Shown piece by piece: positions 1 to 44,109 of a stretch of DNA of 44,109 nt. The DNA is taken from contig CAJXOR010000009.1 of NCBI GenBank assembly GCA_913057715.1, positions 1 to 44,109 of the forward strand, given 5' to 3'. The stretch's first letter is position 1. The number at the start of each line of letters is the position of its first letter. Origin of the DNA: an uncultured Moraxellaceae bacterium. Its GTDB lineage: Bacteria; Pseudomonadota; Gammaproteobacteria; Pseudomonadales; Moraxellaceae. Both the position numbers and the translations under genes were made by a program. Under the pieces are notes generated by a model that had not been told where the DNA came from, searched no databases, and was given only the letters and a program-made list of their open reading frames with translations.

Positions 1-47
1 GAGATCATGCCTAGTCTCGTGGGCTCGGAGATGTGTATAAGAGACAG
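1..47. other. Nextera i7 adapter (artefact)
   Basis: These bases are library adapter, not genome. They contain the i7-side stretch GTCTCGTGGGCTCGG followed by the Tn5 mosaic end AGATGTGTATAAGAGACAG. The eight bases before it, CATGCCTA, fit an i7 index (read as TAGGCATG). The same 47 bases occur in reverse complement at the other end of the window. Confidence 0.98.
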
Positions 48-739
48 GCGGTGGCAAACACCCCAGCGCCGATCAAAAACCCAAGCTCGGTGAGGCTAAA
101 GGCGCGAAAGCCAGGAAGCGCTGGCACAAAGGAGACCGCGCTTGCGATCAGTGCGAAGTAAAACACGATCCGGGTGATCGGCTCAGTTTTGGTGAGTGCG
201 CGCACCGCGACAAAAGCAGTAGCCGCAAGCAGCGCCGCCGATAACCCGATCACCGAGATCCAGTCAAACACGCCGGTATCGGGCTTGGCGACCAAGGTCA
301 CGCCCAAAAACCCAAGTGCTGCCGCCAGCCACATGCGCGCACTCATGGGTTCACGCAAAAACACCCAAGCCACAAACGGGATAAACACGGGAGCCGCGTA
401 GGTAAAGATCATGGCGTTTGAGAGCGGGAGTTTCGCGATCGCGTAGAAAAAACCGTACATGGCGGCCACGCCGGTGATCCCGCGAGCCAGGTGCAGCTTG
501 ATCTGCGTGGTTTTCATATCCTTAAAAAAGCGCTTAGGCGCACGCCCCAGATAGATCCCGCCGATCACCACCAAGGTCACGATGTTCCGAAAAAACACCA
601 CCTGAGTGTTGTCCACGGTGAAGCTGGCGAAGCGGATACACACCCCCATGGTCGCAAACAGGCTCGAGGACACGCACAAAAGCAGCACACCGCGCGTGGT
701 TGGGGAGAGGTGATTAAACCAATTGCTCAAAGCGCTCAA
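48..739 (-). CDS. EamA/DMT-family transporter, 3' truncated
   Basis: Inner-membrane transporter of the drug/metabolite (EamA, RhaT-like) superfamily; the substrate cannot be told from the sequence. About 230 genuine residues remain, made of successive hydrophobic helices from residue 17 on, with the typical EamA-repeat features: an Arg-Asn pair ending a helix near residue 51 (FFRNIVT), a conserved PLSNAMIFTYAAPVF segment near 105-119, then LREPMSARMWLAAALGFLGV opening the next helices. Family members are usually 280-300 residues, so the last two helices or so are lost where the contig stops; the last few codons of the open frame come from adapter. No ATG is available ahead of the first helix: the likely start is TTG at 739, or TTG at 730, with a stop codon not far upstream in frame. 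The gene points left, divergent from the lipoprotein gene. Confidence 0.85.
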
Positions 740-1075
740 ATCAAAACTCAGGTGTGCAAAGTCACATATTACTCAATTAGGGGCGCAGGGGCAGCCGCCC
801 CTTTGTGGACTTCTCGTCGCCTAGATCCAGGAAAATGACCACGAATCCCGCATAAGGCGGAACTCAAAGCCACCTTACTTATCAAACCCATAAACCCAAT
901 CAAGCCGCAGCGAGTAATTGATCGCGCCATATTCTTAAAAAGACCAAACCCGATTAAGTTTACAGATTTACAAATGAATGGTGAAAACTGGCTGATTCAG
1001 CCAAATATTCTGATATGATCCAACAAATTTAGCGTTCGTCTCAAAATAAGTACCACTAAAACCAGGATAAAATCC
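740..1075. other. Intergenic region between divergent genes
   Basis: About 336 bases without a convincing gene. Near 788-803 there is a small GC-rich hairpin, AGGGGC/GCCCCT with a four-base loop. The right half is AT-rich and must carry the promoter of the lipoprotein gene at 1076. No RNA gene is recognised. Confidence 0.5.
989..1019 (+). promoter_or_regulatory. Possible promoter with palindromic operator
   Basis: A perfect inverted repeat, TGGCTG-ATT-CAGCCA (989-1003), lies just upstream of a good -10 hexamer TATGAT (1014-1019), about 57 bases before the lipoprotein start. There is no good -35, which is usual where an activator binds over that position. The binding protein is unknown. Confidence 0.4.
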
Positions 1076-3019
1076 ATGAAATGTAAATTACTGTTACTCG
1101 CAGCCGCTGTATCTGGACTCATGACGGGTTGCGGAAGCGACAACGATTCAAGCCAGCCAGCCACTGAACAAGCCGCGACCTCCGGTTTTGTGATCGACGG
1201 CTACCTGGATAAAGCTGAGGTCTGTCTGGACACCAACAACGACTTAAGCTGCGTAGGAGAGCCCTACAAAACCACTTCAGTCAATGGTCGATTTAGACTG
1301 GAGTACCCGCAGAGTCTTGAAGGTAGATACGCTATCGTTGCCTCAGCAATTGCCGGTGTTACGATTGATCTGGATAGCCCATCTGCTCCGATCGCTAACA
1401 GCTTCAGCTTGATCGCACCCGCTAGCGTAAACATGGTTACGCCGATCTCAACTCAAGTCGCCTACCAGATGCGCGCTTTTGACTTAAGCCTGAGCGAAGC
1501 CACCCTCAAGGTCAAAAACCAGTTAGGGCTGAGCTCAGACAACATCTTTGAAAACTTTATTGAAACCAACAACCAAGAACTCAATCAGGCCGCTAAAAGA
1601 CTCATACAGATTCAACTAAAGTTGATCAATGAGATCCAGTTATACCTCCCAACGATTGAGGTTTCAGTAACCAACGTCCCAAGCGGTGAGTTTTTAGAGA
1701 CCCTACTCAAGCTGTCAAATGACTATCTTGAAAGCTCAGACAACAGCACAGATCCTATCCTTAACGTGCTGGGTGAAGATGCACTTGAGACGCTTGGCGA
1801 ATTTATAAAATACGCCAATCCAGTTAATCCTACTGATCCGATTGATCCCACTAACCCTACCGATCCGATTGATCCCACTGATCCAACCGACCCAGTAGGC
1901 CCAGTACCAACTAATCCGCTATCAGCCATAGACATACTTCCAGGTAGCGACGCAAAGGCGATTACTGGGGCACAGTTCTTAAGCTATTCGAACAGCTTGG
2001 ATCAAGGGGTGGTGCTTAGTCAATATCGTCAGACCTTGGGCGTCACTCCTTTTGTGGCCAGTCAGCTCAATTTTAGCGCCTCTAAAGTCGTTCAAGAATA
2101 TAACACTGCAATAGTCTTTAACTCCAAAAGTGGGCCTTTTGAAGAGCAACCCAGTAACGCCAGTGAGCTCGCTGTCGAAATCTATTCGTTACTAACGAGT
2201 GCGGCGATTGATGAGCCAGCATCAAATAACGACGAGGGGTTCATCAACGAGTTGCCCGACAATTTTTTTGAGCTAAGCGATGCCAAGCAGGTTGAGCTAT
2301 ACAAAGCCACGCTCACAGGCAATACGCGCTACAAACAGTGTGTTGAAGCGCCATCGATTGCTTATTTTGAATCCGCTCAAGGGGTAACAGCACAAATCAC
2401 ATGTGATAACAAAACCTTGCTCGCTCACAGGATTGCTCCAATGGGCGCGAACACTGCCTCAGCGAAGATCACCCTCAACGGATCCGTTGTTAACGTGCAG
2501 CCGCAGATCATTGGCTCAAGTACTTTTACCAATTACTACCTAAACTCAGCCGGTGCCACGGTTTCAATTGATGAGTTATTCGTGTCCATTGTTAAGTTTA
2601 ACGATACCAATAAAGACAATCAGTCCTGCGATGTTGATCTGAGTGCGGTGATAATTCAAAAAGACGCCATAAATAATAACGGTGTACTTAAACTCAATCC
2701 GGCTGGGACAAGATTGGTTTTAGGTCAAACTTACAGCAATCCACCCCCTATAATCGGAGCTACGTTTAAACCTTCCTTCGTAGGGTCTGATGACAGTAAC
2801 AACTGCAACACTGACCCGTTTGACGCCGATCCTGATCTTCCTTTGATTACTAAGTACAACACCTTTGACTCATTCGGGAACGCCGGCAGAACACGCGGTG
2901 TTGTGAGTAGCTTCTCTGACAACGCCAGAAAGTTATCATTTACAGCCAATTATGATGCGAGCAGCAACCCCAGCCTGCCTTCAGGAAAGCTGGAGCTGAA
3001 CCTCAATATCAGCAAGTAA
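1076..3019 (+). CDS. Large lipoprotein with Pro/Thr/Asp-rich linker
   Basis: A 647-residue protein predicted to be exported and lipid-anchored: a hydrophobic signal of 18 residues ends in MTGC, with Cys19 as the lipidation site, followed by a Ser/Asp/Gln-rich tether. Residues about 37-75 (GFVIDGYLDKAEVCLDTNND, then a TTSVNGRF segment) resemble the small beta-sandwich or Ca-binding-like modules at the start of many gammaproteobacterial surface lipoproteins. A helical region follows to about 240, then a Pro-Thr-Asp-Asn linker (about 246-282) separates it from a C-terminal half of roughly 365 residues. I recognise no enzyme motif in the C-terminal half. The ATG at 1076 has a spaced AGGA. It stands alone, closed by a terminator. 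Function unknown; cell-surface or periplasmic location is inferred from the signal. Confidence 0.85.
   Translation: MKCKLLLLAAAVSGLMTGCGSDNDSSQPATEQAATSGFVIDGYLDKAEVCLDTNNDLSCVGEPYKTTSVNGRFRLEYPQSLEGRYAIVASAIAGVTIDLDSPSAPIANSFSLIAPASVNMVTPISTQVAYQMRAFDLSLSEATLKVKNQLGLSSDNIFENFIETNNQELNQAAKRLIQIQLKLINEIQLYLPTIEVSVTNVPSGEFLETLLKLSNDYLESSDNSTDPILNVLGEDALETLGEFIKYANPVNPTDPIDPTNPTDPIDPTDPTDPVGPVPTNPLSAIDILPGSDAKAITGAQFLSYSNSLDQGVVLSQYRQTLGVTPFVASQLNFSASKVVQEYNTAIVFNSKSGPFEEQPSNASELAVEIYSLLTSAAIDEPASNNDEGFINELPDNFFELSDAKQVELYKATLTGNTRYKQCVEAPSIAYFESAQGVTAQITCDNKTLLAHRIAPMGANTASAKITLNGSVVNVQPQIIGSSTFTNYYLNSAGATVSIDELFVSIVKFNDTNKDNQSCDVDLSAVIIQKDAINNNGVLKLNPAGTRLVLGQTYSNPPPIIGATFKPSFVGSDDSNNCNTDPFDADPDLPLITKYNTFDSFGNAGRTRGVVSSFSDNARKLSFTANYDASSNPSLPSGKLELNLNISK
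1838..1891 (+). repeat. 27-bp in-frame tandem repeat in lipoprotein linker
   Basis: Two near-identical 27-base units, each beginning CCGATTGATCCCACT, encode Pro-Ile-Asp-Pro-Thr-type nonapeptides of the linker. Degenerate copies extend a little on both sides. Such repeats can change copy number by slippage without breaking the frame. Confidence 0.8.
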
Positions 3020-3030
3020 TTTGCCCTTAC

Positions 3031-3057
3031 AAAAAACCGCCAATCGGCGGTTTTTTT
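3031..3057. terminator. Rho-independent terminator after the lipoprotein
   Basis: CCGCC-AATC-GGCGG hairpin flanked by A6 on the left and T7 on the right, 11 bases past the stop codon; symmetric enough to act in both directions. Confidence 0.9.
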
Positions 3058-3133
3058 GTTTTGGAAGAGTCAAAAGTCTTGAGTGGCGCAATTTTATGCA
3101 GCCCACGTTCTGGCTTTTTGAGCTCACAAATAT

Positions 3134-3176
3134 AAATGGCCCCAAAACCAGCATAAATCTGGGTTTGAGGCCATTT
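3134..3176. terminator. Hairpin, probable htpG-side terminator
   Basis: Arms 3137-3151 and 3159-3173 pair at 13 of 15 positions around the 7-base loop CATAAAT, with AAA/TTT extending the stem. It lies about 100 bases past the htpG stop on the minus strand. The T tract is short, so termination is likely but not certain. Confidence 0.5.
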
Positions 3177-3215
3177 GTTTTAAAAGCAGTTAGCCTTCAG
3201 GTGGCTAATTAGTCG

Positions 3216-3281
3216 ACCGTGACGTGCTCACTAGCCTACCGTGACGTGCTCACTAGCCTACCGTGACGTGCTCACTAGCCA
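3216..3281. repeat. Three tandem copies of a 22-bp unit at the htpG 3' end
   Basis: Units at 3216-3237, 3238-3259 and 3260-3281, each reading ACCGTGACGTGCTCACTAGC plus two bases; they are identical except for the last base of the third. The third copy overlaps the last htpG codons and its TAG stop (3275-3277), so the array looks like repeated duplication of the gene's tail. Each unit has a short GTGA...TCAC dyad. Confidence 0.95.
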
Positions 3282-5164
3282 ACCAGCAGCTTGTTCACCC
3301 GCGAGAGATAACCCGCCATATCCTCTATCTGGCCGCCTTCAGCCAGCAGCGCCTGATCGAGGATCACCTGAGCCAAGTCTTCTTTATGCTCGCTGGTTTT
3401 GAGACGCGCAACCAGTGCGTGATCAGGGTTAATTTCAAGACTGGGCTTGATATCAGGAACTTCCTGACCCATCTGCTTGAGCATGGCGGCTAGCTGCGGG
3501 GTCATCTCACCCTCTTCAACCACCACAAGTGCAGCCGAGTCCACTAGGCGGTTCGAGACTCGCACCGACTTAACCCGGTCACCCAGCAGCTTTTCAAGCT
3601 CTTGAGTTAACTCTTTGAACTCTTCAGCCTTGGCCTCAGTCGCCTCTTTAGAGGCTTCGTCTTCCAGTTCACCCAAATCCACTGCGCCTTTAGCGATGTT
3701 TTTGAGCGGCGTGCCGTCAAACTCAGTCAAAAAGCTCATCGCCCACTCATCGACGCGGTCGCTCATGAGCAGCACTTCGACGCCTTTTTTCTTAAACAGC
3801 TCAAGCTGGGGTGAGTTTTTCGCGGCGCTCAGGGTTTCGGCGGTCAGGTAGTAGATCGCCGACTGGCCCTCGCCCATGCGTGCTTTGTAGTCAGTAAAGG
3901 AGACATTTTGCTCACTTGAAGTGGTCGAGGCAAAGCGCAGCAGACCTGCGATCTTCTCCTGGTTTTTCATGTCCTCACCCAAACCTTCCTTGAGCACTTG
4001 ACCAAACTCACTAAAGAACTTGGCGTACTGCTCGGGGTCTTTGGCGAGTTTTTCCAGCATGATCAGCGCGCGGCGCGTGTTGCCCTCGCGGATACCGCGC
4101 ACGTCTTTGGACTCTTGCAGGATCTCGCGCGACACGTTGAGCGGTAGGTCGCTTGAGTCGATCACGCCTTTGATAAAGCGCAGGTACATGGGCAAAAGCT
4201 GCTCGGCGTCATCCATGATAAACACACGCTTCACATAGAGTTTGAGGCCGCGCTTTTGCTCGCGCTGGTAGAGATCATGCGGCGCGGTGGAGGGGACATA
4301 GAGTAGCTGTGTGTACTGCTGGCTACCCTCAACCTGGTTGTGCGTCCAAGTTAGCGGCTCATCAAAACTGCCGCCCAAGTTTTTGTAAAACTCTTGATAC
4401 TCCTCATCGCTGATTTCGCTCTTGTCACGCTTCCAAAGCGCGGTGCCTTTGTTGATCGCCTCAAAGGTGTCGAGCGTCTTCATGTGGCCCGGCTCATCGC
4501 CCTCGCCTGCAACCCACTCGGTTTTCTTCATCTCAACTGGCAGACTCACGTGATCGGAGTAGCGGTTGATGATCTGGGTCAGCTCGCTGCGCTCAACGTA
4601 CTTAGTTGAGTCCTCGTTTAGGTGCAGCGTAATCCGGGTGCCGCGCGTGGCTTTATCGATCGGCTCGATGGTAAACTTGCCCGAACCGTCTGAGGTCCAG
4701 CGCACCGCATCGGTGCTGTCCGTGCCTGCCTTACGGGTTTCCACTTCGATCTTGTCCGCGACGATAAAGCCTGAGTAAAAACCCACGCCGAACTGACCGA
4801 TCAAGTTTTCGTCTGCCTTGCCCGCTTCTTTGATCTTGTTGATGAAGTCTTTGGTGCCGGACTTTGCAATCGTGCCCAGGTTGCTGATCGCGTCGTCGCG
4901 GTCCATGCCGATGCCGTTGTCGTCGATGGTGATGGTGCGCGCATCTTTGTCGAACTCAACCTGGATGCGCAGCTCGGTGTCACCGGCCATGAGCGCGTCG
5001 TCAGTTTGCGCTTCAAAGCGCAGCTTGTCACAGGCGTCTGAAGCGTTTGAGATCAGCTCACGCAAAAAGATATCGGGGTTTGAATACAACGAGTGCGTCA
5101 CCAAGTGCAGCAGCTGCGTCACTTCGGCCTGAAATTCAAAATTCTGAGTTTGGTTATCGCTCAT
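3275..5164 (-). CDS. htpG: Molecular chaperone HtpG (bacterial Hsp90)
   Basis: Cytoplasmic ATP-dependent chaperone working with the DnaK system. It has 629 residues, the usual length. The N-terminal GHKL ATPase domain shows Glu36 and Asn40 in RELISNASDACDKL, the DNGIGM box at 82-87 and a GQFGVGFYSGF lid motif near 123-133. The middle domain carries the conserved Arg in SREILQES near 345-352, and the C-terminal dimerisation domain ends with LLVG without the eukaryotic MEEVD tail, as expected. The ATG has GGAGG seven bases upstream. A sigma-32-type promoter lies upstream (5206-5233), so heat-shock control is likely. The gene is alone, and its stop codon lies within a 22-bp tandem repeat. Confidence 0.98.
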   Translation of the reverse strand: MSDNQTQNFEFQAEVTQLLHLVTHSLYSNPDIFLRELISNASDACDKLRFEAQTDDALMAGDTELRIQVEFDKDARTITIDDNGIGMDRDDAISNLGTIAKSGTKDFINKIKEAGKADENLIGQFGVGFYSGFIVADKIEVETRKAGTDSTDAVRWTSDGSGKFTIEPIDKATRGTRITLHLNEDSTKYVERSELTQIINRYSDHVSLPVEMKKTEWVAGEGDEPGHMKTLDTFEAINKGTALWKRDKSEISDEEYQEFYKNLGGSFDEPLTWTHNQVEGSQQYTQLLYVPSTAPHDLYQREQKRGLKLYVKRVFIMDDAEQLLPMYLRFIKGVIDSSDLPLNVSREILQESKDVRGIREGNTRRALIMLEKLAKDPEQYAKFFSEFGQVLKEGLGEDMKNQEKIAGLLRFASTTSSEQNVSFTDYKARMGEGQSAIYYLTAETLSAAKNSPQLELFKKKGVEVLLMSDRVDEWAMSFLTEFDGTPLKNIAKGAVDLGELEDEASKEATEAKAEEFKELTQELEKLLGDRVKSVRVSNRLVDSAALVVVEEGEMTPQLAAMLKQMGQEVPDIKPSLEINPDHALVARLKTSEHKEDLAQVILDQALLAEGGQIEDMAGYLSRVNKLLVG

Positions 5165-5205
5165 GGGCGTCCTCCACGTTAGGTTCTGATTGTTCGTGGT
5201 TAAGT

Positions 5206-5233
5206 AGTGGGGGAGGCACGGGTAGTTTTCAAG
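5206..5233 (-). promoter_or_regulatory. Sigma-32-type heat-shock promoter of htpG
   Basis: On the minus strand CTTGAAA (5233-5227) is followed after 13 bases by CCCCCACTA (5213-5205), matching the known sigma-32 consensus CTTGAAA ... CCCCATNT. The start codon lies about 40 bases downstream, with a GGAGG ribosome site between. Confidence 0.75.
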
Positions 5234-5525
5234 GGCTGAAGTTCATAGGTGAGTAAAATGTCAGCGCTGACAGTTTTACAGCAGGTGCCTGATTTAGATC
5301 AAAGTCAGCCTATTACCCAAAGAGCCAAGCTTTTCGATACCGTCAGCCCTTGGTTGGTTATCCAAGCTTTAGTTAAAGGCCAATCATGCACTCAGCAGAT
5401 TTAGCCGCTTTACTGCGAAAGACCGAAATAACTAGTTAGTAGTTTCGGTCTCTTAAGTGCTTGCAAGTGTCTCCGCCTGTAGGCTTGCGGCTAGCTGGCA
5501 AGCGTGGGCATTTGACTTAAGATCT
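5234..5525. other. Gene-free gap with a 9-bp hairpin
   Basis: No gene is seen between the htpG promoter and the 3' end of the efflux gene. A perfect stem AGACCGAAA (5420-5428) / TTTCGGTCT (5443-5451) with a 14-base loop containing AACTAGTT is the best candidate for the efflux-gene terminator on the minus strand, though its T tract is weak. Confidence 0.5.
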
Positions 5526-6572
5526 TTATCCGGGCTCTGCTGAGAGGTGATTGACCTCAACAGACACATGCACCAGCTCTTCATGAACCTTGAGCTGCTC
5601 GCGGATAAACTCTGGCGTGACTGGCTCGTGAGTCGCGAGCGCCAAGATACAAGCGTATTTGCCGCGCCCCACTCGCCAGACATGCAGATCAGTGATCTCA
5701 AGTTTGAGCGGTAAATCCGCGATTACCTCACGAACCTCTTCAGTGATCGGCTCATCCATGTTGGCGTCCAGCAACACGCGGCTGGTCTGCTTGAGCAGCC
5801 CATAAGCCCAGACCGACACCAACACCGCGCCCACAATCCCCATGAGCGGATCTAACCAATCCGCACCCCAAAGCTTACCGCCAAACAGCGCGACGATCGC
5901 AAGCACCGAGGTTGCGGCGTCGGTCAGCACATGGATGTAGGCGGCGCGCAGGTTTAAGTCTTCATGCGCATCAACTGAGTCACTGGTTTTGGGCGCGGCA
6001 TGGTTGTGATGATTGCTGTGATCATGGCTATGTGGTTTTTGATGACCGTGATCATGGCCTTTATCATGCGAAAGCCCATGAGAGTGGCCATGACCATGAT
6101 CGTGTGAGTGACTGCCCTTGAGCAGCCACGCACAGATCAAATTTACCGAAAGCCCCAGCGCGGCGATCCAGATCGCCTGATCGTACTGGATCGGTGAGGG
6201 CGACAAGAGGCGACTCACTGACTCATAAAGCATCAGTGCTGCGATCGCCACCAAAAACAGCGCACTGGTGTACCCGCCCAGCACCTCGATCTTCCAGGTC
6301 CCAAAGGCAAAGCGCGGGTCGCGTGCGTACTTACGCGCAGCTGCATAGGCCATGACAGACAAACCCAGCGCCAGTGCGTGCGAGCTCATGTGCCAACCGT
6401 CGGCGAGCAGCGCCATGGAGTTATAGATGATCCCGCCTGAGATCTCAGCGACCATCATCACCAAAGTTAAGTAAACCGCCCAGCGCGTATTGCGCTCAGC
6501 CAGCGGGTTACCTTCATCGAAGCGGTGGTGGTGTTTTAACTTATCTATGCTTAACGATTCGCTCATGCTCAT
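5526..6572 (-). CDS. dmeF: CDF cation efflux transporter, DmeF-like
   Basis: Inner-membrane proton-driven exporter of divalent metal ions, 348 residues. Its arrangement is that of the DmeF branch, which exports Co2+ and Ni2+: an N-terminal HHH, the helix-2 metal site DGWHMSSHA (Asp58, His61, His65), a matching site in helix 5 (HVLTD), and between helices 4 and 5 a very His-rich cytosolic loop (about 153-192) with 16 histidines alternating with Gly, Ser and Asp. The C-terminal domain is the usual ferredoxin-like CDF tail with a DLHVWRVGRGKYACIL segment. It is divergent from an RcnR/DmeR-type repressor and a matching operator lies between them, so metal-induced derepression is likely. Zn2+ as substrate cannot be excluded. 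Confidence 0.9.
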   Translation of the reverse strand: MSMSESLSIDKLKHHHRFDEGNPLAERNTRWAVYLTLVMMVAEISGGIIYNSMALLADGWHMSSHALALGLSVMAYAAARKYARDPRFAFGTWKIEVLGGYTSALFLVAIAALMLYESVSRLLSPSPIQYDQAIWIAALGLSVNLICAWLLKGSHSHDHGHGHSHGLSHDKGHDHGHQKPHSHDHSNHHNHAAPKTSDSVDAHEDLNLRAAYIHVLTDAATSVLAIVALFGGKLWGADWLDPLMGIVGAVLVSVWAYGLLKQTSRVLLDANMDEPITEEVREVIADLPLKLEITDLHVWRVGRGKYACILALATHEPVTPEFIREQLKVHEELVHVSVEVNHLSAEPG

Positions 6573-6594
6573 GGGCCTATCAAAACTAGGTGAT

Positions 6595-6616
6595 GATACT
6601 ATACCCCTGTATACTA
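6595..6616. promoter_or_regulatory. RcnR/DmeR-type metalloregulator operator
   Basis: GATACTATACCCCTGTATACTA: AT-rich half-sites (ATACTATA, TATACT) flank a C/G tract, the layout known for operators of RcnR- and DmeR-type repressors. It sits in the 74-base gap between the divergent efflux and repressor genes and could control both. Confidence 0.75.
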
Positions 6617-6646
6617 ATTTTCAAAGTGAAAAATTTAAGGTGACTC

Positions 6647-6940
6647 ATGTCGCACATCGCTCGAGACAAAAAACAGTTGTTAACCCGGGTTCGAAGAATC
6701 AAAGGACAGGCCGAAGCACTGGAGCGCAAACTAGAGCAAACGCAAGAGCAACCGAGCGAGTCTGATTGCACTGCCCTGCTGCAGCAGATCGCTGCGATCC
6801 GCGGCGCCACCAACGGGTTGATGACCCAGGTTTTAGAGGGGCACTTACGTGCACACTTAGGGGCGCATGATCTGACGCCAGATCAACGAGACATTGAGGT
6901 AGATGAGGTGATTGGTATCTTGAAAAGTTACCTGAAGTAG
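6647..6940 (+). CDS. dmeR: RcnR/DmeR-type metal-responsive repressor
   Basis: A 97-residue all-helical DNA-binding protein of the CsoR/RcnR family, whose members are tetramers that release DNA on binding their ligand. The RVRRIKGQAEALER and LLQQIAAIRGATNGLM segments are family hallmarks. The candidate ligands are His3, Cys41, His66 and His70, which match RcnR His3, Cys35, His60 and His64 with a six-residue insertion before the Cys; this favours Ni2+/Co2+ sensing over the Cu(I) site of CsoR. FrmR-type formaldehyde sensors are a close alternative, but His3 and the neighbouring CDF exporter argue for metal. The dmeR and dmeF genes are known as a regulator-exporter pair in rhizobia, there as an operon; here they are divergent. 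The insert between the helices is slightly longer than in E. coli RcnR. Confidence 0.85.
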   Translation: MSHIARDKKQLLTRVRRIKGQAEALERKLEQTQEQPSESDCTALLQQIAAIRGATNGLMTQVLEGHLRAHLGAHDLTPDQRDIEVDEVIGILKSYLK

Positions 6941-6949
6941 CTGCTGATC

Positions 6950-6967
6950 TGGTGGGCCAGCCCACCA
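6950..6967. terminator. Hairpin after the repressor gene
   Basis: TGGTGGG-CCAG-CCCACCA, a perfect 7-bp stem 9 bases past the stop; no T tract follows, so it may protect the 3' end of the mRNA rather than terminate. The next 200 bases up to gshA hold no gene that I can see. Confidence 0.45.
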
Positions 6968-7176
6968 ACCAAAACCAGCTACACGAGTGCCTATCCTTAA
7001 ACTTTACAGAATAAAAACTCGCATCAAATCCGGCAGCGCTGACATTTTAATTAAAGTTTTTAGGGAGCCTTAAAATTGGCACTGAAATTAATGTTACTTA
7101 AACTCTGTCATGAGAAGCTTAACAGCGCCGCCGCTGAGCGCTAAACTACCCGCCAACTCAAGTTAGACCTAAGCTT

Positions 7177-8748
7177 ATGCCGAACAGCGCTTATACCGAC
7201 TGGTTGACTCCTAACCTGCTCACAGGCATGCAGCGCGGGATCGAGAAAGAGGGGCTGCGCGTCACCCCAGACGGCAGGCTTTCAAACGAGCCGCACCCAA
7301 AGGCGCTGGGCTCAAAGCTGGCTCACCCCGCGATCACCACCGACTACTCTGAAGCACTGCTTGAGCTGATTACCGAGCCGCACGATACGATTGAGGGAGC
7401 CTTGGGTGAGTTGGCTGAGCTACACCGCGTGGTCGCCGAAGCACTGCCTAAGGGCGAGCTGATCTGGCCGCTGTCCATGCCCTGCCTTTTGGCGAGCGAG
7501 GACGATCAGATACCGCTCGCCGATTACGGCACCGCCAACATCGCCAAACTCAAAACACTGTATCGCCGCGGGCTGGGTCTGCGCTACGGGCGTCGCATGC
7601 AAACCATCGCTGGTCTGCACTACAACTTGTCATTTCCCAAAGTGCTGTTCAGCGCCATGCGTGATCACTCAAGTGACGGGAAAAATGTCACCCTGACTGA
7701 GTTCACCGATCAAGCTTATCTTGGCTTGATTCGTAACATGAAGCGCCAGATGCCGCTGATCCTGTACTTTTTTGGCGCTTCACCCAGTGTGTGCCCCTGT
7801 TTTGTGAGCGGTCGCAGCCATGCACTCAAGCCGCTCAACTCCAGTCAAAACACTTTTGGATTGGCAGATGCCACCAGCTTACGCATGGGAAGGCTTGGGT
7901 ACCAAAACAGTGCGCAAGACGATCTGGCGATCACTTACAACAACCTGCCAACCTACATCAAGGGTCTCAGGCGAGCGCTCACCATCAAGCACCCACCTTT
8001 TAGCAAGATCGGGGTCGACGATGAAACCGGCACTCCGCAGCAGATCAATGATCATATCTTGCAGATTGAAAACGAGTTCTACTCAACCTTGCGTCCCAAG
8101 CAGATCACCAAAACCGGCGAATCTCCAACCGATGCGCTAGAGGCACGCGGGATCGCCTATGTTGAGCTTCGGGCGCTGGATCTCGACCCTTATGATCCCT
8201 ATGGACTCTCACCAAACACCGCGCACTTTGTTGAGCTGTTGATGCTGCATGCGCTCTTGAGCCCATCACCAGAGCTTAACCTTGATGAGGAGCAACTACT
8301 GGCCCGCAACCAGGAGCTAGTCACCGAGATGGGTCTGAAGAGTGATCTGTATATCGAGGGGATGGAGGGCGAAGTGTTACTGCGTGACTGGATTCGTGAG
8401 CAGTTAAAACCACTTGAGGCGCTGGCCCAGTTATTGGATCAAACGCAGATCAACACCCCATTTGAAGACGCGCTGACCGTGGTTTACAGCAAGTTCAACG
8501 ACACCGATTTGCTTCCCGCCCGCCGGGTGCTTAGTAGCTCAGCTGTCGAGGGCGGGATCTGGAAACTGGGTCAGCGCTTGGCCAGCGAGCACTTTGAGGA
8601 GTACGTAAAGCAGCCGCTGCCCGAAGCTCGCTCGGCTCACTATCGGCGCCTGGCCTCAGCCTCGATTAACGAACAAAACCGGCTTGAGGCGGAGTCGCAG
8701 ACCAGCTTCACTGAGTTTTTAGCGCCCTATCGAACCTCCGCTGGCTGA
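7177..8748 (+). CDS. gshA: Glutamate-cysteine ligase (class I)
   Basis: Cytosolic enzyme that joins L-glutamate and L-cysteine using ATP, the first and rate-setting step of glutathione synthesis. The 523 residues match the gammaproteobacterial class I enzyme in length. Visible family features are the N-terminal GIEKEGLRVTPDG segment (Glu residues of the metal/ATP site near 22-27), DYSEALLELITEP near 55-67, RRMQTIAGLHYNLSFP near 139-154, and YVELRALDLDPYDPYG near 328-343. The ATG has only a weak ribosome site. The gene is followed after about 90 bases by dsbB on the same strand; both belong to thiol redox metabolism, but nothing in the gap proves co-transcription. Confidence 0.97.
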   Translation: MPNSAYTDWLTPNLLTGMQRGIEKEGLRVTPDGRLSNEPHPKALGSKLAHPAITTDYSEALLELITEPHDTIEGALGELAELHRVVAEALPKGELIWPLSMPCLLASEDDQIPLADYGTANIAKLKTLYRRGLGLRYGRRMQTIAGLHYNLSFPKVLFSAMRDHSSDGKNVTLTEFTDQAYLGLIRNMKRQMPLILYFFGASPSVCPCFVSGRSHALKPLNSSQNTFGLADATSLRMGRLGYQNSAQDDLAITYNNLPTYIKGLRRALTIKHPPFSKIGVDDETGTPQQINDHILQIENEFYSTLRPKQITKTGESPTDALEARGIAYVELRALDLDPYDPYGLSPNTAHFVELLMLHALLSPSPELNLDEEQLLARNQELVTEMGLKSDLYIEGMEGEVLLRDWIREQLKPLEALAQLLDQTQINTPFEDALTVVYSKFNDTDLLPARRVLSSSAVEGGIWKLGQRLASEHFEEYVKQPLPEARSAHYRRLASASINEQNRLEAESQTSFTEFLAPYRTSAG

Positions 8749-8840
8749 GTCTTGGCTGGGTGAGGTGATTTAGGGTTACACTCAAGCAAGATCGAGCCCA
8801 AGCCAACAAACCTGATCGATTTCAAGGAAGAAAAAAAGAC

Positions 8841-9374
8841 ATGAATCTTGTGACCAGCCTCAAATCACTCACTTACCGTCAGATCAATCTGACATTTTTT
8901 GTGCTCAGCGCGCTAGGCATGGCATACGCACTTTACCTGCAGCACTTTGAAAACCTCATGCCCTGCCCGCTGTGTATCTTTCAGCGCGTGGGCTTAATTG
9001 GTTTTGGTGCTTTCACTTTGATCGCCGCTCTGATCAATCCAAGCAAATCTTGGCTGAAGCGAGCACTGATGGTGCCCGCTTTGATCAGTATCGGTTGGGC
9101 GCTCTTGGTTGCTGGCCGCCACGTCTGGCTACAGCACTTGCCAGCTGATCAAGTGCCGGCTTGCGGCACGGGGCTTCAGTACTTGCTTGAGACTTTTCCG
9201 CTTTCAACCGTGATCCAGACGGTCTTTACCGGATCGGGTGAGTGCGCGCTGATTGACTACACGCTGTTTGGTTTTTCGATCCCCGAGATGTCACTGGCGT
9301 TTTTTGTTTTGCTTTTCATCGCTGCGCTGTGGCTCATGCTCAAGCGCTACCCAACACCTTTTAGGCGCCTCTAA
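8841..9374 (+). CDS. dsbB: Disulfide bond formation protein B
   Basis: Inner-membrane quinone reductase that re-oxidises periplasmic DsbA. It has 177 residues, four hydrophobic helices and both catalytic cysteine pairs: Cys42-Pro-Leu-Cys45 at the start of the second helix (MPCPLCIFQR) and Cys108 and Cys135 in the second periplasmic loop. The quinone-site Arg follows the first pair. The start ATG has AAGGA a little far upstream, with A-rich spacing. The 3' end is closed by a two-way terminator shared with the convergent hydrolase gene. No dsbA lies in the window. Confidence 0.96.
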   Translation: MNLVTSLKSLTYRQINLTFFVLSALGMAYALYLQHFENLMPCPLCIFQRVGLIGFGAFTLIAALINPSKSWLKRALMVPALISIGWALLVAGRHVWLQHLPADQVPACGTGLQYLLETFPLSTVIQTVFTGSGECALIDYTLFGFSIPEMSLAFFVLLFIAALWLMLKRYPTPFRRL

Positions 9375-9416
9375 CAACTGACAAACGAGCTAACCGGCTG
9401 CTAAGTTTGGATCCAT

Positions 9417-9443
9417 AAAAATGCCCACAATCGTGGGCATTTT
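9417..9443. terminator. Bidirectional terminator between dsbB and the hydrolase
   Basis: AAAAATGCCCAC-AATC-GTGGGCATTTT, a strong symmetric hairpin between convergent genes. Its outer arms are the same as those of the hairpin at 32273-32323. Confidence 0.93.
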
Positions 9444-9465
9444 GCTGTCTTAAGAGTGCGACCAG

Positions 9466-10788
9466 TTAAGCCGCTTCAACTCTAACGTCAGGAACCGAGA
9501 TGATCCGCTCACCGCGCACGTCGATCTGGCGCTGACTCATGCCAAGCCAGCGAATCACCTGCTCACGGACCCGCTCGTGAAACTGAGCCTCCATGTGATT
9601 GACGTCATAAAACACCGCCTTGTGGTTTTCCGGCACGTTCAAGTCATGATCGCCCGGATGCTCCCCAAGCGCGCTTGAGATGTTGACCAGGCCATCTCCC
9701 AAGATATCGCGGCCCGCTGTTTGTGGACTTTTATCGATGGTTACAGCAACCAAAAAACAGTTCACGTTAGCCGGAAGCGGTGCTGGGCGGCGAAAATCTG
9801 ATCCGCGCCCCATGCGACCTTCGGTTAAAAACTCCCAGTCATCGTCACGCACCGAGCCGTGGCGCAGATCGATGATCCCTGCTGAGCGCAGATCCAGCAG
9901 ATGCGCCAAGTTCCCGGCGATCGGTATCTTGGAGATGGTTTGCTGCAAGTAAAACCCGATCCGCTCAAGCACCGCGCCGTGGTGCGGTGCGGCCAGACAG
10001 ATCAAGTTTTTAGCCAGTGGCAGCCAGCTGCGACCCTCTTGCTTGGCGCAGAACATGGCACTTCGAACAATTAGACCGCCCATCGAGTGACCCACAAAAT
10101 CCAGCTGAGTGATCTGTGGATTCTTAAGCACCAACTCCTCTAGCAGATCAGATAAGTCGCGCCCGTTTAAGGAGATGCGCCGCCCCGTGTTGTAGTCAAG
10201 CATCAGCAGAGTCACGTCCGGCTCAGCATAGACGATGTGCTCGCCCATGCCTGAGGCTTGACCTGGATCCCAGCTTAAGTAACTCATGCACAGCCCATGA
10301 ACCATGAGCAGCACCCGGCCGCTGAGCTGGGTTTCACAGTGCAGATCGCCGTAGCGATCATAAACCAGCATGGGAGCCGCCAGCGGACTGTGCAGCGTGA
10401 CCAGATGATCACCCATGACACCGTTGATGACGTTGTTGAGCAACTTAAGCGTCTTAGGCAAGTCGGCGTTTTGCTCGTAGCGCTCAAGCTTAGAGTTGAG
10501 CGCGCGCAGGGTGGTTGCGGTGGCTTCCCCGGAAAAAGACATGGCCTTTCTGACCACACAGTAAACCTTAGAGCTGATAGAGCGATCCCAGTAACCCGAC
10601 CAACCTGGGATAACCCGCTCAAAAGGTTTGACCACGATCTCACGGTGGATGCCCTCAACCAGATCGGTGATCTCAACCGCTCCAGATGCCGCAAGCCTCG
10701 CAATCCCCTCGATAAAATCAAAGCGGCTTACCGGCCTCCTAGCAGAGGGCTGTCTGAAACGGTGCGGTTGGTGTCGAGGTTTGGTCAT
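9466..10788 (-). CDS. Alpha/beta hydrolase, lipase/PGAP1-like
   Basis: A 440-residue serine hydrolase of unknown substrate. The N-terminal 120 residues are basic and family-specific; the hydrolase core then shows the oxyanion segment LLMVHGLCMSYLSW, the nucleophile elbow GHSMGG (Ser near residue 234), the downstream AAPHHG box typical of PGAP1/DUF676-type lipases, and a C-terminal His candidate in DVNHMEAQFHERV. No signal peptide or membrane helix is apparent, so it is probably cytosolic. The ATG at 10788 is chosen because AAGGA precedes it at good spacing; an in-frame TTG six codons upstream is less likely. It converges on dsbB and diverges from yqiA. Confidence 0.85.
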   Translation of the reverse strand: MTKPRHQPHRFRQPSARRPVSRFDFIEGIARLAASGAVEITDLVEGIHREIVVKPFERVIPGWSGYWDRSISSKVYCVVRKAMSFSGEATATTLRALNSKLERYEQNADLPKTLKLLNNVINGVMGDHLVTLHSPLAAPMLVYDRYGDLHCETQLSGRVLLMVHGLCMSYLSWDPGQASGMGEHIVYAEPDVTLLMLDYNTGRRISLNGRDLSDLLEELVLKNPQITQLDFVGHSMGGLIVRSAMFCAKQEGRSWLPLAKNLICLAAPHHGAVLERIGFYLQQTISKIPIAGNLAHLLDLRSAGIIDLRHGSVRDDDWEFLTEGRMGRGSDFRRPAPLPANVNCFLVAVTIDKSPQTAGRDILGDGLVNISSALGEHPGDHDLNVPENHKAVFYDVNHMEAQFHERVREQVIRWLGMSQRQIDVRGERIISVPDVRVEAA

Positions 10789-11023
10789 AAAGCATCCTTT
10801 TAACAAGATCTCTTAAAATACTGCGTGGGCATATCGAGTTACCGCTCAAAAGAGCATCACCAAATACAAATAACAGATTTTTAAGAGCCAGATATCTCAT
10901 AACAGGATAGACGAGAGATTTAGATAAGTAAACGGTTGTTCACCCACATACCAGCTATATCTCTGAATCAATAAATGCATCTAACTCAGGTATAGTATTG
11001 AATTTACAACTTTCCGAGCGACC

Positions 11024-11635
11024 ATGCAGCTAATATATGTACACGGATTGGACAGCGGGCCTGAATCCATCAAGGGCGAGATGCTGGAGGATTACTGCCG
11101 TGAGCACCACCCTAGCATCACCGTACAGCGCCCCGATCTGAACTGTGAACCTGACGCCGTGATCAAGCTATTGCTTGATTTTATCGACAAAGACCCACAA
11201 AGCGGTTTGGTCGGCAGCTCGCTCGGCTGTTTTTTTACCCATGCAGTGGTGGCCAAAACCGGCAAGCCTGCGGTGATGATCAACCCCAGTATCCGCCCCT
11301 ATGAAAGCCTCAAGCGCTTCACAGGAGAGCGTGAAAATGTCCCCAAGGATGAGGTGATCTACACCACCAGCGGCGGCTGGGGTATCCGGCCACGAGATAT
11401 CGATGCGCTGCTCAAGTACAAGTATGATCAACCTCAGCATCCCGATCGTCAGTTGGTGCTGCTCAAAACCGCCGATGAAGTGCTTAACTACCGCGAGGCG
11501 CTTGAGTTTTATACTCAGCCAGGCCATGAGGCCAGTGTGTTGGTTGAGCCGGGCGGTGACCACTTCATGCACGATTTGCCCACCAAGATCCCGCTGATCG
11601 TGAAGTTTTTGTTTGAGCTGCACACCGCGAAGTGA
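11024..11635 (+). CDS. yqiA: YqiA-type esterase
   Basis: A small (203-residue) cytosolic alpha/beta hydrolase of the YqiA/YcfP family. It opens directly with the first strand and oxyanion loop (IYVHGLDSGPES), has the nucleophile elbow GSSLGCF near residue 65, and ends with an Asp/His pair in PGGDHFMHD. Carboxylesterase activity is known for E. coli YqiA, but the natural substrate is not. The usual GSSLGG is GSSLGC here. It lies directly upstream of parE, the same order as in E. coli, with about 40 bases between stop and the parE start, so co-transcription is likely. A -10 like TATAGT lies at 10991-10996. Confidence 0.93.
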   Translation: MQLIYVHGLDSGPESIKGEMLEDYCREHHPSITVQRPDLNCEPDAVIKLLLDFIDKDPQSGLVGSSLGCFFTHAVVAKTGKPAVMINPSIRPYESLKRFTGERENVPKDEVIYTTSGGWGIRPRDIDALLKYKYDQPQHPDRQLVLLKTADEVLNYREALEFYTQPGHEASVLVEPGGDHFMHDLPTKIPLIVKFLFELHTAK

Positions 11636-11675
11636 CCACGACGGGTGGCATTTGTCTAATTTTGAGGAGTTTTCG

Positions 11676-13547
11676 TTGAGTTACAGCGCCGAATCCCTGG
11701 ATATCTTAACCGGACTTGAGCCGGTCAAGCGCCGTCCGGGCATGTACACCGATACCCAACGCCCCAATCACTTGGCGATGGAAGTGATCGACAACTCGGT
11801 TGATGAGGCGCTGGCTGGCTACGCCCGCTCAATCGAGGTGGTGCTGCACAGTGACGGCTCGCTCTCAGTTGAGGACGATGGGCGCGGCATGCCGGTGGAT
11901 ATCCACCCCGAGTATGGGCAAACCGGGGTTGAGATCATCTTGACCAAGCTGCATGCCGGCGGCAAATTCTCTGACAAAAACTATGCGTTTTCCGGGGGCT
12001 TACACGGCGTGGGGATCTCGGTTGTGAACGCCCTGTCCACCCGCGTGGAAGTCACGGTCTGGCAAAAGGGCACTGAGTACAACATGGCCTTTGAGTCGGG
12101 CGATGTGGCCGAGGCCATGCGCGAATCAGTCGCCTCCAACAAGCGCAAGCGCGGCACCCGCGTGCAGTTCTGGCCGGACGAGAGTTACTTTGATGCACCC
12201 AAGATCGCGCCTAAAGCACTCAAACATAACCTGCGCGCAAAAGCAGTGTTGTCGGCTGGCCTCAAGATCAGTTTTTTGGACGAGGCAAGCGGAGAGTCGA
12301 CGGTCTGGCAGTACGAGGACGGACTGCGCGATTACTTAAAGCAAGCCCTAAATGACGTGGAGTGTTTGCCAGCGCCGGCATTTTACTATCGGGACGAGAT
12401 CGGCGATCCGGCGGGCTCAGAGTTCGCTTTTTGCTGGAGCGATGAACTGGTGATCGCTGAGAGTTACGTGAATCTGATCCCAACCGCGCAGGGCGGCACT
12501 CATGTGAACGGGCTGCGCACCGGAGTTTTAGAAGCCCTGCGCGAGTTTTGCGATCTGCACAGTTTGCTGCCGCGTAGCACGCGATTGTCTGCTGAGGACG
12601 TCTGGGACGGGGTCAACTACGTGCTGTCGCTCAAAATTAAGGAACCGCAGTTCTCGGGCCAAACCAAAGAGCGCCTCTCTAACCGCGAAGCGGCCGCCCT
12701 CGTTGCTGCTCAGGCCAAGGACAGCTTTAGTTTGTGGCTCAACCAAAACACCGAAGTGGCAACCGAGCTTGCGATGCGCGCCATCGCAAACGCCTCAAAG
12801 CGCCTTAAAGCCGCCAAAAAAGTCGAGCGCAAAAAGATCACCAGTGGCCCCGCGCTTCCCGGCAAACTGGCTGACTGCTCAAACGCCGGTAAAGAAGGCG
12901 CGGAGCTTTTCTTGGTCGAGGGTGACTCAGCGGGCGGCTCAGCTAAGCAAGCGCGCGATCGCCACTTCCAGGCGATCATGCCGCTTCGAGGCAAGATCTT
13001 AAACACCTGGGAAGTCTCCCCTGACACGGTGCTAAGCTCGGATGAAGTGCACAACATCGCCATCGCCATCGGGGTCGATCCGGCCTCTGACGACTTAAGT
13101 GAGCTGCGCTATGAGCGCATCTGTATCTTGGCCGACGCCGACTCCGACGGCTTGCATATCGCGACCTTGCTGTGTGCGCTGTTCGTCAAACACTTCACCG
13201 CCCTCGTTGAAGCCGGTCACTTGTTTGTCGCCATGCCGCCGCTCTACCGCATCGACGCGGGCAAAGAAGTTCACTACGCGCTTGACGATGAGGAGCTGCA
13301 GGTTCACCTAAACGCACTCAAGGGCAAGAAAACCTCGATCACCCGCTTCAAGGGATTGGGTGAAATGTCACCAGATCAGCTGCGTGAAACCACCATGCAC
13401 CCCGACTCCAGACGCCTAGTGCAGCTCGATCTTGACGACACCGTCGCCACCAGTGAGATCATGGATAAGCTGCTCGCGAAAAAGCGCTCAGGTGATCGCA
13501 AGCTCTGGCTAGAGGATAAAGGTAATTTGGCGCAAATCGCGCCTTGA
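11676..13547 (+). CDS. parE: DNA topoisomerase IV subunit B
   Basis: ATPase subunit of topoisomerase IV, which separates linked daughter chromosomes with ParC. The GHKL ATPase domain shows VIDNSVDEALAG, the DDGRGMP box and the GGLHGVGISVVNAL lid; the TOPRIM domain shows LFLVEGDSAGGSAK with its catalytic Glu, and the metal-binding ADADSDG. The protein has 623 residues from a TTG start at 11676, which has GAGGAG six bases upstream and gives an N-terminus (SYSAESLDILTGLEPVKRR) aligning with E. coli ParE. An upstream in-frame TTG overlapping yqiA would add 21 residues without family support. parC is not next to it. Absence of the 170-residue GyrB insert separates it from GyrB. Confidence 0.97.
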   Translation: MSYSAESLDILTGLEPVKRRPGMYTDTQRPNHLAMEVIDNSVDEALAGYARSIEVVLHSDGSLSVEDDGRGMPVDIHPEYGQTGVEIILTKLHAGGKFSDKNYAFSGGLHGVGISVVNALSTRVEVTVWQKGTEYNMAFESGDVAEAMRESVASNKRKRGTRVQFWPDESYFDAPKIAPKALKHNLRAKAVLSAGLKISFLDEASGESTVWQYEDGLRDYLKQALNDVECLPAPAFYYRDEIGDPAGSEFAFCWSDELVIAESYVNLIPTAQGGTHVNGLRTGVLEALREFCDLHSLLPRSTRLSAEDVWDGVNYVLSLKIKEPQFSGQTKERLSNREAAALVAAQAKDSFSLWLNQNTEVATELAMRAIANASKRLKAAKKVERKKITSGPALPGKLADCSNAGKEGAELFLVEGDSAGGSAKQARDRHFQAIMPLRGKILNTWEVSPDTVLSSDEVHNIAIAIGVDPASDDLSELRYERICILADADSDGLHIATLLCALFVKHFTALVEAGHLFVAMPPLYRIDAGKEVHYALDDEELQVHLNALKGKKTSITRFKGLGEMSPDQLRETTMHPDSRRLVQLDLDDTVATSEIMDKLLAKKRSGDRKLWLEDKGNLAQIAP

Positions 13548-13879
13548 CGCTTTTTTTAAAACCAATGAGTGGCGCTGCTCTTTTAGTGACGGCGCCCTAA
13601 TGTCATCTAAGTCACTAGTCATCGCGCTATGAGCGTCACAAAAGCGCGCCACTCAAGTACCGTTCGCCTGCCTCTGACAAATACTCGCCAAGGGGAAGTT
13701 GGTTAGCATCACTTAGTAGTCCAAATAGGCTGGCATTTTGCTAGCCAGATAAGCCTGGCACCTCAAACCAGTTTTCCCGATGGGTTGCGCACTACCTCCC
13801 GTAAAGTCAGCAGCCAAGGTAGGACAGCTCTAAACTTAGGTGCTATCATCTTTGAATTGACACAAGTCCCTGTATATTC
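13548..13879. other. Gene-free gap after parE
   Basis: About 330 bases without a convincing gene. It starts with a weak hairpin over the parE stop (GGCGC/GCGCC) followed by CGCTTTTTTT, a possible terminator, then the long inverted repeat listed separately. The rest, 13656-13879, should hold the promoter of the SEC-C gene, but no strong hexamers stand out. Confidence 0.5.
13566..13655. repeat. Long imperfect inverted repeat (90 nt)
   Basis: Outer arms TGAGTGGCGC (13566-13575) and GCGCCACTCA (13646-13655) pair perfectly; after an internal loop TTTT pairs with AAAA, then GTGACG (13586-13591) with CGTCAC (13634-13639), and GCGC (13592-13595) with GCGC (13624-13627). That is about 24 base pairs around a 28-base loop. 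It is not followed by a T tract. The 12-mer GCGCCACTCAAG at its right edge recurs in reverse complement at 3078-3089. Confidence 0.8.
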
Positions 13880-15346
13880 ATGAGTATTCAACACTCAAAC
13901 ACCGCCGATCTGATCAAAGCCAAAAGTCTGGTTGAGCTACTCGCTCACTCCTACCTAAAGCCTTGGAGTTATAAGCAGCTGTTTGCCAAGAGCGGCGAAG
14001 AATCTCGTCTGGTGTGCGACTACTTGGTGGTGATGGACGGCGTCGCGCTGGTTCTGTTTGAAGAGTCAGTCACCAAAGCGGTCACCAACAACACCGAGGC
14101 CAAATCTTTGTTTTCCGGCTTAAAAGACGGTTTGGCGAAGCGCTTAAGCAGCCGCATGAAAGCGGCGCCAAAGTTGATCTGCGAGGGTGAGTTGTACCGC
14201 GACGCCGCTATGACCCAGCCCTTTGAGCTGGCAGCTCAGCTGAAGATTTACTATCTGGGCTTAAGCTCGCTGTGCTTTGTGCAAGACGCTCGGCGCATGA
14301 TGGTCAAACATCGCTTTAGCAGCGAACAAAACCCGCAGCTCAGTCAAACCAGCGATAGCGATTCAAACAAACACATGCAGCTCATGAGTTTGCTCGATTT
14401 GGTCATGGTGGTTAAGCGTCTGACCACCATGCCAGATTTAGCCAACTTTTTAAGTTACCGCGATAAGCTCTTGGGCCATGAACCTGTCGCAGATAACCCA
14501 ATCGCACTCATGGAGCAGTTCATCAATCAGGGTGAGGCGATCAAACCGGCTCGGCTGATTGAAGAGAACCTGGTGGGCTCAGGGCTCAAGCCAGCCATCG
14601 ATCCTATATTCCTCGTTAACAATCCCGAGAAGCTCACGCGTAACTTTGACAAGATGGTCAAAAACGCCCGCTTCTGGGAATACATCATGAACACCTACGG
14701 CAACCAGATGCCCAAGGCGTCGCTGCGAGATGAAACCAGCACCTACCTGCGCCTGCTCTCTTCCTTGATCAACGAGTCGGTGGTGTCCCGGAACGCCTTT
14801 GTGCGGATCATCGCTGAGTACATGAGCGCCAGCCAAGAGGTCAAGGACGAAGGTTACTTGGTCAATATGCGCTCCTATACCCAGCCAGAGCGCCACTATG
14901 CCTTTTTGTTTTATGCGCTCGATCCCAATTCGGAGAGTCACCGATCAGTCGCTCAGCACAACCTGAACCGAGTCGCCGCTGGCATCAATCACATGGTTCA
15001 AGACCCGCCACTGAACGAGATCATCGTAATCGGGATCGCCGATGCAGACGGCAAACTAGCCACCGATGTTTTTTATACCTTGGGGCGAGCGCTAAAACCA
15101 CTTGATCCCAGTTTGAAGCCCGCGCGCTTTGAGGCCACCGGACATGCTCAGCTGGACGTTAAAAAACAATCCGACCCGTTGACCTCCAAAAACGGCATGA
15201 GCGGAAAAACTCTCAACGTAACCAAAGCACAGGTCAACCACATCCAGTTCGGTCAACCCGAACCTAACCGCAACGCCCTTTGCCCTTGCGGTTCTGGCAA
15301 GCGATTTCGCCGCTGTCATGGGGCCTTCAGACACAACCAAGGCTAA
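13880..15346 (+). CDS. SEC-C motif protein of unknown function
   Basis: A 488-residue protein without signal peptide or membrane helices, so probably cytosolic. The only recognised element is the C-terminal SEC-C zinc-binding motif, CPCGSGKRFRRCHG (about 471-484), the motif that ends SecA and many stray bacterial proteins. The N-terminal 120 residues (WSYKQLF..., LVCDYLVVMDGVALVLFEES) look like a compact alpha/beta domain, and the middle is mostly helical. I cannot assign a function. The frame ends two bases before the ATG of the symporter gene, so the two are probably translated from one message. The ATG has no clear ribosome site. Confidence 0.8.
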   Translation: MSIQHSNTADLIKAKSLVELLAHSYLKPWSYKQLFAKSGEESRLVCDYLVVMDGVALVLFEESVTKAVTNNTEAKSLFSGLKDGLAKRLSSRMKAAPKLICEGELYRDAAMTQPFELAAQLKIYYLGLSSLCFVQDARRMMVKHRFSSEQNPQLSQTSDSDSNKHMQLMSLLDLVMVVKRLTTMPDLANFLSYRDKLLGHEPVADNPIALMEQFINQGEAIKPARLIEENLVGSGLKPAIDPIFLVNNPEKLTRNFDKMVKNARFWEYIMNTYGNQMPKASLRDETSTYLRLLSSLINESVVSRNAFVRIIAEYMSASQEVKDEGYLVNMRSYTQPERHYAFLFYALDPNSESHRSVAQHNLNRVAAGINHMVQDPPLNEIIVIGIADADGKLATDVFYTLGRALKPLDPSLKPARFEATGHAQLDVKKQSDPLTSKNGMSGKTLNVTKAQVNHIQFGQPEPNRNALCPCGSGKRFRRCHGAFRHNQG

Positions 15347-15348
15347 TT

Positions 15349-16626
15349 ATGAAATTTACGCTTGCCATGCTGGGCGCGATCATCGCGGCATTTATCGTCG
15401 GTGCATTTACCCCTGAAACCAGCTGGTTGATCACGGTCTATGATCTGATTGGGACTTTGTTTATTAACGCGCTCAAGATGATCGTGATTCCGCTGGTCAT
15501 GGCCGCGATCATCAAAAGCCTCATGGAGATCTCGGTCAAAGAGTCTCTGGGCGCTTTGGGCGCTAAAACTGCGCTATTTTATACCTTCACCACCTTCATG
15601 GCCTGCGCCACTGGCCTACTGGTAATCAACTGGATTAAGCCTGGGATCATAAACGGCGTCCCGGGAGCTGAAGCGCTGGGCTTGCCTGGCGTCGGCGCGG
15701 AGACACTTGAGAAAGTCACCGGCCGCTCAGGCGGCGAGTTTTTAAACACCATCACCAACATCATCCCGCCGAACTTGATTGAAGCAGCCGCGACCAACCA
15801 GATCTTAGGTTTGATCTTTTTCTCAATTCTGGTTGGTGTGTTTTTACGCAAAATGTCGACGCCGGCCGCCGAATCACTCAAATCTGGCATCAGCGGGTTT
15901 TACGAGCTGATTCTCTCGATCACCAACGCGATCATCTACCTGGCGCCTATCGGGGTATTTGCTTTGATCGCTGAGGTCGCTGCCACCACTGGCCTCGCCT
16001 CAATCAAACCGATGCTGGTGTTCATGGGGGCGGTCATGCTGGCGCTGGGGCTGCACGCCTTTGTCACCCTGATCCTCACCATTCGCCTGATCGCACGTCG
16101 CTCCGGCATACGCCACCTAAGTGCGATGACTCCAGCACTCTTAACTGCTTTTTCGACCGCTAGCTCCTCGGCTACGCTGCCGGTATCGCTGCGCTGTGTG
16201 CAGGAGCGCTCCTATGTCTCTAAGCGTGTCTCCTCTTTAGTGCTACCGCTGGGTGCGACCATCAACATGGATGGCACCGCGCTGTATGAGTGCGCTGCGG
16301 TGCTTTTCATCGCCCAAGCTTACGGGCTGGATCTCACCATCGCTCAGCAAGTTTTGGTGGTTTTTTTATCTTTAGCCACCTCTTTTGGCGTCGCCGGTGT
16401 TCCCGCAGCCTCACTGGTTGCGATCACCCTGATCCTTGGCACACTGGGTTTGCCCGCTGAGGCGATCGGTTTGATCATGGTCACTGACCGTTTGCTCGAT
16501 ATGCTACGCACTGCTGTCAATATCTGGGGCGACTCAGTGGGGGCTGTGGTACTGGCGCGCCTGGAGGGTGAAGAAGAAGTGCTGAGCAAACCGCCTGAAG
16601 ACTTCAAAGTAGGCGCGGCGGCATAA
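15349..16626 (+). CDS. Dicarboxylate/amino acid:cation symporter (DAACS)
   Basis: Inner-membrane secondary transporter of the GltP/DctA/SstT superfamily, taking up glutamate/aspartate, dicarboxylates or small neutral amino acids with H+ or Na+. It has 425 residues; hairpin HP1 carries the Ser-rich motif STASSSATLP and helix 7 the cation-site motif NMDGTAL. The start is ATG at 15349 with AAGG upstream; an earlier in-frame ATG at 15280 would lie inside the SEC-C gene and add a non-membrane extension. The final helix carries DRLLDMLRTAVNIWGDSVGA, where the conserved Asp and Arg contact substrate in the family; the exact substrate is not decided here. A two-way terminator follows. Confidence 0.93.
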   Translation: MKFTLAMLGAIIAAFIVGAFTPETSWLITVYDLIGTLFINALKMIVIPLVMAAIIKSLMEISVKESLGALGAKTALFYTFTTFMACATGLLVINWIKPGIINGVPGAEALGLPGVGAETLEKVTGRSGGEFLNTITNIIPPNLIEAAATNQILGLIFFSILVGVFLRKMSTPAAESLKSGISGFYELILSITNAIIYLAPIGVFALIAEVAATTGLASIKPMLVFMGAVMLALGLHAFVTLILTIRLIARRSGIRHLSAMTPALLTAFSTASSSATLPVSLRCVQERSYVSKRVSSLVLPLGATINMDGTALYECAAVLFIAQAYGLDLTIAQQVLVVFLSLATSFGVAGVPAASLVAITLILGTLGLPAEAIGLIMVTDRLLDMLRTAVNIWGDSVGAVVLARLEGEEEVLSKPPEDFKVGAAA

Positions 16627-16684
16627 AGCCGCTAATCAACGTACTGCGCTGATTCACTGAGCTAAGCGCTCATGCGGATCAATT

Positions 16685-16712
16685 AAAAAGGCACCCTAGA
16701 GGTGCCTTTTTT
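16685..16712. terminator. Bidirectional terminator
   Basis: AAAAAGGCACC-CTAGA-GGTGCCTTTTTT, between the convergent symporter and hydrolase genes. Confidence 0.93.
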
Positions 16713-16740
16713 AACGACAGAGCTTTCGTCTGCAGAACTT

Positions 16741-17493
16741 TTATCGACTAAACTTGCCCGATCGCAAAAAACTGAGCACCTGCTGGTGCACCTTATCGCT
16801 GCCCATCATAAAGGTGTGGGTCACCGGCAGCGCGATGTGATCCTGCATGCCGCGAAGTTTGGTGCTTTTGAGCGTGACCTTGCCATCGTCCGCACCCGGC
16901 AGCACAAAACTCAGCCAACTGATCGTGCTCGTCCCGGCGATGATACCCAGCTGAGCTTTATCGGCTGGCCATGCGCCTAGGGTATTGGGCACCGAGTCAG
17001 GATCAGTGCCAAGCTGACTGCCGGCGATGCCGTTGATTAGGTTAAAACCGGGGACATTTTTCAGGCGATCTACTGCTTCACTGCCATGGTTGGGCGGGCC
17101 AAGCATCACCACTCGGCCCAGCTGATCGATGTGGTGCGTGCTTAGGTACTGACGCAGCAAGATCCCGCCCATGGAGTGCGTGACCACATGAACGCGGCCC
17201 GCAGATCCGCAGCGCTTCAGTGCCGCCGGCAAGGCTTGATTGGCTAGCTGGTTTATCTGCGCGCCTCTTGAGTTATAGTCCTGATTGACCACGCGGTAGC
17301 CAGCCGCGCTCACAGCGTCCGCGATCGGCTGCATGGACCTGTCGCTGCGGGCAAGACCGTGCAGGAGGATCACACAGGCCTGATTGGTGTCTTGGCCAGC
17401 GGCACTGTGAGCTGATTCTGACGGCGGACTGGCTTGGCAGGCGGCTGTGAGAACACCCAAGCAAACAGACAAACTCAGTCGCCTAAAAGGCAT
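16741..17493 (-). CDS. Exported alpha/beta hydrolase, probable lipoprotein lipase
   Basis: A 250-residue serine hydrolase. From the ATG at 17493 it begins with a basic, hydrophobic signal sequence ending LTAAC, with Cys19 a plausible but not canonical lipidation site (Thr at -3). The core has the oxyanion loop VILLHGLARSDRSM, the nucleophile elbow HSMGG (Ser near residue 106), and a LGPPNHGSEAVD box as in small triacylglycerol lipases/esterases; a C-terminal His candidate is in LPVTHTFMMG. Substrate unknown. A TTG 21 codons upstream overlapping the pirin gene would bury the signal, so it was not used, although the ribosome site at the ATG is poor. It is the third gene of the azoR-pirin transcription unit. 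Confidence 0.82.
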   Translation of the reverse strand: MPFRRLSLSVCLGVLTAACQASPPSESAHSAAGQDTNQACVILLHGLARSDRSMQPIADAVSAAGYRVVNQDYNSRGAQINQLANQALPAALKRCGSAGRVHVVTHSMGGILLRQYLSTHHIDQLGRVVMLGPPNHGSEAVDRLKNVPGFNLINGIAGSQLGTDPDSVPNTLGAWPADKAQLGIIAGTSTISWLSFVLPGADDGKVTLKSTKLRGMQDHIALPVTHTFMMGSDKVHQQVLSFLRSGKFSR

Positions 17494-17548
17494 GCGACTT
17501 GCTATGGGCCAGCGTGCAGCACTTAAAGGTGGTTTCAGCTCGGCAGAT

Positions 17549-18373
17549 TTAGCCAACCAGTCGCCCCTGAGTAAAGTCGCGTATGGCTTGGTTAATTTGC
17601 TCAGCCGTATTCATGACAAAGGGGCCATGCTGCACCACTGGCTCGCCAAGCGGTCTGCCTGCAAAGATCTGGATACGAGCTGAGTCTGATTTAAAAACCG
17701 GGTTCACACTATCCAGCCTCATCATCTCATGTGCGCTGAGTCGATTGATCGATTCGCTCTGTACCTCAAGCTCGCCCTCACACACATAAACCCAAGCGTT
17801 TAGATCTGCGTTGAGCGTGAGACTGAGCGTCCCCTGCAGCGCCACGTCAAACCAGTGCGGGTCTGTTTTTAACTGGTTGATGGGCCCCTGCACCGCCTCT
17901 TGATCGGCGCTGACAAAGCGCCCAGCTAAGACCTGCGCGCGATAGCCCTCAGTTGTCAATTGTGGGATTTGATCAGCGCTTAGGTCGCGGTAAACCCCAG
18001 GCTGCATCTTTTCATCGGCTGGCAGATTCAACCACACCTGAAACCCATGAAACTGACCCTCACGTAATTTGGGCATCTCCTCATGAATCAGACCTCGGCC
18101 CGCTGTCATCCACTGAACACCTCCCGACTCCACCACCCCGCTGTTACCCAGAGAGTCACGGTGCTCAAGCGCGCCTTCAATCATATAGGTGATCGTCTCA
18201 AACCCGCGGTGCGGATGCTCAGGAAACCCTGCCATATAGTCTGCCGCGTCACTTGAGCGGATCTCATCAATCATGAGAAACGGATCAAGCAAACTGAAAT
18301 CTCGCGGCATCACCCGCTGAATCTTGACTCCTGCTCCGTCTGTAGCATGCTGCGCTGTTAACTTTATGTTCAT
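17549..18373 (-). CDS. Pirin family protein
   Basis: A 274-residue two-cupin protein. The metal ligands of human pirin are all present in the N-terminal cupin: His53 and His55 (PEHPHRGFET), His97 and Glu99 (LIHEEMP). Bacterial pirins such as YhhW can act as quercetin 2,3-dioxygenases; others are regulatory, and the physiological role is open. The start is ATG at 18373, with GGAGG upstream and an ATGA overlap with the azoR stop, which indicates translational coupling; an earlier start would run back into azoR. The link with an azoreductase, a quinone/azo-compound reductase, suggests a response to quinones or aromatic electrophiles. Confidence 0.93.
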   Translation of the reverse strand: MNIKLTAQHATDGAGVKIQRVMPRDFSLLDPFLMIDEIRSSDAADYMAGFPEHPHRGFETITYMIEGALEHRDSLGNSGVVESGGVQWMTAGRGLIHEEMPKLREGQFHGFQVWLNLPADEKMQPGVYRDLSADQIPQLTTEGYRAQVLAGRFVSADQEAVQGPINQLKTDPHWFDVALQGTLSLTLNADLNAWVYVCEGELEVQSESINRLSAHEMMRLDSVNPVFKSDSARIQIFAGRPLGEPVVQHGPFVMNTAEQINQAIRDFTQGRLVG

Positions 18374-18981
18374 GCCGCCTCCGTGTTTTGCACCCACTCA
18401 GTGATCTGTTTGCGCGCGCCATCCATGATCTCATCGACGGATCGAACGCCCTGACTTAAGCCTTCAGCATAGACGAAACTGACGTCGGTTAGCCCCACAA
18501 AACCAGTCAAGGTCTTGAGCAGCGGGGTCTGCGCATCAAGCTCTGACCCTAGGTAAGTGCCGCCCCGAGTCAAACATACCAGTACGCGCTTATCTCCGAG
18601 CAACCCCTTAGGGCCTGACTCAGTATAGCCAAATGTCACTCCGGCGCGCAGCACTCGATCAAACCAGCTGCTCAGCGTCGTTGGCATCGCAAAGTTGTAC
18701 ATGGGCACACCGATCACCACCACGTCTGCAGCCTGAAGCTCCTCGATCAGCAAATCAGCAAACTGGGCTAGCTGTGCTTGTTCTGGCGTGCGCTTTGATG
18801 ACGGCGTGGAGTTCGCTTCAAACTCCGCCAAACTTAAGTGGTCAATCGAGCCATCCAGATCGCGATTGGTAAGATGCACGTCAGGGTATTTAGCAAGCAA
18901 TCCAGCAACCGCATGATCGGTCAGCTCGTAAGATTTGCCAGTAGATCCAAAGATAGAAGGATTTATGCAAAGTAGGTTCAT
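18370..18981 (-). CDS. azoR: FMN-dependent NADH-azoreductase
   Basis: A 203-residue flavodoxin-fold oxidoreductase of the AzoR family, cytosolic and homodimeric, using NADH and FMN to reduce quinones and azo dyes in two-electron steps. Visible features are the N-terminal phosphate-binding segment (INPSIFGSTGKSYELT), the FMN-contacting loop VPMYNFAMPTTLSSWFDRV near residue 93, and the TRGGTYLG loop near 138. It is the first gene of an azoR-pirin-hydrolase operon and is divergent from a LysR-type gene, the common arrangement for quinone-inducible reductases. A LysR-type operator lies in the intergenic region. Confidence 0.95.
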   Translation of the reverse strand: MNLLCINPSIFGSTGKSYELTDHAVAGLLAKYPDVHLTNRDLDGSIDHLSLAEFEANSTPSSKRTPEQAQLAQFADLLIEELQAADVVVIGVPMYNFAMPTTLSSWFDRVLRAGVTFGYTESGPKGLLGDKRVLVCLTRGGTYLGSELDAQTPLLKTLTGFVGLTDVSFVYAEGLSQGVRSVDEIMDGARKQITEWVQNTEAA

Positions 18982-19059
18982 GGTTGGCCTCTTGAGTTCG
19001 GTTTTAGGTTGATGAGCTAAGCTTGTGCTTGAGCCTATGAATCCATAGTAGTATTTTAT

Positions 19060-19074
19060 TTATTCGATGAATAA
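19060..19074. promoter_or_regulatory. LysR-type operator candidate
   Basis: TTATTC-GAT-GAATAA, a perfect inverted repeat that also fits the T-N11-A rule for LysR-family boxes, in the 240-base AT-rich gap between azoR and the LysR gene. Confidence 0.6.
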
Positions 19075-19219
19075 CGCATAATTTTAGATAATATGATCTA
19101 ATTTATCGATAGGTTAAGCGCTGCCCTGTGAGTAGTTAACCAAAGATAAAAAGCACAGCTGGTGACATTTGACTTAAAAGCCACCACGTTAAAAACCCCG
19201 TTAAACAAGTGAAGTGATC

Positions 19220-20149
19220 ATGCATAAGCCAAATTCTGATCCAAAGATCAGTGCGTCCGAGGCGAACTCTCGCGATATGCTCAGCCCACTCAAGGTCACA
19301 CTGGATCAGTGGCGTGCCCTGGTTGCCGTGGTGGACCATGGAGGATTTTCTCAGGCTTCAGCTGTGCTAAACCGCTCGCAGTCCACCTTGAGTTACGGCG
19401 TGAGTAAGCTTGAGCGCTTGCTGGGTGTCAACGCGTTTGAGACCCAAGGGCGAAGCGCAAAGCTGACTGAGACCGGACAAGTGCTGTATCGACGCGCAAA
19501 AGAGCTGCTAGATCAGGCCCACGGCCTTGAGCAGATCGCCGCCCAGCTAAGCCTTGGAGTGGAAGCCCAGATCAGCGTCGCGGTTGAAGCGATCTACCCT
19601 CAAGAGAAACTCTACGCTGCGCTGAGCCTGCTAAGCGAGAGTTACCCCGCAACTCGAATTGAGGTGTTTGAGAGTGTGCTCTCGGGCGGCCAAGCTTTGT
19701 TTGATACTGGTCAGATCGACTTGTTGATCAGCTCACTACCCAAAACCAGCGCCGAGTGCCGCCTGCTTGAGCACGTGAGCTTTAGTTGCGTGAGTGCGCC
19801 CAGCCACCCCCTGCAAAGCATAGCCAAGCCCACGCTCCATGATTTGGAGCAACACCGTCAAGTGGTCACACGTGATTCAGGGCCTAACCGGTCACTCAAT
19901 GCCCCTTGGCTAAAGTCAGAGCAGCGCTGGACAGTATCTAATCTGCCAGCGGCGATCACAGCGATCCGCCAAGGCATGGGGTTTGCTTGGTTACCCGAGC
20001 ATATGATTGAGCCTTTGGTGTCGCGCGGGGAGCTTAAGACACTTCAGATCTCAGGGCACCAGCGAGAGGCTCAGTTGTATCTAATTCACCGCCGCACCGA
20101 TGAGCTTGGGCAGGTTGCTCGCGCTCTGATCAGCATATTGGGCGCTTAG
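19220..20149 (+). CDS. LysR-family transcriptional regulator
   Basis: A 309-residue regulator with an N-terminal winged helix-turn-helix (about 26-85; VVDHGGFSQASAVLNRSQST is the typical recognition region) and a C-terminal periplasmic-binding-protein-like effector domain. It is divergent from azoR, so it most likely controls the azoR-pirin-hydrolase operon and itself. The N-terminus has about 20 more residues ahead of the first helix than most family members. The start could be GTG at 19214 or ATG at 19220; neither has a strong ribosome site. The inducer is unknown; quinones are a guess from the target genes. Confidence 0.92.
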   Translation: MHKPNSDPKISASEANSRDMLSPLKVTLDQWRALVAVVDHGGFSQASAVLNRSQSTLSYGVSKLERLLGVNAFETQGRSAKLTETGQVLYRRAKELLDQAHGLEQIAAQLSLGVEAQISVAVEAIYPQEKLYAALSLLSESYPATRIEVFESVLSGGQALFDTGQIDLLISSLPKTSAECRLLEHVSFSCVSAPSHPLQSIAKPTLHDLEQHRQVVTRDSGPNRSLNAPWLKSEQRWTVSNLPAAITAIRQGMGFAWLPEHMIEPLVSRGELKTLQISGHQREAQLYLIHRRTDELGQVARALISILGA

Positions 20150-20333
20150 CGCGTAGGGGCATCAAACCTGATGGTCTCAAGCACTAAAGTGCGTCTGACT
20201 CACCTTGGTTAGCGCATTAATACCAAGAGAATTCAGGGTACTTGCCGCCGCCATCAATCAGCCTGATCAGATCGGCTGGCTTGTCAGCATGCGCTTAAGT
20301 TTATAGAGTGGCCATTTTTAATTGGATCTGGTT

Positions 20334-21074
20334 ATGAAACGACTCACGATATTGGGCAGCGCGATTGCTGTCAGCTCTGCAGCATTGGCTTTGGAAGCTC
20401 CGCTCAAGGTTGAAGGTGATGAGCTCGGTGCCACCCTGCAGTACTCGATGTTCCAAAGCAGCGACAGCGACGACACCTCAGAGGACACCAAGATCGTCAA
20501 TCTAAAGGCCGAAACCACCTATCAAACCAAAAAGGGCGACTGGGGTCAGGCCTACCGCTTAGCCGCGATCAACTCGCAAAACAACGGCGGCGGCGGTGTT
20601 GAGCGCTACAACGCCAGCGCCAAGGGCATGCGCTTTTTGCAAAACAGTGACTACTTGTTTGCGCGCCTAGCAGCAGAAAAAGACATCCAAAGTGGCTACG
20701 ACTATGAAATTGATTTGGTTGGTGGCTACGGGCGCACGCTTTTTGATACTGAACGATCAACTCTGGTCGCTGAGATTGGCGCCGGTGCTCGCTATCTCAA
20801 ATCAGGCACCCCAGAACTAGAGGACGAGCTTGAACCCGTCGCCACCCTGGGCGCGCTGTTTGAAACTCAGCTGCTTGAGCAGCTTAGCTTCTCTCAAGAA
20901 CTCGCCGCCACGCTTGGCTCTGAACAACAGAGTTATGAATCGATTAGCGCCTTTGAAACCAAGCTCTCAGACTCGCTTTCGGCTAAGCTTAGCTATGAGA
21001 TCAGTATCGATCAGACCGACATCGGTGACGAAACTGAGCAAGTGAGCTTGATCGGGGTAACCTACAAGCGCTAA
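20334..21074 (+). CDS. DUF481-like outer-membrane protein
   Basis: A 246-residue exported protein: a signal peptide of about 20 residues ending SAALA, then alternating short amphipathic segments rich in aromatic and acidic residues, typical of a small beta-barrel. The repeated pattern resembles the DUF481 family (YdiY of E. coli), whose function is unknown. The start is ATG at 20334 (MKRLTILGSAIAVSS); a TTG four codons upstream is unnecessary. It stands alone with its own terminator. Confidence 0.75.
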   Translation: MKRLTILGSAIAVSSAALALEAPLKVEGDELGATLQYSMFQSSDSDDTSEDTKIVNLKAETTYQTKKGDWGQAYRLAAINSQNNGGGGVERYNASAKGMRFLQNSDYLFARLAAEKDIQSGYDYEIDLVGGYGRTLFDTERSTLVAEIGAGARYLKSGTPELEDELEPVATLGALFETQLLEQLSFSQELAATLGSEQQSYESISAFETKLSDSLSAKLSYEISIDQTDIGDETEQVSLIGVTYKR

Positions 21075-21098
21075 TCAAAACCGGCGCAAACCAGCAAT

Positions 21099-21126
21099 AA
21101 AAAAAGCCCCGACATGGGGCTTTTTT
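21099..21126. terminator. Bidirectional terminator
   Basis: AAAAAAAGCCCC-GACAT-GGGGCTTTTTT between convergent genes. Confidence 0.94.
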
Positions 21127-21169
21127 ATTTATTTAGCTTAACGCTAATTTGCCTGCACTTTTGCCAGCA

Positions 21170-22705
21170 TTATAGAGAATCAGTGCTTGGCGGCGTTGGC
21201 GGGGTTGGAGGAGTGGGCTGATCTTTTTTAACCTCGCCCTCAACACTGTCAACCAGCTTGTTGGTCAAGCGAGCAGCAGCTTCTCGTCCACCCAAGCCAA
21301 AGGCTAAGGCAAATGCCACCGCCACTGAACCCAGCGTTAAAGCAAAGGCCAAGTTAACGATCGAGTCCGCTATGCCCATGGCACGTAGGCCCATCGCGAT
21401 CACCAAACCCATGATCAACACACGAACCAAATTCGCCAGCCACACAGAGCCTGAAGGCGAGCGCATAACCAAGTTTGCCAAGGTACTGGCAATCCAGAAA
21501 CCGATGCTCAAGATCACCACACCCAAGAAGATATCGCCTGAGAAGGCAATAAACATGGTGAGGATATCGCTCATGCGGCCGAAGCCCAGACGATTGGCCG
21601 CTTCGATCAAAGCAAACAACACGGTGATGAAGATAATCACGTGACCCACAAAACGAGAAAGCGTGTAATCACCCATCAAGTTGGATAAACCAATTCGAGC
21701 AGGAAGCTGATCCACACCTGAGTTTTGCAGCAAACTGGTCACGATGCTGGCAACAAAACGCGCGATCACATACATGATGGTTACGATCAGCACGGCACCT
21801 AAGATATCGGGGATAGCGCTCATCAACTGATTAAGCATATTGATCGCAGGCTCAGATATCGACTTGATGCGTAGGGCATCTAGCGCCGCGATGATCACCG
21901 AGATCATGATGAGGAAGAAAACCACCATACCCGCCAAATTAGCGATGTTGGTCTGAGTGCCAAGCCCAGTCCGGTTAGCAAGCGACTGCAAGTCAAGCGA
22001 GCTGACCAAACCCGTCACCAAACCGCGCACGATCTTAGCAATCACATAACCCACAAACCCGATGATCGCGGCAGTGAACAGGTTGGGTATGAAGTCCAAG
22101 ATGTTGGTGATCATGTTGTTGAGCGGATCGAGCAGGCCATAAAGACCGAGCACTCCAAGCACCAGCGGCAACCAAAGCAGCAAAATCAACCAATAGGCGA
22201 TGCTGGCGATGTTTTGACTCATGGTCACCACACCGGCCTCATTTAGGCGTTCGTCCATATCTGTTTTGTTGAGCCCATAAGTGATCACCGAGCGCACCGC
22301 GGTGGCGATGATCCAGCCCACTAGCGCCAACACACCAGCGCCGATCAATCTAGGCAAGTAGGTGGTGATCTGATTGAGCAGATTGGCAAATGGACCCGAT
22401 AGTGCGTCGATGCGCAAGATACTCAATGCACCAGTGATAGCAGCCACTAAGATCAGCCAAAAAACCAATCGGGCAGCGATACGCTCAAAATCAGTTCCCT
22501 TATTGCCATTTGAATTGGTGGTAGTGACGTTAGGGCGAGACCGGTTCAGACGGCCGTTGAGATTAATCGCCGCTAAGGCTTTTCGCACCACAGCAGCGAT
22601 GAGTAGCGCGATGATCCAGCCCAGCAAAAAAACTGCCAGTGCCCCCAATATTGAATTGATGCTGCCGCCCAGATTTGACTGGAACTGGCTATAAAATTGA
22701 TCCAT
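21170..22705 (-). CDS. Mechanosensitive-channel-like protein with repeated TM helices
   Basis: A 511-residue integral membrane protein made of four or five repeats of the conserved TM-helix unit (Pfam TM_helix type) seen in MscS-related proteins such as CmpX/NscA. Each repeat ends with a similar helix: LGWIIALLIAAVV near 30, LVGWIIATAVRSVI near 125, FVGYVIAKIVRGLV near 225, IMYVIARFVASIV near 310 and IGFWIASTLANLV near 405. A last hydrophobic segment with GLGGREAAARL resembles the pore-helix end of such channels (GFALAFGLGG-type), and the tail is Pro/Thr-rich. No classical MscS beta domain follows. The ATG has GGAG upstream. A role in osmotic or mechanical stress is inferred from the family only. 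Confidence 0.8.
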   Translation of the reverse strand: MDQFYSQFQSNLGGSINSILGALAVFLLGWIIALLIAAVVRKALAAINLNGRLNRSRPNVTTTNSNGNKGTDFERIAARLVFWLILVAAITGALSILRIDALSGPFANLLNQITTYLPRLIGAGVLALVGWIIATAVRSVITYGLNKTDMDERLNEAGVVTMSQNIASIAYWLILLLWLPLVLGVLGLYGLLDPLNNMITNILDFIPNLFTAAIIGFVGYVIAKIVRGLVTGLVSSLDLQSLANRTGLGTQTNIANLAGMVVFFLIMISVIIAALDALRIKSISEPAINMLNQLMSAIPDILGAVLIVTIMYVIARFVASIVTSLLQNSGVDQLPARIGLSNLMGDYTLSRFVGHVIIFITVLFALIEAANRLGFGRMSDILTMFIAFSGDIFLGVVILSIGFWIASTLANLVMRSPSGSVWLANLVRVLIMGLVIAMGLRAMGIADSIVNLAFALTLGSVAVAFALAFGLGGREAAARLTNKLVDSVEGEVKKDQPTPPTPPTPPSTDSL

Positions 22706-22934
22706 CTAATTACTCCGTTATATCGATCATGATGTTGTATTGCTGTTTGCGGGTTAATCCGCTTAATTATTTAAAGCACTATCACTCATCAATCTAACCG
22801 ATACGCGATCAATCAACCCGCCAGTGAAACCATATCCACTCAAAAGATTACACACCCTAAACCCAAGCCAGCAGACGCTATGCCAATCAATCCATTAGTA
22901 TGTGCGATAACTCTGAACTTAACTAAGGCTGTTT

Positions 22935-23645
22935 ATGAAATCAATTCGCACTGCTGGACTTGCACTACTCATGGTTGGTGGCATCAGCGCCTGTACCACT
23001 TCTCCTGATCAAGTTTCAGTAACGACCAGCTCAGACGAATCAACCAAAGTAGGCTATAGCTTCGGTTACACGCTGGGTCAAACTAACCGCGAATTGATTG
23101 GTGATATAAACGTCGACGCTTTTGTTACTGGTTTCCGCGAAGCTTTTGATGAAGCAGACTCTCAGTTGACCACTGAAGAGATGCAAACCACGCTTGAAGC
23201 CTACCAACAGAAAAAAGAAAACGAGTTTTTAGAAGACTTAAAAACTAAGGCTGCAACCAACCTAACTGCAGGCGAAGAATTTTTAACGCAAAATGCCAGC
23301 AAAGCCGGCATCACCACTACCGAGTCTGGTCTTCAGTATGAAGTTTTAGAAGCAGGTAGCGGCACATCGCCTACCGCCAGCGACTCCGTGAAAGTGGACT
23401 ATGAAGGTCGCCTGATCGATGGAACGGTTTTTGACTCTTCTATCGAGCGCGGTCAGCCTGCTGTGTTTGGTGTTTCTCAAGTGATCGCTGGTTGGACCGA
23501 AGGTCTGCAGTTGATGAAACCAGGTGCCAAATACCGCTTCTTCATCCCTGCTGATCTGGCTTACGGTGAAACTGGTAATCAGTCTATTGAACCCAACAGC
23601 GTGCTGATCTTTGATGTCACCCTGATGGAAGTTAACCCAAGCTAA
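22935..23645 (+). CDS. FKBP-type peptidyl-prolyl isomerase, lipoprotein
   Basis: A 236-residue proline isomerase/chaperone of the FkpA/FklB/Mip type. The N-terminus is a signal with lipobox ISAC (Cys20), which predicts an envelope lipoprotein. Residues about 38-125 form the helical dimerisation domain (SYSFGYTLGQ..., then a long charged helix), and residues 135-233 the FKBP fold, with VKVDYEGRLIDGTVFDSS, the VIAGWTEGL active-site loop and the closing AYGE...SIEPNSVLIFDVTL. AAGG lies at good spacing before the ATG, and a strong terminator follows. It probably helps fold outer-membrane or periplasmic proteins. Confidence 0.94.
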   Translation: MKSIRTAGLALLMVGGISACTTSPDQVSVTTSSDESTKVGYSFGYTLGQTNRELIGDINVDAFVTGFREAFDEADSQLTTEEMQTTLEAYQQKKENEFLEDLKTKAATNLTAGEEFLTQNASKAGITTTESGLQYEVLEAGSGTSPTASDSVKVDYEGRLIDGTVFDSSIERGQPAVFGVSQVIAGWTEGLQLMKPGAKYRFFIPADLAYGETGNQSIEPNSVLIFDVTLMEVNPS

Positions 23646-23653
23646 TCAAGTTT

Positions 23654-23684
23654 AAAAAAACCAGACTTTAGTCTGGTTTTTTTT
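23654..23684. terminator. Rho-independent terminator
   Basis: AAAAAAACCAGAC-TTTA-GTCTGGTTTTTTTT, 9 bases past the FKBP gene. Confidence 0.95.
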
Positions 23685-23720
23685 GGCAAACTATTTAAAG
23701 AAAATCGCAAAGGACTGAAC

Positions 23721-24254
23721 ATGAAAAAATGGCTCGCCTTCACCCTGTTTAGCTTTTCAGCCCTGTTGATGAGCTGCACCAGTGTTGGGGTTGATAAGTA
23801 TGCCGGCACGACGCCTGAATTTGATTTGTTTGACTACTTTTCAGGCGAGCTGGTTGCTCACGGTCAATTTCAAAGTTTCAGCGGTCAGGTTAGGCGCCGC
23901 TTTGTGGTCGATATCAACGGAGAGGTTGAAGGTGACACCCTAACTCTGACCGAAGATTTTGTGTATGACGATGGAGAGGAGCAGACCCGGGTATGGACCA
24001 TCAAAAAACAGGGTGATAAGTTCGTTGGTACAGCAAGCGATGTGATCGGTGAAGCTGTCGGCGAGTCCTCAGGCTATACCTTCCATTGGGAATACGATAT
24101 TGATCTGCCTTATAAAGACGGCACAATCAAAGTTCACTTTGACGATTGGATGTATCAACAAAACAGCCGTTACCTACTCAATCGCGCCAGAGTCACTAAG
24201 TTTGGCGTACAAGTTGGTGAAGTCACCATCTTTTTTGACAAAACGCCATCATGA
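23721..24254 (+). CDS. DUF3833 lipoprotein
   Basis: A 177-residue lipoprotein (signal ending LLMSC, Cys19) of the DUF3833 family: a beta-rich, lipocalin-like pattern beginning PEFDLFDYFSGELVAHGQFQ, with FHWEYDIDLPY and NRARVTKFGVQVGEVTIFF near the end. No activity is established for the family. AAGGA precedes the ATG. Its stop overlaps the start of the chalcone-isomerase-like gene (ATGA), so they are translated together. In marine gammaproteobacteria this family often lies by cfa-type gene clusters, and it may bind or carry a modified lipid in the envelope; that is inference. Confidence 0.87.
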   Translation: MKKWLAFTLFSFSALLMSCTSVGVDKYAGTTPEFDLFDYFSGELVAHGQFQSFSGQVRRRFVVDINGEVEGDTLTLTEDFVYDDGEEQTRVWTIKKQGDKFVGTASDVIGEAVGESSGYTFHWEYDIDLPYKDGTIKVHFDDWMYQQNSRYLLNRARVTKFGVQVGEVTIFFDKTPS

Positions 24255-24748
24255 TCTTTCAACACAAACTTGGCAGTGCTGCCGCACTGATACTTGGGCT
24301 GTTTAGCGCTCAAAGCATGGCGGCAACTTTGGATGTTGTTGGCGAGGGCACAGCGAAATGGGGGATTTTTACCGTCTATGATGCAACGCTGTATGCTGAA
24401 AAAGAGCAGCCAGCAACCTATCTAAAAGAAGGTGTCCCTCTGGCCCTTAAGCTGTGTTATGCACGCTCAGTCAAAGCCAGTGATATTTTAAAGGCAACCG
24501 ATGAAGCGATCACCAAACCGCCCAGTGCACCGCTCAAGGCCGCACTGACTAAGCTTAACCGCACCATCAAAAGTGTCGACAAAGGCGATTGTTATCAGCT
24601 GACTTATGGCTCTGGAGTCACCCGTCTATCGCTTAACCAGCGTCAGCTTATCGAAGTTAACGAGCCCGGATTTAAAGAGCTCTACTTTGGGATTTGGATC
24701 GGCGATCACGCACTCTCTAAAAGCCTCAAACAAGATCTGCTCAGATAA
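24251..24748 (+). CDS. Chalcone-isomerase-like periplasmic protein
   Basis: A 165-residue exported protein: a signal peptide ending SMA-ATL (about residue 25), then a chalcone-isomerase-like fold (GEGTAKWGIFTVYDATLYAE, the ALKLCYARSVKASDILKATDEAI helix region, and a C-terminal YFGIWIGDHALSKSLKQDLL that matches the family ending). Bacterial members do not have a shown isomerase activity; plant relatives without it bind fatty acids, so a lipid-handling role fits the neighbours. It overlaps the DUF3833 gene by four bases. It converges on the PHA-region gene with about 40 bases between, and no obvious terminator is seen. Confidence 0.85.
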   Translation: MIFQHKLGSAAALILGLFSAQSMAATLDVVGEGTAKWGIFTVYDATLYAEKEQPATYLKEGVPLALKLCYARSVKASDILKATDEAITKPPSAPLKAALTKLNRTIKSVDKGDCYQLTYGSGVTRLSLNQRQLIEVNEPGFKELYFGIWIGDHALSKSLKQDLLR

Positions 24749-24787
24749 CACTTGTGAGTTCCACAGATGGCCGAGAGGTCTTGCAGA

Positions 24788-25081
24788 TCAGCCCTTTAAG
24801 ATTTTATCCATGCTTTCTTCGAGCTTCTCGGTGATCTTTCCTTCAAACGCACTGAACAAAAACCCCAGCTTTGCATTGATCTCAAAGTAAGTGTCGGTGA
24901 CGGTTAGTACGCCCGAAACCCCGCTGCGCTCAAAATTGATTTGCTGCTTAGTGTCAGACGCTGGCAGGGTTTTGCACTTTAACCCCAGATCCTGCTCTCC
25001 CTTTTGAGCCCAGCCTTGAGCCAACTCACAAGCTCTATCAAAGGACATTTGGTGTTCGCGGCGATAGTTGATGTTACTCAC
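24788..25081 (-). CDS. PHA-granule-region (polyhydroxyalkanoic acid system) protein
   Basis: A 97-residue cytosolic protein that looks like the small 'polyhydroxyalkanoic acid system' family (PHA_gran_rgn): INYRREHQMSFDRACELAQG, a central beta region with short turns, and the C-terminal GFLFSAFEGKITEKLEESMDKIL helix. No catalytic motif is seen. The start is GTG at 25081, sharing one base with the TAG stop of the TetR gene, so it is coupled to the regulator. No PHA synthase is nearby, so the family name need not mean PHA metabolism here; related proteins also occur beside fatty-acid genes. Confidence 0.75.
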   Translation of the reverse strand: MSNINYRREHQMSFDRACELAQGWAQKGEQDLGLKCKTLPASDTKQQINFERSGVSGVLTVTDTYFEINAKLGFLFSAFEGKITEKLEESMDKILKG

Positions 25082-25773
25082 TAGTATTCCCTCGATTTTA
25101 GACCGCTAAAGCAGCTCATCATAACCTGATTAATTGCTTCATCAACGGGTGTTCCGCCCTGAATCAGAAAATCGAGCACCGGATCACAGGCCCTAGCGTA
25201 AACCGAGTAAAGCACCAGCATCGCTGGAAAGCGTTTAGAGATCGAACCCTGTTCTTGCGCGCTGACGATCCAAGCACCAATTTGATCAGACACTTCGATT
25301 AACAGGTCCAGATAATCCTGATTGGATTTGAGTAGGTCGCGCAAACTGCTGTTTTGGCTGGGGAGCGTCGGCATCTGATCGGCTGCTTTTTTAGTCAAAC
25401 ACCAATAGGCTGCTGCTTGTACCCGCTCATAATCACTGACGGGTTGTAGCGCCAGAGATTGCAAAAACAAAGAGGCTTGTTTGAGCGCATCGGTCAGCAC
25501 CGCAACACCCAGTGACTCTTTGCCGTTGAAGTGGCGATATAGCGAGGGTTTGGCGATCCCCACCAGCTCAGCTACCTCATCCACAGTCATAGCCTCATAG
25601 CCTTTGGTGCTCAGTAACTCATTTGCCGTTTTGAGCACCAACCGCTCCCGCTGTTTCATCTCTTGCTGCTTGAGGCTCAGGCTTTGATCGATGTCTGGCT
25701 CAATCAGTTTTTTCGCGGCCAAGTCCGCGATGTGAACCACCACACTGATGCGCTCAAGCTCAGCTTCACGCAT
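25081..25773 (-). CDS. TetR-family transcriptional regulator
   Basis: A 230-residue regulator. The TetR helix-turn-helix is at about residues 62-82 (MTVDEVAELVGIAKPSLYRHF), preceded by the usual first helix from about 42; the other two thirds form the ligand-binding and dimerisation domain. The N-terminus has about 38 residues more than most TetR proteins; Met39 would give the normal length, and the start is unsure. It is divergent from the NTF2-SDR-FAD-DUF1365-Cfa operon and most likely represses it, perhaps in answer to a lipid or acyl-CoA. A small dyad lies in the 281-base gap between them. Confidence 0.9.
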   Translation of the reverse strand: MREAELERISVVVHIADLAAKKLIEPDIDQSLSLKQQEMKQRERLVLKTANELLSTKGYEAMTVDEVAELVGIAKPSLYRHFNGKESLGVAVLTDALKQASLFLQSLALQPVSDYERVQAAAYWCLTKKAADQMPTLPSQNSSLRDLLKSNQDYLDLLIEVSDQIGAWIVSAQEQGSISKRFPAMLVLYSVYARACDPVLDFLIQGGTPVDEAINQVMMSCFSGLKSREY

Positions 25774-25866
25774 CGGAAACTTCTCGCATGACAGACATAA
25801 TTTATCTCCTTAGGTTGAGCCAAGGGCCCACGGATTCTGAATTCAAAAAATAACGAGCATTAAATG

Positions 25867-25880
25867 TTACTATTTAGTAA
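25867..25880. promoter_or_regulatory. Dyad, possible TetR operator
   Basis: TTACT-ATTT-AGTAA in the AT-rich stretch (25843-25905) between the divergent TetR gene and the lipid operon; about 95 bases from the TetR start. TetR operators are usually longer, so this is a weak candidate. The rest of the gap, 25774-26054, holds no gene. Confidence 0.4.
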
Positions 25881-26054
25881 AATTTAACCAAATCACTAAG
25901 CTATATGTATCAGACATTTGCTAGGGTAACTGACGTCTGACGTTGATCACGGATTTGAGCGATCAAGCTTCGATATAGACGGATAACCGGAACTAACCGA
26001 GTAGACAAAACCCAACCCAAGCGATGATGCTGGGCTGAACCGAGATCAATACCC

Positions 26055-26555
26055 ATGCCCCCTGAAACCAATGAGCATTTAACAACTGAGTTTAAATCTT
26101 CTGAACTCAAAACTCGAGAGGTTGAGGGTCTCAGCGCCCATTTGGACGAATTCTTGAGTCGTTATGATGAGCTTGATCTAAATCAACTAGACTTGCTCGG
26201 GCAAATGTACACCAACGACGTGCTTTTTATCGACCCTTTTCACCAGATTCAAGGAATCAAAGAGCTCAAAGATTACTTCTCAAAGCTTTATCAAAATATC
26301 GATTCGATTGAGTTTAGTTTCAGTGACCGTTTTTTCTCAGGCAATCAAGCTAGTGTCTACTGGGAGATGCGCTTCAAGCATCGCCGCATCAATTCAGGAC
26401 AAGAGGTTTGTGTGCTGGGCAACTCACGTTTGAGCTTCGAGGCGAGCGGGAAAGTTTCGCGTCACCAAGATTATTTTGACTCTGCAGCCATGCTATATCG
26501 ACACCTGCCTGTTCTTAAACAGGTCATCTCACTTATTGACGGAAGACTCGCATGA
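26055..26555 (+). CDS. NTF2-like (SnoaL) fold protein
   Basis: A 166-residue protein of the NTF2-like/SnoaL superfamily: a helix around LDEFLSRYDELDLNQLDLLG, then LYTNDVLFIDPFHQIQGIKE-type segment near 50-72, then antiparallel strands (VYWEMRFKHRR, GNSRLSFEASGKVSRHQDYFD). No signal peptide. Such cone-shaped folds bind small hydrophobic molecules; here it may bind a fatty acyl intermediate. First gene of the operon; its last bases overlap the SDR start by four (ATGA). The ATG lacks a strong ribosome site. Confidence 0.85.
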   Translation: MPPETNEHLTTEFKSSELKTREVEGLSAHLDEFLSRYDELDLNQLDLLGQMYTNDVLFIDPFHQIQGIKELKDYFSKLYQNIDSIEFSFSDRFFSGNQASVYWEMRFKHRRINSGQEVCVLGNSRLSFEASGKVSRHQDYFDSAAMLYRHLPVLKQVISLIDGRLA

Positions 26556-27298
26556 CCCAATCCTACCAGCACATCGTTGTCACCGGAGCCACTTCAGGAA
26601 TTGGCCGTCAACTGGCGCTTGATTACGCGGAAAAAGGCTTTCGAGTGACGGGTCTTGGCCGAGACCAAGAAGCACTGAGCAAGTTGTCTGAATCAGGTAT
26701 CGGAACAGCCCAAGTCGACGTCACCAACCCAGATGAGGTCAAAGCTTTTTTTGAGCAAGTCGATGAGGTTGATTTATTGATCCTTGTTGCTGGTAACTGT
26801 ATCTACATGGATGCGCTTAACTATAAAAGTGACGTGGTTCAAAAGATGTTAGATGTCAATGTCATGGGGATCAGCCACTGTATTGAGCATGCTCTGCCGC
26901 TTCTCAAAGTCTCCAAGGGACATATCGTTGGGGTGGGCTCAGCCTCAGCTTACGCTCCACTTCCCCGCGCTGAAGGTTATGGTGCCTCTAAAGCCTGTAT
27001 TCACTATTTACTCAGAACACTGGCTATTAGCCTCAAGCCAGCAGGTATTAAGGTCACGATGGTGGCGCCTGGCTTTGTCGACACACCGCTCACCCGCAAA
27101 AACGACTTCCCCATGCCTTTTGAAGTCAGTGTGGAGGCGGCCAGTAACTACATCCGTCGGGGAATTGAGCGCGGTAGCACCGAGATCGAGTTTCCGCTGC
27201 CATTGATCCTCAGTGTTAAGTCCATCGGTCTGTTGCCAACCAAGCTAATCAGTGCGATCTGGCATCGTATTTACGATCCTTCGAAGCGTGAGAACTGA
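26552..27298 (+). CDS. Short-chain dehydrogenase/reductase
   Basis: A 248-residue classical SDR with a Rossmann fold: the dinucleotide motif TGATSGIG at residues 11-18, a LVAGN segment in the place of NNAG near 83-87, the catalytic Ser in GSASAY near 130 and the YGASK motif with Tyr143 and Lys147. The substrate is unknown; in the context of fatty-acid modification it may reduce a keto or hydroxy lipid. It overlaps the NTF2-like gene by four bases and is followed after three bases by the FAD oxidoreductase. The C-terminal helix is hydrophobic (PLPLILSVKSIGLLPTKLIS) and may lie on the membrane. Confidence 0.92.
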   Translation: MTQSYQHIVVTGATSGIGRQLALDYAEKGFRVTGLGRDQEALSKLSESGIGTAQVDVTNPDEVKAFFEQVDEVDLLILVAGNCIYMDALNYKSDVVQKMLDVNVMGISHCIEHALPLLKVSKGHIVGVGSASAYAPLPRAEGYGASKACIHYLLRTLAISLKPAGIKVTMVAPGFVDTPLTRKNDFPMPFEVSVEAASNYIRRGIERGSTEIEFPLPLILSVKSIGLLPTKLISAIWHRIYDPSKREN

Positions 27299-27301
27299 CA
27301 G

Positions 27302-28597
27302 ATGAGTAAACAGATCGCGGTGATTGGTTCAGGTATTGCGGGTATCAGCAGCGCTTACTACTTAGACAAACTAAGCGATCATCAGGTCACCGTCTTTGAA
27401 GCGGATTTCCGTATTGGTGGACACGTTAACACCATCGAGGTTGATGGCGTCGATTCAGCTCTGCCCATCGATACTGGGTTTATCGTCTTTAACGATCGCA
27501 CTTATCCCAACTTTAAACGCCTGCTGGGCGAGCTTAAGGTTGAGTATCAACACTCGCAAATGAGCTTTTCGGTGATCAACCCTAAGCTCAAGCTAGAGTA
27601 CAACGGACACAACCTCAACTCACTATTTTCGCAGCGCAGAAACCTTTTAAGACCCAAGTTTTGGCGACTGGTCAAAGACATCTTGCGCTTCAATAAACAA
27701 GTCACCGAGCTAGGCAAACAGGCTGATTTTGAATCGAAGTATCAAAATGTCACCTTAGCCGACTTTTTAACAGAGCAAGGTTACAGCGAGTGGTTTGAAG
27801 CCAATTACCTGATCCCGATGGTGGCCGCGATTTGGTCGATGGGGCTCTCTGAAGCCAAAGATTTCCCGCTAGTTTTCTTTTCTAAGTTTTTTAACAATCA
27901 CGGTCTGCTGCAAATCAAAGATCGTCCGCAGTGGTTCACCATCTCTGGCGGATCAAAGACCTATATCGAGCAGATCCTCAAAGTGACGGGCGCGCATGTC
28001 TTTAAAAACACGCCGGTCACCGCGGTTAAACGAAGTGTTGATCATGTTGAGCTCAGCGTACAAACCTCTCAAGGGGTGCAAACTCACCAGTTTGATGAAG
28101 TAATATTTGCCTGTCACGCAGACACGGCGCTAAGCCTCCTCAAAGACCCCAGCGCTAACGAAACCGAAGTGCTCTCGGGTTTTGCCTTTACGCCTAACAC
28201 CGCTGTGCTCCACACCGACACCAGTGTATTGCCCAAATATGAGCTGAGCTGGGCCAGCTGGAACTACCGCATCACTGGGGACGGCAGTAAACCTTTGCTG
28301 ACCTACCACATGAATATCTTGCAGAGTATCCCATCCAAAACCAACTACTTGGTCTCGCTTAACCAGACAATTGATCCTAAACACGTGATCAAAACCATCG
28401 AATACGATCACCCGGTTTATAACAGCCAGATGCTAAAAGCTCAAAAGCAGCATGCCCTGATCAGCGGAGTCGACCGGGTGCATTTTGCTGGCGCTTATTG
28501 GTTCAACGGGTTCCATGAAGATGGCCTAAGGAGCGCGATAAGAGTTTGTCAGGCTCTCGGCGCACCGATTGAAGACTTGATGGATGCGGGTGCATGA
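27302..28597 (+). CDS. FAD-dependent oxidoreductase (amine-oxidase-like)
   Basis: A 431-residue flavoprotein of the NAD(P)-binding/flavin amine oxidase superfamily that is commonly encoded beside cfa. The FAD-binding motif GSGIAG lies at residues 9-14, the second flavin contact at ADFRIGGHVNT, and a C-terminal flavin-binding segment at FAGAYWFNGFHEDGLRSA. Relatives in Rhodobacter and actinobacteria act with Cfa-like methyltransferases on fatty acyl chains (desaturation of methylated chains in furan fatty acid synthesis; reduction of a methylene in 10-methylstearate synthesis); which reaction applies here cannot be said. It lies 3 bases after the SDR gene and overlaps DUF1365 by four bases. 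Confidence 0.9.
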   Translation: MSKQIAVIGSGIAGISSAYYLDKLSDHQVTVFEADFRIGGHVNTIEVDGVDSALPIDTGFIVFNDRTYPNFKRLLGELKVEYQHSQMSFSVINPKLKLEYNGHNLNSLFSQRRNLLRPKFWRLVKDILRFNKQVTELGKQADFESKYQNVTLADFLTEQGYSEWFEANYLIPMVAAIWSMGLSEAKDFPLVFFSKFFNNHGLLQIKDRPQWFTISGGSKTYIEQILKVTGAHVFKNTPVTAVKRSVDHVELSVQTSQGVQTHQFDEVIFACHADTALSLLKDPSANETEVLSGFAFTPNTAVLHTDTSVLPKYELSWASWNYRITGDGSKPLLTYHMNILQSIPSKTNYLVSLNQTIDPKHVIKTIEYDHPVYNSQMLKAQKQHALISGVDRVHFAGAYWFNGFHEDGLRSAIRVCQALGAPIEDLMDAGA

Positions 28598-29388
28598 GCA
28601 GCTCAGTATTAAAGCTCGGTGATTTGGCTTTGTTTACCGGGCACACCTGGCATGTACGCCACCAGCCAACGCAGCACCGATTCACCTATCGCTACGACTA
28701 CCTGGGTTTTTGGGCAGCCAGTATCCCCAAGCTCAAGCTTAGCTGGTGGCTGAGTAGTGCACATAAAGCCTTGATTGAGATCCGCCGCGGTGACTATTTA
28801 AGACGGCTCACTGAAGAAGGCGAGCCGCTTCAAACGACTGGGCTGCAAGCGACTGACCCACAAATGACTGACTCGCTAGAGGATTCAGTACTAAAGCGCC
28901 TATCTAAGATCTTAGATAGCGATGTCTCAGGCCGCGTGCTGGCGCTGATTAAACCGCGCGGTTTGTTCGCCTACTTCAGCCCAGTGAATTTTTACTTGGT
29001 GTTTAACCCTGATGATCAGTGCACCCACTTGCTAGCCGAGGTCACTAACACGCCTTGGGGTGAGCAGCACTGCTACGGTCTTGATCTAAGCGCGCCCCTA
29101 AAAAGCGAGAAAGACTTCACCGTGTCGCCATTTAACCCGCTCAAACAACGCTACGACTGGCTGGTTGAGGCAAATCTCGACTCGGTTCGCATCGTGATCA
29201 AGGTGTCGGATGAGCGCGGTCAGATCATGGATGCTGGGGTGAAATTGGATCGCAAGGAGTTGAAACACTCTCGCTGGTTTGCACTCACCCATGCTGCCAC
29301 CAACCTTCGCACGCTGGCGCTGATCTACTGGCATGCACTGATACTTTATGCCGTCAAACGGACGCCTTTTTTGGGAAAAAAAGGATGA
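28594..29388 (+). CDS. DUF1365 protein
   Basis: A 264-residue protein of the DUF1365 family, which is regularly found between the FAD oxidoreductase and the Cfa-like methyltransferase. It opens with the family pattern LFTGHTWHVRHQPTQHRFTY, with His residues that could form a site, followed by YDYLGFW; further segments are LIKPRGLFAYFSPVNFYLVF and EVTNTPWGEQHCY, and the tail is hydrophobic. Its activity is not established; a thioesterase-like or lipid-binding function has been discussed for such clusters only by association. It overlaps both neighbours by four bases, which indicates tight translational coupling. Confidence 0.9.
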   Translation: MSSSVLKLGDLALFTGHTWHVRHQPTQHRFTYRYDYLGFWAASIPKLKLSWWLSSAHKALIEIRRGDYLRRLTEEGEPLQTTGLQATDPQMTDSLEDSVLKRLSKILDSDVSGRVLALIKPRGLFAYFSPVNFYLVFNPDDQCTHLLAEVTNTPWGEQHCYGLDLSAPLKSEKDFTVSPFNPLKQRYDWLVEANLDSVRIVIKVSDERGQIMDAGVKLDRKELKHSRWFALTHAATNLRTLALIYWHALILYAVKRTPFLGKKG

Positions 29389-30710
29389 AGAACAAACCAA
29401 AGAGGAACTCCATGATTCAACAGGCCAATCAACTGATTAAACGCAGTAAGGGCGACATCAAACCACTGGATCAGTTGTTCAGGGGATTTGTACACAGCGC
29501 TTTTAGTCGCATCCCCGCCAAGCTGTTAATCACCGAGCAATTTGCTGGTGGATCAACGCATGAACTGGGCACGGGCGATGCCGATAGCGTCTTGATCGAG
29601 ATCAAGGTTAACCAGGTCAACTTTTACCGCCGCGCGGTTTTGGGCGGCAACATCGGGGCTGCTGAGAGCTATATCGATGGCGAGTGGGACTCGCCTCACT
29701 TAGTCCAACTGGTTGAGCAGCTCTCTCGCCACAAAAACGCGGTCGACAAGATCGACGGGCCATTTGCGTGGGCCTCTAAAATTGGCGCCTCACTTGCCCA
29801 CCAGTTCCGCCACAACGACATCAAAAACGCCCGCGCCAACATCATGGCGCACTACGACGTCGGCAACGCCATGTATGAGCAGTTTTTGGATCACACGCTC
29901 ATGTACTCATCCGCCATCTACCCTAGCGACGAGGCCACCCTTGAGGAGGCGCAGCAAAACAAACTCAAAGTGATCTGTGACAAGCTACAGCTGAAGCCAA
30001 ATGACCACGTGATAGAGATCGGAACCGGGTGGGGCGGCTTTGCGATCTATGCTGCTACTAATTACGGCTGCCACATCACCACAACCACCATCTCAGAAGC
30101 GCAATACGCAGAAGCAACTAAGCGGGTTAATGCGGCAGGCCTGCAAGACAAAATCACCCTGCTCAAAGAAGACTACCGCAACCTCACGGGCACCTTTGAC
30201 AAATTGGCCAGCATCGAGATGATCGAGGCAGTGGGTCATGAGTATTTGCCGGTGTTTTTCTCCAAGTGCTCCCGTCTGCTAAAACCAGGCGGTGCGATGC
30301 TGATTCAAGCGATCACATACCGAGATCAGGATTATAGCGATTACTTAAAGTCAGCCGACTTTATCCAAAAGCACATCTTCCCGGGTGGTTGCCTGTTATC
30401 TAGCAGTGATCTGCTCCAAAGGTATCAGAACCATACCGATATGAGCGTCAACCAGTTAGAGGAGTTTGGTCTGCACTATGCGCGAACCCTCAAAGACTGG
30501 TGCGAGCGCTTTGAAGCAGCTACTGACACCTTGGACAAACTTGGCTATGACGAGCGCTTTAAACGCTTGTGGCGCTACTACTTTAAATACTGTGAGGGCG
30601 GGTTTTTGTCGCGCCGGATCGGGGTAGTGCAAATCCTCTCAAGCAAACCAGATGCCGTGCTCGACTTTGCCCTGCATGGTCAGATTACCGCCGAGATGCA
30701 CCCTGCTTAA
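29385..30710 (+). CDS. cfa: Cyclopropane-fatty-acid synthase-like methyltransferase
   Basis: A 441-residue SAM-dependent methyltransferase acting on the double bond of phospholipid acyl chains. Visible are the Cfa substrate-domain lead AESYIDGEWDSP, the MAHYDVGNAMYEQFLDHTLMYSS motif near 150-172, SAM-binding motif VIEIGTGWGGFA near 209-220, the SIEMIEAVGHEYLPVFF active-site segment, and QAITYRDQDY with the IFPGG loop near 330. E. coli Cfa has 382 residues; the extra length is N-terminal. Methyl (not only cyclopropane) products are possible in this subfamily. The start may be ATG at 29385 (overlapping DUF1365) or Met10 (29412), which has AGAGGA upstream. A terminator-like hairpin follows. Confidence 0.94.
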   Translation: MKNKPKRNSMIQQANQLIKRSKGDIKPLDQLFRGFVHSAFSRIPAKLLITEQFAGGSTHELGTGDADSVLIEIKVNQVNFYRRAVLGGNIGAAESYIDGEWDSPHLVQLVEQLSRHKNAVDKIDGPFAWASKIGASLAHQFRHNDIKNARANIMAHYDVGNAMYEQFLDHTLMYSSAIYPSDEATLEEAQQNKLKVICDKLQLKPNDHVIEIGTGWGGFAIYAATNYGCHITTTTISEAQYAEATKRVNAAGLQDKITLLKEDYRNLTGTFDKLASIEMIEAVGHEYLPVFFSKCSRLLKPGGAMLIQAITYRDQDYSDYLKSADFIQKHIFPGGCLLSSSDLLQRYQNHTDMSVNQLEEFGLHYARTLKDWCERFEAATDTLDKLGYDERFKRLWRYYFKYCEGGFLSRRIGVVQILSSKPDAVLDFALHGQITAEMHPA

Positions 30711-30718
30711 CTACAGTA

Positions 30719-30754
30719 CACCATCGGGGTGATTACCCGCCCTGATGGTGTTTT
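30719..30754. terminator. Terminator hairpin after cfa
   Basis: CACCATCGGGG (30719-30729) pairs with CCCTGATGGTG (30740-30750) with one G-U pair, followed by TTTT. It lies between the convergent cfa and argA genes. Confidence 0.8.
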
Positions 30755-30763
30755 GGATTTTGA

Positions 30764-32166
30764 TCAGTGCGCTTTGAGCTGCTTCAAGTAAATCTTCGAT
30801 GAGCGCGAGGGGTTATAGCGTCAGATGTGTATAAGAGACAGGGGTTATAGCGACTCCGACGCTCGCTCGGCATGCGCTCAACGCCCACCTCGACAAATCC
30901 CTGATCTAAAAACCAGTGGGCGGTCTGCGTGGTCAGGGCGATTAACTCTTGTATGCCTTGAGACTCAGCTTGCTCACTAAGGTAGGCGATCAGGCGCTCC
31001 CCGCAACCGATCCGGCGAAAGTCCGGATGAACCGCGACGGAGGCCACTTCTGCGCAGCTGGGTTCAGTTTCCTGAGTGGGCAACTGGTAAAGCGCAGCAC
31101 ACCCCACCACCAACCCATCGCGCTTGACCACGGTGTAGCGATCCAGATCTCGCTCGATGTCGCTTAAACTGCGCTCGATCAGCACCCCTTTTTGTACCAT
31201 CGGTGCCAGCAAACGGCAGATCGCCGCGGCATCTTCATCGCGTGCTGCGTAGACATTTTCAAAGCGATCCGCGCTCACCAAAGTTCCTGCGCCATCGAGG
31301 GTAAACAACTCCTTTAACAGCGAGCCTGGCTGCTGGTAGCTGATGAGATGCGTGCGGTTGACTCCCTGCTCACAAGCCTTGATCGCGCCAATTAAGTGGC
31401 GCTTCACCTCTACACTCAGTGAATTTTGCTCAATCACCTGCTTGGCTTGAGCCGGCGTCAATTCACGCTTAGGCGTGCGCGCCTCGCTACTTGCCGGAGT
31501 CAACACACCCGACTCGCCCATGAGGATCAGTTTATCCGCCCCAAGCTCAATCGCCGCCTTAACAGCAACTTGCTCTGCCAGCAGGTTATAGACCTCACCG
31601 GTGGTTGAGTAACCCAGCGGCCCAAGCAGCACGATCTGCTCGTTACCCAAACAGTTGTTGATCGCGCGGGTATCGATGCTGCGCACGGCTCCAGTGTGTC
31701 CGTAGTCCACCCCGTCTCTCACCCCAAAAGGTTTAGCGGTCACAAAATTGCCCGATACCGTATCAATGCGCGAGTGCTGCATGGGCGAGCCGGCCAGGCC
31801 CATACTGAATCTAGCCTCGATCTTAAGCCGGGTTGAGCCCACCGCATCAAGCACGCAGCGCAGCGCTTCAGGAGTGGTCACTCTTAAGTTGTTGTGTACC
31901 TGCGTCTCTATCCCCTGCTCGCTCAAATCCGCATCAATCTGCGGGCGAGCACCATGCACCAGCACCAGCCGTATGCCTAAGCTTTTAAGCAGCGCCAGAT
32001 CAAAGATCAGCGACTCAAAGTGCTCAAGCTCCACCGCTTCCCCGCCAAAGAGCACCACAAAGGTTTTACCGCGGTGCATGTTGATATAAGGCGCCGCGGT
32101 GCGAAACCAGTTGAGGTGATCAATACTGGATAAGGGCGGAGTCAACGAGGGGTCAGGTGAGGTCAT
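30764..32166 (-). CDS. argA: Amino-acid N-acetyltransferase (two-domain ArgA), interrupted by adapter
   Basis: N-acetylglutamate synthase, the first step of arginine synthesis (acetyl-CoA plus glutamate), normally inhibited by arginine. The N-terminal amino-acid-kinase-like domain (about 25-290; VVLFGGEAVE, LVLVHGARPQID) binds arginine; the C-terminal GNAT domain carries EVASVAVHPDFRRIGCGERL as acetyl-CoA site. As written, the frame shifts after YNP because bases of a Nextera i5 adapter with a 12-bp direct repeat are inserted. Removing 32 bases (for example 30821-30852) joins ...RYNP to SRSSKIYLKQLKAH and a stop at 30764, giving 456 residues and a normal C-terminus. So the gene is intact in the organism. 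Start ATG at 32166. Confidence 0.95.
30809..30852. other. Internal Nextera i5 adapter remnant with 12-bp duplication (artefact)
   Basis: GGGGTTATAGCG occurs at 30809-30820 and 30841-30852. Between them lies TCAGATGTGTATAAGAGACA, the end of the i5-side adapter and mosaic end (full match 30818-30841, GCGTCAG then the mosaic end). The genome should hold the 12-mer only once; a 32-base excess remains in this assembly. Confidence 0.97.
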
Positions 32167-32272
32167 GACAAATCAGGCGGAAAAACTTAAGTGTAGCACC
32201 GCTTTAGCAGTTCGCGTGATCGCGGTTTTTCCCCCGAGCCAAAACCGATTGCAACATGTAAAGCCAAACTTT

Positions 32273-32323
32273 AAAAATGCCCACAGTCGCTGGCCTCAAA
32301 AAACCATCAAGCGCGGGCATTTT
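32273..32323. terminator. Hairpin, probable hisF terminator
   Basis: AAAAATGCCC (32273-32282) pairs with GGGCATTTT (32315-32323), with an inner CGCT/AGCG pair. The outer arms are the same as those of the terminator at 9417-9443, with about 24 more bases inside. Confidence 0.75.
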
Positions 32324-32342
32324 GCTGAAGGCTGTAGATAAG

Positions 32343-33101
32343 CTACAGCCGCATGCAGATGCCCTGCTCACTCATGTAGCGTTTGGCCTCTTCAATACTG
32401 TACTCACCAAAGTGAAAGATGCTGGCCGCGAGCACCGCATCGGCGCCGCCTTTGAGCACGCCGTCGCTGAGATGCTGCAAACTGCCGACGCCGCCTGAGG
32501 CGATCACCGGCACATGCACCGAATCAGTAATCCGGCGCATCAGCTCCAGATCGTAGCCGGCCTTGGTGCCGTCGGCGTCCATGCTGGTGACGAGCAGCTC
32601 GCCAGCCCCGCGCTCTGCCATCGAGATCGCCCAAGCGAGCGCATCAATCCCAGTCGATTTGCGTCCGCCGTGGGTGAAGATCTCCCAGTGCCCGTCGCTC
32701 ACCTTTTTGGCATCGATCGCCGCAACGATGCACTGCGCGCCGAAGCGCTGGGAGGCGGCGTTGACCAATTCGGGCTCTCGAATCGCCGCTGAGTTGATCG
32801 CCACTTTGTCGGCGCCAGCGTTCAGCAGGCGGCGGATATCAGCCACCGACTTCACCCCGCCGCCAACCGTCAACGGCACAAAGACTTGTGAGGCCATGCG
32901 CTCAACCGTCTCATAGGTGGTGTCACGCGCGTGGTGGGTTGCGGTGATATCTAAAAAAGTAATCTCATCGGCGCCGGCGTCGTTGTACCGGCGCGCCACC
33001 TCAACTGGATCTCCTGCGTCCCTGATATCAACAAACTTGACGCCTTTGACCACTCGCCCGTTATCGACGTCCAGACAGGGTATGATACGTTTTGCCAGCA
33101 T
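32343..33101 (-). CDS. hisF: Imidazole glycerol phosphate synthase subunit HisF
   Basis: Cyclase subunit of histidine synthesis: with ammonia made by HisH it turns PRFAR into IGP and AICAR. A 252-residue TIM barrel with both halves' phosphate sites (VGGGVKS and ASGGVGS) and the catalytic Asp11 in CLDVDNG and the Asp in AIDAKKV near 131. The start is ATG at 33101; an in-frame TTG four codons upstream is unnecessary. hisF is alone here: no hisH, hisA or hisI is adjacent, unlike in classical his operons. It is divergent from thrB. Confidence 0.97.
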
Positions 33102-33238
33102 AGCGTTTATCAATTAAGCTAAAGCCACAGTTTACCAAGCTTTCGATATAATTAGAGCCAGCACCCGCATCCTGTTACTAAGACGGGTCAATTTAACCGA
33201 TTGAACACTTATCAACGCCACACCCCAAGGATAGCAAA

Positions 33239-34168
33239 ATGTCCGTCTTTACCCCTTTGGATCAAGACACACTGATCGAGCTGTGCAGTGAATTTGGCGT
33301 GCAGGCCAACCGCACTCGTCCAATCTCTGAGGGGGTTGAAAACTCCAATTGGTATGTGAGCGCCGGACAAACTGAGTACGTGCTGACCTTGTTTGAGCGG
33401 CGCGGCCTAAAAGATGTGCGCGTGCTGTGTCAGCTGCTTGAAGCACTAGATGACGCGGCGATCCCCGTGGCGCTTCCGCTCATGCACGAGCTTGACGCCC
33501 GCTGTGCGGTCTACATCGATAAACCGATGATCCTATCACCCAGACTCCCTGGCAGCTCCCCATCAAGCATCACCCCTGCGGTGTGTCAGATCATGGGCAG
33601 TGTGCTGGCAAAGCTGCACAGCGCCATGCAGCAACTGCCCAGCAAAACCTTTGCACTGCAGTCTTATGATGCCGAAAACGCGCGGGATCGACTGCTACCC
33701 AGTCTGCCGCTTGAGCACAAAAAAGCGCTGTATGCCACTTGGCAGCGCCACGCCAAGTTCAAAAACAAACTCCCCAAGGGGTTGATCCACGGCGACCTGT
33801 TCAGTGACAACACTCTTTGGGAGGGCGGTAACCTGACCGGCCTGCTCGACTTCACTGAAACCAGTTATGACGATCTACTCATGGATTTGTGCATCACCGG
33901 TAACGACTTCTGCCGGCAATTCGACGGCAGCTTTGACGCCAGCCTGTGGGGGCACTTGCTCAGCGGATATGAATCCGTGCGCGAACTCTTTGATGTCGAG
34001 ATCGAAGCGATTAACCCCTACCTTGCCATGGCCGCTGCGCGCTTCTGGATGATGCGCCTGGAGCGTGAAGTCGATCAAAGCGATCAATTGCCAGAGGTGA
34101 TCACTGAGCTCAAACCCAGCAGCGTCATGCGCGATCTGTGTCTAGAGCACTTAAGCCACTCCGCCTAA
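33239..34168 (+). CDS. thrB: Homoserine kinase, APH-fold type
   Basis: A 309-residue kinase of the ChoK/APH fold that phosphorylates homoserine in threonine synthesis, the non-GHMP type found in Pseudomonas and relatives. It shows GVENSNWYV (nucleotide-loop region near 30-38), the catalytic loop LIHGDLFSDNTLW near 182-194 with Asp and Asn, and the metal-site LLDFTETSYDDLLMDL. AAGGA lies seven bases before the ATG. It is followed by a strong terminator, so it is a single-gene unit; thrA and thrC are not seen. Confidence 0.93.
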   Translation: MSVFTPLDQDTLIELCSEFGVQANRTRPISEGVENSNWYVSAGQTEYVLTLFERRGLKDVRVLCQLLEALDDAAIPVALPLMHELDARCAVYIDKPMILSPRLPGSSPSSITPAVCQIMGSVLAKLHSAMQQLPSKTFALQSYDAENARDRLLPSLPLEHKKALYATWQRHAKFKNKLPKGLIHGDLFSDNTLWEGGNLTGLLDFTETSYDDLLMDLCITGNDFCRQFDGSFDASLWGHLLSGYESVRELFDVEIEAINPYLAMAAARFWMMRLEREVDQSDQLPEVITELKPSSVMRDLCLEHLSHSA

Positions 34169-34221
34169 AACACGCGAGCCCAAATTGCAAAACAGCTACT
34201 CAGCTTAACCCAAGTTCAATT

Positions 34222-34280
34222 GCCGACCCAGCCACTGCCAGCTAACCTAAATTTAGCCAGTGTGTGGGTCGGCTTTTTTT
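34222..34280 (+). terminator. Rho-independent terminator after thrB
   Basis: GCCGACCCA (34222-34230) pairs with TGGGTCGGC (34265-34273), followed by T7; the loop is 34 bases and holds further pairing (TAAATTTA). Confidence 0.85.
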
Positions 34281-34444
34281 GGCGGTTTAGCCAAATGCCT
34301 TAGGTGGTCACATCTACTGTCAATGCGGATCACTCATGTTGCGTCATAACTGATCTGATTGTCGATTCAGTAGCCTTATACCGCTTGCACACGACCTTCA
34401 AAATGGACATTTAACTAAATAACTCAACTCAAAAAGAGGCACGC

Positions 34445-37207
34445 ATGAGCGATATCTTTGACACCTTAGACACTTTTACTTCAGGCGATAAAACCTACCG
34501 TTACTACTCACTGCCCAAGTTGGCTGAGCAGTTTGAGGCGGTTAAGCGCTTGCCGTATTGCATGAAGATCGTGCTGGAAAACATGCTGCGCAATGAAGAC
34601 GGCGGAGAGTCAGTGGGTAAACCGCACATTGAGGCGGTTGCCAGCTTCACCGGTCAGCCCAGTGATCAAGAGATCGCCTTTACCCCGACCCGTGTGGTTC
34701 TTCAAGATTTTACTGGGGTGCCAAGTGTGGTCGATTTGGCTGCGATGCGCGATGCGATCGTCAAGTTGGGCGGTGAAGCCTCGCAGATCAATCCCTTTAT
34801 CCCATCAGAGCTCGTGGTCGATCACTCGGTTCAAGTCGATGTTTACGGAAAAGCTGAGGCGCTGGATCTCAACTCCAAGATCGAGTTTGAGCGTAACAAC
34901 GAGCGCTACGAGTTTTTACACTGGGGTAAAAAAGCGTTCGAGAACTTCAAGGTGGTTCCACCCTCAACCGGTATCGTGCACCAAGTTAACCTTGAATACT
35001 TAGGTCGCGTGGTCATGACCGGTGAGATCGAGGGTGAGAAATTTGCTTATCCCGACACCGTGTTTGGCACCGACTCTCACACTACCATGATCAACGGCTT
35101 AGGCGTGCTGGGCTGGGGTGTTGGCGGGATTGAAGCAGAGGCCGCCATGTTGGGCCAGCCCTCCTCCATGCTGATCCCTGAAGTGGTCGGGGTGGAGATG
35201 ATTGGCAAATTGCCTGCTGGCGTCACAGCCACCGATTTGGTGTTGACGGTCACTGAGATGCTGCGCAAACACGGCGTGGTTAATAAGTTTGTTGAGTTCT
35301 TTGGAGACGGCCTGTCTCACTTGCCGCTCGCCGATCGCGCAACGTTAGGCAACATGTCGCCAGAGTTTGGCTCAACTTGTGCGATCTTCCCAGTCGATCA
35401 AATCACCCTAGACTACTTAAAACTCTCCAACCGCGATCCCGAGCAGATTCAGCTGATCGAGGACTATGCTCGCGCTCAGGGCTTGTGGCGTGAAGACGGC
35501 GCTCCCAAGGCAAACTACAGCGTAAAGCTAGAGCTCGATATGAGCACGGTTGTACCCTCAGTTGCTGGCCCTAAGCTGCCTCACCAGCGCATCAATGTGC
35601 CGGATCTGAAAAAAAGTTTTAACGACACCCTAAGACAGATGGCAAATGTCGACCGTAGTGAGGCTCTGAGCCGCTACAACTATGAGGGCGGTGACCAGCC
35701 GCAAGCCGAGAAGCTTGCATCTTCTCCAGTCGCTAAGTTTCAAATCAACGGGGAAGAAACCCAGATCACCGATGGCTCGGTGGTGATCGCGGCGATCACC
35801 TCGTGTACCAACACCTCAAACCCCGCGGTGATGATGGCGGCAGGTTTGGTCGCCAAAAACGCGGCAGGCAAAGGACTTAAAGCCAAGCCTTGGGTAAAAA
35901 CCTCGCTAGCACCGGGCTCAAAAGTGGTTACGGATTATCTGGAAAAAACCCAGCTTATGGACGCTCTTGAGGCGGTTGGCTTCTACCTTGTTGGTTACGG
36001 CTGTACCACCTGTATCGGTAACTCAGGCCCCCTGCCCAAAGAAGTTGAGCAAGCAATCGAAGATCACGACTTAGTAGTGTCCTCGGTGTTATCGGGCAAC
36101 CGTAACTTTGAGGGGCGGATTCACTCGCACGTCAAAACCAACTACCTAGCCAGCCCACCGCTCGTGGTCGCCTATGCGCTCGCCGGAACTGCGCACATTG
36201 ATTTAACGAACGACCCACTTGGCCAAGATCAAGACGGCAACGATGTCTACCTAAAAGATATCTGGCCGAGCAGCGAAGAAGTGGCCAATTTAGTGCAAGA
36301 GACCGTCACTTCCAAGATGTTTTCCGACAACTATGACGATGTCTTTAGAGGCTCAGATGAGTGGCGCGCGATCAAATCACCTGACGACGCTCGCTACCAG
36401 TGGAACGCCGACTCAACCTACATCGAAAACCCGCCATTTTTTGAGGGCATGACGCTCGATGAGCCGGGTATCAAAGACCTAAGCGACGCGCGTATCTTGG
36501 GGCTGTATGGCGATTCGATCACCACCGATCACATCTCCCCCGCCGGCAACATCCCCGCTGATTCACCCGCAGGCAAATACCTAATCGACCACGGCGTTCA
36601 GGAAGCGGACTTTAACTCGTACGGCTCACGCCGCGGCAACGACCAGGTCATGACCCGAGGGACATTTGCCAACATCCGCATCAAAAACCAGATGCTGGAC
36701 GGCGTCGAGGGCGGCTACACCAAAGTCTTCACCAGCGACGATCAGACGCTGGCGGACGCTGAGCAAACCACGATCTTTGAAGCAGCCATGCAGTACAAAG
36801 ACGAGGGACGCAACTTGGTCGTCATCGGCGGGGCGGAGTATGGCACCGGCTCCTCACGCGATTGGGCGGCCAAAGGCACGATCTTGCTTGGCGTCAAAGC
36901 CGTGATCACACAAAGCTACGAGCGTATCCACCGCGCCAACTTAGTGGGTATGGGCGTGCTACCACTGACCTTTAAAGAGGGGGAATCAGCTGAGTCACTG
37001 GGCTTAACCGGCGCTGAGCGCATCTCGATCAGTGGTTTAAATGACGGTGCATCTAAAACCGCGCAGGTCGAGGCGATCAGCCCAGACGGCTCCAAAACCA
37101 CGTTTGAAGTGATCGTCAAACTCAACACACCTAAAGAAGTCACCTACGTACGCCACGGCGGCGTGCTGCACTACGTGCTTCGCGACATGGCCAAAAAAGC
37201 GGCCTAA
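34445..37207 (+). CDS. acnA: Aconitate hydratase A
   Basis: TCA-cycle enzyme that interconverts citrate and isocitrate through a [4Fe-4S] cluster; 920 residues, the AcnA/IRP type. The three cluster ligands are Cys454 (AITSCTNTSNP), Cys520 and Cys523 (GYGCTTCIGNSGP). Other family segments are VFGTDSHTTMINGLGVLGWG, VSSVLSGNRNFEGRIH and the C-terminal swivel-domain GGAEYGTGSSRDWAAKG. AGAGG precedes the ATG. A single gene with its own terminator, as usual for acnA. AcnA enzymes are stress-stable and can bind mRNA when the cluster is lost; nothing here tests that. Confidence 0.98.
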   Translation: MSDIFDTLDTFTSGDKTYRYYSLPKLAEQFEAVKRLPYCMKIVLENMLRNEDGGESVGKPHIEAVASFTGQPSDQEIAFTPTRVVLQDFTGVPSVVDLAAMRDAIVKLGGEASQINPFIPSELVVDHSVQVDVYGKAEALDLNSKIEFERNNERYEFLHWGKKAFENFKVVPPSTGIVHQVNLEYLGRVVMTGEIEGEKFAYPDTVFGTDSHTTMINGLGVLGWGVGGIEAEAAMLGQPSSMLIPEVVGVEMIGKLPAGVTATDLVLTVTEMLRKHGVVNKFVEFFGDGLSHLPLADRATLGNMSPEFGSTCAIFPVDQITLDYLKLSNRDPEQIQLIEDYARAQGLWREDGAPKANYSVKLELDMSTVVPSVAGPKLPHQRINVPDLKKSFNDTLRQMANVDRSEALSRYNYEGGDQPQAEKLASSPVAKFQINGEETQITDGSVVIAAITSCTNTSNPAVMMAAGLVAKNAAGKGLKAKPWVKTSLAPGSKVVTDYLEKTQLMDALEAVGFYLVGYGCTTCIGNSGPLPKEVEQAIEDHDLVVSSVLSGNRNFEGRIHSHVKTNYLASPPLVVAYALAGTAHIDLTNDPLGQDQDGNDVYLKDIWPSSEEVANLVQETVTSKMFSDNYDDVFRGSDEWRAIKSPDDARYQWNADSTYIENPPFFEGMTLDEPGIKDLSDARILGLYGDSITTDHISPAGNIPADSPAGKYLIDHGVQEADFNSYGSRRGNDQVMTRGTFANIRIKNQMLDGVEGGYTKVFTSDDQTLADAEQTTIFEAAMQYKDEGRNLVVIGGAEYGTGSSRDWAAKGTILLGVKAVITQSYERIHRANLVGMGVLPLTFKEGESAESLGLTGAERISISGLNDGASKTAQVEAISPDGSKTTFEVIVKLNTPKEVTYVRHGGVLHYVLRDMAKKAA

Positions 37208-37220
37208 TCGGCTGAACTCT

Positions 37221-37252
37221 AAACCCGCTCCCGCTGTGAGCGGGTTTTTTTT
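37221..37252. terminator. Rho-independent terminator after acnA
   Basis: AACCCGCT-9 bases-AGCGGGTT followed by T6, 14 bases past the stop. Confidence 0.92.
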
Positions 37253-37353
37253 ATGGCAAAATGCCCACTCTGGCCAGCACCAGCCTATGCTCGGCACTTA
37301 GGTGCCCATAGAGACTGATATAAAGCCGCCCCATCCAAATCCGAGAGCTCCCG

Positions 37354-38028
37354 ATGACTGATTTTCTGATCGCACCCTCCATACTGGCTGCTAACTTTGC
37401 CAAGCTCGGCGAGGAAGTTGATGCCGTGCTGGCAGCGGGCGCCGACGTGATCCACTTCGATGTGATGGACAACCACTACGTCCCTAACCTCACCGTTGGT
37501 CCTATGGTGTGTAAGGCGCTGCGCAATCACGGGGTCACTGCCACCATCGACGTTCACCTGATGGTGAAACCCGTGGACCAGCTGATCGGTGATTTTTTGG
37601 AAGCGGGAGCTGACATCATCACTTTTCACCCCGAGGCCTCCGATCACGTCGATCGCAGCCTCAGGCTGATTAAAGACGGCGGAGCTAAGTGCGGGCTTGT
37701 TTTAAATCCGGCCACGCCGCTCTCCTGCCTCGATCACGTCATGGATGTGGTCGATCAGATCCTGCTCATGAGCGTGAACCCGGGTTTTGGTGGGCAAAAG
37801 TTTCTACCCAAAACCTTGGGTAAAGTGGAGCTGGTGCGTCAGCGGATTCGCCTGTCACGCCGCGATATCCGCTTGGAGGTCGATGGCGGGATCACCGCAG
37901 ACAACATCCGCCAGATCGCTGAGGCGGGCGCGGATATGTTTGTGGCTGGCAGTGCGATCTTTGGCAAGCCAGACTACAAGCAAGCCATCGATGCGATGCG
38001 TGCTGAGCTTGCGGCAGCCGACGTATGA
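37354..38028 (+). CDS. rpe: Ribulose-phosphate 3-epimerase
   Basis: Pentose-phosphate and Calvin-cycle enzyme that interconverts ribulose 5-phosphate and xylulose 5-phosphate. A 224-residue TIM barrel with all family segments: [29 protein letters not shown] with metal-binding His and Asp, [27 protein letters not shown] and the catalytic Asp in LEVDGGI. Its stop overlaps the start of the small membrane protein gene (ATGA), so the two are coupled. gph (phosphoglycolate phosphatase), the usual neighbour in gammaproteobacteria, is not next to it. Confidence 0.97.
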
Positions 38029-38360
38029 GTGATCGTGAAGATCAAACCGATACGGCGCCAGATCGCTTGGTTAAACCCAACAGTCAGGTTCCCCTCAAGA
38101 TCACCATCGGCTTATGGATGCTGCTGGCCGCTTTTTTGATCATTGGTTTGGTGTTCACGCCGCCAGATACCCTGACGCTCTACACCAAACTGGTGATCTT
38201 TAGCGCCTATACTTTGGCCATCCCGCTCGGGTTTGTGGTGGCAGTTATGGGGCTTAACCGCTGGTTTGGCGCTAAGTTTGGCAGACGCAATGCCTTCACT
38301 TTGGGCACCATGAGCGCACTGATGCTGGTGATCTTTTTGATTGGTCAGTCCAGTTATTAG
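38025..38360 (+). CDS. Small three-helix membrane protein
   Basis: A 111-residue protein with an acidic, polar N-terminal 25 residues and three predicted membrane helices (about 28-46, 56-77 and 90-107), separated by short loops containing a basic [12 protein letters not shown] stretch. I do not recognise a family. It overlaps rpe by four bases and is followed by a weak terminator. Function unknown; the pairing with rpe may be only transcriptional. Confidence 0.75.
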
Positions 38361-38377
38361 CCGATGTTGGCTGGCTT
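38359..38377 (+). terminator. Weak terminator
   Basis: AGCC-GATGTT-GGCT followed closely by GGCTTTTTT, overlapping the stop codon of the small membrane protein. Confidence 0.4.
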
Positions 38378-38529
38378 TTTTGGCGAATTCAGCCTGCACC
38401 ATCAACCTTTTTCAAGAAAACACTTGCTGGTTGACCGGCGGAACTAAAGCGCAGTTTTGTGCCTCAATTCACCCAGATGTGTAAATTCATGGACATTTGG
38501 CACGAAATCGCTTGAAATATGCTCCTCCA

Positions 38530-38580
38530 AAGCCCATATATATAGCATGGACAGAGGTAACCGGAGGCCAATATGGGCTT
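38530..38580 (+). promoter_or_regulatory. Inverted repeat covering a start codon
   Basis: AAGCCCATAT (38530-38539) is the exact complement of ATATGGGCTT (38571-38580), which contains the ATG of the next gene; the ribosome site GGAGG (38563-38567) lies in the loop and CCTCC stands at 38524-38528. If the leader is transcribed from before 38524, either pairing would block initiation. A possible promoter, TTGAAA (38512) with TATATA (38537), would start transcription too late to include the left arm. Confidence 0.45.
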
Positions 38581-38866
38581 AAGTGAAAAGATGAAGTTCC
38601 CCGTTGCAACGACGCTTGAGCTGGTTCAGCTCGACGGCGGTGAGGTGGTGCTGCGCCCAGCAACCGAGGCTGAGGATAAATCCGAGCAGCCAGGCGACCC
38701 TCTGGTGAGCATCCAGTTCTCAGACGAGTTGCAGTCTGCACTCGGAGACGACATGAAAGGATTGGGGCAGCAGATGATCAACGCCGCGATCCACCACGTC
38801 ATGCAAAAACAGCTCGCGCGCTGGCATGCCAACGTGCTTGATGAAGAGCCGGTTCACTTTAGCTGA
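38573..38866 (+). CDS. Hypothetical 97-residue protein
   Basis: A small, acidic, soluble protein that I do not recognise. The first half is beta-like (FPVATTLELVQLDGGEVVLRP), then an acidic turn (EAEDKSEQPGDP), then a strand and an amphipathic helix (LGQQMINAAIHHVMQKQLARW). GGAGG five bases ahead of the ATG and a strong, perfectly palindromic terminator 7 bases past the stop support a real, separately transcribed gene. Codon use looks like that of its neighbours. Confidence 0.75.
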   Translation: MGLSEKMKFPVATTLELVQLDGGEVVLRPATEAEDKSEQPGDPLVSIQFSDELQSALGDDMKGLGQQMINAAIHHVMQKQLARWHANVLDEEPVHFS

Positions 38867-38872
38867 AACCTC

Positions 38873-38897
38873 AAAACCCGCGATCGCGGGTTTTTTT
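38873..38897. terminator. Rho-independent terminator
   Basis: AAACCCGCGATCGCGGGTTT, a perfect 20-base palindrome followed by four more T, right after the 97-residue protein; a GATC lies at its centre. Confidence 0.92.
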
Positions 38898-38985
38898 ACG
38901 CCTGCCGATTATGCAAAATGCCTTCGTTAGCCAACCTAATTCCTAACCCTAAGCTCAGCGCACAGTATTGGCGATGCTAGCCCAA

Positions 38986-40755
38986 TCAAACCTCATCAAG
39001 CAAATCAGTCAGCCCTTCACTGTCTCCAACCAACGCCGCATCGAGCACCATGAGCTGCAAACGCTCTTTACCGCGAAAGCGATTGATCTGCGGCTCATAC
39101 AGTAGGTGTAGGCGGCTGGGCAGCGGCGCGTCGTCGCCCGCCCACACTTGGTGGTCAAAGTTAAACCAGATCGCCTCCACCACACCGAGCCCCGCCGGAC
39201 TCACCAGCCATAGCTTTAAGTGTTTTTCTTTGAGTATTTGCAGATCAGCCACCTCAAACACCCCGTCAAACTGCGGCAACACAAAGCCCTGACCCCACGG
39301 ACCTAAAGCCTCGATTTGCGCAGCAAACTCAAGACTCAGCTCATCTGCACTCAGCTCGCCGTCGGTGTAGGCCACCGGCTCAAACACGCTGGCATCTACC
39401 CGCTCAAGCTCGCGCTCCAGTGCCGCTTCAAAGCGCGGCAAGTCCGCCTCACTCATGGTGAGTCCTGCCGCCATCGCATGGCCACCAAAGTAGTGAATCA
39501 AATCAGACTCGGTGTCTTTGATGCGCTCAATCAAATCGCGTATGTGCACGCCCTCGATTGAGCGCGCCGAGGCTTTAACCAAACCCTCGTCTTTAGAGTC
39601 AGCCGATACAGGCGCAAACACAAAGCTTGGCCGGTGGTGGATTTGCTTTAGGCGACCAGCGACGATACCAATCACCCCTTGGTGAAACGCAGGATCATAA
39701 ACGACGATGGCACGCTTGGCCTCCGCCCCCATGAGCGCGCCAGACTCCTCAATCAAACGCCCTGCCTCAGCTCGCATGTCCGCCTCAACCTCACGGCGAT
39801 GCAGGTTCATGGCTTCAAGTTCACGCGCTTTGTTGGCAGCTGGCACCATCTCATCGCTGAGCAAACACTCAATTCCGGTGTGCATATGCGCCATACGACC
39901 AGCCGCGTTGAGTCTGGGACCCAGCGTGAAGCCCAAATCACGGGCGGTTAGCGGCAGCGCTCGTCCGGCTTGTTGTAGTAGCGCCCGTATCCCCGGACAC
40001 GCATCGCCGCGGTTGATTTGCTTGAGCCCCGCCTCAACCAGTATGCGATTGTTGGTGTCAAGGCTCGCCACATCGGCGACCGTACCCAGCGCAACCAAAT
40101 CCAAGTGAGCCGCCACACTGACCCGCGGATGACCGGCGAGCGCTCGCTGTTTCGCCAGACGCCCAAGCAAGTAAAAAGCTACGCCCACGCCAGCCAAGGC
40201 TTTTGAGGGAAACTGACAGCCTAACTGATTGGGATTGACCACGGCAGCCGCTTTTGGTGTTGGCTTAGTGGTCAAGTGGTGGTCGGTGATGATCACCTCA
40301 ATCCCAAGCTCGGTGGCCCGGTTAACCCCCTCGGTGCTCGATATGCCATTGTCGACCGTGATGATCAAATCAGGCTTAAGTTCGCTTGCGGCGTGATCAA
40401 CCAACTCAGGCGTGAGCCCATAACCAAACACAAAGCGGTCTGGCACCAAGTAGTCAACGACTGCGCCCATAGCACTTAACGCCCTGACCATCAGCGCGGT
40501 GGAAGTCGCCCCGTCGCAGTCAAAGTCACCGCAGATCAGCAGGCGCTTTTGCTCATCAATCGCCGCTGAGATCAGATCCACCGCCACATCAATCCCCATA
40601 AGCTGATCAGCTGGCAACAGGGCTTTAGGCGCTAGGTTGAGATCTTCAGGGTCACAGACACCGCGCGCCACCAGCACACGTTTGAGGCTGGGCGCGATCG
40701 GTAGATCGTTAAGCGGAGAAGTGTCGCCTTGGGCGCGCAGTTTGAGTTTTAGCAT
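38986..40755 (-). CDS. recJ: Single-stranded-DNA-specific exonuclease RecJ
   Basis: Mn2+/Mg2+-dependent 5'-3' single-strand exonuclease for RecFOR recombination and mismatch or base-excision repair; 589 residues, close to the 577 of E. coli. DHH-superfamily motifs are clear: Asp77-Phe-Asp79-Cys-Asp81 (DFDCDGATS), Asp135-Asn136 (VDNGISS), Asp158-His-His160 (ITDHH), and later RLNAAGRM and the DHHA1 motif YFGGHAMAAGLTM. The start is ATG at 40755 by alignment with the usual N-terminus; an in-frame GTG 23 codons upstream (40824) would add an unsupported extension, although neither has a good ribosome site. It converges on the 97-residue gene; no dsbC or prfB is adjacent. Confidence 0.96.
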   Translation of the reverse strand: MLKLKLRAQGDTSPLNDLPIAPSLKRVLVARGVCDPEDLNLAPKALLPADQLMGIDVAVDLISAAIDEQKRLLICGDFDCDGATSTALMVRALSAMGAVVDYLVPDRFVFGYGLTPELVDHAASELKPDLIITVDNGISSTEGVNRATELGIEVIITDHHLTTKPTPKAAAVVNPNQLGCQFPSKALAGVGVAFYLLGRLAKQRALAGHPRVSVAAHLDLVALGTVADVASLDTNNRILVEAGLKQINRGDACPGIRALLQQAGRALPLTARDLGFTLGPRLNAAGRMAHMHTGIECLLSDEMVPAANKARELEAMNLHRREVEADMRAEAGRLIEESGALMGAEAKRAIVVYDPAFHQGVIGIVAGRLKQIHHRPSFVFAPVSADSKDEGLVKASARSIEGVHIRDLIERIKDTESDLIHYFGGHAMAAGLTMSEADLPRFEAALERELERVDASVFEPVAYTDGELSADELSLEFAAQIEALGPWGQGFVLPQFDGVFEVADLQILKEKHLKLWLVSPAGLGVVEAIWFNFDHQVWAGDDAPLPSRLHLLYEPQINRFRGKERLQLMVLDAALVGDSEGLTDLLDEV

Positions 40756-40879
40756 GGCGCAAAGTATGCCAAAAGCGTTGGGTAATATGGCGGCAGATTT
40801 GTGCTCCGCTGAATTTAAAGACACACTACGGCGGCTCCACTACCACTTGGTGTCCATGCACAGATGAAATTTTGCAATC

Positions 40880-40936
40880 AAAGCCACTCATCTTAAACAA
40901 AGCCACTTATCTTAACCAAAGCCACTTAGACAACGG
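40880..40936. repeat. 19-bp tandem repeat upstream of the DUF697-like gene
   Basis: Units begin AAAGCCACT at 40880, 40899 and 40918; the first two agree at 17 of 19 positions (AAAGCCACTTATCTTAACC in the second) and the third at the first 11 bases. The array ends about 55 bases before the GTG start and could overlap the promoter. Confidence 0.85.
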
Positions 40937-40991
40937 TGAGCCGCCCCCTTAAAATGTCCTCAAATAGACAGCCCTGCTTAAGGATTCCGAC

Positions 40992-41531
40992 GTGAAACTA
41001 CCCAAAGCCTTCAAGCCAAATTGGTTCAAAACCCTGCCTGAGGAAATTGATCCTAAGAAAAATTTGGATCTGATCCGCATTGAATGTGAAGAAATGGCTC
41101 AGAAGCGCGCCTATCTGTCGGCAGGAGCGGCGATCGTGCCAGTGCCTTTTGCTGATGTGGTGATCGATGCTGGCATGCTGAGCCAGTTGCTCCCAGAGAT
41201 CTCAGAGCGCTTTGGTTTGTCTAAAGACCGCATGGAGAGTTTTTCAATCCAGCAGCGTGAAATCCACTGGCAGGAGATGCGCTCGCGCGCGGCAGAGTTC
41301 GTCGGTTTAGTCGCGACGCGCGGCGTGGTGAAGCGCTCAATTCAGGGCGCGGCGAGCAAGATCCTAACCAAACAGGTCGCCAAATTCATCCCCTTGGGCG
41401 GGCAGATGGTTGCGGCAGGTCTGGGTTATACCATCATGAAAAAAGTTGCTCACGATCACATAGATGAGTGCTACCGGTTGGCTAGCCGCATACAGGATCG
41501 CACCGCTCGTTTGGCCAATAAGCAGGGCTAA
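40992..41531 (+). CDS. DUF697-like protein
   Basis: A 179-residue protein that resembles the C-terminal region of the DUF697/YcjF group: a first hydrophobic helix pair AYLSAGAAIVPVPFADVVID near 41-60 followed by LLPEISERFGLSK, and a second, KFIPLGGQMVAAGLGYTIMK near 130-150, each with a Pro-x-Pro or Pro-Leu-Gly kink between helices. Such domains associate with membranes and are often fused to GTPases; there is no GTPase here. The start is GTG at 40992 with AAGGA eight bases upstream. Function unknown. A 19-bp tandem repeat lies upstream and hairpins follow the stop. Confidence 0.7.
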   Translation: MKLPKAFKPNWFKTLPEEIDPKKNLDLIRIECEEMAQKRAYLSAGAAIVPVPFADVVIDAGMLSQLLPEISERFGLSKDRMESFSIQQREIHWQEMRSRAAEFVGLVATRGVVKRSIQGAASKILTKQVAKFIPLGGQMVAAGLGYTIMKKVAHDHIDECYRLASRIQDRTARLANKQG

Positions 41532-41585
41532 CCTGCTGTGAAGCGACCGGTTAATTGAGCAGATTTAGCCTGATCGGGCTAAATC
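41521..41585. terminator. Two hairpins at the end of the DUF697-like gene
   Basis: AGCAGG/CCTGCT (41521-41537) spans the stop codon, and GATTTAGCC/GGCTAAATC (41562-41570, 41577-41585) is a perfect 9-bp stem with a 6-base loop. No T tract follows, but the position between convergent genes suits a terminator. Confidence 0.6.
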
Positions 41586-41645
41586 AGCAAAGCTGGCTAG
41601 GTTGACGTCTTATCCTTAAAGACATTTAACAACCGCCTCATGAGC

Positions 41646-42503
41646 TCAGATTCCAAATCTTAAGCGCTCATGCAGACCTTGTTGTTCACTTGACCGATCA
41701 AGCTCACTAGCGCAAGCATGATCCAGCGCCTGCAAGGTCAGCCGGTCAACCCGCGTCTTGCTGACCTCCGCACAAAAATAAGCCAACTGATAAACCTTTC
41801 GCTTGATCGACGCATCCAATTCGCGAGTGGCCTGCACCGTGACGATGGTGTCAGCTGAGATAAACTCATGATCCAAATTTGGGATGTTCGGTAGCGCCGT
41901 GAAGCGCTTGGTCAGCTTAAGATGCTCCAAAAAGTAATAAACAAACAAGAAACTGGCCGCCGTACCGATGATCTCAGAACCTTTGGCTGAGTAGCAGCAC
42001 AAACCCAAACGGCTCAAGACATAACTCGCCAGGGTCACTGGAGGCTGCAACCCCAGTTTTTTGCGCGCTCTCAACTGATCAGCAGCAGTCTGTATGACCA
42101 CTGCAGGCAGGCCCATGGGGTTTGCGATGTTGCTGACAGCGATCCAGCCATGCAGCGGCAGCTGATCGGTTGCCTGACCCACTTCGCGCAGCAAATCATC
42201 AACAATAAAATAGTGAGCGTCTAGCTCACCCAGTTCAGCGACTTGGGGCAACTCACGGGTCGCTAAGCGCTGCAGCTCCTGAGCCTGACGGTGATCTCGG
42301 CTAACTGATTTAAAGGTTTCTGCGCCAAAGTGCTCCTGCTCCGCCTGAGATTCGGCTTGTTTTTTTTGAGCCAGCAACAAAGAGAGTCTGAGCTGTTCTG
42401 CTGTGACCGGAGCTTGAGAGCTAGCCGTGATCTTCGGCAACTGCGCAGATTGACTGCTGTCTTTTGCACTGAGCGCGTCAGAGTCGATCTGGATCTGCGT
42501 CAT
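41646..42503 (-). CDS. Hypothetical 285-residue protein
   Basis: A protein that I cannot place in a family. The first 80 residues are Gln/Ser/Ala/Glu-rich and probably disordered or coiled. From about residue 95 there is a compact, mixed domain with DAHYFIVDDLLREVGQ, HGWIAVSNIANPMGLPAVVIQ, a Cys-Cys pair (LGLCCYSAKGSEIIG), an aromatic helix (AASFLFVYYFLEHL) and a final helix with SKTRVDRLTLQALDHACASE. No signal peptide; cytosolic by default. Codon use is like its neighbours, and it stands alone between convergent and divergent genes. The ATG at 42503 has GGTAAG upstream. Confidence 0.7.
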   Translation of the reverse strand: MTQIQIDSDALSAKDSSQSAQLPKITASSQAPVTAEQLRLSLLLAQKKQAESQAEQEHFGAETFKSVSRDHRQAQELQRLATRELPQVAELGELDAHYFIVDDLLREVGQATDQLPLHGWIAVSNIANPMGLPAVVIQTAADQLRARKKLGLQPPVTLASYVLSRLGLCCYSAKGSEIIGTAASFLFVYYFLEHLKLTKRFTALPNIPNLDHEFISADTIVTVQATRELDASIKRKVYQLAYFCAEVSKTRVDRLTLQALDHACASELDRSSEQQGLHERLRFGI

Positions 42504-42717
42504 GACTTACCCGCTTTAGTTGATTTCTCCACTTTAACAAACACCTACGCCCTGCGCTTTAGTCAGCCGACACAAGGATGTTGGCCCACCAGATCGGCGC
42601 AGCTCCAGCATCCAAACAGATGACTGGTCAATCAGATTAGCCAGTATCGGTGACATTTGGCCCACCGTTTTGTATGATCAGTTAAGTAAAACAACAATCT
42701 TCCTTCAAGGCAGCCTC

Positions 42718-44062
42718 ATGCATCTTATCGCCGGTTCCACTAAAAAGCTTCCAGCGCTCACCATGAGCGTCAAAGCGCTTATGTTAGCTGGCGCTCTGGG
42801 ATTGAGTCCGGCGCTGAGCGCTGCTGAAGCAGATCGCTTGGCCTTTGAAAATCAGCAGATGATCCTGCAGATGTTTGATGAGCTGCAAAGACAGATTGAT
42901 GAGCTCAAGCAAACCACCGTTCGCCGTGATCAGTTTGAACTTCTGCGCTCCCGAGTCAATCAATTGGGGGCAAATGTCCCCGTACCGATCGCTCCGCCCG
43001 CGGTCAACACCGCCCTAAAATCCGATCCAACCCCCGTTGCTTTTGAGAGGGCACCAGCAGCGCGCGCGAAAACAGCACTGCCTGAACTCGGATCGGATAG
43101 TTCAGAATCAACCGGGAACCAGAGTGGATCACTCAGCCAGCTCTTCGGCTATGGTTCTGCTGGCGGAGCTCAAGCTGCTGGCAGTCAGACCCGCACAGCA
43201 ACTGCTCAGGCCAGCAGAACACCAGCGGCTAATTCCAGCGCCTCGACACCTGCGCCCACCAATATCGCCAGAGCCAGCGCACCTGCTTCAGGTTCCTCAG
43301 GCACCAACCAGTTCAACCAGGCTCAGGCGGCACTGGTTTCAAACCAACCGACTCGTGAATCAGGATCAACTAACGCAGCGCCCATGGCAGCGAGTTCAGC
43401 CCAACCGGCACAAATTACTCGGGTTGCTGCGCCTGAATCTAACCCTGCTTCAACCTATAACCCGCCCATTTACAACTATGGGGCTGCAGGTAGCTCGGTC
43501 GACAACGATCAGGCCAGCAGATCCTCAGGGGCTTCTCAGACGCAGATTGAGGCGCTGAGTCGCCAAATCAACGCACTGCAAAGGCAACAGGCTAATTTGA
43601 GTGCTGCCGGAGGCAACAACCAAGGTTTAAGCACGCTTAAGCGCGATATCGCTCAATTGCAGCGCGATCAACAGCAGTTAGCCTCGCTTGAAAACTTACC
43701 TGGTCAAATCAGCTTACTGAACGGATTACCCGCTCAGGTCGCAAGCCTTGAGTCTCTTCCGGGTCAATTTGATCAACTACAAACTCAAGTCGATGACTTG
43801 AACGGATCACTGGAAAACTCGCTTTTTCAGTTAGCCGACATCAAAAACAGCACTGAAGCTCGCTTAAACGATATCAAAAGTCAGATGCAGCTGGCTGACA
43901 ATTTTCCAACTTGGATGAAATGGGCTATGTTTGGACTGGGTTTGCTCGCGCTGATCGCAGGTATCACTGCACTGCTGGCCGCTTCGCGTCAGCGCAAGAA
44001 AATTAATCAATTAAAAGATAGCCTAGAGCGTGACTTGCTACGAGTTGAAGACCGCATAGAGA
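42718..44062 (+). CDS. Exported/membrane coiled-coil protein with Ser/Ala/Gln-rich linker, 3' truncated
   Basis: An open frame of 448 codons from ATG 42718 (AAGG eight bases upstream) to the end of the genomic sequence; the adapter cuts it off. The N-terminus has a signal-like segment (VKALMLAGALGLSPALSA, cleavage near 34-36), then a coiled coil (about 38-80), a linker of some 190 residues rich in Ser, Ala, Gln, Asn and Thr, a second coiled coil (about 275-390) with repeated LENLPGQ/LNGLPAQ/LESLPGQ units, one membrane helix (about 399-422) and a basic, helical cytosolic tail. The layout recalls polar-hub or envelope-spanning proteins such as FimV, but no LysM domain is present. I do not recognise the family. 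Confidence 0.82.
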
Positions 44063-44109
44063 CTGTCTCTTATACACATCTCCGAGCCCACGAGACTAGG
44101 CATGATCTC
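44063..44109. other. Nextera i7 adapter (artefact)
   Basis: Reverse complement of bases 1-47: mosaic end (CTGTCTCTTATACACATCT), CCGAGCCCACGAGAC, the index TAGGCATG, and the start of the flow-cell primer site. Not genomic. Confidence 0.98.

Follow-up and report, generated by a model that had tools for sequence, protein, structure and literature searches.

A candidate furan-fatty-acid locus with a TetR-family regulator and two exported partner proteins in a Moraxellaceae bacterium

Gene content, arrangement and recurrence of the locus

The window analyzed here is a 44,109-nucleotide stretch of DNA from an uncultured Moraxellaceae bacterium (contig CAJXOR010000009.1). The nine genes and the arrangement proposed in the initial annotation were confirmed: all nine reading frames are open, and every domain name was upheld in Pfam. 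The features of the locus are as follows.

23721-24254, plus strand: DUF3833 lipoprotein, predicted calycin/lipocalin-like barrel (PF12915, 9.6e-65)
24251-24748, plus strand: exported chalcone-isomerase-like (CHI-like) protein of a divergent subfamily (Chalcone_3, PF16036, 2.9e-18)
24788-25081, minus strand: small PHA_gran_rgn protein, encoded after TetR in the same unit (PF09650, 7.7e-18)
25081-25773, minus strand: TetR-family regulator (TetR_N, 2.7e-14)
25860-25887, no strand: 28-bp palindrome with 13-nt arms, candidate TetR operator
26055-26555, plus strand: NTF2/SnoaL-like protein, first gene of the operon (SnoaL_2, PF12680, 1.5e-11)
26552-27298, plus strand: short-chain dehydrogenase/reductase, SDR (adh_short, PF00106, 4.3e-38)
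27302-28597, plus strand: UfaD-type FAD oxidoreductase (Amino_oxidase, PF01593, 4.3e-28)
28594-29388, plus strand: UfaO-type DUF1365 protein, candidate furan-forming monooxygenase (PF07103, 2.4e-51)
29385-30710, plus strand: UfaM-type Cfa-like methyltransferase (CMAS, PF02353, 8.2e-83)
30718-30751, plus strand: terminator-like stem 3' of the operon (14 pairs, 8 of them G-C, followed by a T-rich tail)

The DUF3833 and Chalcone_3 genes overlap by 4 nt and form a unit convergent with the TetR and PHA_gran_rgn pair, which is in turn divergent from the five-gene operon; the junctions within the operon are 4-nt overlaps, plus one 3-nt gap. The name "PHA-region protein" is correct as to the domain and misleading as to function: no PhaC_N match was found in the genome, and a PHA-related role or a PHA granule system was rejected on this ground.

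The complement had been called unusual, a description that the survey of other loci did not bear out. In all 36 relative loci examined, DUF1365 has both an FAD oxidoreductase gene and a Cfa-like gene close by. Among the matches listed, 80 named loci were picked by their FAD-oxidoreductase match, so that this gene is present by construction; the FAD, DUF1365 and Cfa-like genes were all found in 69 of them, the SDR gene in 63 and the NTF2-like gene in 59 (presence being a BLAST match at 42 bits within 9 kb, a measure by which partners can be missed in short loci). Chance grouping was rejected, given that the gene set recurs across relative and named loci and that the partners co-occur across genomes.

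The core genes and their likely product

The three genes that mark a ufa locus, encoding an FAD oxidoreductase, a DUF1365 protein and a Cfa-like methyltransferase, stand together in the operon, and by family names and gene order the core of the locus is the known pathway with proteins of the UfaD, UfaO and UfaM types. As judged from gene type and order, UfaM would transfer a methyl group from SAM onto an unsaturated acyl chain of a membrane phospholipid, UfaD would introduce a second double bond and UfaO would use O2 for closure of the furan ring; the furan product would scavenge reactive oxygen within the membrane. Furan fatty acids are reportedly scavengers of reactive oxygen. They are described as antioxidant lipids that fish and other foods bring to people.

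The three steps of the methyl-furan pathway have been reported as demonstrated in Rhodobacter and Rhodopseudomonas, with UfaO carrying DUF1365; the R. palustris proteins UfaM, UfaD and UfaO are reportedly all that an R. sphaeroides mutant needs to make 9M5-FuFA (Lemke 2020, PMC7380195). The domains of the window match these three proteins, which supports the initial proposal of a lipid-modification locus with furan fatty acids as candidate products. In Halomonas, ufaD, ufaO and ufaM are described as consecutive. In our view the whole is very probably explained as a furan-fatty-acid locus in which TetR represses from the palindrome and the envelope partners handle furan chains. Some observations count against this explanation. 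The DUF1365 match of the window (1.8e-51) is weaker than that of 64 of 68 genomes (1.4e-62 or better), and E. coli overexpressing ufaM of Halomonas was reported to contain cyclic acids as well.

Alternatively, the Cfa-like enzyme might be a cyclopropane synthase assisted by the FAD protein, as in cotton GhCPS1, yielding cyclopropane lipids under stress. In cotton cyclopropane synthases the N-terminus is formed by an FAD oxidase domain, GhCPS1 matches the window protein at S139 and Q266 and makes cyclopropane acids in yeast, and no second Cfa of comparable score was found in the genome. Of the canonical residues C139, E239, H266, I268 and Y317 of E. coli Cfa (PMC3132707), the window protein has S, E, Q, I and Y, and H240 and H266 are replaced by A and Q. 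The A240/Q266 pair is common to the window and 110 others among 124 proteins surveyed, against the cyclopropane product, and both histidines are kept in the remaining 13, E. coli Cfa included. This signature does not fix the product, however, because cotton GhCPS1 and GhCPS2, in which H266 is lost (Q and I) and C139 is Ser, still make cyclopropane acids. The operon also encodes a DUF1365 protein of the furan-forming type, Halomonas UfaM is reported to produce the methyl-branched 11-methyloctadec-12-enoate in E. coli, and an Agrobacterium pair of oxidase and Cfa-like protein yielded no cyclopropane acid in yeast. We regard a cyclopropane product as improbable.

Still further from what we expect, and in our estimate highly improbable, is that the products are methyl-branched acids of the saturated kind, such as 10-methylstearate, as with actinobacterial TmsA/TmsB. 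Each system pairs a flavoprotein with a Cfa-like methyltransferase, but TmsA is of the FAD_binding_4 kind, whereas the window flavoprotein is an Amino_oxidase (PF01593) and gave no FAD_binding_4 match at E 0.01; we also know of no place for DUF1365 in the TmsA/TmsB pathway. The nearest solved relative of the window flavoprotein in profile comparison is LkcE (1.9e-69).

The initial annotation had further suggested a longer pathway, with the SDR and the exported proteins as additional members. This suggestion is weakened by R. sphaeroides lacking chrR, in which, according to the passages of PMC7380195 on these genes, deletion of RSP1087 (SDR), RSP1088 (the probable DUF3833 counterpart) and RSP1089 left the fatty acid profile unchanged.

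The TetR regulator and its candidate operator

The arms of the palindrome at 25860-25887 are 92% complementary, and none of 500 shuffles gave an equally good palindrome. It lies 86 nt from the start of TetR and 167 nt from that of the NTF2-like gene. Of the 36 relative loci, 5 have a TetR homologue next to the operon (longest-ORF gene calling, used in part here, undercounts partners), and one of these 5 (L045) also has the TetR and PHA_gran_rgn pair; the corresponding count is 0 for the 80 named loci among the matches listed. The palindrome core TACTNNNNAGTA, a candidate operator spotted by inspection in six loci, precedes the operon in the intergenic regions of 6 of 6 TetR-bearing loci, with L070 and L074 having only a looser core and an equally good palindrome arising in 18 of 500 shuffles for L045. 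The same core occurs in 0 of 127 upstream regions of loci without TetR, a set in which the same species may recur from two collections and from which 13 of 145 loci were skipped (FAD gene missing or less than 150 nt upstream). Bound at this site, TetR would repress both the operon and the unit that encodes it.

The closest systems known compare with the locus as follows. In R. sphaeroides, as described in PMC7380195, ufaM and RSP_1091-1087 provide the UfaD, DUF1365 UfaO and Cfa-like UfaM types and an SDR as in the window; ufaM lies elsewhere in that genome and control is by ChrR-sigmaE, whereas the window has the three genes in one operon with TetR adjacent, lacks a GPH gene in the cluster and has NTF2-like, PHA_gran_rgn and CHI-like genes in addition. 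The Aeromonas salmonicida cluster (PMC10012899) is described with the NTF2-like, SDR, FAD, DUF1365 and cfa genes in the order of the window, followed by DUF2878; riboflavin lowers it along with a ChrR gene, and that paper states that there is no experimental information on its function. The LitR/phrB/ufaM region of Pseudomonas mendocina (PMC9758184), as described, has the SDR, FAD oxidoreductase, hypothetical genes and ufaM in common with the window, with a LitR-type regulator and a photolyase where the window has TetR. Stenotrophomonas maltophilia smlt2375-2367 (PMC11832516), as described, resembles the window in its FAD oxidoreductase, Cfa-like genes and periplasmic lipocalin and differs in a desaturase, a second Cfa and sigmaE-ChrR control. 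Related operons elsewhere respond to light or ROS: Vibrio cholerae VC1122 is light-induced, the Pseudomonas ufaM region is LitR-controlled, and sigmaE controls the clusters of P. syringae and S. maltophilia. A ChrR, LitR-type MerR or photolyase gene lies near the core genes in 57 of the 80 named loci among the matches listed. TetR stands where many relatives have ChrR-sigmaE or LitR, and in this the locus goes beyond the known systems.

Control by sigmaE-ChrR was set aside, since ChrR gave no match in the genome by either model (assembly 95.4% complete) and the sigmaE promoter TGATC-N16-20-CGTAT is absent from the window. Control by LitR (MerR with a B12-binding domain) was likewise set aside; the only match covers 97 residues of a 917-aa frame (5.4e-4) and shows 22% identity. 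A wider TetR regulon was also discarded, as three further TACTANNTAGTA sites elsewhere in the genome lie at no lipid genes. By names read from translations only, these sites are upstream of a MoxR-type AAA gene adjoining a trehalose-phosphate-synthase-like gene, of a GGDEF gene and of trpB.

Alternatively, TetR may control only itself and the PHA_gran_rgn gene, with the operon expressed constitutively or under an ECF sigma factor not seen here. The position of the palindrome nearer to TetR than to the NTF2-like gene and the sigmaE promoter before the phrB-to-cfa cluster of P. syringae are in line with this view. It is opposed by the lack of a ChrR match in the genome and of the sigmaE motif in the window, and by the short spacing of TetR and operon in L067, L070, L074 and L078 (49 to 112 nt), at which bound TetR could cover both promoters. 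We consider such restricted control unlikely; it concerns control alone and is compatible with a furan-fatty-acid locus.

The exported DUF3833 and CHI-like proteins

In line with the exported, beta-rich partners first proposed, the lipobox-type Cys19 of DUF3833 is invariant in 24 aligned sequences, and both proteins are modeled as folds with members that bind fatty acids or hydrophobic ligands. The AlphaFold model of DUF3833 (pLDDT 94.1) predicts a single antiparallel beta barrel of the calycin type, with calycin proteins matching at Z 15.3 to about 9: BFA1 at Z 15.3, OssO at 15.0, nitrobindin at about 13.8 and FABPs at about 9.5. The top-ranked match is a designed barrel (Z 15.7). The model of the CHI-like protein (pLDDT 88.2) adopts the predicted CHI fold (Z 16.0), which it appears to have in common with the plant fatty-acid-binding proteins AtFAP1 (Z 14.5) and AtFAP3 (Z 15.1), at 16 and 21% identity in the structural alignment.

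The two genes do not always travel with the operon, a question raised in the initial annotation, since DUF3833 is present in only 32 of 68 DUF1365 genomes; conversely, both occur nearly always in genomes with DUF1365. This holds for 32 of 35 DUF3833 genomes (26 of those 32 within 10 kb; p 7e-17) and, by genus, for 28 of 30 in a hand count (p 8e-15), a test that lessens and does not remove the non-independence of genomes that are kin to each other. The divergent CHI-like subfamily occurs in 33 genomes, 32 of them with DUF1365, on a split between strong (117.8 bits and above) and weak (111.4 and below) Chalcone_3 matches made after the scores had been seen and a count that left out Chalcone_3 rows below the cut-off (G119, G148 and a G264 fragment) as well as a second DUF1365 fragment, also from G264. 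No such link to DUF1365 was found for the canonical CHI-like subfamily in the same survey. One genome (G114, 84% complete) has a window-like weak Chalcone_3 match without DUF1365. A tree was built with 31 of the 40 strong matches. One of these was lost because two G163 sequences had the same name, and its label is carried by a weak row; the other 30 strong rows group in a single branch (100/99), and every remaining row lies on the far side of it.

A literature search brought up no paper linking a CHI-like protein to a ufa operon. For DUF3833, a lipoprotein gene of this family is reported directly 3' of a cfa gene in Erwinia amylovora, and RSP_1088 of R. sphaeroides (186 aa) is probably its counterpart, because it is described as lying between a GPH symporter and an SDR, because PSPTO_2515, its relative in P. 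syringae, is described as a lipoprotein, and because in L216, L219 and Ensifer L227 the neighbours of DUF3833 include a GPH symporter and an SDR. The statement in PMC3818230 that RSP_1089-1087 are conserved only within Rhodobacteraceae argues against a wide family.

DUF3833 and the CHI-like protein may act in the envelope by binding or moving furan acyl chains, or what oxidation makes of these, and would then not be enzymes required for synthesis. A search of the region preceding DUF3833, allowing up to 3 mismatches, gave no operator. More speculatively, and in our estimate less likely than not, the two proteins would form a dedicated envelope module, a lipid-anchored barrel with a periplasmic pocket, that shuttles furan fatty acids or the products of their reaction with singlet oxygen from one membrane to another or removes them from damaged phospholipid; TetR, on sensing an acyl product of this kind, would dissociate from TACTNNNNAGTA.

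The TetR regulator with its conserved site and the linkage of DUF3833 and the divergent CHI-like family to DUF1365 extend beyond what is known of this pathway. The survey numerically ties two uncharacterised families to the ufa pathway, and the predicted folds of both envelope proteins suggest acyl binding. For control of the pathway where ChrR is absent, a TetR regulator and a precise candidate DNA site are provided; if TetR does sense an acyl product, the ufa pathway would be induced by its own product and not by ChrR or light.

Layout of the locus and its core pathway

The initial annotation had proposed a nine-gene locus at 23721-30710, and nine ORFs do lie there, each with the domain that had been named for it. 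Within each unit, neighboring genes share 1 to 4 nt or leave a 3-nt gap, which gives each unit the appearance of a single transcript. The locus is bordered by two stems:

About 23660-23684: stem with a T run, found by eye between the upstream FKBP gene and the DUF3833 gene
3' of the operon: terminator-like stem of 14 pairs

The window encodes one protein each of the UfaD, UfaO and UfaM type, in the order FAD oxidoreductase, DUF1365 protein and Cfa-like methyltransferase. For R. sphaeroides, PMC7380195 describes methylation of an 18:1 acyl chain by UfaM, formation of the methyl diene by UfaD and, with UfaO as the DUF1365 protein, insertion of O2-derived oxygen to yield the methyl furan acid; in a mutant, the R. 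palustris homologues alone are enough to reconstitute the pathway. As reported in PMC12089945, the three ufa genes of Halomonas are consecutive, and its UfaM makes 11-methyloctadec-12-enoate in E. coli. By gene type and order, the core of the window locus is this known pathway.

According to PMC3132707, five residues of E. coli Cfa (C139, E239, H266, I268 and Y317) match bicarbonate-holding ones. The window Cfa-like enzyme carries S, E, Q, I and Y at these positions, and A in place of H240. The combination of A240 and Q266 is found in 111 of 124 aligned proteins, the window's included; the other 13 have both histidines and comprise E. coli Cfa itself and 12 proteins encoded at loci with two Cfa-like genes. 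Judged by these residues, the window enzyme would not be a standard cyclopropane synthase, and its altered site may fit an enzyme that stops at the methyl-branched alkene if bicarbonate is the ring-closing base, as proposed for Cfa. A direct counter-example is provided by cotton GhCPS1 and 2, which are described as also lacking H266 and C139, yet make cyclopropane acids.

An identical sequence spanning 19 nt is located at 29-47, 30823-30841 and 44063-44081, that is, near both contig ends and once internally. We take it to be the exact Nextera mosaic-end, of which the whole assembly contains 90 forward and 88 reverse copies. The internal copy, with a repeated GGGTTATAGCG at its flanks, changes how an argA-like ORF (30784-32166) ends. 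The mosaic-end copies are an assembly artefact.

Recurrence of the gene set

With the window DUF1365 protein as query, matches were obtained in 36 of 58 genomes, its own counted; 36 matches outside it, from 35 genomes (one with two), constitute the relative loci. All 36 have an FAD-oxidoreductase and a Cfa-like gene near DUF1365 within the fetched stretch. A second set of 80 named loci was obtained by FAD-oxidoreductase similarity. Among the matches listed, FAD, DUF1365 and Cfa-like genes were all found in 69 of these 80, SDR in 63, NTF2-like in 59 and DUF2878 in 36; DUF3833 and the chalcone-isomerase-like (CHI-like) gene were each seen in 23, and both in 22. Among the same listed matches, ChrR was present in 22, LitR-type MerR in 30 and photolyase in 49, with at least one of the three in 57. 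Desulfogranum marinum (L081) and a deltaproteobacterial MAG (L079) have DUF3833, CHI-like, NTF2-like, SDR, FAD, DUF1365 and Cfa-like genes in the window's order; they differ from it by a DUF2878 gene after Cfa-like and by lacking the TetR pair.

Several further genes accompany ufa clusters. A GPH-type (MFS_2) symporter gene, often next to DUF3833, adjoins the ufa genes in 16 of 145 loci and in Ensifer L227 (examples include L202, L204-L211, L216, L219, L223 and L227); R. sphaeroides RSP_1089 belongs to the same type. RudS-type (DUF523/DUF1722) genes, whose products are reported 4-thiouridine desulfidases, lie near ufa clusters at L057:14334-15296 and, adjoining the Klebsiella cluster, at L228:7492-8451; a RudS-type sequence cluster has members in 6 of the 36 relative loci (one member Pfam-checked). 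In some lineages (L064:1514-2305, L109, L140, L150, L155), the ufa genes are accompanied by genes for a membrane protein of the DUF1295 family and for another Cfa, one with both histidines, maybe for a further modification step.

The two envelope partners

Among 229 genomes of the class, DUF3833 occurs in 35, DUF1365 in 68 and both in 32 (p 7e-17), with the two less than 10 kb apart in 26 of these 32. Counted by genus, DUF1365 is present in 28 of 30 with DUF3833 vs 61 of 196 overall (p 8e-15). Chalcone_3 scored above the cut-off in 67 genomes and falls into two groups. The strong matches (40 genomes) have no link to DUF1365 (12 of 40; p 0.55), whereas of the 33 genomes with weak ones, the window's type, 32 also encode DUF1365 and 28 encode DUF3833; in 24 the weak match is no more than 10 kb from DUF1365. 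In a tree, a 100/99 branch parts 30 strong rows from the weak ones. The envelope partners thus follow the pathway. DUF3833 also turns up on plasmids, in 147 records of which 95 are Klebsiella. The one record inspected (L226, NZ_CP014763.1) has no ufa genes beside it; its neighbors are an IS110 transposase on one side and a DUF523/DUF1722 gene on the other, an arrangement resembling a remnant of the L228 cluster.

The predicted DUF3833 model is a ten-stranded barrel (pLDDT 94.1), and Cys19 is invariant in 24 sequences. Its top structural match is a designed barrel (Z 15.7), followed by BFA1, OssO, a DUF3598 protein, CpeS and nitrobindin (Z 15.3 to about 13); FABPs score about 9.5. The CHI-like model (pLDDT 88.2) matches chalcone isomerases (Z 16.0) and, by predicted fold, the plant fatty-acid-binding proteins AtFAP3 (15.1) and AtFAP1 (14.5). 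In S. maltophilia, a lipocalin is described within a sigmaE-controlled cluster (PMC11832516), and in a Klebsiella record whose cfa stretch reads in two pieces a lipocalin adjoins the ufa cluster. Together with the DUF3833 barrel, these lipocalins point to a predicted envelope barrel for hydrophobic ligands as a repeated companion of ufa-type clusters.

Our literature search found no link of CHI-like proteins to a ufa operon. Part of the DUF3833 link had already been published under a different name, since the RpoE-ChrR core regulon in PMC5507510 lists RSP_1088, together with RSP_1087. RSP1088 is probably the DUF3833 protein, although PMC3818230 calls RSP_1089-1087 restricted to Rhodobacteraceae, which counts against this assignment. 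In R. sphaeroides lacking chrR, deletion of RSP1087 (SDR), RSP1088 or RSP1089 is described as leaving the fatty acid profile unchanged (PMC7380195). Because synthesis there needs neither partner, handling, transport or clearance of the oxidised product is their likelier role.

A TetR-linked variant

ChrR gave no match in the genome by two models, and LitR was not found in it; as the assembly is 95.4% complete, their absence is likely, not certain. No match to the published sigmaE site was found in the window, and a photolyase gene is present on another contig. TetR and the operon face each other over 281 bp containing a 28-bp palindrome, the equal of which appeared in 0 of 500 shuffles of this region. 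A TetR homologue adjoins the operon in 5 of the 36 relative loci. The core TACTANNTAGTA also lies between TetR and operon in L045, L067 and L078, and L070 and L074 have two TACTNNNNAGTA sites each there. TACTNNNNAGTA arose in 0.2 to 2.1% of trials with shuffled regions, and 8 of its 11 sites in 142 kb fall within six TetR-operon regions (846 bp together). As a control, we used the 500-nt stretch upstream of the operon in every TetR-free locus where the FAD gene was present and 150 nt or more preceded the operon; the motif was found in 0 of these 127 regions (30 relatives, 18 class-survey loci and 79 named loci among the matches listed). The regulator thus differs from that of known loci. Three more TACTANNTAGTA sites in the genome, at G000:C5:38323, C16:7140 and C85:2879, precede genes that we named from their translations as a MoxR-type AAA gene, a GGDEF gene and trpB. 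The PHA_gran_rgn gene (24788-25081) is paired with TetR; its family name is misleading here, because PhaC_N has no match in the genome.

Under singlet oxygen, as described in PMC3818230, RSP_1090 (UfaO) is also required for ChrR breakdown, and full RpoE activation needs RSP_1091 and RSP_1090 together, so that the pathway can feed back on its own control. A bold reading is that the window TetR mediates a like feedback. Taken together, the locus is real and conserved, mostly known in kind and a TetR-linked variant, and the two envelope partners are now tied to the ufa locus, by count and by fold.
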